Shown: in pieces, positions 1 to 64,000 of the stretch | How positions within the stretch are numbered: position 1 is the first letter of the stretch | Layout: each line of letters begins with the position of its first letter | Source of the DNA: Opitutus sp. ER46 | GTDB taxonomy: Bacteria > Verrucomicrobiota > Verrucomicrobiia > Opitutales > Opitutaceae | NCBI RefSeq assembly: GCF_003054705.1 | Contig: NZ_QAYX01000017.1 | Location: 62,001 to 126,000 of the forward strand | DNA length: 64,000 bases | Reading direction: 5' to 3' | The notes under the pieces: model-generated | Database searches by the model: none | The model's input: the letters and a program-made list of their open reading frames with translations, nothing else | What the model was told of the DNA's origin: nothing | Program-made: the position numbers and the translations under genes

Positions 1-1150
1 AGTTGAGTAGGGTCTCGTGCGCCGGAACGCCATCGCGTTCTGCGGCCTGGAGGCGCTGGACGGGCGCGGGGTCGGTCTCCGGTCCGGTCAGCAGCGTTGA
101 GAGCCGGCGGCCCTTGATGGCCTCGAGTTCGTGACCGGTGATGCGCGTGAAGGCGACATTTACCCAGGCGATGCCGCCGACCGCGTCAGTGATGACCACG
201 CCGTTGGTGGTGTTCTGGGCGACGAGGGCGAGGAGAGCGTTGGATTCGGCGGAAGCACGCAGGGAGGCGTTCGCTTCGCGGAGCTCCCGGGTGCGCTGGC
301 TGACCGTTTCCTGGAGTTCAGCAGCCTGTTGCTGCAGCCGGGCGGTGAGTTGGGCGCGCTGGCTTTCGGCCTCTTCGCGCCGTTCGCTGAGCCCGGCGGC
401 GATCTCGGCGGAGAACAAGGTGATGATGAACCCGCTGAGCAGGGTCGTGGCGACAAACAGGAGGCCGGCCTCGGCGACCGGCAGGTGATGCGTCCCGACC
501 ATCCAAGCGAACGCGGCGCCGAAGCAGACCGGGAGAATCACGGCCGCGAGGAACAGGCGACGGGCGAGGATGCCGGCGCCATGTGGAGCGAACATCACGT
601 GCAAATACCGATTGTCCGGCCGGGCGAGGGCTGCGCCCAGCCCAAGGACGAGCAGGGCCGCGACGAGTGGGCCCGACAGGTTTGTGGGCGATTGGATTTG
701 GTCGGGGCCGGCCACGATCGCGAGCAGCGTGCCGGCGGCGCCGGCCACGACCACGAGACCGAGCCAGGCTGAGGTGGGGCCGTGGCGCGCGGCGGAGCCG
801 GGGCGGAGCAGCAGCAGGGCCAGCGCGGTCGTGACGATGAGGAGCCCATTGATGGCGCCGCCGGCGAGAAAATCGCCGGCAACGGTGACTTCAAGCAGGC
901 CGGTGACGAGGATGCCGGCTCCCAGCAGGAGAGCCGCCGCCGCGCTCAGGAGGCGCACTCCCTGCCGGCGCGGAAACTGGCTGGCAATCAGCGCCGTCCC
1001 GCTCAGGACCACGGCGATGGCGGCACCAGGGCCGTCAAGCTCGAGTCCAAAGTGGCTTGAGGCCGGTACGGCCAGGCCGACGAGTCCCAAGAAAGTCGTG
1101 AGGAGCCCCGCGCCCAGGCAGAACCGACGTAATTTGGCTTCCAGCGGCAT
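1..1150 (-). CDS. Membrane-bound PAS sensor protein, C-terminus beyond the window
   Basis: The reading frame is open from an ATG at 1150 to the left edge, so only about 383 N-terminal residues are visible. Residues 1 to about 230 are a run of hydrophobic helices (for example FLGLVGLAVPASS and LLLGAGILVTGLLEV), suggesting a multi-helix membrane sensor module. A charged coiled coil follows (ERREEAESQRAQLTARLQQQ). From about residue 303 there is a PAS domain (NGVVITDAVGGIAWVNVAF, then ITGHELEAIKGRR). A stop codon lies five codons upstream of the ATG, which fixes the start closely. The missing part is probably a histidine kinase or a diguanylate cyclase output; the window cannot decide. It is divergent from the chemoreceptor gene. 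Confidence 0.8.
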   Translation of the reverse strand, partial: MPLEAKLRRFCLGAGLLTTFLGLVGLAVPASSHFGLELDGPGAAIAVVLSGTALIASQFPRRQGVRLLSAAAALLLGAGILVTGLLEVTVAGDFLAGGAINGLLIVTTALALLLLRPGSAARHGPTSAWLGLVVVAGAAGTLLAIVAGPDQIQSPTNLSGPLVAALLVLGLGAALARPDNRYLHVMFAPHGAGILARRLFLAAVILPVCFGAAFAWMVGTHHLPVAEAGLLFVATTLLSGFIITLFSAEIAAGLSERREEAESQRAQLTARLQQQAAELQETVSQRTRELREANASLRASAESNALLALVAQNTTNGVVITDAVGGIAWVNVAFTRITGHELEAIKGRRLSTLLTGPETDPAPVQRLQAAERDGVPAHETLLN

Positions 1151-1543
1151 CGGCGCCAACGCCTACGCAGCGACCCGGCGGAGGGCAACGGGAATGAACT
1201 ACTTTCGTTCGTGAACCGCGACTTCCGGGGGATGAATCACTTCGGGCGTGAAGAAAGGCGTACCGGTTACTGCGTACGCATACTTACGTATTTGGGCTCA
1301 AGTTCGCGTGCAGCGCGCCGATGTGCAGGCCAACGAATCGCCGTCTTCTGATGCAATTTAGTGTGCCGAACCGAAATCGGTCGACGCCCATGCCTGGGCG
1401 TCGTTCCGCCCGACGTGACGCCATTGCACCGGCAGACCGCGATGCCGCCACCCGTGGCCAAGATCCGTTCTTTGGACCGTTGCCCGCTCTTAACCTCTCT
1501 CTTCGCTCCTAGCTCCCATTGCCGCCCTGCGGCACCCGTAAAC
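1151..1543. other. Divergent intergenic region between the PAS sensor and chemoreceptor genes
   Basis: This 393-bp stretch has no convincing gene. It must hold the promoters of both flanking genes. A 10-bp palindrome TGCGTACGCA is at 1271-1280. A small hairpin ACCG-AAAT-CGGT is at 1370-1381 and a 9-bp hairpin follows at 1382-1403. A frame open from 1361 runs into the chemoreceptor, but its first 61 codons do not resemble any chemoreceptor N-terminus, so I treat them as leader. Confidence 0.6.
1382..1403 (+). promoter_or_regulatory. 9-bp hairpin in the chemoreceptor leader
   Basis: CGACGCCCA and TGGGCGTCG pair perfectly across a TGCC loop. No T-run follows, so it is not a standard terminator. 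It lies about 140 bp upstream of the chemoreceptor ATG. Function unknown; it could be an operator or a leader structure. Confidence 0.4.
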
Positions 1544-3565
1544 ATGTCCTTCAAGAACCTGACCATCGGCAAGAAGATCGGCCTGGGCTTCGCGTTCACG
1601 CTGACGGTGCTCCTCGTCGTGGCCGTCATCGCCTACATTGCCCTGGGCGGCGCCGGCCGGCGACTGACCGCCTACGCCGGGAGCGCGCAGGAGACCTATG
1701 CCGCGGCGACACTCGAGACTTCGATGCAGTCGCTCAAGCTGCAGGTGAACGACTTTCTCGCGACCGGCAGCGCCGAGAGCATTGCCAACTGCGAGGCGGC
1801 CAAGAAGGCCCTTGACGCCGATCTCGACCAAGCCGCGAAACTGACCACCGATCCGGAGCGCGCCGCCCAAGTCACCGCCGCGCGCGGCCTGCTGGCGCAG
1901 TACTGGGCCGCGTTCAACGACCTGGTGACGAACCATCGGTCCCGCGTCTCGATTGAGAAGGACGTGCTTACCCCGCAACAGCAGGTGCTGGCGGACGGCC
2001 TCACCCAGATGCTCGCGCAGGCGAAGACGCAGGGTGACATGAATGCGGCGTTCCAAATTTCCAGCGGCCTGAAGGCCTTCTTCGAGTGCACCAGCCTGGC
2101 GAATGCCTTCCTGCTTACGTCGGATTTCACCAAGGCCACCGCCGCGGCGGAGGCGCTGAAGACGGCCAACGCCCAGGTGCAGCGCCTGCAGAAGGATCAT
2201 ATCGAGATGGAGAAGCTCGACGCCTCCATGAAGGACGACGCCAAGAAGGCGCTCCTCGTTCGGTTGATCGAGGCCGCAAACGCCTACGGCAAGGGGCTCT
2301 CGGACATCGTCGCGCTGAAGCAGGGCCGCGACCGTATCATCGGCGAGCGCATCAACCGCCTCGTCCCCGAATTCACCCAGACCATCAACAAGGTCCGCAC
2401 CTCGGTGCATTCCTTCCAGAGTGACCTCGAAGGCCGCACGCGCGCCGAACAGCGCTACAACGAGTTGATGGTTTCCATCGTGACCCTGGCCGGCTTCATC
2501 GGCGCGATCGTCTGCGCCTGGTGGATGATCCGCAGCGTCACCCACCGGATCACCGACGTCGCCTCGCGCCTCGCGTCTGAATCCGACAAGGCCAACGGCT
2601 CGGCGGCGCAGGTCGCGCAGGCCAGCCAGGCGATGGCGAACGGCGCCACCCAGCAGGCCTCCTCGCTGGAGGAGACGAGTTCCTCGCTTCACGAGATGGC
2701 GAGCATGACCCAGCGCAACTCGGAGAACGCGCAGAATGCCAAGGCGCTGGCCAACCAGGCGCGCCAGACGGCGGACGCCGGCGCGGCCGAGATGGAGCAG
2801 ATGAAGTCGGCGATGAACGCCATCAAGGGGTCGAGCGTCGAGATTTCGAAGATCATCAAGACCATCGACGAGATTGCCTTCCAGACGAACATCCTCGCGC
2901 TGAACGCCGCGGTCGAAGCGGCGCGCGCCGGTGAGGCCGGCCTCGGTTTCGCGGTCGTCGCCGACGAGGTCCGCAACCTCGCGCAACGTTCGGCCCAGGC
3001 TGCACGGGAGACCGCCGAGAAAATTTCCGCCTCCACCGAGAAGAGCGAGCAGGGCGTACGCATCAGCGAAAAGATGGCCGTGAACCTCACCGCGATTGTG
3101 GAAAAGACCCGCCAGCTCGACGAACGCATCGCCGAGATCGCGCAGTCGTCCCACGAGCAGAGCGAGGGCATCGGCCAGCTCAACAGCGCCGTCGCCAGCA
3201 TGGACAAGATCACGCAGGAGAACGCGGCCCTTTCGCAACAGTCCGCCGCGGCGTCCGAGGAGCTCAAGGCCCAGGCCGGCCAGGTCCGCCAGGCGGTCGA
3301 TGTGCTGATGGAGATGGTACGCGGCAATGCCGAATTCAGCCACGCGCCCGCGACGGCGGTCTCCGAGGCCCCGGCGTCGGCCTCGCGCCTCGCGCATCTC
3401 GCCGCGAAGTCTCCGATCGTGATGCACCACAATGGCAGCCACGACGGCGCGAACGGGCATGGGACCAATGGTCACGGCACGAATGGCCATGGCACGAATG
3501 GCCACGCGCCGGTGAAGGCCGGGCGGGTGTCCACAGAAGACCTTTCGTTCGAAGATCATCCCTGA
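1544..3565 (+). CDS. Methyl-accepting chemotaxis protein
   Basis: A 673-residue chemoreceptor. The ATG at 1544 gives the usual short N-terminus before TM1 (residues about 10-32). A helical periplasmic sensor follows, then TM2 at about 311-330. The cytoplasmic signalling tip is near residues 446-480 ([20 protein letters not shown], then [16 protein letters not shown]), the CheA/CheW contact region. Between TM2 and the signalling helices there is no recognisable HAMP; the chain passes straight into Gln/Ala-rich coiled coil. The C-terminus carries a Gly-His-Asn repeat (four near-copies of HGTNG) and ends DLSFEDHP, not a known CheR pentapeptide. A strong terminator follows. The ligand cannot be predicted. 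Confidence 0.95.
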
Positions 3566-3603
3566 GTTGCACTGACTCTCGAGGCAGTCGGCTGGGAGGA
3601 AAT

Positions 3604-3631
3604 CGGGGCGGTCGGATGGCCGCCCCGTTTT
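3604..3631 (+). terminator. Intrinsic terminator after the chemoreceptor gene
   Basis: CGGGGCGG (3604-3611) pairs perfectly with CCGCCCCG (3620-3627) across an 8-nt loop and is followed by TTTT. It separates the chemoreceptor from the hybrid kinase, so the latter probably has its own promoter. Confidence 0.8.
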
Positions 3632-3695
3632 GCGTCGGCTTGGCCTACATTGGGCGCGGGGATGTGCCGATGAAACGAGGACCTGGGCAGCGCCA

Positions 3696-7133
<3,438 letters not shown>

Positions 7134-7157
7134 GGGGCGCCGCGCGGGCCGGTCGAG

Positions 7158-9472
<2,315 letters not shown>

Positions 9473-9479
<7 letters not shown>

Positions 9480-9501
9480 AAGCTGAAAGACTGAAGGCTG
9501 C
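9473..9501. repeat. Short CTGAAAG-type imperfect tandem repeat
   Basis: Repeats of a seven-base theme (GCTGAAA, GCTGAAA, GACTGAAG) overlap the glgB stop and run to about 9501. It looks like a small slippage tract. No function is evident. Confidence 0.5.
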
Positions 9502-9590
9502 CGGCAGGGGTGGGATCGGGTATAGGGTTTCACCGGTGCGTCGGCGTGCGGGCGAACGCTGGTCCCAGCCAATCGCAGATCCCCCTTCAT

Positions 9591-9614
9591 AAGCGGACGC
9601 GAAAGCGTCCGCTT
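9591..9614. terminator. Perfect 10-bp hairpin with GAAA tetraloop downstream of glgB
   Basis: AAGCGGACGC (9591-9600) and GCGTCCGCTT (9605-9614) pair fully across GAAA, a very stable tetraloop. A T-rich stretch (ATTTTT at 9624-9629) follows ten bases later. It may be the glgB terminator or a REP-like palindrome, because a copy of the GGGACAGG repeat begins at 9630. Confidence 0.6.
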
Positions 9615-9629
9615 CGTACTAAGATTTTT

Positions 9630-9669
9630 GGGACAGGCACGTTATATGGGGTGAACCTTCAACCCCATA
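9630..9669 (+). repeat. Single degenerate GGGACAGG repeat plus hairpin before the TonB-like gene
   Basis: GGGACAGGCACGTTA at 9630-9644 matches the 20-bp repeat clustered at 40.4-40.8 kb in 12 of its core bases. Directly after it TATGGGGT (9645-9652) pairs with ACCCCATA (9662-9669), ending six bases before the TonB-like start codon. The hairpin could affect translation initiation; that is conjecture. Confidence 0.5.
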
Positions 9670-9675
9670 AACATC

Positions 9676-10338
9676 ATGGAACGCCATTTCGTACTCCCCG
9701 TTGCGATTGCCGCCGCCCTCCATGGCCTGCTGTTCGGTCTCCCCCGTGGTCCCGTGCCCGAGGCGACGCCACGTTCGACCGGACCAAAGCTTCCACCGTA
9801 TGTGCTCCCGCTGACCGATCTGCCGCCGGTCGTGGACCGGTCGGGTGGGGCGGGTAAGGGGGAGTCGGACGTCAGCCGACTGCCGGAACGGCCGGTGCCG
9901 GATGCCACCGGGCCATGGGTCAAGCCGGTGGGCGTGGACCTGAACCCGCGCGTGTCGCCCGGACCGGTGGATCGGGTCCCGATCGAAGGCCTCGGGGATG
10001 GGACCGGCACGGGGATCGGCCCCGGACGCGGCTGGACAGGGATTGTGGGTACCGAGTCGCTGGATCGGACGCCGAATCCGCGGACGCGGATCCCGCCTGA
10101 GTATCCGCCGCTGGCGCGGCGTGATGGCCGGGAAGGCGAGGTGCACGTTGAGTTCGTGGTCGACGAGTCGGGGCGGGTGACGGAGGCGCGTGCGGTGCAC
10201 ACCAGCGACTCGGTCTTTAACGATGCGGCCGTCCGCGCCGTTTCGAAGTGGCGCTTCGAGCCCGGCACCGTGAACGGCGTCCCTGTCCGCTTCCGGATGG
10301 TGGTGCCGATGGTGTTCCGGCTGAATGGGGAAAAGTAA
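9676..10338 (+). CDS. TonB-like energy transducer
   Basis: A 220-residue protein with the TonB plan. There is one N-terminal hydrophobic segment (LPVAIAAALHGLLFGLP), a Pro/Gly-rich periplasmic linker of about 100 residues, and a C-terminal TonB domain at about 140-220 (PPEYPPLARRDGREGEV, FNDAAVRAVSKWRFEPG). TonB proteins pass proton-motive force from ExbB/ExbD to outer-membrane receptors. The ExbB/ExbD pair and a TonB-dependent receptor are encoded about 46 kb away, so partnership is only possible. The anchor is short and has no canonical SxxxH pattern that I can be sure of. Confidence 0.85.
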   Translation: MERHFVLPVAIAAALHGLLFGLPRGPVPEATPRSTGPKLPPYVLPLTDLPPVVDRSGGAGKGESDVSRLPERPVPDATGPWVKPVGVDLNPRVSPGPVDRVPIEGLGDGTGTGIGPGRGWTGIVGTESLDRTPNPRTRIPPEYPPLARRDGREGEVHVEFVVDESGRVTEARAVHTSDSVFNDAAVRAVSKWRFEPGTVNGVPVRFRMVVPMVFRLNGEK

Positions 10339-10345
10339 AAGTGAG

Positions 10346-10499
10346 AGTGAAAGTGAGAGTGAAAGTTGGCCGAACCGCGGCGATCTCTGAAGACAAGAGG
10401 CAGACGGAGAGCTGAACCGACGGGAGCGGTGAGCGAACCGGGGTTCGGGATCAACCGAACCGTGGTTTCCTCACTTTAACTTTCACTCTCACTTTCACT
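10346..10499. repeat. Perfect 22-bp inverted repeat flanking about 110 bp
   Basis: A purine-only 22-mer at 10346-10367 recurs as its exact complement at 10478-10499. The arms are built of GTGAAA/GTGAGA units, and further partial units lie at 10331-10345 and 10507-10517. The spacer holds CCGAACCGCGG, its near-copy CCGAACCGTGG, and a short hairpin at 10434-10447. No open frame is convincing inside. It may be a small non-autonomous element or a long-range hairpin. Confidence 0.7.
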
Positions 10500-10615
10500 G
10501 GCCGCGCCACTTTCACTTCGTCCGGCGGCGGCCCGTCGTGGCCGCCGCCGGACGAGCCGATTTTGAGCCGGTTGCCTCCGTCGCGCGCGGGTGTTCCTGT
10601 GGCGGTCCCCTGCCT

Positions 10616-12190
10616 ATGAAACGCTTTCTCCTCTTTGTCGTGGCGAGTGTCGCCGCCTGGGCGCAGACGCCCAATCTTGCGCCGGATCTCGCCTCGAACC
10701 CGGCCGCGGCCAAGCCGCAGCTCAACTCCGCGCTGCCGACGATCCACGTCGCGGGCGACTCGACCGCCGCGAAGGGCAAAGGCGAACAGCAGCAGGGCTG
10801 GGCGGCGGTGTTCGCGCCCTATTTCGATGCCACCAAGGTCAACGTGGTGAATCGCGCCCGGGGCGGACGCAGCGCGCGCACGTTCATCACCGAGGGGCTG
10901 TGGAACGAACTGCTGGCCGACGTGAAGGCGGGCGACCTCGTGCTGATCCAGTTCGGCCACAACGACGGCAGTCCGGTGAACTCGGGTCGGGCGCGCGGTT
11001 CTTTGCCGGGACTCGGCGAGGAGACCGAGGAGATCGAGAACATCAACACGAAGAAGCCCGAGACGGTGCACACGTACGGCTGGTACCTGCGGCGCATGAT
11101 CGCCGACGTGCAGGCGAAGCAGGCCACGCCGATCGTGTTGTCGCTGACCGTCCGCAACCGCTGGGAGAACGGCCGGCTCGAACGCGGCTCGGGGCGGTAT
11201 GGCGCGTGGGCGTTCGACGTGGCAAAGGCGGCGGTGGTCCCGTTCATTGATGTGACCAACGCCGTGGCCGACCAACTCGAGCCGATGGGCGAGCCCGCGG
11301 TGAAGGCGCTGTATCCGCAGGACCATACGCATTTCAACGCCAAGGGCGCGACCTTGCATGCCGAGGCGGTCGTGGCCGGGCTCAAGGGGCTGCGGCTGGC
11401 GCCGCTGGACAAGTGGCTGTCGCCGCAGGGGGCGGCGGTGGCGGCGGCGGACATGACCTGGCTGCGGTTGCCGCGGCCATGGAACCCGAAGGTGCCGTCG
11501 CTCTTCCTGGTCGGCGACTCGACCGTGCGCAATGGCCGCGGCGATGGCGCCGGCGGGCAGTGGGGCTGGGGCGACTACCTCGCGCCGTACTTTGACCCGG
11601 AGAAGATCAATACTGTGAACCGCGCGGTCGGCGGCACGGGCATCGAGACGTTTCGCCGGATCGGGCACTGGGACAACGCGCTCCGGCTGATGAAGGCCGG
11701 CGACTTCGTGCTGATCCAGTTTGGCCACAACGACAACCCGCCGCGCGGCCCGCTGCCGGGCCTGGGCGACGAGGAAGGCGACCGCGAGGATCCGAAGACG
11801 AAGGAGACGCGGCGGCTGCACACCTGGGGCTGGTACCTGCGCCAGTACATTGCCGAGGCGCGCGCGAAGGGAGTGACCCCGATCGTGTGCTCACTCGTGC
11901 CGCGCAAGACTTGGAAAGACGGACACATCGTCCGCAGCACCGACAGCTTTGCGGGGTGGGCGCGGCAGGTGGCAGAGGCGGAGAAGGTGCCGTTCCTCGA
12001 TCTGAACAATCGGATCGCGGACCGCTACGACGAGCTGGGGCAGGAGAAGGTGAACGCGTTGTTTGCCGACCCGCACACGCACACGAGTCTGGCCGGCGCG
12101 CAGCTCAACGCCGAGGTGGTCGTCGAAGCGTTGAAGGCGCTGCCGGAGAATCCGCTGGCGCCGTATCTGCGAGCGGCGGTGGCGAAGTAG
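10616..12190 (+). CDS. Secreted tandem SGNH/GDSL esterase, rhamnogalacturonan acetylesterase-like
   Basis: A 524-residue protein with a signal peptide (MKRFLLFVVASVAAWAQ) and two SGNH hydrolase domains. Domain 1 has the GDST serine at 49, GHND Asn at 116 and the D236-x-x-H239 pair. Domain 2 has the GDST serine at 302 and GHND Asn at 372, but its last block reads ADPHTH: Pro486 falls where Asp is expected and Asp485 is shifted by one. Family knowledge: this type of esterase removes acetyl groups from rhamnogalacturonan and other plant polymers. The setting next to GH78/GH28 genes agrees. The start at 10616 is chosen for the signal peptide; an upstream in-frame start at 10538 would bury it. Confidence 0.85.
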   Translation: MKRFLLFVVASVAAWAQTPNLAPDLASNPAAAKPQLNSALPTIHVAGDSTAAKGKGEQQQGWAAVFAPYFDATKVNVVNRARGGRSARTFITEGLWNELLADVKAGDLVLIQFGHNDGSPVNSGRARGSLPGLGEETEEIENINTKKPETVHTYGWYLRRMIADVQAKQATPIVLSLTVRNRWENGRLERGSGRYGAWAFDVAKAAVVPFIDVTNAVADQLEPMGEPAVKALYPQDHTHFNAKGATLHAEAVVAGLKGLRLAPLDKWLSPQGAAVAAADMTWLRLPRPWNPKVPSLFLVGDSTVRNGRGDGAGGQWGWGDYLAPYFDPEKINTVNRAVGGTGIETFRRIGHWDNALRLMKAGDFVLIQFGHNDNPPRGPLPGLGDEEGDREDPKTKETRRLHTWGWYLRQYIAEARAKGVTPIVCSLVPRKTWKDGHIVRSTDSFAGWARQVAEAEKVPFLDLNNRIADRYDELGQEKVNALFADPHTHTSLAGAQLNAEVVVEALKALPENPLAPYLRAAVAK

Positions 12191-12672
12191 CCGGGTCGCG
12201 GACGCACGCGGCCAGTTCGCTGGCGGGGCGGTGTGGCGGGCGGATCTCCGCGCGTCGGGGCGGACCTCCGCGCGCGTCGGCGTCTTGCCGTGGTCGATCG
12301 GCTCCGGCGCGTCGGTGAGTTGCGGCGCTGGCGGTCCGCGACGCGCAGGGGACGATGCTAGGGTACGAGGGTTGCAATTGTTACGCGCTGATGGACAGCG
12401 AGTAATGGGATAATGTCCAGATACTCCTGAATAATGTCCGGATACTCGGGGATAATGTCCGGATACTCAGGGTGCCCGACGACCCACGATCGCGACGGAC
12501 GGCGGAAGCGGGCGCGTGGGCGCGGGCATGAGGGGAGTGCGGGCGCGGAGCGGACAGAGCGGAGCGGACAGAGCGGAGGGCCGGCGGGAGCCGGCGCGAG
12601 AACGCCGGCTTGGTCCATCGAGAGAAAGAGGAAGAGGAAGAGAAAGAGTAAGACCGCCGGGCGCAGTGGCCC
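12191..12672. other. Repeat-rich convergent intergenic region
   Basis: This 482-bp region lies between the tail ends of the esterase and GH2 genes and holds no convincing gene. It contains three 21-bp tandem units at 12410-12472, a duplicated GAGCGGACAGAGCG tract near 12550-12575, a GC-rich GGCCGGCGGGAGCCGGC stretch, and a purine-only GA tract at 12620-12650. It looks like a relaxed spacer that collects simple repeats. Confidence 0.7.
12410..12472. repeat. Three tandem copies of a 21-bp unit
   Basis: Each unit reads ATAATGTCC(A/G)GATACTC plus four variable bases. Units start at 12410, 12431 and 12452. The reverse frame would encode repeated PEYPDII, but no gene signals surround it. It may be a variable-number repeat. 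Confidence 0.9.
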
Positions 12673-15354
12673 TCATTCCCTCATTCCCTGCGCGTCGGCG
12701 CGGACCGTCACGGTGGCGGGCAGGAGGCCCTCGGCGGTGGCGGTGACCGTGATCTCGCCGCCGGCGCCGGCACGCGGACGGACGATGGCGAGCACGCGTC
12801 CGTTGAAGGCCGAGTGTTGCGTGGCCTGGAAGGGCTCGAAAGTCGTGGCGTCACCGTTGTCGACGGCGACGACGTCCGCCGGACCCGTCACGGAGAACCG
12901 GACCACCGGGTTGGCGCGCGGCGCGAGGATGCCGGTGGCGTCGTTGACCGCGACCGAGACGAACACCAGGTCGGTGCCGTCGGCGCGGACGACGCTGCGA
13001 TCGGCGGTCGCGTTGAGTTGCGCGGCGGCGCCGGCGGTCTTCTGGCCCGCGGTGGCCCAGACCTTGCCGGCGCGGTAGGCGACGGCCTTGAGCTCACCCG
13101 GCGCGTAGCGAAGGTCGTCCCAGCGAACCCGATACTCACCGGGAACGCGCGGCTTGCGGCCGAGGGACTGCCCGTTGAGGAACAGCTCGACCTCGTCGCC
13201 GTTGGTGTAGACGTGGACGGGCGTGACCTGGCCGACGCGCTCCGGCCAGGTCCAGTGCGGCAGCACGTGGGCGACGGGGTGATCGGGCCGCCAGCGGGCC
13301 TGGTAGAGGTAGAAGCGGTCCTTCGGAAAACCCGCGAGGTCGACGATGCCGAAATAGGAGCTGCGAGACGGCACGGGGATGGAGCCGAGCGCCTTGAGCT
13401 GGTCCATGGCGCGCGCCTTGTCGGCCGGATCCGAGAAGTTGAGGAGCACGTTGGAATCGCCGCCGTACGGGGTGGGTTCGCCGAGGTAATCGAAGCCCGT
13501 CCATACGAACTCGCCCGCGTAGCCGGGCGCGGCGTCAGCTGCCTTCCACTCGGTGTCGGGCGAGGTCGACCACGGCGGCGCGGAGAGGTCGTAGGAGCTG
13601 ACCTGGAAGTTCACGCGCGAGGCCGGGTCGGTCTTGTTGTCGTTGACCGGGAAGAAGTACTCGCCGCGCGACGAGATGGTGGAGGCGGTCTCGGCGCCGA
13701 GGAGCGCCTGCGTGGGGTTGAGGCGGCGGAAGCGCGCGTACTCGTTGATGCGGTAGTTGTAGCCGACCGCGTCCAGAGTGGTCTGCATGCCATTGTAGCC
13801 GGCGGGTTCGCCGTTGAAGCCGCCGCTGATGGGACGCGTGCGATCCTCCTCACGGACGATGCCGGCGAGGCGGCGGGCGACCTTCCAACCCTCCTGGCCT
13901 TCCTCGCCCCACTGCTCGAGCACCTCGTTGCCGATGCTCCACATGAAAACGCTCGGGTGATTGCGGTCGCGGCGCACGAGCGCGCGCAGGTCCTGCTCGT
14001 GCCAGTCGGGGAACAGGCGGTGGTAGTCGCCGCGGTTCTTGCCCTTGATCCAGCAGTCGAACGCTTCGTCGAAAACGAGGAAGCCCATCCGATCGCAGAG
14101 CTCGAGCAGCTCGGGGGCGGGCGGGTTGTGGGAGGTGCGGATCGCGTTGCAGCCCATGTCGCGCAGGATCTCGAGCTGCCGCTCGAGCGCGCGGGTGTTG
14201 ATGGCGGTGCCGAGGGCCCCGAGGTCGTGGTGATTGCACACGCCCTGAATGCGGACGAGCTGGCCGTTGACCAGGAGGCCGCGGCGGGCGTCGAACGCGA
14301 TCGTGCGGATGCCGAACGGCGTTTCGTAAACATCGGTCGCGCGGCCGTCCTGCGCGAGCGTGGTGACCGCGACGTAGCGGGCCGGTGACGCCGGGCTCCA
14401 GAGCTTCGGGTGCGGGACGGTGAGCGTCTGCGCGGCGGAGGCCTGGCGTTGCGCGCCGACCTTGACGGGCAGGGCTTCGGCGCGGGCGACGGCGGCGCCG
14501 CGGCGGCCCTGTGCGTCGAGCTCGAACAGTTCGGTGGCGAGGGTGAGGTCGGCAGCGGCGTCGGTGGTGTTGTTGGTCAACGCGGTGACGACGACCGCGG
14601 CCTGCTCGGCGCTCACCTCCGGGGTGGTGACGACGGTGCCCCAGTGGGCGACGTGGATCGGGCCGGTCTTGGTGAGCCACACATTGCGATAGAGGCCGCC
14701 GCCGGGATACCAGCGGGACGACTCGGGAATGTTGTCGAGCCGGATGGCGAGGACGTTCTCGGCGCCGGGTTTGAGGTAGGGCGTCAGATCGAGGGCAAAC
14801 GACGTGTAGCCGTAGGGCCAGCCGCCGACGAAATGGCCGTTGAGCCAGACCGCGGCGTAGGCCATGGCGCCGTCGATCTCGAGAGTCACGCGCCGGCCGG
14901 CGTCGGCGGCCGGGACGGTGAAGTGTTTCCGGTACCAGGCGATGCCCCACCACGGGAGTTTGCCCTGGTTGGCGTCGTACTCCTGCTTGAAGGGGCCCTC
15001 GATGCCCCAGTCGTGCGGGAGATCGAGCCGGCGCCAGGCGGTGTCGTCGTAGTTGGGCTTAACATACGTGACACCGCCGCCGATGTTGCCGGCCGGGCGC
15101 TGGGGCTTCGGGCCGGTGCCGCCCAGGAATTCGGCGCTGGAGGGCAGGAGCCAGTCGCGCAGCACGGTGTAGTCGAGCTGACCGGGCAACCAGTCGGGGT
15201 CGCCCTTGATGAACCGCCAGTCGGCGTTGAAGGAGATGCGCTCGCGCGGGGCGGAGTCGGAGGGGGAGGTGGTGGTGGCGGTGGCGTTGGCGCCAGCGAG
15301 GGGAGAGCCAAGCAGGCCGAGACCGACGAGGAGGAGGGGAAGGAGACGTTTCAC
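12673..15354 (-). CDS. Secreted glycoside hydrolase family 2, beta-galactosidase-like
   Basis: An 893-residue exo-glycosidase with a signal peptide (MKRLLPLLLVGLGLLGSPLAGA). The GH2 plan is an N-terminal sugar-binding sandwich (DDTAWRRLDLPHDWGIEG, AYAAVWLNGHFVGGWPYGYT), an Ig-like domain, a TIM barrel, then C-terminal sandwich domains. The acid/base is Glu477 in WSIGNEVLEQW and the nucleophile Glu555 in LLGAETAST. GH2 members with this layout act on beta-galactosides, and some on beta-glucuronides; the substrate is not proven. In this locus, galactan side chains of rhamnogalacturonan are plausible. It is divergent from the GH1 gene, with an operator-like site at 15398-15413. Confidence 0.93.
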   Translation of the reverse strand: MKRLLPLLLVGLGLLGSPLAGANATATTTSPSDSAPRERISFNADWRFIKGDPDWLPGQLDYTVLRDWLLPSSAEFLGGTGPKPQRPAGNIGGGVTYVKPNYDDTAWRRLDLPHDWGIEGPFKQEYDANQGKLPWWGIAWYRKHFTVPAADAGRRVTLEIDGAMAYAAVWLNGHFVGGWPYGYTSFALDLTPYLKPGAENVLAIRLDNIPESSRWYPGGGLYRNVWLTKTGPIHVAHWGTVVTTPEVSAEQAAVVVTALTNNTTDAAADLTLATELFELDAQGRRGAAVARAEALPVKVGAQRQASAAQTLTVPHPKLWSPASPARYVAVTTLAQDGRATDVYETPFGIRTIAFDARRGLLVNGQLVRIQGVCNHHDLGALGTAINTRALERQLEILRDMGCNAIRTSHNPPAPELLELCDRMGFLVFDEAFDCWIKGKNRGDYHRLFPDWHEQDLRALVRRDRNHPSVFMWSIGNEVLEQWGEEGQEGWKVARRLAGIVREEDRTRPISGGFNGEPAGYNGMQTTLDAVGYNYRINEYARFRRLNPTQALLGAETASTISSRGEYFFPVNDNKTDPASRVNFQVSSYDLSAPPWSTSPDTEWKAADAAPGYAGEFVWTGFDYLGEPTPYGGDSNVLLNFSDPADKARAMDQLKALGSIPVPSRSSYFGIVDLAGFPKDRFYLYQARWRPDHPVAHVLPHWTWPERVGQVTPVHVYTNGDEVELFLNGQSLGRKPRVPGEYRVRWDDLRYAPGELKAVAYRAGKVWATAGQKTAGAAAQLNATADRSVVRADGTDLVFVSVAVNDATGILAPRANPVVRFSVTGPADVVAVDNGDATTFEPFQATQHSAFNGRVLAIVRPRAGAGGEITVTATAEGLLPATVTVRADAQGMRE

Positions 15355-15397
15355 GGCGGGGAAGGAGAGAGTGGGACGGAAAGCGTGCGGGCGGCAA

Positions 15398-15413
15398 GTT
15401 TCCCGCTAAATCA
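15398..15413 (-). promoter_or_regulatory. Operator-like motif in the GH2/GH1 divergent promoter
   Basis: On the minus strand this reads TGATTTAGCGGGAAAC. It differs by one base from the site before the GPH transporter (18432-18447). Its core is close to the palindrome TTTAGCGCTAAA, typical of LacI-family sugar repressors. It sits 44-59 bp before the GH2 start and 53-68 bp before the GH1 start, so one repressor could control both. No LacI gene is in the window. Confidence 0.55.
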
Positions 15414-15465
15414 ATGCCTTCCAGCTTGAGTTTAGCCGGGGGGACGCTGATTTGGGCGCACTATC

Positions 15466-16815
15466 ATGCACCCAGCGAACAGCGTTTTTCCGGAGGATTT
15501 CACGTGGGGCGTCGCGACGGCCGCGCCGCAGATTGAAGGCGCCGCCTTCGAGGATGGCAAAGGCGAGTCCATCTGGGACCGCTTCAGCCGCATCCCGGGC
15601 CGGGTGCACGGTGGCGACACGCTGGATGTGGCATGCGATCATTATCACCGGTACCGCGAGGACTTCGCGCTGATGCGCTCGCTGGGCGTGCGCAACTACC
15701 GGCTGTCGCTCGCGTGGCCCCGGATCTTCCCCGACGGCGGGAAGCAGGTGAACCAGCGCGGGCTCGATTTCTACCGGCGGCTGTTCGACGCCATGCGCGA
15801 GAACGGCATCACGCCCTGGGTGACGATGTTTCACTGGGACCTGCCGCAGGCGCTCGAGGACCAGGGCGGCTGGGTGAGCCCGGTGACGGTCGACGCCTTT
15901 GCGCGCTACGCCGACACGATCGTGCAGGCGTTCCATGAACCTGTGAAACACTGGATCACGCTGAACGAGATCCGCTGCTTCACCTACCTGGCCTACGGTT
16001 TCGGCGGGAAGGCGCCGGGACGGAAGGTGAGCCCGCAGGAGCTGAACCAGACCTACCACCACGCGCTGCTCTGCCACGGTCACGGCGTGCGCGCGGTGCG
16101 CGAGCACGGCGGGGCGGGGGCGCAGGTCGGCCTGACAGACAACAGCGATGTGTGCATTCCGTTCACGGAAACGGCGGCCGACATCGCGGCGGCGCGTTCC
16201 TGGTACGAGACGCGCAACGCCCACATTCTCGGTGCGATGTACCGTGGCGGCTATTCGCCGGAGTACCTCGAGCGCTGCGGCGCCAACTATCCCCGCGTGG
16301 GCGCGGGCGATTTCAAGCTGATCAGCGCGCCGACCGACTTCCTGGGATTGAACCTGTACACCGGCACGTTCGTGCGCTCGGGCGCGGACGGGCGGCCCGA
16401 GGAGCTGCCGTTGCCCGTGAATTACCCGCGGGCGGACAGCACCTGGCTCAACCTCACGCCGCAGGTCATGTACTGGGGCACGCGCCTGCCGTGCGATGCT
16501 TACGGCGTGCGCTCGATCTACGTCACCGAGAACGGCTGTGGCTACAACGAGGAGAACGTGGTGAACGGCGAGGTGTTCGACCTGCACCGCCGCGACTACC
16601 TGCGCGGGCACCTGCGGGAGCTGCGGCGGGCGGTGGAGGACGGCGTGCCGGTCCACGGCTACTTCGTCTGGTCGTTGATGGACAATTACGAGTGGGAGGA
16701 TGGCTACCAGCGGCGTTTCGGCATCGTGCACTGCGATTTCGCGACGCAGAAGCGCACGCCGAAGCTGTCGGCGAAGTACTACGCCCAAGTCATCGCGGCC
16801 AACGCGATCCTCTGA
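15466..16815 (+). CDS. Beta-glucosidase, GH1
   Basis: A 449-residue retaining beta-glycosidase, full length for GH1. N-terminal FPEDFTWGVATAAPQIEG is the family signature region. The acid/base is Glu168 in WITLNEIR and the nucleophile Glu355 in YVTENG. Tail GYFVWSLMDNYEWEDGYQRR is also typical. There is no signal peptide, so it probably cleaves imported disaccharides in the cytoplasm. It is divergent from GH2 and convergent with the symporter gene. It likely finishes breakdown of oligosaccharides brought in by that symporter; the exact sugar cannot be read from sequence. Confidence 0.96.
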   Translation: MHPANSVFPEDFTWGVATAAPQIEGAAFEDGKGESIWDRFSRIPGRVHGGDTLDVACDHYHRYREDFALMRSLGVRNYRLSLAWPRIFPDGGKQVNQRGLDFYRRLFDAMRENGITPWVTMFHWDLPQALEDQGGWVSPVTVDAFARYADTIVQAFHEPVKHWITLNEIRCFTYLAYGFGGKAPGRKVSPQELNQTYHHALLCHGHGVRAVREHGGAGAQVGLTDNSDVCIPFTETAADIAAARSWYETRNAHILGAMYRGGYSPEYLERCGANYPRVGAGDFKLISAPTDFLGLNLYTGTFVRSGADGRPEELPLPVNYPRADSTWLNLTPQVMYWGTRLPCDAYGVRSIYVTENGCGYNEENVVNGEVFDLHRRDYLRGHLRELRRAVEDGVPVHGYFVWSLMDNYEWEDGYQRRFGIVHCDFATQKRTPKLSAKYYAQVIAANAIL

Positions 16816-16880
16816 CGTGAAAAGCAGGGGCGCCGCGGGGCGTCGCCCTCTGGAGCAGCCCAGCCGGCCGAGGTATCGGA

Positions 16881-16898
16881 CCGGCGCGCGCGCGCCGG
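16881..16898. terminator. 18-bp perfect GC palindrome between convergent genes
   Basis: CCGGCGCGCGCGCGCCGG lies between the GH1 stop and the symporter stop codon. It could serve as a shared two-way terminator for the convergent pair, but no T-run is present on either side. Confidence 0.45.
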
Positions 16899-16899
16899 C

Positions 16900-18423
16900 T
16901 CAGACCGTGCCGCGCCGGGCCTCGAGCTCGCGGCGGATCTCCGCCATCCTGGCCTGCGTGAGCGGGAAACGGTAGAGCGCGATCAGCGCGATGACCAGGC
17001 CGGCCACGGGGATGGCGGCGAGCCAGAAGCGGATCATGAAGAGCGTGTGCGGCGTTTGCTGGGCGGCGGCATTGTCGAAGCCGATCCAGTCGAGGATGAA
17101 CAGCGAGACGCCGGCGCCGATGGCCATGCCGACCTTGCCGATCCAGGAGATGCAGGCCTCGAACGCGCCTTCACGGCGTTTGCCGGTGCGCAGTTCGTCA
17201 TAGTCGATGATGTCGGCGCGGATGGCGCCATCGAGGAGCCAGAAGCCCGCGCCGATGAAGGCGATCGTGCCCGAGGCGAATACCTGGAGCCACACGATCT
17301 TCGGCGTGTAGAGCCACCACGTGCAGATGAACACCACGATGGCGCTGCTCAGCACGGCCATGAGCGCGTGCCGCTTGCCGAGGCGGCGGGCGATGAACGT
17401 GAACACCGGGATGCCGAGGAAGCCGAGCACCATGCCGGAGACGCCCATCCAGAAGTTCCAGAAGTTGCCCATGGCCTTGTCGCCACAGCAGACCCAGTAG
17501 ATCGTGGCGGTGAGGCCGAGCGTGCTGACCATGCTGAGGCCCATGTTGTAGGCGAGCTGGACCCCAATCTGAATCCGGAACGGCGGGCATTCCAGCGCCT
17601 GCTTCAAGGTAGTGATAAGGGAGATCTTCTCCTGCTTCTGGGTGACGACGACCTTGTCGTAGTACCGCTCGCGCATCACGAGAGTGCAGACGATGCCCGC
17701 GATGATCATGATGATGCCGCAGAGCACGAGGTACACCTGCGCACCGAGCAGGGTGTTGGGTGCGGTTCCGGCGGGCGCGGGACTCCACGCCGACAGACTG
17801 GTGAGCAACTGCTTCAGTCGCCCGCCGAGGTTCGACTGATCCGCGCCGACCCAGACGCTCATCGAGAAGAAGGTGCCGAAGTAGAACAGGCCGAGCTCGG
17901 GGATCTTCTTCACCGCGTTCTGGTAGGCGAAGACGCTCGTGCGCTCGTGGTAGTCGGGCGTGAGTTCATTCCCCAGGCTGCGGTAAGGCATGTTGAAGCA
18001 GCTGACCAGCGGCAGATAGATCGCCGACGAGAGCACCATGAACCAGAAGTAGAACGTCGGCGAATGGCCGGGGTTGACCGCGAGGAGGAACGGCAGGCCG
18101 GCTCCCGCCAGTATCCCGCCGAAGAGCATGAAGGGTCGGCGGCGGCCGAAACGAGTTCGGGTGTTGTCGGACCACCAGCCGAAGACCGGATCCGAGACGG
18201 CGTCGAAGAGCCGGTTCAGGATGATGACAATGCCGATGAGCGAACTGGAGACGTGAAAAGCCAGGCCGAAAATCTGGAAGGCGATCGTCGGGTAGAGCCA
18301 ATGCCCCCACATGTCCATGAACATGCCGAGGCCGTAGCCCAGCTTGCGCGGGATGGGGACGCGATCTTCGGGGCGGGTGAGGTTGGCCGCGGATGCGGGG
18401 GAGGCTTGGGGGACGGAGGCCAT
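16900..18423 (-). CDS. GPH-family sugar:cation symporter
   Basis: A 507-residue inner-membrane transporter with about 12 hydrophobic segments. The glycoside-pentoside-hexuronide family is shown by the N-terminal KLGYGLGMFMDMWGHW, the loop DAVSDPVFGWWSDNTRTRFG followed by RRRPFML, and NMPYRSLGNELTPDYHERTS. Members import disaccharides or hexuronides with Na+ or H+. The gene lies between GH1 and GH78, so import of plant-derived oligosaccharides is the natural guess. An operator-like motif sits 9-24 bp upstream of the start codon, where a bound repressor would block expression. Confidence 0.93.
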   Translation of the reverse strand: MASVPQASPASAANLTRPEDRVPIPRKLGYGLGMFMDMWGHWLYPTIAFQIFGLAFHVSSSLIGIVIILNRLFDAVSDPVFGWWSDNTRTRFGRRRPFMLFGGILAGAGLPFLLAVNPGHSPTFYFWFMVLSSAIYLPLVSCFNMPYRSLGNELTPDYHERTSVFAYQNAVKKIPELGLFYFGTFFSMSVWVGADQSNLGGRLKQLLTSLSAWSPAPAGTAPNTLLGAQVYLVLCGIIMIIAGIVCTLVMRERYYDKVVVTQKQEKISLITTLKQALECPPFRIQIGVQLAYNMGLSMVSTLGLTATIYWVCCGDKAMGNFWNFWMGVSGMVLGFLGIPVFTFIARRLGKRHALMAVLSSAIVVFICTWWLYTPKIVWLQVFASGTIAFIGAGFWLLDGAIRADIIDYDELRTGKRREGAFEACISWIGKVGMAIGAGVSLFILDWIGFDNAAAQQTPHTLFMIRFWLAAIPVAGLVIALIALYRFPLTQARMAEIRRELEARRGTV

Positions 18424-18431
18424 GCGAGGGG

Positions 18432-18447
18432 TGATTTAGCGGTAAAC
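18432..18447 (+). promoter_or_regulatory. Operator-like motif before the GPH symporter gene
   Basis: TGATTTAGCGGTAAAC matches the GH2/GH1 promoter site in 15 of 16 bases. The core TTTAGCGGTAAA is near-palindromic (one central mismatch). A second half, CAGCGGTTTT, follows directly. Shared placement before two functionally linked transcription units supports a common LacI-type repressor. Confidence 0.55.
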
Positions 18448-18551
18448 AGCGGTTTTGGAGCTGTCAACTCGCCGTACAAATCCCACGCCCGACGCGGGGC
18501 AAACCGCGTCGGTTGAAAGCCACTACGCCATTTTCCTGCCCGCCGTGCGGG

Positions 18552-18577
18552 CGGCGGTGAAGATGCCGCCGCCCGCC
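18552..18577 (-). terminator. GC-rich hairpin downstream of the rhamnosidase gene
   Basis: GGGCGGCGG and CCGCCGCCC pair across a TGAAGATG loop just past the GH78 stop. On the minus strand no T-run follows, so it may be a weak terminator or only a stem. Confidence 0.4.
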
Positions 18578-18581
18578 CTGA

Positions 18582-21500
18582 TCAGTTGGGCCCCGCGGGA
18601 GCCGTGTAGCGGGAGGTAAACTCGTAGCTGCCCGAAACGACCTGAAAAACCGCCGCGTCAGCTTCCTTGTGATCGAGCTTCACTCCGGGCGCCTGGATCG
18701 CGGGGCGTCCACCTTCCTGCACCGCGGCGGTGTCGGTCGCGGGGACGCGCACCGTCGCCGTCGTGTTGGCGGGAATCTGGACGCGCAACGTCAGCGTGCC
18801 CTGGTCGAGCCGCCAGCTGCTCTGAATGCGGCCGGTGGGCGCGTCGTAGTGCCCGCTGGCATGCGTGAGCGTGCCGCCGGGATACGGGGCGATCTGGATC
18901 CGGCGGAAGCCCGGACCGTCCGTGTTGATGCCGAGCACGGTGCGATACAGGTACTCGGCCACCGCGCCGAATGCGTAGTGATTGAAGGAGTTCATATCGA
19001 TCGTCTGGAACCCGCGGTCGGGCGTCCAGCCGTCCCACCGTTCCCACATGGTCGTCGCGCCGAGCGTCACCTGGAACAGCCAGGAGGGATACGTCCGTGT
19101 CTGCAGCAGGCGATACGCGACATCGTTGCGGCCGGCCTCGTGCAGCGCCGGGAGAAGGCGAGGCGTGCCAATGAAGCCGGTGGCAAGGTGCCAGTCCTGC
19201 TTCCGGATCTCATCCACAAACCGGGTGGCGGCGGCGGCCCGCTGCGCGTCGGGGATCAGGCCCATGGTGAACGCGAGTGCGAAGCCGGTCTGGCTGCTCT
19301 CCAGGATGCTGCCGTCGGGCTGGAGGAATGCCTGGCGCCACGCGGCGGTGACCTGCGCCTGCTCGGCTGCGTACTTCTTGGCTTCGTCCGGGCGGCCGAT
19401 CGCCGTGGCGAGCTCAGACATGAGGCCGCACAGATGAGCGTAATACGCGGTGTCCATGACCTCGCGTTTGGCACCGCCGCCGAGGTTCAGCCAATCGCCG
19501 TAGCCGCCGATGCTCACCACGCCGTGCCGCGCCTGGCTGCGCAGGCCGGCAAGGTAGCGACCGAGCCGGTCGAAGTGGCGCTCGATCACGCGGGTGTCCC
19601 CATACACCTGCCAGAGCGCGTGCGTGCAGATGATGGCGGCGTCGCCCCAGGCCGTGATGAACTGCGGGCCGGCATCAATGCCGGGCGCCACGCGGGGGAA
19701 TGCGCCGTTCTCGCCTTGCGAATCGGTGATCAGCGTCGTCAGCCAGCGCTCGATCATGTCCTGGGCGTCGAAGTTGTAGAGCCCGGTCCGGACGAAGAAC
19801 TGCGTGTCGCCGGTCCAGCCGAGGCGTTCGTCGCGTTGCGGGCAGTCGGTCGGTGCCTCGAGGTAATTGCCCTTCTGGCCCCAGACGATGTTGCGGAAAA
19901 GCTGGTTCAGCAGCGGGTCCGAGCAGGTGAACTCGCCCGTCTGCGCCATCGGGTTGTGCACCACGACGCCGGTTGCCATCGCCACGCCGGGTTGCGCCGT
20001 GAGGCCGGTGATTTCGACGTAGCGGAAGCCGTGCACCGTGCCGAAGGGCTCGAGCGCCTCCTCGGCGTCACCCCGCAGCCAGTACGTGTCGACGGCCGCC
20101 GCGCCGCGGAGGTTCGAGGTGTAGATCGTGCCGTTGGGGTTGAGAAACTCGCTGTGCCGGAGCACGAGGCGCTGGCCGGCCTGGCCGCGGACCTTGAGCC
20201 GCACCCAGCCGACCATGTTCTGGCCGAAGTCGAACACGTAATGGCCGGGCACCGGTTCGGTGACTGCGATTGCCGGCAGCTCCTGCACGACCTGCACGGG
20301 TGCGAGGGTGGCGGCCTCGAGCGTGAAGCCGCGCGGCGAGGCATCCGCCAGTCCGGTGCGGACGTGCTTCCAGGCCGAGTCGTTGAAGGTCGGCTGCGTC
20401 CAGTCGGGCACGGTCAGCCGGGCATCGTACGCGTAGCCCAGATACAGGTCCGAGTGGCGCACGGGTCCAAACGCCGCGCGCCAGTGCCGGTCGGTCGCCA
20501 CGACGGTCCGCGTGCCGTCGGCGTACTCGATCTCGAGCTGGGCGCGGAGGCGCGGCGTGCCGCCGTAGTAGCCGCGCCGGCCGGTGTAGGAGGCGACGCC
20601 CGCGAACCAGCCATCGCCGAGCAATGCGCCGAGGGCGTTGGCGCCCGGCCGCAGCTGGCTCGTGACGTCGTAGGTCTGGTAGTGCACGCGCCGGCGATAC
20701 TCGGTCCAGCCGGGGGTGAGATAGTCGGAGCCGACCCGGGTGCCGTTGAGCTGCAGTTCGTAAACGCCGAGTGCGGTCGCGTACACGGTCGCGCGGCGCA
20801 CCGGTTTCTCGATCTTGAAGGTCTTCCGCAGCATGGGCACGGGGGCGAGGGTGTGCAGCGCGTTCTGCGGTGTGCCCCACGGGCTGCGCCGGGGCTTCAC
20901 GCTGTTGGCCTCGACCAGCAGGATGGCTGGCGCCCAGCTCGTCGCGTCGAAGCCCGGCCGGTCCCAACCGTCGGCCGGGGTCGGCGAAAACTGCCAGGAG
21001 GCATCGAGCGGATACCGCACCACCTCGCCGTTCGCGAACGTCAGCTCGACCTCGCCGAGCACGGCAGGCAGATAGCCGTCGTCCTGGGAGACGCGGACGC
21101 CGATCACGTTCTCGCCGGGCGTGAGACGATCCAGCAGCGAGAGCGGGACGGCCTGTTCCCAGCGGTTCACCTCGGCCAGGAGCTGGCCGTTGACGCTGAT
21201 CGCGGCCCGCATGTCGGGCGTGAGCAGGACGGTCGCGCGCGTGACCGGCCGGTCCGCCGGCAGCACGAGACTGCGCCGGAAAGCGGCCGTCAGTGGCTCG
21301 GGACGGGAGCGCTGCTCGCCGGGAATGGTGATCCAGGCAGCCTGGCCGAGTCGGGCGCGCTGTTCATCGCTGACCGCGGTGCTGGCGGCAGGTGCGGGCG
21401 CCTCGAAACCGATCCACTCCGCCTGCCAATCGTCAGGACTGAGGAGCCCCACGGTCCACTGGCCGGGGGGGCTCCAGGTCGACGCCCGTCCGTCCTGGTC

Positions 21501-21854
21501 CCAAAGCCGCACCTTCCACCAGCACGCCGCGCGCGCGGCGAGCGGCCGGCCCTGGTAAATGATGTTCGTGGTCGCGGCGGACGCGACGCGGCCGGTGTCC
21601 CAGAGATCGCCTTCATCGCGGGCCAGCTTCTCCGCCGCGGAGGCGACGAGGATCTGATAGCCGGACTGGGCGAGGCCGCGCCCATCGGACCGTGTCTCGA
21701 GCTTCCAGTTCAGCCGCGGCTTGGTCTCACCAATGCCGAGTGGGTTGACGCGGTGCTCGCACCGCAACTCGCGCGGTTGGAGGCTGGATTCGACGGCCGG
21801 AGCGGCGGACGCCGTCAATGCGACGCCAGCCAAGATGAAGAGCAGGTGCTTCAT
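18582..21854 (-). CDS. Secreted alpha-L-rhamnosidase, GH78
   Basis: A 1090-residue enzyme with a signal peptide (MKHLLFILAGVALTASAAPA). It starts with the rhamnosidase N-terminal fibronectin-like domain (LRCEHRVNPLGIGETKPRLN), followed by beta-sandwich domains (GVYELQLNGTRVGSDYLTPG; HSEFLNPNGTIYTSNLRGA) and the (alpha/alpha)6 catalytic barrel. The catalytic acidic block is TDCPQRDERLGWTGD. It releases terminal alpha-L-rhamnose from rhamnogalacturonan or decorated glycosides. This is the strongest substrate clue in the locus. Length and domain order are complete. Confidence 0.95.
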   Translation of the reverse strand: MKHLLFILAGVALTASAAPAVESSLQPRELRCEHRVNPLGIGETKPRLNWKLETRSDGRGLAQSGYQILVASAAEKLARDEGDLWDTGRVASAATTNIIYQGRPLAARAACWWKVRLWDQDGRASTWSPPGQWTVGLLSPDDWQAEWIGFEAPAPAASTAVSDEQRARLGQAAWITIPGEQRSRPEPLTAAFRRSLVLPADRPVTRATVLLTPDMRAAISVNGQLLAEVNRWEQAVPLSLLDRLTPGENVIGVRVSQDDGYLPAVLGEVELTFANGEVVRYPLDASWQFSPTPADGWDRPGFDATSWAPAILLVEANSVKPRRSPWGTPQNALHTLAPVPMLRKTFKIEKPVRRATVYATALGVYELQLNGTRVGSDYLTPGWTEYRRRVHYQTYDVTSQLRPGANALGALLGDGWFAGVASYTGRRGYYGGTPRLRAQLEIEYADGTRTVVATDRHWRAAFGPVRHSDLYLGYAYDARLTVPDWTQPTFNDSAWKHVRTGLADASPRGFTLEAATLAPVQVVQELPAIAVTEPVPGHYVFDFGQNMVGWVRLKVRGQAGQRLVLRHSEFLNPNGTIYTSNLRGAAAVDTYWLRGDAEEALEPFGTVHGFRYVEITGLTAQPGVAMATGVVVHNPMAQTGEFTCSDPLLNQLFRNIVWGQKGNYLEAPTDCPQRDERLGWTGDTQFFVRTGLYNFDAQDMIERWLTTLITDSQGENGAFPRVAPGIDAGPQFITAWGDAAIICTHALWQVYGDTRVIERHFDRLGRYLAGLRSQARHGVVSIGGYGDWLNLGGGAKREVMDTAYYAHLCGLMSELATAIGRPDEAKKYAAEQAQVTAAWRQAFLQPDGSILESSQTGFALAFTMGLIPDAQRAAAATRFVDEIRKQDWHLATGFIGTPRLLPALHEAGRNDVAYRLLQTRTYPSWLFQVTLGATTMWERWDGWTPDRGFQTIDMNSFNHYAFGAVAEYLYRTVLGINTDGPGFRRIQIAPYPGGTLTHASGHYDAPTGRIQSSWRLDQGTLTLRVQIPANTTATVRVPATDTAAVQEGGRPAIQAPGVKLDHKEADAAVFQVVSGSYEFTSRYTAPAGPN

Positions 21855-21920
21855 AGGGGAGTGCCAGATGCTGGTGACACTCCGCCCGTCTGGGAAGCTG
21901 GGTGTTTATTCGCGTGCGGC

Positions 21921-23669
21921 TCAATGCCCCACGGCGGCGGCGTCGGCGCTGCGGGGATCGGCGGCGCCGAGCCGGAGCGAGGTTTTGGGATCGATGAGGA
22001 TGGTCTCGGCGTCGCCCTGGTAGGCGCCTTCATAGGAACGCCGCTCGTGGACCGTCTGGCCCAGCGCCGTGAGCACCGCGAGGCTGTCGCCACTCATGCC
22101 GTACCGTTCGTAGGTGAGCACGTCTGGCATCCATTGGTGGTGGAGGCGGGGTGCCTCGACGGCCTGGGCGACCGGCATGCCGTGATCGACGACGTTGGTG
22201 ATGACCATGAGGACGGTGTTGATGATGGTCGGGCCGCCGGGGCTGCCGGTGACGAGGAGGAGCCGACCGTCGCGGAAGACGAAGGTCGGCGTCATCGAGG
22301 ACAGCGGGCGCCGGCCCGGGGCGATCGTGTTTCGTTCGCCCTGGAGGAGACCAAACATGTTTCGCACGCCGATCTTCGCGGTGAAGTCGTCCATCTCATT
22401 GTTCATGAGCACGCCCGTGCCGGGGATGGTGACGCCGCTGCCGAAGTTGCCATTGAGCGTGTAGGTGTTGGCGACGGCATTGCCGGCGGCGTCGACGACG
22501 CTGAAGTGCGTGGTCTCGGGCGACTCGCCCGGCCGCGGGTCCCGCGCCGGCACCGGGCCCAGTCCCGGTTTGACGGCGGAGGACGGCGTGGCCCGGCGGG
22601 GATCGAAGTCGCGCATGCGGCCGGCGAGGTAGTCCGAGGCCAGGAGCTCGCGGGTGGGCACGGCCACGAAGTCCGGATCGCCGAGGTATTCGGAACGATC
22701 GCAGAACGCGCGCCGCATCACTTCGGCGAACAGGTGCGCCTTGGCGGCCGAGTTGGGACCCATGGTCGCGACGTCGAACGGCTCGAGCATGGCGAGCATC
22801 TGCAGCAGCGCGATGCCGCCGGAACTCGGGGGCGGCATGGTCACGATCTCGTGGCCGCGATAGCGGCCGCGCAGCGGCACGCGCTCCGCGGGCACGTAGG
22901 CCTTGAGGTCGGCGCGCGTGATCGTGCCGCCATTCGCGGCCATCGCCTCGGCGATGCGCGTGGCGGTCTCGCCGGTGTAAAACTCACCCGGACCCTGCTG
23001 TTGCAGGCGGGCGAACGTGGCCGCGAGGTCAGGCTGTTTCCATTTGTCGCCAGTCGCCCAATACGCGCCGTCGCGGAGAAAAATACGTTTCGACTCGGGG
23101 AACTGGGCGAGCAACTCCCGGTTGCCGTGGAGGCGTCGAGCGGTGGCCTGGGAGACGACGAAGCCCTCGGCGGCGAGCCGGCGCGCCGGCTCGCAGGCGT
23201 CGGCCCACGTGACCTTGCCGGAGCCGTACTTCTGCAGGGCCAGCGCGAAGCCGGCCACCGTTCCCGGCACGCCGCTGGCGCGCCAGCCGACGGTCGAGGA
23301 TCCGAGGCCTTCGCGGACATTGCCGTTCGCGTCCAGATACATGTCGCGCCCGGCGGACGCGGGGGCGGTTTCGCGGTAATCGATGACCAGGTCGCGGCCG
23401 TCGGCGAGGTGGATGAGCATGAAGCCCCCGCCGCCGAGATTGCCTGCGATCGGATAGACGACAGCGAGGGCGAGGCCGGTCGCCACGGCGGCGTCCACCG
23501 CATTGCCGCCGCGTTCGAGCATCTCGACGCCGGCCCGCGAGGCGAGGACGTGGGCGGAGGCGACCATGCCGTGCCGCGCCTCGACCGCGGCGCGCTGAGC
23601 GTGCAGCGGGGCTGCGATCAGGACCAGAAGGGCGAAAGCGGGAGCGATCAAACGTGGGGGGAAGCGCAT
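21921..23669 (-). CDS. ggt: Gamma-glutamyltransferase (Ntn hydrolase)
   Basis: A 582-residue periplasmic/secreted proenzyme with a signal peptide (PRLIAPAFALLVLIAAPLHA). The N-terminal half carries HGMVASAHVLASRAGVEMLE and GGNAVDAAVATGLAL. The autocatalytic nucleophile is Thr387 in the ETTHFSVVDAAGNAVA block, where the chain should be cut into large and small subunits. The small subunit has PGTGVLMNNEMDDF and GSPGGPTIINTVL. It moves the gamma-glutamyl group of glutathione and similar peptides. Its place inside a carbohydrate locus is unexplained and may be incidental. Confidence 0.95.
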   Translation of the reverse strand: MRFPPRLIAPAFALLVLIAAPLHAQRAAVEARHGMVASAHVLASRAGVEMLERGGNAVDAAVATGLALAVVYPIAGNLGGGGFMLIHLADGRDLVIDYRETAPASAGRDMYLDANGNVREGLGSSTVGWRASGVPGTVAGFALALQKYGSGKVTWADACEPARRLAAEGFVVSQATARRLHGNRELLAQFPESKRIFLRDGAYWATGDKWKQPDLAATFARLQQQGPGEFYTGETATRIAEAMAANGGTITRADLKAYVPAERVPLRGRYRGHEIVTMPPPSSGGIALLQMLAMLEPFDVATMGPNSAAKAHLFAEVMRRAFCDRSEYLGDPDFVAVPTRELLASDYLAGRMRDFDPRRATPSSAVKPGLGPVPARDPRPGESPETTHFSVVDAAGNAVANTYTLNGNFGSGVTIPGTGVLMNNEMDDFTAKIGVRNMFGLLQGERNTIAPGRRPLSSMTPTFVFRDGRLLLVTGSPGGPTIINTVLMVITNVVDHGMPVAQAVEAPRLHHQWMPDVLTYERYGMSGDSLAVLTALGQTVHERRSYEGAYQGDAETILIDPKTSLRLGAADPRSADAAAVGH

Positions 23670-23798
23670 CGGTGCCGACCATCACGCATCCCGGCGTCCG
23701 CGTCGAACCTGGAGGTTGGCTGGCCATCTGGCCGGCGCGGTTGCCGGGATGAGCCATGGGCGCATCCCGCCGAGAGAGGGCCGGCGTTCTGGGCTGAA

Positions 23799-25757
23799 CT
23801 ACCGCGTCGGCTGCGGGGTGAAGGTGGTCGTGAACGTGGCCTTGGCCGCCGGCGCGAGCAGTTCGAGATAGAAACTCTCGCGCCGGGCGGGCGGAACGTC
23901 CGGCGAGGAGGCGTGCCAGAGGCGGAACTCGCCCGGCGCGGTGAATGTGACGCGCATCACGACGCTGCCGTAGGCGACGTCGATCTCGGCGTGGTCGCGG
24001 AACGTGGCTGCCCGCGCGTCGCGCCAGTGGCGGAAAGGTTCGGCGCGGCCTTCGGGGAGCGTGGCGTCGGCCGTGAAGCCGGCGGGCAACTGCGCGCGCC
24101 CCTGAACATGCAGCGCGAGGCCGAGGCGCCGCGGCGCGCGGGTTTCGACCGTGACGGTGTCGACGAGGGCGTCGTCCTTGATCTCGAGCGCGCGGCCGGC
24201 GCCGGCGTTGCGGGTGTAGTGCGGTTGCGCGGCGGAGACGCGGACCGGGGTGGCGGAGTAGGCGAGAAGTTCGCCCCGTTGCGGCGGTTCCTGCCCCTCG
24301 CCGTCGATCAGTGGGACGTTGTGGCAGAGGCCGCGCGTGTAATAGCCGCGATAGAGAGGCGAGCCGTAGCCCACGACGCCGGGATCGTGCGTGATGTCGG
24401 TGTCGCCGTAGAAGGCCGAGAAGTTGAGCGCCTCCGCCTCGGAGTGGGAGCGGGTGAGCTGGCCGTAATGGAAGAACACCTGCCAGCGGCCGCTCTTGAG
24501 CAGCGCCATGCGGGAGGACTCCAGGTTGCGGCTCGTCACGGCCGGGAGGGTGACCGGATGCGGCGAGGCGGGCGGCGGATCGAGCAGGGTGTTCCAGTTG
24601 CGCGTCCCGGCGGCGTCGGTGAGTCCGATGGTCGTGGGCAGGACGCGGTAGGTCTCGAGGAAAGGGCCGCGTTCCGGCGCGGTGAGGATGCCGCGGTTGT
24701 CGGCTGGGTTGGGCAGCTGGCCGTTGGGGAAACGGAGGTACGTCGGCGAGAGCATCAGGTTCTCGGCGGTGGCCATCTCGGCGGCGAGTTCCGGCGCGCG
24801 CCCGTGGAGGCTCGCCGCCGTGAACAGCGAGTTCAGCGCGCTGACGACGTAGCTGTTGTACCCGAAGGACTGCTCGTACCAGAGGTACTCGGAGGTGATG
24901 CCGCCGGCGATCTGCTGGCGGACGCCGAACTCGCCGTCGATCATCTGCCGCCAGAGCGGTTCGTCGTCGTAGAGGAGGGCAACCTCGGCGACGGCGCAGC
25001 GCTGCCAGGTCGCGATGTTGTGGATCGAGCGGAACGTGCGGTTGAGCAGCTCGACTTCGGGCTGGAAGAAGGTCGTGCGCCAGCGCTGCCGCTGGGCCGC
25101 GGGGACGGTGTCGCCGAGGAGCCGGACGGCTTCGGTGAACTGCACGAGGCCGGTCGCCTCGGAGAGCGTCTGCCAGAACAACCGGGCCCCCTTGGCCGTC
25201 GGGAGCATGGCCCACCGGTCGAGGTTGGCGGCGTAAAAATCCATCTGGTCGATCACCCAACGGGCGTAGCGTTCGTCGCCGGTGAGCCGGTGGAGCCGGG
25301 CGGCGCGGACCATGGTTTCGACGTGCCGGTTGCGGAAGGTGACGACCCACCACGCGAAGAGCTTCGGGGTGATTTCGACCTGCGGATCGGAGGCGCTGGT
25401 GAAATGCGTGATCTCCTTCCCGGGGATCTGGTCGACCCAGTTCAGGCGGGAGCCGTCCTTGGGGCTGACGCCGTCGTGCGACCAGCCGGCGGCCCACTCG
25501 ACGTGGTCCTGGTGGTGGGCGATCCAGGCATCGACCTGGGCGCGTTCGCTGCGCAGCCACTTGGTCCAGGCGGGATCCTCCGCCACACGCCGGCGGGCGC
25601 CGGTCCAGTCCTCCTGGGCGACGCGCCACGGGTGTCCCTCGGCGTCGTACACCTTGAGTTCGGCAAATTGCCGCTCGGGCTCGTGCTTCGGAAAGACGTC
25701 GGCGCGGGCGAGGCCGAGGGTGAACAGCAACGTGAAGAGCAGGGGAAGCGGACGCAT
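23799..25757 (-). CDS. Secreted heparinase II/III-like polysaccharide lyase
   Basis: A 652-residue protein with a signal peptide (MRPLPLLFTLLFTLGLARA). The first half is an (alpha/alpha) toroid of the alginate-lyase/heparinase type (ARLHRLTGDERYARWVIDQM; RSIHNIATWQRCAVAEVALL; EQSFGYNSYV). The second half is the heparinase II/III beta-sandwich (HYGQLTRSHSEAEALNFSAF; TDITHDPGVVGYGSPLYRGY). Lyases of this fold cleave uronic acid polymers by beta-elimination. The exact PL family is not certain from sequence. The start at 25757 is chosen for the signal peptide; a 16-codon longer form also exists. It is divergent from GH28, suggesting joint control. Confidence 0.85.
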   Translation of the reverse strand: MRPLPLLFTLLFTLGLARADVFPKHEPERQFAELKVYDAEGHPWRVAQEDWTGARRRVAEDPAWTKWLRSERAQVDAWIAHHQDHVEWAAGWSHDGVSPKDGSRLNWVDQIPGKEITHFTSASDPQVEITPKLFAWWVVTFRNRHVETMVRAARLHRLTGDERYARWVIDQMDFYAANLDRWAMLPTAKGARLFWQTLSEATGLVQFTEAVRLLGDTVPAAQRQRWRTTFFQPEVELLNRTFRSIHNIATWQRCAVAEVALLYDDEPLWRQMIDGEFGVRQQIAGGITSEYLWYEQSFGYNSYVVSALNSLFTAASLHGRAPELAAEMATAENLMLSPTYLRFPNGQLPNPADNRGILTAPERGPFLETYRVLPTTIGLTDAAGTRNWNTLLDPPPASPHPVTLPAVTSRNLESSRMALLKSGRWQVFFHYGQLTRSHSEAEALNFSAFYGDTDITHDPGVVGYGSPLYRGYYTRGLCHNVPLIDGEGQEPPQRGELLAYSATPVRVSAAQPHYTRNAGAGRALEIKDDALVDTVTVETRAPRRLGLALHVQGRAQLPAGFTADATLPEGRAEPFRHWRDARAATFRDHAEIDVAYGSVVMRVTFTAPGEFRLWHASSPDVPPARRESFYLELLAPAAKATFTTTFTPQPTR

Positions 25758-25888
25758 GGCGGTGGAGACGCCGGGAAGCTGGGGCACGTTGCGCGGCCGA
25801 AGCAACTTCGTGTTCCCTCTTTCGAGGGGGGCGATTCCGCCGGGGCCGCTCCATTTGACCCAAAACTTGGCGGATTTCGCGCTCGCTA

Positions 25889-25900
25889 CGACACGTGTCG
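25889..25900. promoter_or_regulatory. 12-bp perfect palindrome between the lyase and GH28 genes
   Basis: CGACACGTGTCG lies 18 bp before the GH28 GTG and 132 bp before the lyase start. Its position just ahead of the start codon would suit an operator. It is not related to the TTTAGCGG motif. Confidence 0.4.
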
Positions 25901-25917
25901 CGATTTGGGCTTCCGGC

Positions 25918-28392
25918 GTGGCTTACTTACCCCCTTTGCTGCGCCGCGCCGGCTGGGCCGGCGTGGGTATCCTCGTCCTGGCGGCCGCGACCCTTCTGCG
26001 CGCGGATCCGCCGCTGCCGGTGATTCCGGCCGGCGTGTTCGATGTGACCGCCCAGGGCGCGGTGGCGGACGGCGTGACCGACAACACGAGCGCCATCCAG
26101 GCGGCGCTCAACGCGGCGCGCACGGCGGGCGGCGGGACGGTCCGCTTCCCCGCGGCCGCGCAGTCATATCGCACGGGACCGCTCACCGTGTATGCCGGCA
26201 CGCGTTTTCTGGTGGAGGCCGGGGCGGTGGTCCAGGCGCTGCCGTTCGGGACCTATCCGAACAGCCGGACCTCGCCGGCGCATTTCATCACTGTCTATAC
26301 GGGGGCGACGCACGTGGAGTTCAGCGGCGGCGGGCGGATCGATGGCGATGGCGAGGCCTGGTGGGCCGCCTACGAGGCCGGGCAGATCAGCGGTCGGCCG
26401 CGGCTGGTGCAGGTGAACCGGGCCGACACGGTGCGGTTCACCGGACTCACGTTCACGAACTCGCCGATGTTCCACCTCGCGTTCAGCGCGACGAACAACG
26501 TCACGATCGACGGGATCACGATCACCACGCCGGCGGACGCCCCCAACTCCGACGGCCTCGATCCGGCCGGGCAGCACTACCTGATCAAGAACTGCGCGAT
26601 CAGCGTGGGGGACGACAACATCGCGGTGAAGCCGGGCAGCGTGTTCTGCGGGGACATCACGATCACGAACTGCGCGTTCGGCACGGGTCACGGGGTGTCG
26701 ATCGGCGGCCAGACCAACGTCGGGCTCGACGGCATGCTGGTGGACCAGTGCACCTTCACCGGGACGACGACGGGCGTGCGGATGAAGGCGGACGCCACGC
26801 AGGGCGGGCCGGTACAAAACGTGACGTACTCGAATCTCACGATGACCGACGTGCGGTATCCGTTTGTTTTCTACAGCTACTACGCGGCGGTGGGCTCGCC
26901 CGGTTCGACGAGCGGTTCGAACCAGACCACTCCGGCCAAGGTGGCGAACTGGAACGCGACGCCGCCGCACCCGCTGACGGCGACGACGATTCCGACGTGG
27001 AGGCACATCACGCTGTCGAACATCACCGCGACCGACGCCTGGGGCTACAGCGTGATCTGGGGCCTGCCGCTGGCGGAGGCGCTGATCGAGGACGTGACGC
27101 TGCACAACGTGCGCGTGAACGGCACGGTGGGGCTGGAGGTTTTCAACGCGCAGAACGTCCGATTCACCGGCAGCACGGAGTTTGCGGTGCCGGCCGGGGG
27201 CAACGCCCTCGTGACCTACAATGCGCTGACGATCACGCGGCAGCCGCAGGACCTCACGGCGGTGCCGGGTGGGACGGCGATTTTCACGGTGGGAGCAGCG
27301 GGCGGCGGCGGCATCAATGCCACGCCGCTGCGGTATCAGTGGCTGGCGGCCGGCGTACCCCTGACGGACGGGCCGCGGGCCAACGGGACGGTGGTCAGCG
27401 GAGCCACGACGGCGACGCTCACGCTGAGCGGCGTCGGCGAGGCCGACCGTGGCGTTTATGCGGCGCAGGTCTCGACTGCCCTTGACACCTACAACGCCGG
27501 GGTGACCGCGCTGGTTCCGGCGAACACGGCGGTGACGAACACCAGTGAAGGCGCGACGCTCACCCTGGGCGTGCGACCGACGGCGTCGCTCGTGAACATG
27601 TCGGTCCGCGCGCAGACCGGGACCGGCGAGGCGACTCTGATCGTGGGCTTCGTTGTCTCCGGCTACGGCAAGCCCGTCCTGGTGCGGACGGTGGGACCGA
27701 CCCTCCGGACGCAGTTCCAGCTGGCGACGGCGTTGCCGGACCCGGAGCTCGCACTGTATCACGACGGCCTCGTGGTGGCGGCGAACGACAACTGGGTGAC
27801 GTTCCCGGACCAGCCGGCGCTGGCGGCGGCCACGACTCGGACGTGGGCCTTCGGGCTGGATGCCGGTAGTGCCGATGCCGCGCTGCTCGCGACGGCGGGC
27901 GACGGCAATTATTCCGTGATGGTGGGGGGAAAGGGCGGCAGCGGCGTGGTGCTGGCGGAGGTCTATGATGCCGATCCGACCGTGGGCGCCCGGCTCTGCA
28001 ATCTCTCGGTGCGCGGGCAGGCGGGGAGCGGCGAGGCGATGTTGACCGCGGGTTTCGTGGTCGGGGGCAGCGGCACCAAGCGGCTGCTCGTGCGCGGCAT
28101 CGGGCCCGGTCTCAGCCGGTGGATTTCGAGCTACCTCGTCGACCCGCAACTGAAGGTGTTCCGCCAGTCAGACCACGCCGTGATCGCGGAGAACCTGGAT
28201 TGGGGGCGCGCGGCGACGGCGCCGGAGATCACCGCGGCGTTTGCCGCCACGGGGGCGTTCGGGCTGGCGGATGGCAGCAAGGATGCAGTCGTCGTGCTCT
28301 CGCTGCCGCCGGACAGCTACACGGTGCAGGTTTCCGGGACCGGCGAAGGCATGAGCGGCGTGGCGCTCGTCGAAGTGTACGAGCTGCCGTGA
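25918..28392 (+). CDS. Secreted GH28 polygalacturonase-like enzyme with Ig-like and repeated C-terminal modules
   Basis: About 824 residues from a GTG start that gives a signal peptide (VGILVLAAATLLRA). The N-terminal half is a GH28 beta-helix: PAGVFDVTAQGAVADGVTDN, catalytic NSDGLD (210-215), paired Asp232/233 in GDDN, His258 in GHGVSIGG, and VRMKAD. GH28 hydrolyses galacturonan or rhamnogalacturonan backbones. An Ig-like domain follows (ITRQPQDLTAVPGGTAIFTV). Then come two tandem modules of about 125 residues, each opening with (M/L)SVR...GFVVSGYGKPVLVRTVGP-type sequence and closing VVLAEVYD or VALVEVYE. Their role, perhaps surface display or carbohydrate contact, is unknown. No ATG is available near the signal peptide. 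Confidence 0.88.
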   Translation: MAYLPPLLRRAGWAGVGILVLAAATLLRADPPLPVIPAGVFDVTAQGAVADGVTDNTSAIQAALNAARTAGGGTVRFPAAAQSYRTGPLTVYAGTRFLVEAGAVVQALPFGTYPNSRTSPAHFITVYTGATHVEFSGGGRIDGDGEAWWAAYEAGQISGRPRLVQVNRADTVRFTGLTFTNSPMFHLAFSATNNVTIDGITITTPADAPNSDGLDPAGQHYLIKNCAISVGDDNIAVKPGSVFCGDITITNCAFGTGHGVSIGGQTNVGLDGMLVDQCTFTGTTTGVRMKADATQGGPVQNVTYSNLTMTDVRYPFVFYSYYAAVGSPGSTSGSNQTTPAKVANWNATPPHPLTATTIPTWRHITLSNITATDAWGYSVIWGLPLAEALIEDVTLHNVRVNGTVGLEVFNAQNVRFTGSTEFAVPAGGNALVTYNALTITRQPQDLTAVPGGTAIFTVGAAGGGGINATPLRYQWLAAGVPLTDGPRANGTVVSGATTATLTLSGVGEADRGVYAAQVSTALDTYNAGVTALVPANTAVTNTSEGATLTLGVRPTASLVNMSVRAQTGTGEATLIVGFVVSGYGKPVLVRTVGPTLRTQFQLATALPDPELALYHDGLVVAANDNWVTFPDQPALAAATTRTWAFGLDAGSADAALLATAGDGNYSVMVGGKGGSGVVLAEVYDADPTVGARLCNLSVRGQAGSGEAMLTAGFVVGGSGTKRLLVRGIGPGLSRWISSYLVDPQLKVFRQSDHAVIAENLDWGRAATAPEITAAFAATGAFGLADGSKDAVVVLSLPPDSYTVQVSGTGEGMSGVALVEVYELP

Positions 28393-28404
28393 GGAACGGC
28401 TAAC

Positions 28405-28427
28405 GGGCGGCGCGATCGCTGCCGCCC
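28405..28427 (+). terminator. Hairpin after the GH28 gene
   Basis: GGGCGGC (28405-28411) pairs with GCCGCCC (28421-28427) across a 9-nt loop, 13 bp after the stop codon. There is no T-run, so its strength as a terminator is uncertain. Confidence 0.4.
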
Positions 28428-28600
28428 CGGACGCGCTGACGCTGCCAACCCGGAAGCTCCCGACGCAGGAAGCTGCCGATACCGGGCACTGCCAACGCCG
28501 ATGCAGGCGCAGGGGGGCGGGCAGCTGCGCCATTCCACCTCGCTCCGGAGGCGTGAGGAACGAGCGGAATCGACTCAAACCCCGGACGACCCGAAACCGA

Positions 28601-28659
28601 GATAACTAGCCAATTCTGGCTAGTTACGGGCGATAACTAGCCAGATCTGGCTAGTTATC
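28601..28659. repeat. Twin TAACTAGCCA palindromes
   Basis: Copy 1 (28603-28626) has 10-bp arms TAACTAGCCA and TGGCTAGTTA around ATTC. Copy 2 (28632-28659) is a perfect 28-bp palindrome with the same arms around GATC. The two start 31 bp apart. The sequence is AT-rich relative to its surroundings. It may be tandem binding sites, a mobile-element relic or a two-way transcription stop. Confidence 0.85.
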
Positions 28660-28811
28660 TCAGGGACGCGATGGCGTCAGCGCGCCCGTTTTCGGCGGCG
28701 GCATGGCCATTGGCCGCGGGGCGGGGGCTCCTCTCGCGTTCGAGTGCATGTCGACGGCGACGCCGAGCCGCCGGCGGAATCTGGTGCGACGCGAGCCGGA
28801 ACTCGGGCACG

Positions 28812-28842
28812 AAAAAGGCCGGGCAGAAACGCCCGGCCTTTG
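28812..28842 (-). terminator. eno: Intrinsic terminator of the enolase gene
   Basis: On the minus strand AAAGGCCGGGC pairs with GCCCGGCCTTT across a 6-nt loop, and the T-run continues to TTTTTC. The 11-bp stem lies 24 bp past the stop codon. Confidence 0.88.
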
Positions 28843-28865
28843 AAGTGAGAGCGGAAGCGCGAGCC

Positions 28866-30284
<1,419 letters not shown>

Positions 30285-30415
30285 TCACCATTTGCAGGAG
30301 AAAATCCGCCTTGGAAACTGCCGGGCATCAAACGCATAGCGGGAGGCGGGCCTGGTCGCGGACGGCGGGGCCGCCGGCGTTGTCGCGAGGACCTGGCGGC
30401 CGGAGGTGGAAGCGC

Positions 30416-31441
30416 TCAGAACGGAAGCCGGCTGTTGGCGAGGCGCTGGAGGAAGCGGCGGATCGGGCCGGGCTCGCGCGGCCGGACGGCGAGCGGGAGC
30501 TGGTGGACGAAGCCGCGGTTCACGGCGGTGCGGAGGACGGTGAGGCCGTCGTAATTGCGGGTGGCGAGGCGCTCGGGCGTGAGCAGGGAGGAGGGCACCT
30601 GGTCGAGGTGGCCCTCGTACGCGGCCGCGTGGAGGGGAGTGTCACCGTTGTCGTTGCGCGTCAGCAGGAGGTCGGCGGTGAGCTGATCGACGGGGATCTT
30701 GTTGAGCTGGCCCGTTTCGGCTGCGGCGTGGATGGGCGTGAAGCCCGACTTGCTGGCGACGACCAGGTTGTCGTGCGTGAGGAGCTCCGGCGGGATCTGC
30801 TCGAGGTGGCCGGAGACGGCGGCGGCGTGAAACACGGTGTCGCCCGAGCTCGTGGCCTCGCGGAGCGCGGCGGCGGAGAGGTGTTCGCGGGGGACCTGAG
30901 CCAGGTGGTTGTTGAATGCGGCAACGTGGAGCACGGTTTCACCGCCGAGATTCTTCGCGCCCAGGTTCGCCGGAGTGAGGAAGGCCGCCGGCACGCGGTC
31001 GAGCATGCCGTTTTCGGCGGCGTCGTGCAGCAGGGTGTTCCCGATGTCGGACTTCCACTGCACAGTCTCCGCGGTGAGCAGCGCGGCCGGAATCTGGTCG
31101 AGATGGCCGTTGGCCGCGGCGAGGTGAACGACCGTCACGCCGGCGTTGCTGCGGCGCGCGAGGTTCTCTGCGGTGAGCAGCGCGGGCGGAATCTGGTCCA
31201 AGTGGCCGCCCAGCGCCGCATGGTGCAGGGGGGTGTAGCCGGCGTCGTTCTTGAGCGTAAGGGTCTCTGGCGTGAGAAATTCGGCCGGGAGCTCGCGGAG
31301 CCGCCCGTACTTGGCCGCGACGTGCATGGGCGTATTGCCGGCGGCATTCGGCGCCGTAAAGGCGGTGAGCGTCAGGGCGGGGGCCGGTATCTGGGCGAGA
31401 GTGCCGTCACGGAGCGCGGTTGGGAGGTCGATTGCTTCCAT
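30416..31441 (-). CDS. Ankyrin-type repeat protein with a LDQIP/LLT consensus
   Basis: A 341-residue protein made almost wholly of nine 33-residue repeats. Each keeps the ankyrin first helix (G-x-T-P-L-H-x-A-A-x-x-G-H-L), but the second half reads DQIPpxLLTxExL in place of the standard EVVKLLLEXGADVN. The first repeats begin near residue 30. The last repeat degenerates (GLTVLRTAVNRGFVHQLP) and ends in basic residues. No signal peptide is present with the ATG at 31441; a longer frame from 31567 has a hydrophobic stretch but poor start context. The role is probably protein binding; the partner is unknown. Confidence 0.8.
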   Translation of the reverse strand: MEAIDLPTALRDGTLAQIPAPALTLTAFTAPNAAGNTPMHVAAKYGRLRELPAEFLTPETLTLKNDAGYTPLHHAALGGHLDQIPPALLTAENLARRSNAGVTVVHLAAANGHLDQIPAALLTAETVQWKSDIGNTLLHDAAENGMLDRVPAAFLTPANLGAKNLGGETVLHVAAFNNHLAQVPREHLSAAALREATSSGDTVFHAAAVSGHLEQIPPELLTHDNLVVASKSGFTPIHAAAETGQLNKIPVDQLTADLLLTRNDNGDTPLHAAAYEGHLDQVPSSLLTPERLATRNYDGLTVLRTAVNRGFVHQLPLAVRPREPGPIRRFLQRLANSRLPF

Positions 31442-31610
31442 CGCTGGATGCGCAGGAGCAAGCGCCTCCCGGGGAGGCGTGGCAAAACAAAACACGGTTA
31501 AGCCAGCGGCGGCAGTCACGTAGCATCTTGTTGCCCCCGCGGATACGGCACGAGGCGACGGCCACATTCGGTTTGCCAGCGCCCGCCGCGAAATTCACGC
31601 TCCGCGCAAA

Positions 31611-32039
31611 ATGCAATCGAGCCCCACGAACGCCCCGACCCACGAGCAGCCCAAGGACGCCGTCCTGCTGGTTGACGACGAGCAGCCCCTGCTCGACGTG
31701 TTTGTGGCGGCGCTCAGTCCGTACTTCGACGTCACGACGGCGAACAATGCGCGGGACGCGGACTTCCTCCTGCAGAAGAAGCGCTTCAAGGTCGTCGTGG
31801 CCGACCACCTGATGCCCGGCGGCAACGGCATGAACTTCCTCGTGCGCGCCCGGGAGGATTTCCCGCACATGCAGCGCATCCTCGTCACCGGTTTCATGAA
31901 GCCCGAGATGCTCTTGCGCAGCGTCAACGAGGCCGCGCTGTTTCGCTACCTGCTCAAGCCGGTGGCGATCTCGGAGCTGGTGCGCGTGGTGACCGATGCC
32001 GCCAAGGCGCACGACGCCAGCCTCGCGGCGAAGAAATAA
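31611..32039 (+). CDS. Stand-alone response regulator receiver protein
   Basis: A 142-residue single receiver domain with no output module. The acidic pair is in LLVDDEQPLL and the phospho-acceptor Asp in VVVADHLMPGGNG. The Thr and Lys switch residues are in ILVTGFMK and YLLKPVAISEL. It could shuttle phosphate or act by protein contact. It is followed 21 bp later by a similar gene, so the pair are likely paralogues in one operon. Their kinase is unknown; the hybrid kinase at 3.7 kb is a distant possibility. Confidence 0.9.
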   Translation: MQSSPTNAPTHEQPKDAVLLVDDEQPLLDVFVAALSPYFDVTTANNARDADFLLQKKRFKVVVADHLMPGGNGMNFLVRAREDFPHMQRILVTGFMKPEMLLRSVNEAALFRYLLKPVAISELVRVVTDAAKAHDASLAAKK

Positions 32040-32060
32040 CCCCGCGCCGCCGAGCCGATC

Positions 32061-32447
32061 ATGGACGCCGCCGCGGACAGGTCGGGAAACAAGCCGGCGG
32101 TGCTGCTGGTGGATGACGAGGCGCCGCTGCTCGATGCGTTGCGGCAGGGCTTGGAGCGGGAGTTTGCCCTCGATGTCGCGGCGAACGCGCGGGATGCCGA
32201 ACTGCTCATGACGACGCGGCGGTACGATGTCGTCGTCTGCGATCACCTGATGCCGGGCGAGGAGGGGCTGCAATTTCTCGTGCGGTGCGCGCAGCGACAC
32301 CCGGGCACGCAGCGGATTCTCCTGACGGGATACCTGAACCCGGAGCTGCTCACGCGCAGCGTTGCCGTGGCCCAGCTCGCCTCGTGCCTGATCAAGCCGG
32401 TGCGGATGGCGGAGTTGGCCAAGGCGATTCGGGACGCGCTGGGCTGA
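32061..32447 (+). CDS. Second stand-alone receiver protein, paralogue of its neighbour
   Basis: A 128-residue receiver-only protein. It has LLVDDEAPLLDAL, phospho-acceptor Asp in VVVCDHLMPGEEG, ILLTGYLNPELL and the Lys in CLIKPVRMAEL. It shares with its upstream neighbour the unusual DHLMPG block, the NARDAE/NARDAD helix and the (N/K)PE(L/M)L(T/L)RSV segment, which supports a tandem duplication. There is no DNA-binding or enzymatic output. Confidence 0.9.
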   Translation: MDAAADRSGNKPAVLLVDDEAPLLDALRQGLEREFALDVAANARDAELLMTTRRYDVVVCDHLMPGEEGLQFLVRCAQRHPGTQRILLTGYLNPELLTRSVAVAQLASCLIKPVRMAELAKAIRDALG

Positions 32448-32565
32448 GTGGCGCGGAAGGCCGCGCACCTTCAGTGCCGCTGCCAACGGGCTCCGGGGCG
32501 CTCGCGTGCAACCACGCGAGCGCGGGGCCTCGTCAGCGCGTGGCGCGTGCGTCCGGCAGGCTCGA

Positions 32566-35500
32566 TCAACGCGCGGCCTGGGCAGAAGTGAGGCGGCGGC
32601 GGAGATAGGGCGCGGTCGGGCTGCGCTTCACCTTGAGCAGTCCGGCGAGCGGCCCCTGGTAGAGCAGTTCGCCGCCGGCGGGGCCGCCGACCGGCCCAAG
32701 CTCCACGACGTAGTCCGCTTCGGCGAGGAGATCGAGGTGGTGCTCGATCACGACGACGGTGTGCCCCTGGTCGACGAGTGAGTGCAGGACCTGGATGAGC
32801 TTCTCGCAGTCGCTCAGGTGGAGGCCGATCGTTGGCTCCTCGAGGAGGTACAGGTTGCGCGGCAGCTCACCGCGGCTGCGTTCGCGGTAGGACGCGAGGC
32901 CGGTGGAGAGCTCGGTGACGAGCTTGAGCCGCTGCGCCTCGCCGCCACTCAGCGTGGGCGAGCTCTGGCCGAGCGTCAGGTAGCCCAGGCCGCAGTCGAC
33001 CATGAGCTGGCAGACCTGCTGCAGCTTCGAATGGAAATCGAAGAACGTCGCCGCCTCCTCGAAGGTGAGCTCGAGCACCTGGCCGATGTTGCGCCCCTTC
33101 CAGGTGAGATCGGCCAGCTCGGCGCTGTAGCGCGAGCCGCGGCAGTCATCACACGGCAGGTAGGTGTCCGGCATGAACGCCATCTCCAGCTTCACGCGGC
33201 CGGCGCCCTCGCAGGTCGGACAGCGTCCGCCCGGGGTGTTGAACGAGAAGCGGGACGCGGTGTATCCCCGGATCTTGGACTCCGGGAGGCTGGCGAAGAA
33301 CTGCCGGATGAGGTCGAAGATGCCCAGGTAGGTTGCCGGCGTGGAGCGGGGCGTCTTGCCGATCGGCGACTGGTCCACCTCGACGACGCGTCGGAATCCC
33401 TGCGCGCCGCGCAGGGCATCGAATGGCGGCAGCGGGTTGGTCGCGCCGGGCGCGTCGTCGGCGAAACCGGTGGCCTTGACGAAGTCCTTGCCCGTGAGCG
33501 TGGCCTTCCTGGCCCCGAGGGCGGCGTTGATCGCGGGATGCAGGACGTCGCGGAAGAGCGTGGATTTTCCGGCGCCGCTGGGGCCGCCGACCATGATCAG
33601 GCGGCCGAGCGGAAGGCGGAGGTCGAAGCCCTTCAGGTTGCGGAAACGCACGCCGGTCAGCTCGAGCCAGGCGTCCTTGCGCGTGGTTGGTTCGAGCAGG
33701 CGATACTGGCCGCGCAGCGGGTGCGCGATGCCCTTGGCGAGAAAGAGGCCGGTGAGCGACTTGGCGTTGCGCTTGATCTCCTCCGGCGTCCCGTGCGCGA
33801 GCAGTTCGCCGCCGTGGATGCCGGCGGCCGGTCCAAGGTCGATGATCTGGTCGGCCCGCTCCATGAGTTCGTCATCGTGCTCGACGACGAGGAGCGTGTT
33901 GCCCTTCGCGCGCAGCGCCTGGAGCGTGTCGATGAGCCGGTCGTTGTCGCGCGCGTGCAGCCCGATGCTCGGCTCGTCGAGGACGTACAGCACGCCGGAG
34001 AGATTGGAGCCGAGCTGGGCGGCGAGCCGGATGCGCTGGGCCTCGCCGCCGGAGAGCGTCTCGGTGGCGCGATCGAGCGACAGGTACGGCAGGCCGACGT
34101 GGTCGAGGAACTTCAGCCGCTCCTCGATCTGCGGGATGATGTCCTGGACGATCAGCTTGCCGCGGCGGTCGAGGTCGAGCGTGGCGAGCCGGGCGAGGAG
34201 CTCGGACGGCGTGGCGCGGAGGAGCTCTGGCAACGAGCGCGGCGGCTGCGCGCCGCGGAAATGGAGCTTCACGGAGCGGCCGATCCGGTTGAGCCGGGCG
34301 CCGTGGCACTCGGGGCAGGGCTGGCCCTCGTCGGCGAGGTCCTCAGGCGCCTCGACGCCGAACTCGCGCAAGCGGGCGGCGGGGTCGTCCTTTTCGTCCT
34401 CCTTGGCGAGCTCGAGCATCCACGGATAGACGCGCCCGTGGCCGCGGCAGGTGGGGCACCAGCCGCGTGGCGAGTTGATGGAGAAGTTTTTCGGGTCGAG
34501 CTCGGGGAAGGACTCGCCGGTCTCGATGTCGGTCCGCGTGGTGGAGAACCAGGACAGGATGTCGCCCCGCTCGGTGAGGAGGAAGCACGCGCCCTTGCCG
34601 AGCGCCAGCGCCTGGTCGAGGGCGGCGGCGGGCGTGGCGGGCGCCGGCGCGACGGACGTGGCGGGAGGATTCGTGCCGCGGCGCGGGGCTGGTCTGGCGG
34701 CCGGGACCCGCTTCGCGGGGGCCGCGGCGACGGTGGTCAGGTCGGAGACGACGACCTCGATGTCGTGCTCCCTGTAACGGTCGAGTTTCTGGAAGGCGTC
34801 GACGCGGGTGAGCAGGCCGTCGATGCGCATGAGCTCGAAGCCGTGGCGGGAGATCCAGGTGGCGATGGGCTGGTGGTGGCCCTTGCGGCCGCGGATGAGC
34901 GGGGCGCAGAGGTAGAGGTGCTTCGCGCGTTTCGCGGCGGGCGACTGCAGCACGCGGCCGAGCAGTTGCTTCAGTTCGCCGGGCGAGAGCGGCCGGACCG
35001 GCTGGTCAGTCTCCGGGTGGTGCTGCACGCCGAGGCGGGCGTACAAGAGCCGCAGATACTGCGCGACCTCGGTGATGGTGGCGACGGTGGACTTGCGGGA
35101 GCCGCGGGTGACGCGCTGCTCGATGGCGACGGTGGGCGGGATGCCGGTGAGCCGGTCGAGTGCGGGGCGCGGCAGCTGTTCCACGAACTGCCGCGCGTAC
35201 GGCGACATGGACTCCATGAAGCGGCGCTGGCCCTCGGCGAAGACGATGTCGAACGCGAGGGTCGACTTGCCGGAGCCGGAGACGCCGGTGACGACGTTGA
35301 GCTGCCGGTGCGGAATGGAGAGCGACAGGTTCTTGAGGTTGTTTTCGCGGGCGCCCTCGATGCGCAGCACGGGGGCGAGGGCGGGACGTGCGGGTGCGAT
35401 CGGTGCGGCGGTGGGGGGCTTGGCCTTGCCGCGGCGCGAGGTCGTGTAGGCGCCCGGAGCCTCGGCCGCGAGCAGCGTGGCGTTGGCGGAGCGGATACCG

Positions 35501-38500
35501 AGGGCCTCGCGCAGGAAGGGCGAGGTGGCGGTCTCGACCTGGGCGACGTCCTCGGGCGTGCCCTCGGCGACGATCCGGCCGCCGCCGGCGCCGGCCTCGG
35601 GCCCGATCTCGATGAGCCAGTCGGCGGATTTGAGGACGTCGAGGTTGTGCTCGATCACGACGACGCTGTGACCGCGGTCGACGAGCGCCTGGAGCACGGA
35701 GAGCAGCCGTTTGACGTCGTGGCGGTGGAGGCCGGTCGTGGGTTCGTCGAGCAGGAGCAACGCGCCGCGGGCGGCGGGGCCCGCGTCGCCGGTGAAGTCG
35801 CTCAGGTAGCGCACGAGCTTGAGGCGCTGAGATTCGCCGCCGCTGAGCGTGTTGAGCGGCTGGCCGAGCGTGAGGTAGCCCATGCCCACCGCATCGAGGA
35901 CCGCGAGCCGGCTGCGGATGGTCGCGTGTTCGGCGAAGAGCGGAAGCGCATCGGAAACGCTGGTGGCGAGGAGGTCCGCGACGGAGCGACCGTGCCACTG
36001 GATGGCGAGGATCTCGGGCTTGAAGCGGCGGCTCTCGCAGACCGGGCACGGGACGAAAACGTCGGAGAGGAACTGCATCTCGACCCGCTCGTAGCCGAGG
36101 CCCTGGCAGTGTTCGCAGCGACCGTCGCCGCTGTTGAAGGAGAAGGACGAGGCGCTGAAGCCGGCCTCCTGCGCGGCGGGCGTGGTTGCGTAGAGCTCGC
36201 GGATGAGATCCCAGGCCTCGGTGTAGAGGGCGGGGTTGGAGCGCGGCGTGCGCGAGAGCGGGGATTGGTCAACGAGGACCACCTCGCCGAGCGGGACGTC
36301 GCAGGTGACCGAGCCGATCGTGGCGGCATCCTCGGTGAGAAGGTGGCGCTGGGCGAGGAGGCCCTGGTAGATGACGTTGTCGAGGAGGGTGGATTTGCCG
36401 GAGCCGGAGACGCCGCTGAGGCAGACGAGCCGCTGGAGCGGTAGGCGCAGCGTGAGTTGGCAGAGATTGTGTTTGGTGGCGTCGCGGAAAGTCAGCCACG
36501 GCGGGGCGAAGCTAGCCGCGGCGGCGGCGGGCCGGGTGGCCACCGGGCGGCGGGCGGCGGGCGTCGGCACGGACTGGCGGCCGGAGAAGTAGGCGCCCGT
36601 GATGCTTTGCGGGGACGCCAGCATGTCGGCGACTGTGCCCTGAAAGGTGATATGCCCGCCGCGCTGGCCCGGTTCGGGACCCACCTCGACGACGTGGTCG
36701 GCCGCGCGGATCATGGCCTCGTCGTGCTCGACGACGACGACCGTGTTGCCGGCGTCGGTGAGCGAACGGATGATCGCGATGAGCCGGTCGATGTCGCGGG
36801 CGTGCAGGCCGACGCTTGGCTCGTCGAGGACGAACAACGTGTCGACGAGGGACGTGCCGAGGCAGCTCGTGAGGTTGACGCGTTCGACCTCGCCGCCGGA
36901 GAGCGTCTTCGACGGGCGGTCGAGCGTCAGGTAGCTGAGGCCGACCTGTTCGAGGTAACGCAGCCGCGTGACGATCGCGTCGTAGGCGAGATCGGAGGAG
37001 GCGGGCGGGGTGGTGGAAGGGGCGGAGGAGGTGCTGGTCGAGGGAGCGGCCGAGCGCAGGAGCTGGAGGAGGTCGGAGACCGGGATGGTGTAGAGCTCGG
37101 GGAGCGTGCGGCCCTGCCATTTCCAGCAGAGGGATTCGGGCTGGAGGCGCTGGCCGCCGCAGTCGGGGCAGGGGTTGTAGGCGCGGTAGCGGGAGAGGAA
37201 GACCCGCACGTGCATCTTGTAGGTGGTCTTCTCGAGCCAGCGGAAGAAGCCCTTTACGCCGTACCAGTACTGCGGCCACTGCTTGCCATTCTCCTCCCCG
37301 TAGCCCGGTTCGCCGTCGATGATGAAGCTCTGCTGCTCGGGCGTGAGCGAGGCGAACGGGACGTCGGTCGGGATCTTCCTGCGCTTGGTGAACTGCCGGA
37401 GGTCGTCCAAGGACGCCCGATACACCTCGCCCTCCCAGCATTTGATGGCGCCCTGGTCGATGGACAGGGACTGGTCGGGGATGGCGAGCCGGTAATCGAT
37501 CTCGATGACGCGACCGAAGCCGCGGCATTTCGGGCAGGCGCCGAGCGGGGAGTTGAAGGAGAAAAGGGCGGGCGTGGCGCGGCGGAACGTGCGGCCGGTT
37601 TTCGGGGAATGGAGGCCCTGGGAAAAGTGGCCGAGTTCGGTCCAGGCGGACGCGCGGGAGGCGGTGGCGGGGGCGGGGGCGGACGCGGAGCCGGCCACAG
37701 AGGTTGCCGGGACGGAAGGTGTGAGCGTGGCGGGAGACGAAGCGGAGGCGTCGGTCTCGCCGAAGATGTGAACCTCGCCCTTGCCAAAGTGCAGGGCGGT
37801 TTCGGTGGCCTCGAGGAAGCGGGCGCGGTTGTCGGCGGTGACGGCGACGCGATCCTGGGCAACGTAGAGCACTGCGCCGGGGAGCTGGCTGGCGAGGGTG
37901 GCGGGCGGGAGCGCGAGGAGATCGTCAATCCGGTGGGCGGTGAGCGCGGCGGGCGTGGAAACGGGCGTTGGGGCGGCCTGAGCCGCGGGCGAAACGGAAG
38001 GGGTGGGGGCGCCGGATGCGATTACGGCCGAGACAGCGGTGGCGGTGGGCGACGCGGTCTTGCCGCGGCGGGCGCGGGTGGGCGAGGACGCGGCAGTGGA
38101 GGCGGCCGGTGCGGACGACGGGAGGAGGACGCGGACGTAGGACTGGGCCTTGAGGTTTTTGAGAATCTCGGGCCAGGAGAGGGCATCGGGGCGGGTGACG
38201 CGGAAGCCGACGACAACGGTGCGGCCAAAATGCGCGGCGAGGACTTTGGTCCAGATGCTCTGCGGATTGTCGTCCTCGACCTTTTCGCCGGTGGCGGGAT
38301 CGAAGCATTCGGCGACGTGGCTGAACCAGACTTTGAAGAAGTCGGTGAGCTCGGTCATCGTGCCGACGGTCGAGCGGGACGTTTTGACGGTGTTGGTCTG
38401 CTCGATGGCGATGGACGGCCGGATGTTCTCGATGGAGTCGACCTTGGGCTTGTCGAGCAGGTCGAGGAACTGGCGGGTGTAGGCGGAAAACGTCTCGACG

Positions 38501-38694
38501 TAGCGCCGCTGGCCCTCGGCGTGGAGGGTGTCGAACACGAGGGAAGACTTGCCCGCGCCGCTTAGGCCGGTGACCACGATGTACTTGCCCAACGGCAGAT
38601 CGAGGTCGAAGCCCTTCAGATTATTCTGACGGACTCCGCGTAATCGGATGGATTCTGGCGCCGCTGGAAAGGACACGGGTGAAGGTGCAGACAC
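32566..38694 (-). CDS. uvrA: Tandem-fused UvrA (two UvrA halves in one chain)
   Basis: A 2042-residue protein, about twice normal UvrA. It has four ABC ATPase heads. Walker A motifs are near residues 43 (GLSGAGKSS), 761 (GVSGSGKST), 1135 (GVSGSGKST) and 1699 (GGPSGAGKST). LSGGE signatures are near 596, 947, 1545 and 1912. Four CxxC zinc modules are near 383, 856, 1411 and 1823 (CPKCRGFG, CEHCQGLG, CPTCRGHG, CPTCEGAG). Half 1 (about 1-1110) contains two Ala/Ser/Pro/Thr-rich inserts near 165-240 and 315-345. UvrA dimers recognise DNA damage, so this chain could be a covalent dimer. It may not replace a standard UvrA encoded elsewhere. No in-frame break is seen. Confidence 0.95.
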   Translation of the reverse strand: MSAPSPVSFPAAPESIRLRGVRQNNLKGFDLDLPLGKYIVVTGLSGAGKSSLVFDTLHAEGQRRYVETFSAYTRQFLDLLDKPKVDSIENIRPSIAIEQTNTVKTSRSTVGTMTELTDFFKVWFSHVAECFDPATGEKVEDDNPQSIWTKVLAAHFGRTVVVGFRVTRPDALSWPEILKNLKAQSYVRVLLPSSAPAASTAASSPTRARRGKTASPTATAVSAVIASGAPTPSVSPAAQAAPTPVSTPAALTAHRIDDLLALPPATLASQLPGAVLYVAQDRVAVTADNRARFLEATETALHFGKGEVHIFGETDASASSPATLTPSVPATSVAGSASAPAPATASRASAWTELGHFSQGLHSPKTGRTFRRATPALFSFNSPLGACPKCRGFGRVIEIDYRLAIPDQSLSIDQGAIKCWEGEVYRASLDDLRQFTKRRKIPTDVPFASLTPEQQSFIIDGEPGYGEENGKQWPQYWYGVKGFFRWLEKTTYKMHVRVFLSRYRAYNPCPDCGGQRLQPESLCWKWQGRTLPELYTIPVSDLLQLLRSAAPSTSTSSAPSTTPPASSDLAYDAIVTRLRYLEQVGLSYLTLDRPSKTLSGGEVERVNLTSCLGTSLVDTLFVLDEPSVGLHARDIDRLIAIIRSLTDAGNTVVVVEHDEAMIRAADHVVEVGPEPGQRGGHITFQGTVADMLASPQSITGAYFSGRQSVPTPAARRPVATRPAAAAASFAPPWLTFRDATKHNLCQLTLRLPLQRLVCLSGVSGSGKSTLLDNVIYQGLLAQRHLLTEDAATIGSVTCDVPLGEVVLVDQSPLSRTPRSNPALYTEAWDLIRELYATTPAAQEAGFSASSFSFNSGDGRCEHCQGLGYERVEMQFLSDVFVPCPVCESRRFKPEILAIQWHGRSVADLLATSVSDALPLFAEHATIRSRLAVLDAVGMGYLTLGQPLNTLSGGESQRLKLVRYLSDFTGDAGPAARGALLLLDEPTTGLHRHDVKRLLSVLQALVDRGHSVVVIEHNLDVLKSADWLIEIGPEAGAGGGRIVAEGTPEDVAQVETATSPFLREALGIRSANATLLAAEAPGAYTTSRRGKAKPPTAAPIAPARPALAPVLRIEGARENNLKNLSLSIPHRQLNVVTGVSGSGKSTLAFDIVFAEGQRRFMESMSPYARQFVEQLPRPALDRLTGIPPTVAIEQRVTRGSRKSTVATITEVAQYLRLLYARLGVQHHPETDQPVRPLSPGELKQLLGRVLQSPAAKRAKHLYLCAPLIRGRKGHHQPIATWISRHGFELMRIDGLLTRVDAFQKLDRYREHDIEVVVSDLTTVAAAPAKRVPAARPAPRRGTNPPATSVAPAPATPAAALDQALALGKGACFLLTERGDILSWFSTTRTDIETGESFPELDPKNFSINSPRGWCPTCRGHGRVYPWMLELAKEDEKDDPAARLREFGVEAPEDLADEGQPCPECHGARLNRIGRSVKLHFRGAQPPRSLPELLRATPSELLARLATLDLDRRGKLIVQDIIPQIEERLKFLDHVGLPYLSLDRATETLSGGEAQRIRLAAQLGSNLSGVLYVLDEPSIGLHARDNDRLIDTLQALRAKGNTLLVVEHDDELMERADQIIDLGPAAGIHGGELLAHGTPEEIKRNAKSLTGLFLAKGIAHPLRGQYRLLEPTTRKDAWLELTGVRFRNLKGFDLRLPLGRLIMVGGPSGAGKSTLFRDVLHPAINAALGARKATLTGKDFVKATGFADDAPGATNPLPPFDALRGAQGFRRVVEVDQSPIGKTPRSTPATYLGIFDLIRQFFASLPESKIRGYTASRFSFNTPGGRCPTCEGAGRVKLEMAFMPDTYLPCDDCRGSRYSAELADLTWKGRNIGQVLELTFEEAATFFDFHSKLQQVCQLMVDCGLGYLTLGQSSPTLSGGEAQRLKLVTELSTGLASYRERSRGELPRNLYLLEEPTIGLHLSDCEKLIQVLHSLVDQGHTVVVIEHHLDLLAEADYVVELGPVGGPAGGELLYQGPLAGLLKVKRSPTAPYLRRRLTSAQAAR

Positions 38695-38852
38695 CCCGCT
38701 GACGAAGCTGACCGGAGCCGAGAACGCAACTCAGCGCCCGGTCGTCGGCCAAGCTGCTGACAGGCCGGTGTCAGGAGGCGCGGGTTCGGCGCGAACGGAA
38801 GAGGTGACAAGCCGCGAGTGATTCGCAGTTTGGGCGACGCGCCCACCTTCCC

Positions 38853-39446
38853 ATGCCACTCACCCAATATGTTGCGCTGTTGCGCGGGATCGGCCCCGCG
38901 AACCCGAAAACCCGGAACCCGAAGCTTTGCGCGGTGCTGACGGGGATGGGTTATCAGGCGGTGAAGCCGTTGCTCTCGAGCGGTAACCTGGTGTTCGCCG
39001 CGCGCAGGACGAAGACGGCCACGTTGGAGCGGAAAATCGAGCAAGCACTGGCGGACAAGCTCGGCGAGACGATCGATGTGTTCGTGCGAAGTCGGGACGA
39101 ACTTGAGGCGCTGGTGCGCAGCGACCCCTTTGACGGCGCGGAGCATGGAGCCCCGCTGTACCTGGTGGTCACCTTTCGGAAGGACGATCCGGCACCGGTG
39201 TGCACCGCGATCGATCGGACGAAGATGGAGGGGGCCGAGTTCATGGTCGCGTTGGAGCGCCGGTATGGGAAACGCATCACGACGCGCACCTGGAACACGA
39301 TCCAACGGATTCTCGCCACGATGGCCGCACTCCCGGTCGAAACGACGGCCGGGCGCGGGCAGAAGGCGCGCGGAGCAAGCGGAGTTCGGAGTACGCCCGG
39401 CTGTAGGAAGCGATTGCGGCGCGGTGGTGGAAGTGACCGGCCGTAA
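38853..39446 (+). CDS. DUF1697 family protein
   Basis: A 197-residue cytoplasmic protein. The family start TQYVALLRGIGPANPKTRNP, the block KPLLSSGNLVFAA and the late RRYGKRITTRTWNTIQRIL match DUF1697 (PF08002). The last 35 residues are basic, Gly/Arg-rich and unlike the family, perhaps a read-through of a lost stop. The biochemical role of the family is unknown. It is divergent from the UvrA gene. Confidence 0.85.
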   Translation: MPLTQYVALLRGIGPANPKTRNPKLCAVLTGMGYQAVKPLLSSGNLVFAARRTKTATLERKIEQALADKLGETIDVFVRSRDELEALVRSDPFDGAEHGAPLYLVVTFRKDDPAPVCTAIDRTKMEGAEFMVALERRYGKRITTRTWNTIQRILATMAALPVETTAGRGQKARGASGVRSTPGCRKRLRRGGGSDRP

Positions 39447-39480
39447 GCTTCTCGCGTTTTGCCGGAGGCGAAACGCGAGC

Positions 39481-40284
39481 TCAGACCTCGAAATCGGGCT
39501 CCTCGTCGGGGGAGGCGACCTTTTCGGCGAGGGTCAGGGTGGCACCGGCGGTGCTGATCGCGTTGACCACCGCGGGCTCGGGGAGCGTGTCGGTGACGAT
39601 GGTGAAGCGAGCGTCGAACGGGGCGGTGAGGTTGAGCGCCTTGCGTCCGAACTTGGTCTTGTCGACGGCGAAGATGACGCGTTCGGCGGCGGCGATCATT
39701 TTGCGCTGGGCGGAGACGATGAGCGCGTTCTGATTCCAGATGCCGTTTTCGGTGATGCCGGCGCCGCCAAGGATCGCGAGGTCGGCGTGCATGCCGTCGA
39801 ACGCCTGCTCGCAGGTGGGGCCGAGGAGGACGCCAAGCCGACCATAGATGTTGCCGCCGGTGACGGTGGTTTCGGCCGTCCCGACGTCACCGAAGAGAGA
39901 GGCGACGGGGAGGGAGTTGGTGACGACCTGGAGACGGCGGCCGGCGATGAGGCGGGCGACGGTATAGGTGGTCGTGCCACCGTCGAGGATCACGGTCATG
40001 CCCGGTTTGACCTGCTCGGCGACGAGGGCGGAGATGGCGAACTTGGCGTCGACCTGGCGCTTGTTGCGGGCGAGGAAGTCGTACTCCTCGGCGAGAGCGT
40101 CGGTCTCGATGAGCGAGGCGCCGCCGTGATGGCGTCGGACGATACCGCGGGCCTCGAGGAGGTCCAGGGCGCGGCGCACGGTGGATAAAGAGCCGCCGAA
40201 CTCGGTCGCGAGGGTGTGCAGGTCGGCGTAGGTATGCTTGCGGATGTACTTCTCGATGAGGTCGGTGCGCTGCTTGTTGGTCAT
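39481..40284 (-). CDS. DeoR/GlpR-family transcriptional regulator
   Basis: A 267-residue regulator. The N-terminal winged HTH is RTDLIEKYIRKHTYADLHTL with STVRRALDLLEARGIVRRHH. The C-terminal sugar-phosphate sensor has ILDGGTTTYTVARLI, VVTNSLPVA and FAVDKTKFGRKAL. Members usually repress sugar or nucleoside genes and respond to phosphorylated sugars. The ATG at 40284 is used; a longer frame to 40392 adds a Pro-rich, unrelated stretch. No sugar operon is adjacent, so the targets are unknown. Confidence 0.92.
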   Translation of the reverse strand: MTNKQRTDLIEKYIRKHTYADLHTLATEFGGSLSTVRRALDLLEARGIVRRHHGGASLIETDALAEEYDFLARNKRQVDAKFAISALVAEQVKPGMTVILDGGTTTYTVARLIAGRRLQVVTNSLPVASLFGDVGTAETTVTGGNIYGRLGVLLGPTCEQAFDGMHADLAILGGAGITENGIWNQNALIVSAQRKMIAAAERVIFAVDKTKFGRKALNLTAPFDARFTIVTDTLPEPAVVNAISTAGATLTLAEKVASPDEEPDFEV

Positions 40285-40846
40285 GGCAGGCGGGGTGGGC
40301 GGAAAAAGGGGACGCGGTAGAACGGCGACAGGAACTGAAGTACCCCGCCCGTCCGCAGAGTCCAGCGCCGGTTGCGGGGGCTGTGCCGGCACGTTGAGCG
40401 CGCCGACTTGAAACGTACCTGTCCCTCGTGGAGAAGGCGGCGACCGATCGCCTCCCCCCGTCGCTGGCGTGTGGCTGATGGATCAAGGACAGGTACGTTT
40501 CAGGTCAGCCATGACTGCAATCGTCGGCGATCAGGGACAGCTACGTTTGGGTGGCGGGCCGGCGATCGGGGACAGGTACGTTTGAGAAGACGGCGACCGA
40601 GACGGGGGCAGGGACTTAAACGGGGTCTGTCCCCTGATCTCCAAGTGATGCGGTTTGGGGCCGCTTGTACGATGGATCAGCAGTTTACGCCACGCCACGG
40701 CTCTGGCTGTGCAAAACAAGGCAGCGCGAAAACCTTTCTCCCCAACATCAAACGGACCTGTCCCTGATCGGCGACGGGCGCGCGCTTCGGGGGCTTGCGG
40801 CCCGCCGGGAAGGTGGCGTGGCTCAGGGCTTGGTGGCCGGTCGGCC
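40285..40846. other. 562-bp intergenic region carrying a repeat cluster
   Basis: There is no supported gene here. About two thirds of it (40411-40769) is occupied by copies of one 20-bp repeat in both orientations. The remainder is unremarkable GC-rich sequence. Confidence 0.7.
40411..40769. repeat. Cluster of six GATCRGGGACAGGTACGTTT repeats
   Basis: Forward copies are at 40481-40500, 40529-40548 and 40564-40583. Inverted copies are at 40411-40430, 40611-40639 (longer variant with GGGGACAGACCCCGTTT on the minus strand) and 40750-40769. Copies differ at one to four bases. A diverged seventh copy is at 9630. The arrangement of direct and inverted units resembles REP/RAYT sequence families, but no transposase is present here. 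Confidence 0.88.
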
Positions 40847-41953
40847 TCAGCCCCGGGGCGTGGCGCGAAGCGCAGAGAATACCGCGAGGTATTTCTCCAC
40901 CTGCCGGGTTGGGTCGAAGGTCGCGCGGGCAAACGTCTGGGCAACATCGGCTAGGGCAGCCCGCTCGGACGGAGCGGCCTGCGCCAGCGCGAGGACTTGG
41001 GCGCGGAAGGCGTCACGCTGGTCGCGGGCGATGGCCCAACCCGTGCGGCCGGGCACAAAGCACTCGGTGACGCCTTGCGCCTGATATGCCACGGCGGGCA
41101 GCCCTTGCGCCTGCGCCTCGATCAGGAAATTCGAGAGCGACTCACTCCAGGACGCGTGGACCGCGATGTCGGCCGCGGCATACAACGCGGACGGGTCGCG
41201 GTGAAAGCCGACGAACCGGACGCGATGGGCAAGCTGCCGATCCCTGACGAGCGCTTCGCAGGCGGGCCGGGCCGGGCCGTCGCCGGCGAGCCAAAGCTGG
41301 ACGTCGAAGCCCGCGGGAAGCCCGGCCACGATCTCCACTAACTCGCGCTGGTTTTTCTCGGGCCGAAACATCGCCACGTTCAGCAACACGACGGTGTTGG
41401 ACGTCGCGCCATGGCGCTGGCGAAGGGCGTCGTGAGTGGCGGCGCGTTCGGTGCCCGACAGGAGCGGTGGGAAAACGAGCGAGTTGTGAATGACGCTGAT
41501 CCGTGCCGCGGGCACTCCGTAGCGGGCGGTGAGCGTCGCGCTCGCTTCATGGCTATTGGCAACGACGTGCCGGACAAGGCGGAGAGAGGTGCGAAAAAGC
41601 CAGGGCAGGGGTTTGCCCGTGCGCATCGTGGCGATGACGACGCTGGCGGGCAGTGCGCGCTGCAGGGATCCGGCATAGCAGTTCGCGATACGCCCCATGC
41701 AAAGGATTACTTCGGGCGCCAGTTGCGCGGTCACGCGGCGAAGTCCCGGGGCGAACCAGTCGAGACGGTAGTCGGCGCGTTGCAGCGCGACCTGCCGCAC
41801 GGCGGGGGCGATGGTGGGCTGCAGAGCGCCGCTGGGGCGAAACGTGAGCAGCGTCGTGTCGTGACCCGCGGCGGCGAACGCCCCCGTGAGCAGCACCGAC
41901 TGGCGCTCGGTGCCGCCGCTGCGGAGGTGGTCCTGCACGACAAGGATTTTCAT
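40847..41953 (-). CDS. Glycosyltransferase family 4
   Basis: A 368-residue GT-B fold enzyme. The N-terminal MKILVVQDHLRSGGTERQSV is typical of GT4 acceptor domains. The donor domain has NVAMFRPEKNQRELVEIV, GDGP, VRFVGFHRDPSALYAAADIA and the nucleotide-sugar block SWSESLSNFLIEAQAQGLPA. It moves a sugar from a nucleotide donor to a retained-configuration product, probably for cell-surface glycans. No other glycan genes are adjacent. The ATG at 41953 is chosen because upstream in-frame codons are unlike the family. Confidence 0.92.
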   Translation of the reverse strand: MKILVVQDHLRSGGTERQSVLLTGAFAAAGHDTTLLTFRPSGALQPTIAPAVRQVALQRADYRLDWFAPGLRRVTAQLAPEVILCMGRIANCYAGSLQRALPASVVIATMRTGKPLPWLFRTSLRLVRHVVANSHEASATLTARYGVPAARISVIHNSLVFPPLLSGTERAATHDALRQRHGATSNTVVLLNVAMFRPEKNQRELVEIVAGLPAGFDVQLWLAGDGPARPACEALVRDRQLAHRVRFVGFHRDPSALYAAADIAVHASWSESLSNFLIEAQAQGLPAVAYQAQGVTECFVPGRTGWAIARDQRDAFRAQVLALAQAAPSERAALADVAQTFARATFDPTRQVEKYLAVFSALRATPRG

Positions 41954-41993
41954 TGCGGGGGACAGGTTTGGGAGGATGGTTGCCGCTCTTTCG

Positions 41994-42413
41994 ATGCGCT
42001 CTCCCTTCACTCAACTGCTGCTCCGCTGGCTCGTGCTGGCGCTCGGCGTGTTGCTGGCTACGCGGCTCATCCCGGGCATCCATTGCGACGACGGCGTCAC
42101 CCTGTTCGTCGTGGTGGTGCTGCTGAGTTTCTTCAATGCGATCCTCAGGCCGCTGCTGGTGCTGTTCACGCTGCCGTTCATCATCGTGACCATGGGGTTG
42201 GGCGTGGTGGTGATCAATGCCTTGTTATTCCTGCTGGTGGGTCGGCTGGTGGACGGATTTCAAGTCGCCGGGTTCTGGTCGGCCGTCGGCGGCTCGCTGG
42301 TGGTGAGCGTCACGAACTGGTTTGCCAGCGGTGTCATCCGCGGTGCGGCCAAGGATCGTCAGCCGCCGCCTCCGCCCAAGCCTCCGAAGGGCGGCGACGT
42401 GATTGATATCTGA
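41994..42413 (+). CDS. Small membrane protein, phage-holin 4_2 superfamily
   Basis: A 139-residue inner-membrane protein with four hydrophobic helices (RWLVLALGVLLATRLIPGI; LFVVVVLLSFFNAILRPLL; LPFIIVTMGLGVVVINALLF; GFWSAVGGSLVVSVTNWF) and a Pro-rich cytoplasmic tail. The LIPGI and NAILRPLL blocks match PF04020. Despite the name, it is a widespread chromosomal family of unknown function, not evidence of a prophage. It is divergent from the GT4 gene with a 40-bp gap. Confidence 0.85.
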   Translation: MRSPFTQLLLRWLVLALGVLLATRLIPGIHCDDGVTLFVVVVLLSFFNAILRPLLVLFTLPFIIVTMGLGVVVINALLFLLVGRLVDGFQVAGFWSAVGGSLVVSVTNWFASGVIRGAAKDRQPPPPPKPPKGGDVIDI

Positions 42414-42614
42414 CGTTGGTTTGCGGTGCCGCGCGCCTCGAGCGATGGCGCGCCCAGCCGAGGGACGGTGTGCCGGGTCGATATTCGGAGCGGCGGAAGC
42501 GGCTACACTGATGCTCCGTCGCGCCAGCTTGAGCGCCGGCACTTTCGGCGCGCACCGGGGCCGGGGCGTGGAGATTGAATTTGACGAACCCAGCGGCCTA
42601 GCGACGTTGGCCAA

Positions 42615-44015
42615 ATGGCAGAAACAACGGAGTACGATCTGATTGTCATCGGTGGTGGGCCCGCGGGATACGCGGGCGCGATCCGTGCGGGGCAGCTGGG
42701 CAAGAAGGTTGCCTGCATCGAGCTCGAGCGCGCGGGCGGCACCTGTCTCAACTGGGGCTGCATTCCGACCAAGGCACTGCTGAAGAGTGCGGAGGTTTAC
42801 CGCGCCTTTCAGAAGGCCGAGGCCTACGGGCTCGGCGCCAAGGAGATCGCCTTCGATTTCGGCAAGGTCATGCAGCGCTCCCGGGGCGTCGCCGACCAGA
42901 TGGCGAAGGGCGTCGAGTTTCTGTTCCGCAAGAACAAGGTCGACTACATCGTCGGCCGCGCGCAGGTGACGGTGCCGGGCATGGTGGAAATCACCGACGG
43001 GCCGCAGAAGGGGAAGTTCTTCAAGACGAAGAACGTGCTGCTTGCCACCGGCTGCAAACCGCGGCGCCTCCCGGACGTGCCGGTCGACGGCGAGCGGATC
43101 ATGACCTCGCGCGAGGCACTCGTCCCGCGGAAGACGCCGCCGAAGTCGATCGTCATCATCGGCGCCGGTGCGATCGGCGTGGAGTTTGCCTATTTCTTCA
43201 ATGCGTTCGGCAGCAAGGTGACGCTCGTGGAAATGCTGCCGCAGGTTGTCCCGGTCGAGGACGAAGACATCGCCAAAGCGCTGCATCGTTCGTTCGAGAA
43301 GCAGGGCATCGCGGTCCACGTCGGCACCAAGGTTGAGAATGTCCGCGTCGGCAAAGACAAGGTGGAGCTGACGCTGGCGAAGGACGGTAATCCCACCGAA
43401 CTCGAGGCCGAGTGCCTGCTCCTCGCGATCGGCGTGACGCCGAACCTGGAAGGCGCGCTGTCGCCGAAGGTGAAGCTCGAGCTGGATCGCGGCTACGTGA
43501 AGGTGAATGACGGATACGAGACCAGCGTGAAGGGCATCTACGCCGCGGGCGACATCATCGGGCCGCCGTGGCTCGCGCACGTGGCGACGTACGAGGCCGT
43601 GAATGCCGTCGAATCGATGTTCGGCCACAAGCATGGCGGCCGCGTGAAAATCTTCCCTGGCGCCACCTACTGCCAGCCGCAGATCGCGAGCACGGGGCTG
43701 ACCGAGAAGGCCTGCAAGGAGAAGGGGCTCAACTACAAGGTCGGCAAGTTCCCGTTCACGGCGTCCGGCAAGGCGGTCGCGGCGGGCGACGCCGAGGGCT
43801 TCGTGAAGGTGATCAGCGACGCAAAGACCGGCGAGATCTACGGCGTGCACATCCTCGGCAACGAGGCGCCGGAGCTCATCGCGGAGTACGTGCTCGCGAT
43901 GAACATGGAAGGCAGCGTCGACGAGGTGCACCGGTCGATCCATGCGCACCCGACGCTGAGCGAGGCGCTGATGGAAGCGGCGGCCGCCACCAGCGGCGAA
44001 GCCATCCATATCTAG
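42615..44015 (+). CDS. lpdA: Dihydrolipoyl dehydrogenase
   Basis: A 466-residue FAD enzyme (E3) that reoxidises dihydrolipoamide in 2-oxoacid dehydrogenase complexes or the glycine cleavage system. It shows the FAD-binding GGGPAGYAGAIRAGQLG, redox cysteines Cys44 and Cys49 in GGTCLNWGCIPTK, NAD-binding GAGAIGVEFAYFF, the FAD block GIYAAGDIIGPPWLAHVA, and the His445-Glu450 dyad in HAHPTLSE. It stands alone here; E1 and E2 genes must be elsewhere. Confidence 0.97.
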   Translation: MAETTEYDLIVIGGGPAGYAGAIRAGQLGKKVACIELERAGGTCLNWGCIPTKALLKSAEVYRAFQKAEAYGLGAKEIAFDFGKVMQRSRGVADQMAKGVEFLFRKNKVDYIVGRAQVTVPGMVEITDGPQKGKFFKTKNVLLATGCKPRRLPDVPVDGERIMTSREALVPRKTPPKSIVIIGAGAIGVEFAYFFNAFGSKVTLVEMLPQVVPVEDEDIAKALHRSFEKQGIAVHVGTKVENVRVGKDKVELTLAKDGNPTELEAECLLLAIGVTPNLEGALSPKVKLELDRGYVKVNDGYETSVKGIYAAGDIIGPPWLAHVATYEAVNAVESMFGHKHGGRVKIFPGATYCQPQIASTGLTEKACKEKGLNYKVGKFPFTASGKAVAAGDAEGFVKVISDAKTGEIYGVHILGNEAPELIAEYVLAMNMEGSVDEVHRSIHAHPTLSEALMEAAAATSGEAIHI

Positions 44016-44054
44016 GCCCGCCGCGGCGTCGCGGATGCCGTTGGCTTCGCAAAG

Positions 44055-44078
44055 GCGCACGCGCTTGGCCGCGTGCGC
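44055..44078 (+). terminator. 9-bp hairpin after lpdA
   Basis: GCGCACGCG pairs with CGCGTGCGC across CTTGGC, 40 bp past the lpdA stop. A short T-poor stretch follows, so termination would be imperfect. Confidence 0.45.
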
Positions 44079-44179
44079 TGATAGAATTCGTCTGAGCGCG
44101 CAGCGGTAAATCCACCGGGTGTGCTTCCCCTCGCGATCGGCACGGCCCGCAAGCGCGCCGCCGCGCCCCCGCGGCCACG

Positions 44180-45958
44180 TCAGCGGCCGCCGCCCGTCTT
44201 GAGGGCGTTGGGGGAGCCGGCGGGAGTGGTGCCATCGGCCGCCATCTCCTTGAGGAGACTCGTGAGATACGGGATGAGCTGCTTCTTGCGGCTGACGATG
44301 CCCTGCAGGTCGAAGATCTCGTCCTGTTCGACATGCGGATAATTGATGCGGCGGACGACCTCGGGTCCGCCCTTCACGATCAACAGCGAATTCTGCGTGT
44401 TGATGTCGGTGACGAGGAGGGCGGCGAAATCGAGCCGGTCCTGGGTGCAGAGGGCCTCGAGGGCATCGGCGATGGGTTTCGCGTGGCGCCAGAAATTGCC
44501 GAAGCCGAGCTCCTCGACCTGGGAAACGGCGTAGCGAATGCCCTGCTCCTCGTAGACCTTGAGGTCGGAGCGCACGACCTTCTCGGGCGGGACCGCGAGA
44601 ATGACGGACCCCGAGTTGAAGATCTCGTCGGCAAGCTGCTTGGGGTTCATCCCCGCGATCTCGGCGAGCCAGGCGAGGGTCCGGGCGTCCTTGGCGGTCG
44701 TGGTGGGGCCGTTGAGGTGGAGCGTGTCGGAGATCAGCCCGGACATCATGACGCCGGCAATGTCGGGCGTGGGCGTGATGCCTTCGCGGCGGAACAGGTC
44801 GGCGACGATCGTGCAGGTGGAGCCGACGGGCTCGTTGATGAAGAGGATGGGTTGCGCGGTGTTGAGGGCGCCGAGGCGGTGGTGGTCGATCACCTCGGTG
44901 ATGGTGACCTCCTCGGCGCCGGGGACGGCTTGGGTGAGCTCGTTGTGATCGACCAGGACCAGGCGGGTCTGCACGGGTTTCAGGACGTCGCTCTTGGTGA
45001 TGATGCCGATGAGGCAGCCCTCGTCGCTGGTCACGATGAGCTCGTGCGCGGTCGTCGGGGCGAGGAGCTTGCGGATATCGGCGATGCGGGTGTCGGGTCC
45101 GACGCTCTTGAAGTCGCGATCGATGATGCGGTCGATGGTCGAGGCGGTGCGCACCACCCAGGCGGTGGTCGCGGAGTCGTAGGGGCTTTGGATGACGCTG
45201 ACGCCCCGGGCGCGGGCGAGGGCGAGGGTCTCGGCGTCGATGTCGTTGTTGCCGGTGATGATCAGCGCGCGGATGCCGATGTCGATGGCGCGGCGCTGGA
45301 TGTCGGTGCGGTCGCCGACGACGATGATGGATTTCTCCGCGGGGATGTTCTCGCGGATGGAGATGGCCCAGAAGGAGCTGACGTCCATGGTGCCCAGGCG
45401 GACGAACAACTGCTCGACCTGCTGTTCCTTGACGAGGTTGAGCGCCTTGCCCCGCAGCGCGCGAACCATGTGGGCGAGGGACGTGTGCACCTGCCGCATG
45501 AGGCGGGGCTCACTGACGCGGGGGATGAAGACGCCGCCGAGGTGGGCGAGGGAGACGGTGCCCACGACGCTGCGTTCGGGGCCGACGACCGGCAGGATGC
45601 GGATGGCGTGCTGGTCGATGAGTTCCAATGCCTCGGCGCAGGTTGCGCCCTGGGGAATGGAGATGACGTCGGCCGTCATCAGGTCGTGGACACGCGGCGA
45701 GACGTCGCTCAGGTAAAGCGGGAGCGGCTGGTGGAAGCGGCGGAGGATGGTGTCGATGCGGGCGTTGGAATTGCCGCAGCGGGCGGCCACATAACCGCGT
45801 TCGCCGCGGGCCTCCTTGAAGGCGGCGTAGGCGATGGCCGAACAGATCGCATCCGCGTCCGGATTCCGGTGCCCGATGACGTAAGTGGGGATGCGGCTGG
45901 CGACCGCGGCGGGCGGAGTGGAGGAGGGAACGTGCGGTGTGGGGCCGGCGTTGGTCAT
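44180..45958 (-). CDS. CBS/DRTGG-containing family II inorganic pyrophosphatase
   Basis: A 592-residue manganese-type pyrophosphatase. The DHH phosphoesterase motifs are GHRNPDADAICSAIAYA, LVDHNE, EVIDHHRLG and SGLISDTLHLNGPTT, and the C-terminal DHHA2 domain has the SRKKQ signature. Between the first and second DHH blocks is a regulatory insert: a CBS motif (VHDLMTADVISIPQGATCAE), a DRTGG-like region (IIVVGDRTDIQRRAIDIGIR) and a second CBS (ELIVTSDEGCLIGIITKSDV). Such inserts bind adenine nucleotides and control activity. It hydrolyses PPi to phosphate in the cytoplasm. The start at 45958 removes a 26-codon extension unlike the family. It is divergent from the aminotransferase. Confidence 0.93.
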   Translation of the reverse strand: MTNAGPTPHVPSSTPPAAVASRIPTYVIGHRNPDADAICSAIAYAAFKEARGERGYVAARCGNSNARIDTILRRFHQPLPLYLSDVSPRVHDLMTADVISIPQGATCAEALELIDQHAIRILPVVGPERSVVGTVSLAHLGGVFIPRVSEPRLMRQVHTSLAHMVRALRGKALNLVKEQQVEQLFVRLGTMDVSSFWAISIRENIPAEKSIIVVGDRTDIQRRAIDIGIRALIITGNNDIDAETLALARARGVSVIQSPYDSATTAWVVRTASTIDRIIDRDFKSVGPDTRIADIRKLLAPTTAHELIVTSDEGCLIGIITKSDVLKPVQTRLVLVDHNELTQAVPGAEEVTITEVIDHHRLGALNTAQPILFINEPVGSTCTIVADLFRREGITPTPDIAGVMMSGLISDTLHLNGPTTTAKDARTLAWLAEIAGMNPKQLADEIFNSGSVILAVPPEKVVRSDLKVYEEQGIRYAVSQVEELGFGNFWRHAKPIADALEALCTQDRLDFAALLVTDINTQNSLLIVKGGPEVVRRINYPHVEQDEIFDLQGIVSRKKQLIPYLTSLLKEMAADGTTPAGSPNALKTGGGR

Positions 45959-46034
45959 GAGTCGCGGGACGATGGACAAAGCGTTGGGAAACGCAACTGG
46001 ACAAGGGTTTCGGCGTCTGCCAATGGTGCGCGCC

Positions 46035-46901
46035 ATGAAGGTCTACCTGGACGGAAAATTCGTCGATAGCGCGGAAGCCAAGGTCTCGGTGTTCGATCAC
46101 GGTCTGCTTTACGGCGACGGCGTTTTTGAGGGCATCCGGCTGTACGACGGGAACATTTTCCGGCTTGAGGAGCACCTGGAGCGGCTCGAGAACTCGGCCA
46201 AGGCCATCATGCTGCAGATGCCGCTCTCGCGGGCGGAGCTGAGCTGGGCGACCTGCGAGACCTGCCGGCAGAACGGGCTGCGCGACGCGTATATCCGCCT
46301 GGTGATCACGCGCGGGGTGGGCGACCTCGGGCTGGCCCCGTGGCTCTGTCCCAAGCCGTCGATCTTCATCATCGCGGGCAAGATCTCGCTGTACCCGCAG
46401 GAATACTACGACAACGGCCTCGGGATCGTGACGGTGCCGACGCGGCGGATTGGACCGGCGGCGCTGCCCTCGACGGTGAAGTCGCTGAACTATCTCAACA
46501 ACATCCTGGGCAAGATTGAGGCGAAGCAGTTCGGGGCGCTCGAGGCCATCATGCTGAACGACCAAGGCTATGTGGCGGAGTGCACAGCGGACAACATCTT
46601 CGTCGTGCACAAAGGCGAACTCCTCACGCCGGCCGCCTCCCAAGGCGCGCTCAAGGGCATCACACGCTCGACGATCATCGACATTGCGCAGGCGACCGGC
46701 ATCCCGCTGCGCGAGGTGGACCTGACGCGTTACGACATCTGGTGCGCGGACGAGTGTTTCCTGACCGGTTCCGGCGCGGAAGTGATCCCGGTGGTGAAGC
46801 TGGATGGGCGGGTCATCGGCACCGGCAAGCCCGGTCCGATCACGCAGCGCGTGCTGGCCGATTTCCGGGCCCGCGTGAAGCTCGAGGGGACGCGAATCTG
46901 A
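46035..46901 (+). CDS. ilvE: Branched-chain amino acid aminotransferase (class IV)
   Basis: A 288-residue PLP enzyme. The start MKVYLDGKFVDSAEAKVSVF is the usual beginning of the family; an ATG four codons earlier (46023) is also possible. The PLP lysine is Lys149 in STVKSLNYLNN, and the phosphate-binding turns are in CTADNIFVV and GITRSTIIDIA. It makes the last step of Leu, Ile and Val synthesis. D-amino acid transaminases share the fold, but the FEGIRLYDGNIFRLEEHL block and the nearby leuCD support the branched-chain role. Confidence 0.9.
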   Translation: MKVYLDGKFVDSAEAKVSVFDHGLLYGDGVFEGIRLYDGNIFRLEEHLERLENSAKAIMLQMPLSRAELSWATCETCRQNGLRDAYIRLVITRGVGDLGLAPWLCPKPSIFIIAGKISLYPQEYYDNGLGIVTVPTRRIGPAALPSTVKSLNYLNNILGKIEAKQFGALEAIMLNDQGYVAECTADNIFVVHKGELLTPAASQGALKGITRSTIIDIAQATGIPLREVDLTRYDIWCADECFLTGSGAEVIPVVKLDGRVIGTGKPGPITQRVLADFRARVKLEGTRI

Positions 46902-46922
46902 GGCGGGCAACGGAAAATCTAG

Positions 46923-46934
46923 CGCCAATTGGCG
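46923..46934. promoter_or_regulatory. 12-bp palindrome upstream of mcsA
   Basis: CGCCAATTGGCG is perfect and lies 169 bp before the mcsA start. It is not a CtsR-type direct repeat. It may be an operator for the mcsA-mcsB-clpC unit or simply chance. Confidence 0.3.
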
Positions 46935-47102
46935 GCGAGTTGGGGGCGGACGACCACGCGTTTTCAAGTTCGTGGCCGCGTGTCACGATAGCACGGTTGT
47001 CACAGGGTGGCGCGCCGTCGCGGCGCACGTGCCACACCACTCGCCCACACTTGCCAGCGAACGTGTCTGTGGCATGTTCCGTGCAGAACAAAAACACCTA
47101 CC

Positions 47103-47612
47103 ATGGCCAACCCGCTTAAATGCGATCTTTGCTCCAAGCCTGCGACAGTGCACCTGACGCAGATTGTGAACAACAAGGTCCACAAAGTGGATCTGTGCGA
47201 GGCGTGTGCCCAGGCCAAGGGGGTGACCGATCCGAGCGGTTTCTCGCTGGCGGACCTGCTGCTCAAAGCATCGTTGAACCCGGAGCCGGTGGCCGGCGGC
47301 GGGGTGCGGTGCGAGCAATGCGGTTTCACCCAGAATGATTTCAAGAAGCACGGGCGCTTCGGCTGCCCGGCCTGCTACGAGACCTTCCGATCCATTTTGG
47401 AACCGATGCTGGAGGGGATGCACAATGGCACGGCGCACGCTGGCAAGATTCCCCACCGGGCGTTGGAGCGGAAGACGCTCTACGACCGGTTGACGAAGCT
47501 CGAACTCGACCTCACCGAGGCCATCAAGACGGAGCGCTACGAGGACGCCGCCCGCACCCGCGATGAAATCAACCAAGTCAAACAAGCCTTCGGGGCGAAG
47601 TTCGCGCGCTAA
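47103..47612 (+). CDS. mcsA: McsA-like zinc-finger/UVR activator protein
   Basis: A 169-residue protein with four CxxC pairs: CDLCSKPA, CEACAQAK, CEQCGFTQ and CPACYETF, expected to bind two zincs. A C-terminal UVR motif follows (LTKLELDLTEAIKTERYEDA). In Bacillus, McsA activates the arginine kinase McsB and links to ClpC. The gene is followed 4 bp later by mcsB and then clpC, the same order as in Firmicutes but without a ctsR gene. The start at 47103 gives the family N-terminus; the longer frame from 47007 is Arg-rich noise. Confidence 0.92.
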   Translation: MANPLKCDLCSKPATVHLTQIVNNKVHKVDLCEACAQAKGVTDPSGFSLADLLLKASLNPEPVAGGGVRCEQCGFTQNDFKKHGRFGCPACYETFRSILEPMLEGMHNGTAHAGKIPHRALERKTLYDRLTKLELDLTEAIKTERYEDAARTRDEINQVKQAFGAKFAR

Positions 47613-47616
47613 ACCA

Positions 47617-48708
47617 ATGAGCATCGCATCGCTCCTGGATTCCCATTCCGAGCTGACCGACTCGTCGAGCAGCAAGAGCGCGATCGTCCTCATGACGCGC
47701 GTGCGCCTGGCGCGGAACCTGGCGGGCACGCCGTTCCCCGGCTGGGCCAAGCCCGGCCAGCGCGAGGAGATCTTCGAGCGCTGCCGGACGGCGATCTCGA
47801 GCACCAACGCGATGAAGCGTTGCTACAATCTTTCGATCGGGGAGCTGACCGACCTGGAGAAGCAGATCCTTGTCGAACGTCACCTCATCAGCCGCGAACT
47901 CAGCGGCGCGAAGGGCGGGGCCGGCGTTGTCATCAGCAAGGACCAGGCGGTCTCGGTCATGGTCAACGAGGAGGATCACCTGCGCATCCAGGTCCTGCGC
48001 GCCGGTTTCCAGCTCAAGAAGGCCTGGAACGCGATCAACGACTTCGACAGCTCGCTCGAGGACCAGCTCGATTTCGCGTTCTCGCCGACGCTCGGTTACC
48101 TGACGGCGTGCCCGACCAATCTCGGCACCGGCCTTCGTGGCTCGGTGATGATGCATCTTCCGGCCCTCGTCATCTCGAGCCAGATGGAGAAAGTCGTCCG
48201 CGCGGTGAACCAGCTCGGCATGGTCGTTCGCGGCCTGTTTGGCGAGGGGTCGGACGCGAGCGGCAGCATCTTCCAGATCTCGAACCAGACGACGCTCGGC
48301 GAATCGGAAGAGGAGATCATCAAGCGCCTGACCAGCGTGCTCCAGTCGATCATCGAGCATGAGCTGAACGCCCGCGAGAAGCTGCTGGAGGCGGACGCCG
48401 CCAAGCTTCTGGACAAGGTGGGGCGGGCCTACGGCATCCTCCAGAACAGCCATGTGCTGAGCTCGAGCGAGGCCATGAACCTGCTTTCGCTAATCCGCCT
48501 GGGCATCGACCTCGGCACGTTCCCGGATACCGCTCGTTCCGTGATCGACCGCCTTTTCATCGAGGCGCAGCCCGGTCACCTGCAGCATGCGCAAAAGGGC
48601 GAGTTCGATCCCGCCCAGCGCGACATCCTGCGGGCCGTCCGGCTCCGCTCCGAATTTGCCAATTTTGCGCGCCCCGACTTCAATCTCGTCAGCCAAGACA
48701 AGAACTGA
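47617..48708 (+). CDS. mcsB: Protein arginine kinase
   Basis: A 363-residue phosphagen-kinase fold enzyme. ATP-binding arginine blocks are LMTRVRLARNL, EEDHLRIQ and TGLRGSVMMHLPAL; the catalytic cysteine region is SPTLGYLTACPTNLGTG. It phosphorylates arginine in proteins, marking them for ClpC. It starts 4 bp after mcsA, so translation is probably coupled. The N-terminal lid and the C-terminal alpha/beta domain are both complete. Confidence 0.95.
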   Translation: MSIASLLDSHSELTDSSSSKSAIVLMTRVRLARNLAGTPFPGWAKPGQREEIFERCRTAISSTNAMKRCYNLSIGELTDLEKQILVERHLISRELSGAKGGAGVVISKDQAVSVMVNEEDHLRIQVLRAGFQLKKAWNAINDFDSSLEDQLDFAFSPTLGYLTACPTNLGTGLRGSVMMHLPALVISSQMEKVVRAVNQLGMVVRGLFGEGSDASGSIFQISNQTTLGESEEEIIKRLTSVLQSIIEHELNAREKLLEADAAKLLDKVGRAYGILQNSHVLSSSEAMNLLSLIRLGIDLGTFPDTARSVIDRLFIEAQPGHLQHAQKGEFDPAQRDILRAVRLRSEFANFARPDFNLVSQDKN

Positions 48709-48727
48709 CCGCGACCCACTTTTCTAA

Positions 48728-51247
48728 ATGTCCCAAGAACCGATGAACAATTTCACGCCACGCGCACAGCAGGTGCTGGCGCTGGCTCGCAAGGAGGCGG
48801 ACCGCTTCCACCACAACTACGTCGGTACCGAGCACATCCTGCTTGGGCTGATCAAGCTGGGGCAGGGCGTCGCCGTGAGCGTGCTGCAGAAGATGGGCCT
48901 CGACCTGGAGACCGTGCGCGGAGCCGTCGAGAAGCAGGTCGGCACCGGCCAGGAGACCAAGACGCAGAACAGCATTCCGTACACCCCCCGCGTGAAGAAG
49001 GTGCTCGCGCTCGCGGGCAAGGAGGCGAAGACGCTGAACCACTCGTACGTTGGCACCGAGCACATCCTGCTCGGCCTGCTGCGCGAGGGTGAGGGCGTCG
49101 CGGCCCGGGTGCTGAAGTCGCTCGACGTCGACATTGAGCGAACCCGCAACGAAATCCTGCGCGAACTCGATCCCCAATTCTCCGGCGCCGAGCGCGGTGA
49201 GCCGGGCGAAGAGGCGGCCGCGGGCGCGCCGCAACGCGGCGGTGGTGACGACAAGAAGGAAGTGAAGACCCCGGCGCTGAAGGCGTTCGGTCGCGATCTC
49301 ACGGAGCTGGCGCGCAAGGGCGAGATGGACCCGGTTGTTGGGCGCAAGAACGAGATTCGCCGCGTCATCCAGATCCTTTGCCGCCGCACGAAGAACAACC
49401 CCGTGCTCATCGGTGAGGCGGGCGTGGGCAAGACCGCGATCGTCGAAGGTCTCGCCCAGGAAATCGCGGCCGGCAACGTCCCCGAGATCCTCTACGAGAA
49501 GAAGGTCATCACCCTCGACCTCGCGCTCATGGTGGCCGGGACGAAATACCGCGGCCAGTTCGAGGAGCGCATCAAGGCTGTGATGGACGAGATCAAGCGC
49601 GCGAAGAACATCATCCTCTTCATCGACGAGCTGCACACCATCGTGGGTGCGGGCGCCGCCGAAGGGGCGATGGACGCCTCCAATATCTTCAAGCCCGCGC
49701 TCTCCCGCGGTGAACTGCAGTGCGTGGGCGCGACGACGCTCAACGAATACCGCAAGTACATCGAGAAGGACTCCGCCCTCGATCGCCGCTTCCAGTCCGT
49801 CAAGGTCGAGGCGCCGTCGGTCGACGACACCATCCTCATCCTGAAGGGCATCCGGTCGAAGTACGAAGATCACCACAAGGCGACCTTCACTGACAAGTCG
49901 CTCGAGGCGGCCGCGAAGCTTTCCGACCGCTATATCACCGGCCGCTTCCTGCCGGACAAAGCCATCGACGTGATGGACGAGGCGGGTTCCCGCGCCCGGA
50001 TCACGGCGCTGAGCCGCCCGCCGGACATCGAGAGCCTGACGAAGGAGATCGAGGACATCTGCGCCAAGAAGGAGAAGGCGATCAGCGAACAGCACTTCGA
50101 GGAGGCGGCCAAGTTCCGCGACCAGGAGAAGCAGCTCCGCGCCAAGCAGGAGCAGGTGACCGAGCAGTGGAAGAAGCAGCGCGATGAGAAGCGCGTGACC
50201 ATCGACGACGACCTCATGATGCAGGTCGTGGCCGACTGGACCGGTATTCCGCTCTCCCGGATGGAGAAGAAGGAGAGCGAGAAGCTGCTTACCCTCGAGA
50301 TTGAGCTGCAGAAGGCGGTCATCGGCCAGGATATCGCGGCTTCCGCGATCGCCCGAGCGCTGCGGCGTTCGCGCGCCGATCTCAAGGATCCGCGCCGCCC
50401 CATCGGCTCGTTCATGTTCGTGGGCCCGACGGGCGTCGGCAAGACGATGCTCGCGAAGCAGCTCGCCTCGCAGATGTTCGGCAACCAGGACGCGATCATC
50501 CAGATCGACATGTCGGAGTACATGGAGAAGTTCGCCGTGTCCCGCCTGGTCGGTTCGCCTCCGGGTTACGTCGGCTACGAAGAGGGCGGCCAGCTGACGG
50601 AGGCCGTCCGCCGCAAGCCGTACGCGGTGGTGCTCTTCGACGAGGTCGAGAAGGCGCATCCGGACGTCATCCAGCTGCTCCTCCAAATTCTGGAAGATGG
50701 CCGGTTGACGGACTCGCTCGGTCGCACGGTCGATTTCCGCAATACGATCATCATCATGACGTCGAACGTCGGCGCCCAGCTGCTGCAGCGGCAGACCTCG
50801 ATGGGCTTCGGCGCGGCGGCGCAGGGCTTCAACGACGCCGAGAAGATGCGCGAGAAGGTGCTCGAGGAGGCGAAACGCGTCTTCAAGCCCGAGTTCCTGA
50901 ACCGTATCTCGGACATCATCTTCTTCCGTCCGCTGAACAAGGAAGACCTCGTGAAGATCGTGGATCTAGAGGTGGTCGCGTTCGGCAAGCGTCTGGCCGA
51001 GCGGAAGATCACCCTGGAGTTCACCCAGGAGGCGAAAGACCTGCTGATCGAGAAGGGCTACGACGAAAAGTACGGGGCGCGTCCGCTGCGCCGCGCCGTT
51101 GAACACTACCTGGAAGATCCGCTCGCCGAGGCGCTGCTGCGCGGTGACGTCAAGGATGGCGAACCCGTCCTCGTCGCCCGGGAGGGCGAGAAGTTGATCT
51201 TCAAGCAGAAGACCCCACCTGCTGCTCCGAGTGGAGTGGCGCCATAA
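48728..51247 (+). CDS. clpC: ATP-dependent Clp protease ATPase subunit ClpC
   Basis: An 839-residue AAA+ unfoldase. Two N-terminal Clp repeats ([20 protein letters not shown] and [20 protein letters not shown]) bind adaptors or phosphoarginine. AAA1 has GEAGVGKT near 229, AAA2 has GPTGVGKT near 566, and a UVR-containing middle domain ([20 protein letters not shown]) separates them, which distinguishes ClpC from ClpA and ClpB. It feeds tagged proteins to ClpP, which is not in this window. It is third in the mcsA-mcsB-clpC unit, 19 bp after mcsB. Confidence 0.97.
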
Positions 51248-51271
51248 ACGACGACCAACCGTCGCCTCGCA

Positions 51272-51307
51272 AAACCCCGCCCCCCGAGAACAACGGGAGC
51301 GGGGTTT
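51272..51307 (+). terminator. Terminator of the mcsA-mcsB-clpC unit
   Basis: AAACCCCGC (51272-51280) pairs with GCGGGGTTT (51299-51307) and CTGTTTT follows. Part of the loop can also pair (CCC with GGG). Confidence 0.8.
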
Positions 51308-51342
51308 CTGTTTTCGGCGGGCCGCGGGGGCAGCGGACGCGT

Positions 51343-52653
51343 TTACGGAGACGTCGCGAATTCGGTGGCGGCGCGGGTTCGCTCGGGGGCGAGGCGGAGG
51401 CTTAGCCTCAGGGCGAGGACGAGGAGGGCCACCTCCGCGGCGAAGAGCGTGGTGTAGGCGAGGAGGGCGTTCCCGGTCCAGAGACGCATCACGTCCACGA
51501 TCGCGCCGCCCATGAGGCTGCCGACGGCGTGTCCGACCATGTTGGCCATGCCCCAGACTCCCATCAGCATGCCGGCGCGTTCCGGCGTCGTGAACTGCGC
51601 CACGCTGGCCAGCATGCCGGCGCCGGTGAGGCCGGTGCACAATCCGAGCGCGAGCACGAGCCAACGGAATTGTGCGGCCGCCCCGGCGATCCCGAGTGCG
51701 GCGACGCCGCTGAATACGATGATGCTCGCCGTGAGCCCGACACGCATCAGGCGCAGCGGTCCCAGCCAGCGCAACAGCAGCAGCCCCGACAGGAGCATCG
51801 CGATCAGCACCCCCATGCCCCAGAACATCGTGAGCCGCGTGGTCTGGCCGACGCTCAGCCCGAGAACGAGCGCCCCGTACGGCTCCAGAAGCACGTCCTG
51901 CGCGAGGGTGCCGGTGAACGTGCAGACGACCACGACGAACAGCCGACGGATCTGGGGATCCGCCAGCACGAACTCGCGGAGCACTTGGCCAAAGGGCAGC
52001 TCGCCAGCCCGTTCGGCGCGCGCCGTTGCCAGGGAGAGAACCTCCTGGCGTGGAGCGGCGATGAGCGTGAGCGCCAGGACCGCCACGGCTACGCCACCGG
52101 CCACGGCCAGGAGCTGTGTCGGATCGTAGTGTTCCAGCTTTCGGCCGATGATGCCGGCACCGGCAACGGAGCCAACCAGCGTGGCCACCTCATAGAGCGT
52201 CATCGCGCGTCCGCGCTGGCGCGCGGGGAAGATTTCAGCGACCAGTGCCTGATAGGCGGTGTGGGCCAGATTTCGACCCAGGCCATACACGGTGAAGGTG
52301 AGCACGCCGAAGGTCGCGAGCCAGGCGGCCGAAACGTCGGGGCGGGTGATCGCCGCGATGCCGCAGAGGCCCAGGCCGAGAACAAGCGCGCCCAAGACCA
52401 TGTACGGTTCGCGGCGGCGCCCCAGGATCGGGTGCTGGTCGGACCAGAAGCCGAACCACAACCGCAGCGGCGAGAGCGCGAGCGGGATGGCGAAAAGGGC
52501 GGCGACGAGCGTGGCGGGTACGCCGAGCTCCGCGATCATCACCCGGTTGATCGTTCCTCCCACCAGCACTCCGCTCAGGCCGTAGGCGACGGGGAAGGCT
52601 GCCAGCCGGAGACGTGAGACAACGAGGTGGGCGGACGGCTGTCCTTGTTCCAT
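51343..52653 (-). CDS. PucC/BCH2-like major facilitator transporter
   Basis: A 436-residue protein with about 12 membrane helices. The blocks SPLRLWFGFWSDQHPILGRR, GRNLAHTAYQALVAEIFPAR, RGRAMTLYEVATLVGSVAGA and GMANMVGHAVGSLMGGAIVD resemble PucC/LhaA (BCH2), known in phototrophs for light-harvesting assembly or pigment delivery. No photosynthesis gene is in the window, so the cargo is unknown. General MFS assignment is secure; the PucC affinity is by recall. The flanking LysR gene is on the same strand and may form a unit with it. Confidence 0.82.
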   Translation of the reverse strand: MEQGQPSAHLVVSRLRLAAFPVAYGLSGVLVGGTINRVMIAELGVPATLVAALFAIPLALSPLRLWFGFWSDQHPILGRRREPYMVLGALVLGLGLCGIAAITRPDVSAAWLATFGVLTFTVYGLGRNLAHTAYQALVAEIFPARQRGRAMTLYEVATLVGSVAGAGIIGRKLEHYDPTQLLAVAGGVAVAVLALTLIAAPRQEVLSLATARAERAGELPFGQVLREFVLADPQIRRLFVVVVCTFTGTLAQDVLLEPYGALVLGLSVGQTTRLTMFWGMGVLIAMLLSGLLLLRWLGPLRLMRVGLTASIIVFSGVAALGIAGAAAQFRWLVLALGLCTGLTGAGMLASVAQFTTPERAGMLMGVWGMANMVGHAVGSLMGGAIVDVMRLWTGNALLAYTTLFAAEVALLVLALRLSLRLAPERTRAATEFATSP

Positions 52654-52806
52654 GGATGCGTGGGTTGATCCCGTTTGAACTCCGCGGTGCCGCGGTTGGC
52701 GAGCATGGAGTCGGGTCGGCTGAGCGTGCGGCGAGGAGCGGGCGGCGGGCGCTGTTGCCGGCGTCAGGTGCGCGCCCCCATGCGACGCGACCGGTGCGGG
52801 GGTAGA

Positions 52807-53712
52807 TCAGCGTTCCGCGGCGGCGACGTTGAGAAAGGAACGGAGGGCTGGGTCGGTCTCAGCCTCCTTCCGCCACCCCAGCACGAGCCGGCTTTCGGGC
52901 GCTGGGCCGGTGAGGGCCCGGAACGTGACCTCGGGGGGCAGATGCTGCGCTTCCGAAGGTGTCATGAAAGTGGCGCCAAGGCCGGCGCGCACCAAGCCGA
53001 CGCCATTGGCGCGCGGCCAGATTTCCTCGGAGATCCGGGGATTGACGCCGGCGGCGGCAAACGCGCCGAGGATTCGATCATAGAACCCGGCGTTGTGGGC
53101 GCGCGGAAAGAGGACAAACGGCGTTTCGGCCAGGTCGCGCAAGGATACGGCGGGCCGGCGGGCGAAGGGGTGTGAGGACGGCAGGAGCACGCCATTGTTT
53201 TCGCGCAACAGTGAACGCGTGTGAAGGGACGGGGTGGGAGCGTCCGGGTGGAAGAAGCCGCACGCGATCTCACCCGCGGCCAGCGCCGGGAGCTGGGCGG
53301 ACGTCGGGGATTCGATGAGTTCGAGGCGGATGCCAGGGTGGCGGCGGTGAAAATCGCGGAGGATGCCCGGGAGGACGGTCGACATGGCGAGGCCGGTAAA
53401 CGCGACGCGGATGTGACCGACCTCGCCCAACGCGACGGCCTTCAGCTCGCCCGGCAGGGCGGCGATGCTGCGGAGGAGCGGTTGTACGCGATCGAGCAGG
53501 AGCTTGCCGGCGGGGGTGAGCTCAACGCCCCGCCGGGTACGATTAAGCAGGTCAACGCCAACCGCGGCTTCGAGCTGCGCGACGGCCCGGCTCAACGCGG
53601 GTTGGGCGATGGCAAGGGCCTCCGCGGCTTGCCGGAAATGCAGACGGCGGGCGACCTCGACGAAGTAGAGGAGGTGCCGGATATCGAAGGGAATCTGGTA
53701 TTCACGAGCCAT
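52807..53712 (-). CDS. LysR-family transcriptional regulator
   Basis: A 301-residue regulator. The HTH is LLYFVEVARRLHFRQAAEAL with QPALSRAVAQLEAAVGVDLL, and the effector domain has VGHIRVAFTGLAMSTVLPGI. It is divergent from leuC with a 204-bp spacer holding a T-N11-A dyad. Control of leuCD, perhaps with a leucine-pathway intermediate as effector, is the simplest guess. The downstream PucC-like gene on the same strand could also be a target. The start at 53712 is normal for the family; a 56-codon extension is not. Confidence 0.93.
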   Translation of the reverse strand: MAREYQIPFDIRHLLYFVEVARRLHFRQAAEALAIAQPALSRAVAQLEAAVGVDLLNRTRRGVELTPAGKLLLDRVQPLLRSIAALPGELKAVALGEVGHIRVAFTGLAMSTVLPGILRDFHRRHPGIRLELIESPTSAQLPALAAGEIACGFFHPDAPTPSLHTRSLLRENNGVLLPSSHPFARRPAVSLRDLAETPFVLFPRAHNAGFYDRILGAFAAAGVNPRISEEIWPRANGVGLVRAGLGATFMTPSEAQHLPPEVTFRALTGPAPESRLVLGWRKEAETDPALRSFLNVAAAER

Positions 53713-53760
53713 GGTGAGAGGGAGCGCAGGGAAGTGGCGGGGTTGCAGCCGGATCGATGC

Positions 53761-53779
53761 TGATGCCGGAATGGCATCA
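53761..53779. promoter_or_regulatory. LysR-type operator between the regulator and leuC
   Basis: TGATGCC and GGCATCA form a perfect 7-bp dyad around GGAAT. Its centre TGCCGGAATGGCA fits the classic T-N11-A LysR box. It lies 49 bp before the regulator start and 138 bp before leuC, the usual place for a recognition site that also autoregulates. ATAAGTATTTCCCGGGTAT at 53791-53809 may be a second, weaker activation site. Confidence 0.65.
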
Positions 53780-53916
53780 CCGGGCACCAAATAAGTATTT
53801 CCCGGGTATGGCAACCCTCTGGTAAACTGCGGCCCTCGTGCGACTGATTTGGCGCGCCTCCGCGCCCGACCGAAGCGCATACATCCTTTTTCCCGCGGCT
53901 CCGGCCGTTCTCCGCC

Positions 53917-55335
<1,419 letters not shown>

Positions 55336-55344
55336 TTTTCCGGT

Positions 55345-55430
55345 ACGCACACACACACACCGCCCGCGAATGATCGCGGGTCACGCCGGTGAGCCGGCGC
55401 TGACTCGCGAGTTCGCGGGCCCTCTTTCCT
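55345..55430. other. leuC-leuD spacer with CA repeat and small hairpins
   Basis: A short CA-dinucleotide run at about 55346-55358 is followed by CCCGCG-AATGAT-CGCGGG (55363-55380) and two more small dyads (GCCGG-TGA-GCCGGC, CTCGCGAG). The stems lack T-runs. They might slow decay or tune leuD expression, but nothing shows this directly. Confidence 0.4.
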
Positions 55431-55433
55431 CCC

Positions 55434-56036
55434 ATGTCTCTCGCCCAGATCTCCCAGGTTGCCGGCCGCGCGGTTTATGTGCCCGGCAATGACATCGACA
55501 CCGACCGCATCATCCCGGCGCGATTCATGAAATGCGTCACGTTCGACGGGCTGGGCGAGTTCCTGTTCTTCGACGTGCGCAAGAATGCGGACGGCACCGA
55601 CAAGCCGCACCCGCTCAACGAGCCGCGCTTCAAAGGGGCGACAATCCTGTTGTCGGGCGCGAATTTCGGCTGCGGCTCGTCGCGCGAGCATGCGCCGCAG
55701 GCCATCCAGAAGTACGGCTTCCGGGCCATCGTGGCGGAGAACTTTGCCGAGATCTTTTTTGGCAACTGCACGACGCTCGGCATCCCGTGCGCCACGGCCA
55801 AGCGCGAGGATATCGCGAAAGTGGCGGCGGCGATCGAACGCGACCCGCAGCTGGAGGTGGTCGTGGATGTCGCGAAGCAGGAAATCCGGTTCGGGACCGA
55901 GCGCGTGCCAGCCCAGGTTCGGGCCTCGGCGCGCGACGCCCTCGTCAATGGACGCTGGGATGCCATCGGGGAGCTGCTGGAGGGACTTCCGAAGGTAAAG
56001 GAGACGGCCGCCAAGTTGCCGTATCTCGCGGCCTGA
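55434..56036 (+). CDS. leuD: 3-isopropylmalate dehydratase, small subunit
   Basis: A 200-residue partner of LeuC. Signatures are VYVPGNDIDTDRIIPARFMK, the substrate loop GANFGCGSSREHAPQAIQKY and IVAENFAEIFFGNCTTLGIP. Normal length and order after leuC; both are probably transcribed from the promoter beside the LysR box. Confidence 0.97.
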   Translation: MSLAQISQVAGRAVYVPGNDIDTDRIIPARFMKCVTFDGLGEFLFFDVRKNADGTDKPHPLNEPRFKGATILLSGANFGCGSSREHAPQAIQKYGFRAIVAENFAEIFFGNCTTLGIPCATAKREDIAKVAAAIERDPQLEVVVDVAKQEIRFGTERVPAQVRASARDALVNGRWDAIGELLEGLPKVKETAAKLPYLAA

Positions 56037-56061
56037 GGGCGAAACCGGGCAAAGTTAATGC

Positions 56062-56089
56062 AGCCGACCCGCGGCAACCGTGGTCGGCT
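56062..56089 (+). terminator. Hairpin after leuD
   Basis: AGCCGACC (56062-56069) pairs with GGTCGGCT (56082-56089), 25 bp past the stop. No T-run follows, so the call is tentative. Confidence 0.4.
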
Positions 56090-56189
56090 CCAGGCTTGCG
56101 CGGGACGGGAGCCGGGTGAAAGGATCCGGCCAGCCTGACCATTTTTTCTGAACATTTGGCGGGCGCTCGCGTCTCCCACTGTCATTCCA

Positions 56190-56792
56190 ATGTTTCTCGC
56201 CGCCATCGATTTGGCCCGCGTCTTTCGCGAGGCTGGCAATCTGATCTATCCGCTCGGGCTTTGCTCCATCGCCGCCACGTTCATCATCTGTGAGCGCCTT
56301 TTCGCGCTCAGGCGTGCGGTCGTGCTGCCGGAGCACCTGACCGAGGCCGTGATCGAGGGGCGTCCGCCGGCGGGCGACAAACGGTCTGCGCTCGGGCGCA
56401 TCCTGGAGTTCGCGGAACGTCACCGGGGCGACGTCGAGGCCATCAAGGCCTACGCGCGGCTCGAGGTGATCAAGATGGAGCGTGGCGTCAGCTATCTGGA
56501 CACCATCTACGCCGCGGCGCCGCTCATCGGCCTGATCGGCACCGTGACCGGCCTCCTCGGCGCATTCTCCGTGGTCGACCCTGATACGCGCATGCCCGAT
56601 CCGGTGCAGTTCACCGAGAGCGTCGGTTATGCGCTGTCCGCGACGGTGCTTGGCCTTTGCATCGCGCTCCCGGCGCTGGTCGGCAGCGGCTACCTGCAGC
56701 GCGTGATCGAGAAACATGCGGCGCAATTGGATGTGCTGCTCGAACGCGTGCTGGCCCAGCACGCTGACACGCCCGCCCAGAAGGGACCATGA
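56190..56792 (+). CDS. exbB: ExbB/TolQ/MotA-family proton channel
   Basis: A 200-residue inner-membrane protein. It has three hydrophobic segments (GNLIYPLGLCSIAATFIICE, YAAAPLIGLIGTVTGLLGAF, GYALSATVLGLCIALPALVG). The second and third carry the conserved channel blocks PLIGLIGTVTGLL and ALSATVLGL. Together with ExbD it turns the proton gradient into motion of TonB or TolA. Its end overlaps the exbD start by 4 bp (ATGA), so the two are translationally coupled. Confidence 0.93.
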   Translation: MFLAAIDLARVFREAGNLIYPLGLCSIAATFIICERLFALRRAVVLPEHLTEAVIEGRPPAGDKRSALGRILEFAERHRGDVEAIKAYARLEVIKMERGVSYLDTIYAAAPLIGLIGTVTGLLGAFSVVDPDTRMPDPVQFTESVGYALSATVLGLCIALPALVGSGYLQRVIEKHAAQLDVLLERVLAQHADTPAQKGP

Positions 56793-57190
56793 GCCTCCTG
56801 GTCACCCGTCGCCGCCGTCGGCCGGAGCTCCCGCTGGTTCCGCTGATCGACGTCCTGGTGATGCTCGTACTCTTTGCGTATGTGACGATGCAGGCGCGCA
56901 CCGCGGCCAGCCTGAACATCACGCTGCCGAAGGCGGAGACGGCCGGCAAAAATGCGTTCAAGGGGTCGATCACCATCGGCATCGACGCGCAGGGGCGCCT
57001 CGCGTTCAACGGCCGCGAAGTCGCCGACAATCAGTTGCTGGACGTGCTCCGGCAGGTGAAGAACATCGACCGCGAAATCCCGGTGCTGATTCGCGCGGAC
57101 GAGACCGCGCAACTGAAGAAAGCGACGTTCGTCATGGACGTCTGCCGCAAGGCCGGCCTGCACAAGTTCAGCCTGCTGGTTCGCGAGTAG
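56789..57190 (+). CDS. exbD: ExbD/TolR-family protein
   Basis: A 133-residue partner of ExbB with one N-terminal helix. The essential membrane Asp is in LVPLIDVLVMLVLFAYVT. The periplasmic domain has the ITIGIDAQGRLAFNGREV and PVLIRADETAQLKKAT blocks. No tonB is adjacent; the TonB-like gene at 9.7 kb and the receptor at 58.5 kb are candidate partners. A TolQR role cannot be excluded, as tolA, tolB and pal are not here. Confidence 0.92.
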   Translation: MSLLVTRRRRRPELPLVPLIDVLVMLVLFAYVTMQARTAASLNITLPKAETAGKNAFKGSITIGIDAQGRLAFNGREVADNQLLDVLRQVKNIDREIPVLIRADETAQLKKATFVMDVCRKAGLHKFSLLVRE

Positions 57191-57294
57191 GCGGGCCGCC
57201 GCGACTGCGTCCCGGAAGCCACGACGGCGCCGGACCAGTCGCGTCCGCCGAATTTCGGGTGGCGGTCGGGCGGGCGCGCGCTACCAGTTGACGC

Positions 57295-57978
57295 ATGAAG
57301 ATCGTCATCACCGGCGTTACTCGCGGCCTGGGGCGCGCGCTCACGGAGGAGTTCATTCGCGGCGGTCACACCGTGATCGGCTGCGGCCGGAGCGGTGACG
57401 CGGTGTTTGACCTGCGCATGGCGTATCAGGCGCCGCATGACTTTTCGGTCGTCGACGTGGCACTCGACACCAAGGTGGCGATCTGGGCGGCGAAGGTGCT
57501 CGAGAACGACAATCCGCCTGACCTGCTCATCAACAACGCGGCCGTGATGAATCGTCCCGCGCCCCTCTGGGAGATCGATGACCGCGAGTTCACCAAGCTG
57601 GTCGATGCCAATCTCCGGGGCGTCGCGAACGTCATCCGACATTTCGTTCCCGCCATGGTGGCGCGCCGCCAGGGCGTGATTGTGAACCTCAGCTCGGGCT
57701 GGGGCCGCAGCGTGGACGCGAAGGTCGCGCCGTACTGCATGTCCAAGTGGGGCATCGAGGGGCTGACCAAGGCGCTCGCCGAGGAACTGCCCGAGGGCAT
57801 GGCCGCGGTGCCGCTGAACCCGGGCGTGATCGACACGGAGATGTTGCGCTCCTGCTGGGGCGACGAGGCCGGAGCCTATCCCAAGGCAGAGGCGTGGGCG
57901 AAAGTCGCCGCTCCGTTCATTCTCCAGCTGGGGGCGAAGGACAATGGACGTTCCCTGAGCGTCGGCGGACGGAACTAG
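57295..57978 (+). CDS. Short-chain dehydrogenase/reductase
   Basis: A 227-residue Rossmann enzyme. The cofactor loop is GVTRGLGRAL, then NNAAVMNR, the catalytic Ser in VNLSSGWGRS and the YCMSK Tyr/Lys pair in PYCMSKWGIEGLTKAL. It oxidises or reduces an unknown alcohol or carbonyl with NAD(P). Its stop shares CTAG with the stop of the acyl-carrier gene on the other strand, so the two genes overlap tail to tail by 4 bp. Confidence 0.92.
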   Translation: MKIVITGVTRGLGRALTEEFIRGGHTVIGCGRSGDAVFDLRMAYQAPHDFSVVDVALDTKVAIWAAKVLENDNPPDLLINNAAVMNRPAPLWEIDDREFTKLVDANLRGVANVIRHFVPAMVARRQGVIVNLSSGWGRSVDAKVAPYCMSKWGIEGLTKALAEELPEGMAAVPLNPGVIDTEMLRSCWGDEAGAYPKAEAWAKVAAPFILQLGAKDNGRSLSVGGRN

Positions 57979-58394
57979 CCCGCGCGAGCGAGCCGCCACG
58001 GTGCGGTTTCAACCTTCGTGGCCAGGAAACGGCGCACGTCGCCGAGCGTGCGGACCTGCGTGAGTTCTTCGTTGCTGATGGAGATGTGCAGGGCCTCTTC
58101 CGTGAGGACGACGATCTCCAGCATCGTCAGCGAATCGATGCCCAGATCTTCGACCAGCCGGAGCTGATCGTCGCCGGTGCGGACGCGGGCGCGCCGATCG
58201 TTTTCGACGTAACGTTCGACCACGCCGAGCAGGACGGGCTTGAGGTGAGTCATGTCCCCGGTGCGATGCAGGAGGCAGGCGGCCTCGATGGTTGAGGGCG
58301 AGCAGCGCTTGAGCGTGTCGCGCAAGGCGCTGAGCTCGGGATCGGCCGGAGCGCGCTCGCGCGGAGCAGGGACAACTTCAGAAAGGGGGGGCAT
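57975..58394 (-). CDS. Acyl-carrier-type phosphopantetheine-binding protein with N-terminal extension
   Basis: A 139-residue protein. The C-terminal half is an acyl-carrier domain with the attachment serine in LVEDLGIDSLTMLEIVVLTE. The first 65 residues (ALRDTLKRCSPSTIEAACLL and so on) are not part of a normal carrier of about 80 residues and match nothing I can name. Carriers hold acyl chains in fatty-acid, lipid or polyketide synthesis. There is no synthase gene next door. The start at 58394 is preferred over 58445 because the extra residues are unlike a carrier. Confidence 0.8.
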   Translation of the reverse strand: MPPLSEVVPAPRERAPADPELSALRDTLKRCSPSTIEAACLLHRTGDMTHLKPVLLGVVERYVENDRRARVRTGDDQLRLVEDLGIDSLTMLEIVVLTEEALHISISNEELTQVRTLGDVRRFLATKVETAPWRLARAG

Positions 58395-58451
58395 GGCACG
58401 GATGGTGACGCATGGGACGACAACCCGGTAACCGAGACCCGCCATCGGCTT

Positions 58452-61400
58452 TCAGAATGATGCGGTCAACGACAGAGAATAAACGCGGCCGCGCCAGTCG
58501 CCGTAAGGCTGGACGCCCGCGCCGACGGAGTCGTTGGCGTACTTGGGAAACGGATCGTTGAGGAGGTTGTTGACGCGGACCTGCAGCCGCAGGCCGTAAC
58601 GCGACGGATTCCACGGCAACCAACGCGCCAGTTCCGTCTGCACAAAGGCGTCGAACTGCCAGTAGGGGCGGATGCGGTCGTGGCCTTGCGCCTCCCACTC
58701 AGCCTGGCGCAGCAGCCGGGAGGCAAAGTAGTGACCATCGAGGCCAAACCCCCAGTTCTGGTTCGACCACGCGGCGCCGAAATTCGAGCGGTACTTGAGC
58801 AGGTGCACGAGGCCGTCCGGATGGCTCAGCTCGTTGACCATCGGCTCCGTCGGCAGCGAGCGCACGTCGTAGCGCGTGAAGGCGAGGAGACGGGCGTAGG
58901 CCTCGAGCCGCCCGCCGAGGCACGCGTCCCAGCGATAATCGACCGAGCTCAGCCAGTGTTGCGAGTGGCGGTCCGCGAGGTTCGCGCGGGTGGTCGTGAT
59001 CCGTTCGATTATCCCGGTGCCGGGGGCTTCGCCGGGCCCCGGCGCGGCGCGCTGGATCAGGTCGGGCCACAGCGCTTCGTGCGCCACGGCCGTATTGCGG
59101 TCGATAAACGCGATCTCGTTCACCTTGCGCGTATCCACGAAATCGATCGCCGCGCGTATGCGATGCGCCTTGCCCGCCTGGTAGAGGAGCCCGGCGGCCT
59201 GCGTGGCGGTGGACTCCGGTTGCAGGTCCGGCGTGAGAATCTCATTTACCGCCACGGCGTAGGTCTGGTTGTTGCGGCGCGGATCGGTGATCTCCTCGAG
59301 ATTGACGGGGGCCACGCCACCACCGGTCCCGGGCACGATCAACGGCCGACTCATGTGTGGCGTGGGAAACCGGGTGGAGGTCGTGACGCTGCCGCGCAGT
59401 GCCAGCCCGCCGGGAAAGGCGATCTTGGCGGCGAAGGTCGGGGCGACGTTGGACTCGCGGGAGCTGTTTGCCGCTACGTACCGCACCGCCACATCGCCCT
59501 CGATGCGGGCGAGCCAGCGGGGCAGCGCTTCCGGGCGGACCACGTTCCCCTGGACCTCGCCAAACAGGCTGTAGCGGGTGAGCGTACGGGCATCCCAGCG
59601 AGTCGGAGTATCGTACTCGGTGCCATCGGCGTAGCGCCGCTCGTCGTTGTACTTCTCGAGGCGGTTTTGGCGATAGTCCGCGCCGAGGTTGAGCACGCCC
59701 GCGCCCGTGGGGAGCGGCAGCGCCTCGTTTATTGCCCGGGCGGCGAGATCGATCGTGGAGTAGTCGCCCATGGTGGCGAACTTGCCGCGACCCTTCCGAT
59801 AAACGAGGACCTCGTCGTAGAATGCAGGCGGAGGGCCGTAGACCTGCGTGTCGCGGAGCGGATTGTAGCGTCCCTCATTGATCAACCGCTGCCAGCGCTC
59901 GGTGTCGGCGCCCCAGAGCCCGCGGTAGCGGACGAGTGCGCGCGAATACTGCGCATCCAGGGCGAGCCGCCAGGCGCGGGGCAAGCTGACGAGCGCGCCG
60001 AGGACGAAGGCGGCCGACTCGAGCCGGGCTTCGCTGTAATTCTCACCCAGCTGTGGAGCGGTCTCGAGCAGGGACACCTTCACCTCCTGGCCAAAGGGGT
60101 TGAGCGGGGAGGCGGTCGGGAGCGTCAGATCGGCAGCGATGACATCGAACCCGCGATGCACGGTCTGGTGCGAATAGGTGCCGTCGAGCGAGAGCTGCAG
60201 CCACGGCGTGACGTCACCCACGACGGATCCGAAATAGGTGGAGCGACGCTGCTCGCGGCCGTACGGAAAGTCCAAGCTCTGCAAGCCGGTCGAGAGGCTG
60301 CCGGGCGAGTCAAAGAAGCCGAGATTGCGCCGGCCTTCGCGCCCTTGAAAGGCGGCCAGCCCCCCGGAGCCGTCGGCGCCGGGCGCGACCGAACTGACGC
60401 TCGCGTTGCCCGCGGGGAAGAGCGGCGGGAGAAGCGACTTCGGCAAGGCGGAGACGGGGCGGATGGTTCGGACGTTCGGCGTCGCGCCGAAGACGGCGGC
60501 ATCCTGCTCCGGCACGACGCGTACCCGGGCCTGCCGGAATCCCAGCTCGGTCTCGGTGGGGGGACTGGCCTTGGTGAAGGTGGCATTGAGCCGCACGCGG
60601 AGACGCCCACCGAGCAAGGAGTGGGCGTGGAGCAGCGAGAGGGAGGCCTGCGCGGCGTCGTACCCGCCGAGGGTGTTTGTATAGGTTGACGTGACCTCGG
60701 TGGCATCGGCGTCCACATCAGGCCGGAGCACGATATTGATCACCCCGCTGACGGCGTTGCCGCTGTAGAGTGCCGCGGCCGCGACGGGCAGCACCTCGAC
60801 GCGCTGGACCAGACTGAGGGGGATAAAGCTGACGTCGGGCGGCTGGATATCATTCCGCTGGCCGTTGATCTCACCGCTGATCAGGACCTCGGGCAGGCGG
60901 CGGCCATTCACGAGGATGACGGTCTCCTCCTCCTTGAAGCCGCGCATGCTGACGTTGCTGCTCCCGACGAGCACGCTCTCGGCGCTACCGTTCTGCTCCG
61001 GCGGAAGGGCATCGGCGTTGCTGTCGATGAGCTCGCGCTGGATGAACTCGTTGAGACTGACGACGCCGCTCCGCGCGATCTGGGTGCGGTTGAAGATCAT
61101 GTACGGGAGGGGCCCGCTCTCGGTGCGGGGCAGGTCGAGGTTGCCGCCGGCGCGACGCGGTTCGTACAGGGCGTCGCTGTGATCGAGCGGCGAGAGGTGG
61201 GAGGCTCGGCCACGGACGACAAACGGTTCGAGCTGCGTGGGATCTTCGGTGGGCAGAAGGACCTGGGGCTCCAACTGGGTCACGCGGCCCGCCACGACGG
61301 GAATGTCGATGATCTGGAGCGGGCGACAGCCCGGAGCCGTCGCTGCGAGCGTGTGTGCGCCCGGAGGCACGTCGGGCAGGGCGAAATTGCCGTGCGCGTC

Positions 61401-61832
61401 CGTTTCCAGCGTGCGCTGGAGTGCCGGGAGCAGGACGCGAACGCGCCGGGCGGAGGATCCGTCCGGCGCGCGAATTGTGCCTTGGATGGTGCCGCTTGGC
61501 GGCGCGGCGCCGGTGATGATCCATCGGTTCTCAGCGGCCTGGCGGGCGGTGAACCCCGTGCCGCGCAGGAGTCGTTCAAGGGCCTCCCGCGGCTCGAAAC
61601 GTCCGACGACGGCCTGGCACTGGACACGGCGCAAGTCCTCATAAGAGAAAAGGATCTCGACTTTGGCCTGTTTGGCGAAGGCGAGGAGTCCTCGATCGGC
61701 CGACTGAGCCGGGATGTTGAACTCGACCGGGGCGCCGCGAGAAAGACTCGGCAACGCGAGTATCCCGAGGAGCACGAGGGCCAACGCCAGGAGGCGTGCG
61801 CGCGGCGTTCGCCCGCCGCATGGCGTGGTCAT
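58452..61832 (-). CDS. TonB-dependent receptor with STN and carboxypeptidase-regulatory-like domains
   Basis: A 1126-residue outer-membrane receptor. After the signal peptide (LLALALVLLGILALPSLSRG) there is an STN domain (FNIPAQSADRGLLAFAKQAK; VVGRFEPREALERLLRGTGF), which contacts the FecR-type anti-sigma factor. A CarboxypepD_reg-like beta domain follows (GTIQGTIRAPDGSSARRVRV), then the plug (SNVSMRGFKEEETVILVNGR; VEVLPVAAAALYSGNAVSGV) and a long barrel ending LSLTASF, a suitable terminal Phe. It imports an unknown ligand using TonB energy. The fecR and ECF sigma genes lie upstream on the same strand, so ligand binding probably drives expression of the receptor itself. Confidence 0.94.
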   Translation of the reverse strand: MTTPCGGRTPRARLLALALVLLGILALPSLSRGAPVEFNIPAQSADRGLLAFAKQAKVEILFSYEDLRRVQCQAVVGRFEPREALERLLRGTGFTARQAAENRWIITGAAPPSGTIQGTIRAPDGSSARRVRVLLPALQRTLETDAHGNFALPDVPPGAHTLAATAPGCRPLQIIDIPVVAGRVTQLEPQVLLPTEDPTQLEPFVVRGRASHLSPLDHSDALYEPRRAGGNLDLPRTESGPLPYMIFNRTQIARSGVVSLNEFIQRELIDSNADALPPEQNGSAESVLVGSSNVSMRGFKEEETVILVNGRRLPEVLISGEINGQRNDIQPPDVSFIPLSLVQRVEVLPVAAAALYSGNAVSGVINIVLRPDVDADATEVTSTYTNTLGGYDAAQASLSLLHAHSLLGGRLRVRLNATFTKASPPTETELGFRQARVRVVPEQDAAVFGATPNVRTIRPVSALPKSLLPPLFPAGNASVSSVAPGADGSGGLAAFQGREGRRNLGFFDSPGSLSTGLQSLDFPYGREQRRSTYFGSVVGDVTPWLQLSLDGTYSHQTVHRGFDVIAADLTLPTASPLNPFGQEVKVSLLETAPQLGENYSEARLESAAFVLGALVSLPRAWRLALDAQYSRALVRYRGLWGADTERWQRLINEGRYNPLRDTQVYGPPPAFYDEVLVYRKGRGKFATMGDYSTIDLAARAINEALPLPTGAGVLNLGADYRQNRLEKYNDERRYADGTEYDTPTRWDARTLTRYSLFGEVQGNVVRPEALPRWLARIEGDVAVRYVAANSSRESNVAPTFAAKIAFPGGLALRGSVTTSTRFPTPHMSRPLIVPGTGGGVAPVNLEEITDPRRNNQTYAVAVNEILTPDLQPESTATQAAGLLYQAGKAHRIRAAIDFVDTRKVNEIAFIDRNTAVAHEALWPDLIQRAAPGPGEAPGTGIIERITTTRANLADRHSQHWLSSVDYRWDACLGGRLEAYARLLAFTRYDVRSLPTEPMVNELSHPDGLVHLLKYRSNFGAAWSNQNWGFGLDGHYFASRLLRQAEWEAQGHDRIRPYWQFDAFVQTELARWLPWNPSRYGLRLQVRVNNLLNDPFPKYANDSVGAGVQPYGDWRGRVYSLSLTASF

Positions 61833-61911
61833 GTGCCGCCGTCGGCGATCGCAGGCGGCGCCATCGGCCGACGGTTCTGCTGCGGTTGGGGTAAATGCGC
61901 GCACGGGCGGG

Positions 61912-62913
61912 CTAGCGGCTGGGGCGGGACCGTACGGCGATCGCGCCGCTCGAATCGCGCGAAACCTGCACGGGAAGAAACGCCTCGATCGCGTTCAGGA
62001 AGCCGTCGAGGTCGGCGAGTCGGAAGCGACCGCCGACGCGGAGTGAGGCAATCTCGGGAGCGGCCGAAATGTTCCGGCCGTGGAATCGACTGAACCGGGC
62101 GAGCGCGCGATCGAGGGTGGCGCCGGTGAACACGATTTCGCCATGCCGCCACGCCAGCGCGTCCTCGATTTCGGAGGCGGCGAGAGAACGGCACGAAACC
62201 GAATCCGGTGCGGCAATGAGCTGCTGGCCACCGATGAGCGAAACCGGAGCCGGTGTGGGGCGGGCGTTGCTGGAGCTTGGCCGCACCTGGACGGAGCCCT
62301 CGACGATAGTGACCTCGAGTTCCGCCTCGTTCTCGGCGTGGACGTCGAAGACGGTGCCGGTTACGCGGACTGAGCCGGCCGGCGTTTCGACAATGAAGGG
62401 ACGGGAGGGGTCTTTCGCGACGGTGAAGAACGCCTGTCCGTCGGCCATGCGGACACGGCGTTCCGTGCGGTCGAGGTTCACCAGGAGGCTGGTGCGGGCA
62501 TTGACTTCAACCGCGGTGCCATCCGCCAGGCGCAGGGTCTTGCGCTCGGCAAACGAAGTCGCGATCGCATCCGTCTGGACCGCTGGGCGTCCGCTCCACA
62601 CGACGACGGTGAGGGCCGCCGCGGCCGCGGTGAGGGCACCGGCAAACCAGAGAACACGCCGGCCGATACGCCGGGGATGAACCGTCTCGGGCATGGCGAC
62701 CTGCCCCGAGGCGACGAGGAGGGGAAGCTGCGCTTCGAGATCGGTGGAGAACTGGCAATACTCGGAGAGTAGGATGCGGTGATCGGGATGTTGCGCCAGC
62801 CAGGCGTCGAGTTCGTTGCGTTCCGTGGCGGACAATGGGCCGCCGTCGAGCTTGGCGGCCCAGCGAGCAGCTTGGTCGTCAGCGTTGCGGTTGGTAGAAT
62901 GGGAGAGGCTCAT
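61912..62913 (-). CDS. fecR: FecR-family anti-sigma factor
   Basis: A 333-residue membrane regulator. The cytoplasmic N-terminus (AARWAAKLDGGPLSATERNE; LDAWLAQHPDHRILLSEY) grips the sigma factor, one helix crosses the membrane (LWFAGALTAAAAALTVVVW, about 88-106), and the periplasmic FecR domain follows (LADGTAVEVNARTSLLVNLD; ETPAGSVRVTGTVFDVHAEN). The C-terminal part has an STN-like region (ATLDRALARFSRFHGRNISA). It overlaps the sigma gene by 4 bp, so the two are coupled. Confidence 0.93.
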   Translation of the reverse strand: MSLSHSTNRNADDQAARWAAKLDGGPLSATERNELDAWLAQHPDHRILLSEYCQFSTDLEAQLPLLVASGQVAMPETVHPRRIGRRVLWFAGALTAAAAALTVVVWSGRPAVQTDAIATSFAERKTLRLADGTAVEVNARTSLLVNLDRTERRVRMADGQAFFTVAKDPSRPFIVETPAGSVRVTGTVFDVHAENEAELEVTIVEGSVQVRPSSSNARPTPAPVSLIGGQQLIAAPDSVSCRSLAASEIEDALAWRHGEIVFTGATLDRALARFSRFHGRNISAAPEIASLRVGGRFRLADLDGFLNAIEAFLPVQVSRDSSGAIAVRSRPSR

Positions 62914-63488
62914 GACGTTGCCTCCTGGGATGGTTTGCCGGACCGCGGCACCGATGTGTCGGCGGGCGCGAGTCTGGATTCCGCGGGCAGCGCCGCCTTG
63001 AGCAGCCGGAGGGCGCGCGCGTGTTGCTTTTCAACCGTGCTCACGGCGATGCCGAGTCGCTCGGCAATTTCGCGGTGGGAGAGAAGTTCGACTTTGCGAA
63101 GCAGGAGCACGTTGCGGCAGCCCGACGGCAGCTGCGCGATCGCCTGCTGCAGCAACTGCAGTTCCTGACGGGCCATCACTTGGCGCGCGACGTCGGGATG
63201 CGGCGCAGCGGTCGTCTCCAGACTGACGCCTTCCGGGGTAATTGGGGAGATGCTGCGTCGCTTCAGCCGATTGATGGCCAGGCGACGGGCGGTGACATAG
63301 AGGAGAGCTTCGGGGCGATTGGCTTCCTGCCGCTGCACGGTGGGATAGACGCGGAGGTAGGCGTCATGCGCGATGTCCTGTGCCTCCGACGGATTGCCCA
63401 GCAGGCGCGCCAGATAGCGGCGGAGCGGGGAAAGCGTGGCGCGATAGAAGGCTCCAAAATCGCGCGGAGTTTCCGGCTCGTCAGGCAT
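62910..63488 (-). CDS. fecI: ECF sigma factor, FecI-like
   Basis: A 192-residue sigma factor. Region 2 is LARLLGNPSEAQDIAHDAYL and region 4 is QLPSGCRNVLLLRKVELLSH with REIAERLGIAVSTVEKQHAR. It is the first gene of sigma-fecR-receptor, the order seen in cell-surface signalling. The start at 63488 gives a normal N-terminus; a frame open to 63635 adds 49 unlike codons. Two hairpins lie 150-235 bp upstream. Confidence 0.93.
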   Translation of the reverse strand: MPDEPETPRDFGAFYRATLSPLRRYLARLLGNPSEAQDIAHDAYLRVYPTVQRQEANRPEALLYVTARRLAINRLKRRSISPITPEGVSLETTAAPHPDVARQVMARQELQLLQQAIAQLPSGCRNVLLLRKVELLSHREIAERLGIAVSTVEKQHARALRLLKAALPAESRLAPADTSVPRSGKPSQEATS

Positions 63489-63636
63489 CGCGCAGGAAGA
63501 AGCCTCCGCCGTGGAGGCAGGGTCGGATGATCCGTCGAAACGAATCAAAGAAGTGGGCGAACTGGGATTCACGTCTGCCCATACGCGACAATCGAAATCC
63601 TGCCGTCCGCTAGTCGCCAGAATGATTTCAAACAAA

Positions 63637-63675
63637 AGCCGGGTACAACCCGACAGGGGCGGGCTGTACCCGGCT
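63637..63675. promoter_or_regulatory. Long hairpin 1 upstream of the sigma-factor gene
   Basis: AGCCGGGTAC (63637-63646) pairs with GTACCCGGCT (63666-63675). Inside, CCCG pairs with CGGG around ACAGGGG. Only one or two bases mismatch. On the minus strand it lies in the sigma-gene leader or just after the small gene at 63757. Confidence 0.65.
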
Positions 63676-63698
63676 GCTGCATTCTATTGAAAGCCAAT

Positions 63699-63721
63699 CC
63701 AACTCGGCAGGGGCGAGTTGG
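63699..63721. promoter_or_regulatory. Hairpin 2 with a loop matching hairpin 1
   Basis: CCAACTCG (63699-63706) pairs with CGAGTTGG (63714-63721) across GCAGGGG. Compared with hairpin 1 the inner stem changes from CCCG/CGGG to CTCG/CGAG, a compensating pair, while the loop keeps CAGGGG. Confidence 0.65.
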
Positions 63722-63756
63722 CTCGTCAGTCTAGAAAATGACGTGGCCGCGAAGGC

Positions 63757-63876
63757 CTAGGAATGTTTGCGATGCCAGCGACGGGCGATCGGTAGTTCTC
63801 CGAAGTAGAGGACCGCCTCCGTCACCGCGAAAGCTCCGGCGACCAACAGCTGAATCACTGTTTTGAGGAATCTCAT
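63757..63876 (-). CDS. Possible small membrane protein
   Basis: A 39-residue frame from the ATG at 63876: one hydrophobic helix (TVIQLLVAGAFAVTEAVLYF) followed by a basic tail (ARRWHRKHS). A longer 61-residue form starts at 63942. It lies in locally AT-richer sequence, with the two hairpins just downstream. The helix-plus-basic-tail shape is what a real small membrane protein would show, but no family is recognised and the start has no clear ribosome site. Confidence 0.4.
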   Translation of the reverse strand: MRFLKTVIQLLVAGAFAVTEAVLYFGELPIARRWHRKHS

Positions 63877-64000
63877 CGGTACGGTTTTCTTGGTAAGGGT
63901 TTTACAGGTGTAGTCGCCCGGATATTGCATTTCGCATGCCAAGAGAAAAGAGTGTTGTAAATAGCAGATGTATAGTAGATTGGGATGAAAATGCGTGCTC

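Follow-up and report, generated by a model that had tools for sequence, protein, structure and literature searches.

Two hairpins lie among genes that, as far as the surrounding region was read, are all on the minus strand of the window, which is the whole 64,000-nt stretch of DNA that was analysed. Along that strand the order is FabV, Dtd, a 39-aa ORF, hairpin 2, hairpin 1, a fecI-like gene, fecR and a gene for a TonB-dependent receptor (Table 1), and this order bears out the placing of the hairpins before an ECF sigma gene in the sequence-only reading. FabV and Dtd were identified by NCBIfam matches, FabV being truncated by the end of the stretch read. The fecI-like product has Pfam matches to Sigma70_r2 and r4, and no barrel model matched the receptor at E 0.001. 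In gene order and Pfam content the operon downstream of the hairpins resembles FecI/FecR/TonB-receptor cell-surface signalling operons; it differs in that the hairpins found here are no conserved part of the orthologous loci.

Table 1. Features around the two hairpins, in window coordinates
Feature	Coordinates	Strand	Remarks
TonB-dependent receptor	58452..61904	-	plug domain above cut-off, STN match below cut-off
fecR-like anti-sigma gene	61912..62913	-	Pfam
fecI-like ECF sigma factor gene	62910..63488	-	start at MPDEPE inferred from orthologue alignment
Promoter-like element TAGCGG-N15-TTGTC of fecI-like gene	63587..63612	-	conserved; downstream of hairpin 1
T tract after hairpin 1, TTTGTTT	63630..63636	-	continuous with T at stem foot
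Hairpin 1, probable intrinsic-terminator stem-loop	63637..63675	-	loop CCCCTGT on minus strand
Hairpin 2, probable weaker companion hairpin	63699..63721	-	loop CCCCTGC, poor T tail (ATTGGCTTTC)
Small ORF, 39 aa, one hydrophobic stretch (MRFLKTVIQLLVAGAFAVTEAVLYFGELPIARRWHRKHS)	63757..63876	-	start from alignment with homologue

The hairpins had been described as sharing a CAGGGG loop with a compensating change in the stem, and both the coordinates and the sequences of that description are correct. The 16-nt arms of hairpin 1 are 94% complementary, and its 7-nt loop reads ACAGGGG on the plus strand; on the minus strand its 16 pairs are followed by TTTTGTTT, the T tract being interrupted by a G. 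Hairpin 2 has 8 pairs and the loop GCAGGGG on the plus strand. In the reading order of the minus strand, the stop codon of the 39-aa ORF (63757-63759) is followed by 35 nt, hairpin 2, hairpin 1 and TTTTGTTT. On the plus strand the cores are CAACCCG-ACAGGGG-CGGGCTG, inside the 16-nt-arm stem of hairpin 1, and CAACTCG-GCAGGGG-CGAGTTG in hairpin 2. They differ at 4 of 21 positions. Two of these constitute a compensated change of a C-G to a T-A pair (CCCG/CGGG to CTCG/CGAG), the third is one-sided and leaves in hairpin 1 an A.C on the plus strand and a G.U on the minus strand, and the fourth is one loop base. Folded alone, hairpin 1 is better on the minus strand (-32.0 kcal/mol versus -28.3 kcal/mol on the plus strand) and hairpin 2 on the plus strand (-12.3 versus -10.2 kcal/mol). 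When folded with flanks and compared with shuffled sequences, hairpin 1 is far more stable than expected (z -6.7 on the minus and -4.9 on the plus strand) and hairpin 2 mildly to moderately so (z -2.6 and -1.7, respectively).

The 39-aa ORF belongs to a family of small, probably membrane proteins with the pattern IAxAFxxVEAxxFVTELP...RR, scattered in this bacterial family (63757-63876 on the minus strand of the window, G000:C22:93755-93841, L142-L148 and L206). The C22 locus is a possible second member in the window's own genome (E 3.4e-6). For the two members that were searched there was no Pfam match at E 0.001 and no NCBIfam match at E 0.1. Profile A3 matched 11 of 200 genomes of the bacterial family at E 0.01 or better; 6 of the 11 had supplied profile rows, while G186 and G110, which are not in the profile, gave E values of 1.9e-22 and 1.9e-5. 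The A3 matches L207-L209 and L211 (E 0.003-0.008) look like chance. Apart from the window's own locus and that of G019, no fecI-type sigma gene was found within ~1.5 kb of the ORF at the 24 further loci, which include six clear family members. These homologues away from fecI speak for a genuine gene for a small protein and against a fecI leader peptide. At L206 the small ORF and a xylulokinase gene (NCBIfam XylB) are convergently oriented, and ends of xylulokinase-like genes were seen by eye after the small ORF at L143, L144, L145 and L147.

Orthologous fecI loci were collected for comparison. The 62 loci considered (11, L040-L050, and 51, L070-L120) leave out further sigma matches at ≤44% identity among the matches listed. 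L116-L118 and L120 (<50% identity) and L106 and L110 (without upstream DNA) were dropped, which left 56 loci including the window's own, 51 of them distinct after removal of near-duplicates; a few (L073, L093, L112 and L114) have <600 nt upstream. Among the 56 loci the small ORF precedes fecI only in the window, at L043 of G019 and at L071 (contig JAUSID010000076.1), a near-duplicate of the G019 locus; the next match had an E value of 0.08. In no other species than G019 (L035/L043) was the small ORF found ahead of fecI; the ORFs of G019 and the window are 46% identical. The G019 gap contains an unrelated hairpin, TGCGTC-GCCTGTG-GACGCA, and a T8 that lies not at the stem but 11 nt downstream. 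That hairpin has a z of -0.08 against shuffles and is missing from the best fold of a longer 85-nt stretch. Since the G019 gap holds a different hairpin and T8, at most the position of a terminator is kept, not the structure. L147, a family member with other neighbours, has a strong hairpin with T7 after the small ORF (z -4.0). Within 160 nt past the ORF, a run of at least 5 T occurs at just two of the 8 small-ORF loci, L035 and L147, and a strong terminator is therefore no fixed part of this family.

A conserved element does lie upstream of the fecI-like genes. The consensus common to the loci is TAGYGG-N15-TTGTC, or TRGYGGRTTY-N8-CGRTTGTC in its fuller form. The motif was first drawn up by visual comparison of six loci of this set and then scored on the whole set as TAGCGGGTTT-N(8-19)-CGATTGTC. 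At least 13 of 18 matches were obtained in 45 of the 51 distinct loci, own included; among the controls, 4 of 56 shuffled stretches and 2 of 55 intragenic ones did as well. The spacing was exactly 8, the shortest tried, in 44 of those 45 loci, and the remaining six loci score 11-12, no better than the controls. In the window the element, read 63612-63587, is TAGCGGACGG-N8-CGATTGTC with 14 of 18 matches, and 17 nt separate it from the T tract of hairpin 1. With two conserved blocks separated by ~16 nt ahead of an ECF gene, the layout would fit an autoregulated ECF promoter. That 45 of the 51 distinct loci share the element opens the sigma factor's own promoter to a direct test. In its exact form, TAGCGG-N15-TTGTC occurs three times in the window's own genome and three times in the reversed control, so no large regulon is shown in this form. 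Because the promoter-like element is downstream of the hairpins, they would lie outside the inferred fecI transcript; if the promoter reading is right, they would be absent from the fecI mRNA.

Intrinsic (Rho-independent) terminators, including tandem ones, are a known class. A terminator scan flagged both hairpins, in each case on the minus strand alone. Over 2 kb it gave 5 sites, all on the minus strand, against 1.5 expected, one of the five being a shorter form of hairpin 1; elsewhere in the genome, T-tailed stems number 47 in 484 kb versus 25 in one Markov control. Both minus-strand stem-loops are GC-rich and more stable than shuffles, and a T tract comes right after the stem on the coding strand, clearly in hairpin 1 and weakly in hairpin 2. 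The site resembles known intrinsic terminators in the GC-rich stem-loop of hairpin 1 with a T tract directly after it and in its position after a same-strand gene and before the promoter-like element of the next gene. It differs from them in the poor T tail of hairpin 2, in the G that breaks the T tract of hairpin 1, and in a near-identical 7-nt loop common to both hairpins, for which terminators have no need. For hairpin 2 the weak T tail and the better fold, when alone, as plus-strand RNA count against a terminator. The earlier suggestion that the hairpins may end the small upstream gene is supported by the anatomy, since they are on the same strand, 35 nt past the stop codon of an ORF that has homologues, and the strong stem with T tract exists on the minus strand only.

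Judged from these features, hairpin 1 is very probably a terminator, with hairpin 2 as a weaker companion, that ends the transcript of the 39-aa gene before a separate fecI promoter. Such an arrangement is ordinary in bacteria and is locus-specific here. A minus-strand transcript of the 39-aa gene would pass hairpin 2 and then hairpin 1, where the GC-rich 16-pair stem together with TTTTGTTT in the non-template strand would lead to release of RNA polymerase. The fecI-fecR-receptor transcript would start at its own ECF-type promoter, the conserved part of which begins 17 nt further on; with the promoter so placed past the T tract, the terminator would insulate the two transcription units. Hairpin 2 probably arose by duplication of the same core and may act as a back-up or as a stabiliser of the 3′ end.

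It is very unlikely that the hairpins form an attenuator or riboswitch-like leader of the fecI operon, with the 5′ arm of hairpin 2 and the 3′ arm of hairpin 1 as antiterminator and the ORF as leader peptide. The operon is indeed preceded by a short ORF and then by hairpins with a T tract, and the cores could pair crosswise with each other at 7 positions, one pair being U.G, but the constrained cross-paired fold is much poorer (-36.2 versus -61.0 kcal/mol). The homologues of the ORF away from fecI and the promoter-like element downstream of the hairpins also speak against a leader. There is no Rfam match at the hairpins, and the sole match in 60-64 kb lies elsewhere and below the family threshold. 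A listing of hairpins at the 55 other fecI loci (50 distinct) contained no copy of the pair. With a covariance model, R1, built from the two hairpins, the best E value over the same 55 loci was 0.39, in L097; this search before fecI-like genes, the check that had been proposed, thus found only the window's own locus below E 0.39. At the DNA level, none of 56 other genomes drawn from the genus, family and order matched the hairpin region. Control of the ECF sigma gene, which the sequence-only reading had offered as one possibility, is accordingly not supported, given the lack of orthologous conservation and the fecI promoter-like element downstream of the hairpins. The same reading had taken a swapped stem pair beneath a kept loop as the pattern of a conserved structure, and no conservation was found at orthologous positions. 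In place of a supposed RNA switch ahead of a FecI-type sigma gene there stands a plain terminator, if the interpretation preferred here is right.

We also consider it very unlikely that the hairpins belong to a small RNA or a protein-binding 3′ UTR, whose two C-rich loops (CCCCUGY) would pair with target mRNAs or bind a protein. The loop is kept across neighbouring hairpins while a stem pair is swapped, as such a function would have it. A single compensated pair between two copies is weak evidence of selection on structure. Against the reading, R1 found only these two hairpins below E = 1 in the window's own genome and, under stricter filters, nothing better than E 0.09 in 56 relatives. For the own-genome hit L168 (E 2.5) and for L169-L171 in the relatives (E 0.09-0.4), 140 nt of sequence were inspected in each case, and all four were put down to chance. 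The pentamer CCCTG occurs in hairpin loops at 4 of the 51 distinct fecI loci, own included, versus 7 for the commonest GC-rich pentamers. As a conserved signal (L041, L042, L070 and L073) it was rejected, being no commoner than other GC-rich pentamers. Little likelihood also attaches to the related proposal that the mRNA 3′ end of the small membrane protein is released as a small RNA, its CCCCUGY loops being selected while the stems drift.

The resemblance of the two hairpins, 17 of 21 nt in the core and 6 of 7 in the loop, is above chance, in a test that is post hoc. Among comparisons of non-neighbouring hairpins with 7-nt loops (484 kb of the window's own genome, both orientations), 286 of 1,478,622 reached 17 of 21, and 62 of these also matched at 6 of 7 loop positions. 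Two of 402 neighbouring pairs reached 17 of 21, namely hairpins 1 and 2 and a GC-rich pair; this count leaves out hairpins of the TGTCACG family, with which there are 418 neighbouring pairs, several reaching 19-20 of 21. The likeness of hairpins 1 and 2 suggests a local duplication, which is the sole explanation offered for near-identical loops that termination does not need.

That they are instead copies of a dispersed palindromic repeat (REP, MITE-like) which by chance lie in this gap is most improbable. Two related palindromes do lie 54 nt apart, and the genome has another clustered palindrome family with similar spacing. Against this, CGNCAGGGGCG is found at 63 places and its reversed control at 50, only a mild excess. 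Thirty of the 63 places were read; none of the 28 others among them has more than 4 unbroken pairs next to the loop, and 3 reach 4, whereas hairpin 2 has 8, and hairpin 1 has 4 before the plus-strand A.C mismatch and then continues. The covariance model finds no other copy, and a genome-wide repeat was rejected by the exact core pattern search, this stem check and R1 in the own genome. Operator palindromes for a dimeric repressor are scarcely credible: the half-sites CAACYCG/CGRGTTG are near-symmetric, but conservation is no weaker at the centre than in the half-sites themselves, and hairpin 1 leads into a T tract.

Other palindromes were seen in these searches. A palindrome of the form GGGGA-W(n)-TCCC lies upstream of the small ORF at 5 of 8 homologous loci (own, L035, L142, L143 and L144), with two copies each in L143 and L144, which are of the same genus. 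The own copy, TTGGGGATTTTTCCCCAA, is at G000:C17:126016-126031, just right of the window (64016-64031). The background of GGGGA-W(n)-TCCC is 1 in 484 kb, the pattern used in the 8-locus search being somewhat looser; TGGGGA-N(3-5)-TCCC has 20 matches in the own genome, and an all-A/T centre occurs only at this site, which matches on both strands. At two fecI loci that lack the small ORF, L041 and its duplicate L084, a GGGGA-W(n)-TCCC palindrome is present as well. Allowing up to 2 mismatches, the own genome has the 19-bp palindrome TGTCACGTANTACGTGACA at no fewer than 75 places and the reversed control at none; in the window there is none at up to 3 mismatches. Among the matches listed it is often in tandem groups with spacings of ~46, 55 or 101 nt (for example, L133:10516-10690 and L139:1997-2162). 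At 1 mismatch it is present at all in 11 of 57 genomes, with 75, 73, 37 and 25 places in G003, G017, G025 and G019. Within the window, 28602-28661 contains the adjacent palindromes AACTAGCCA-ATTC-TGGCTAGTT and AACTAGCCA-GATC-TGGCTAGTT.
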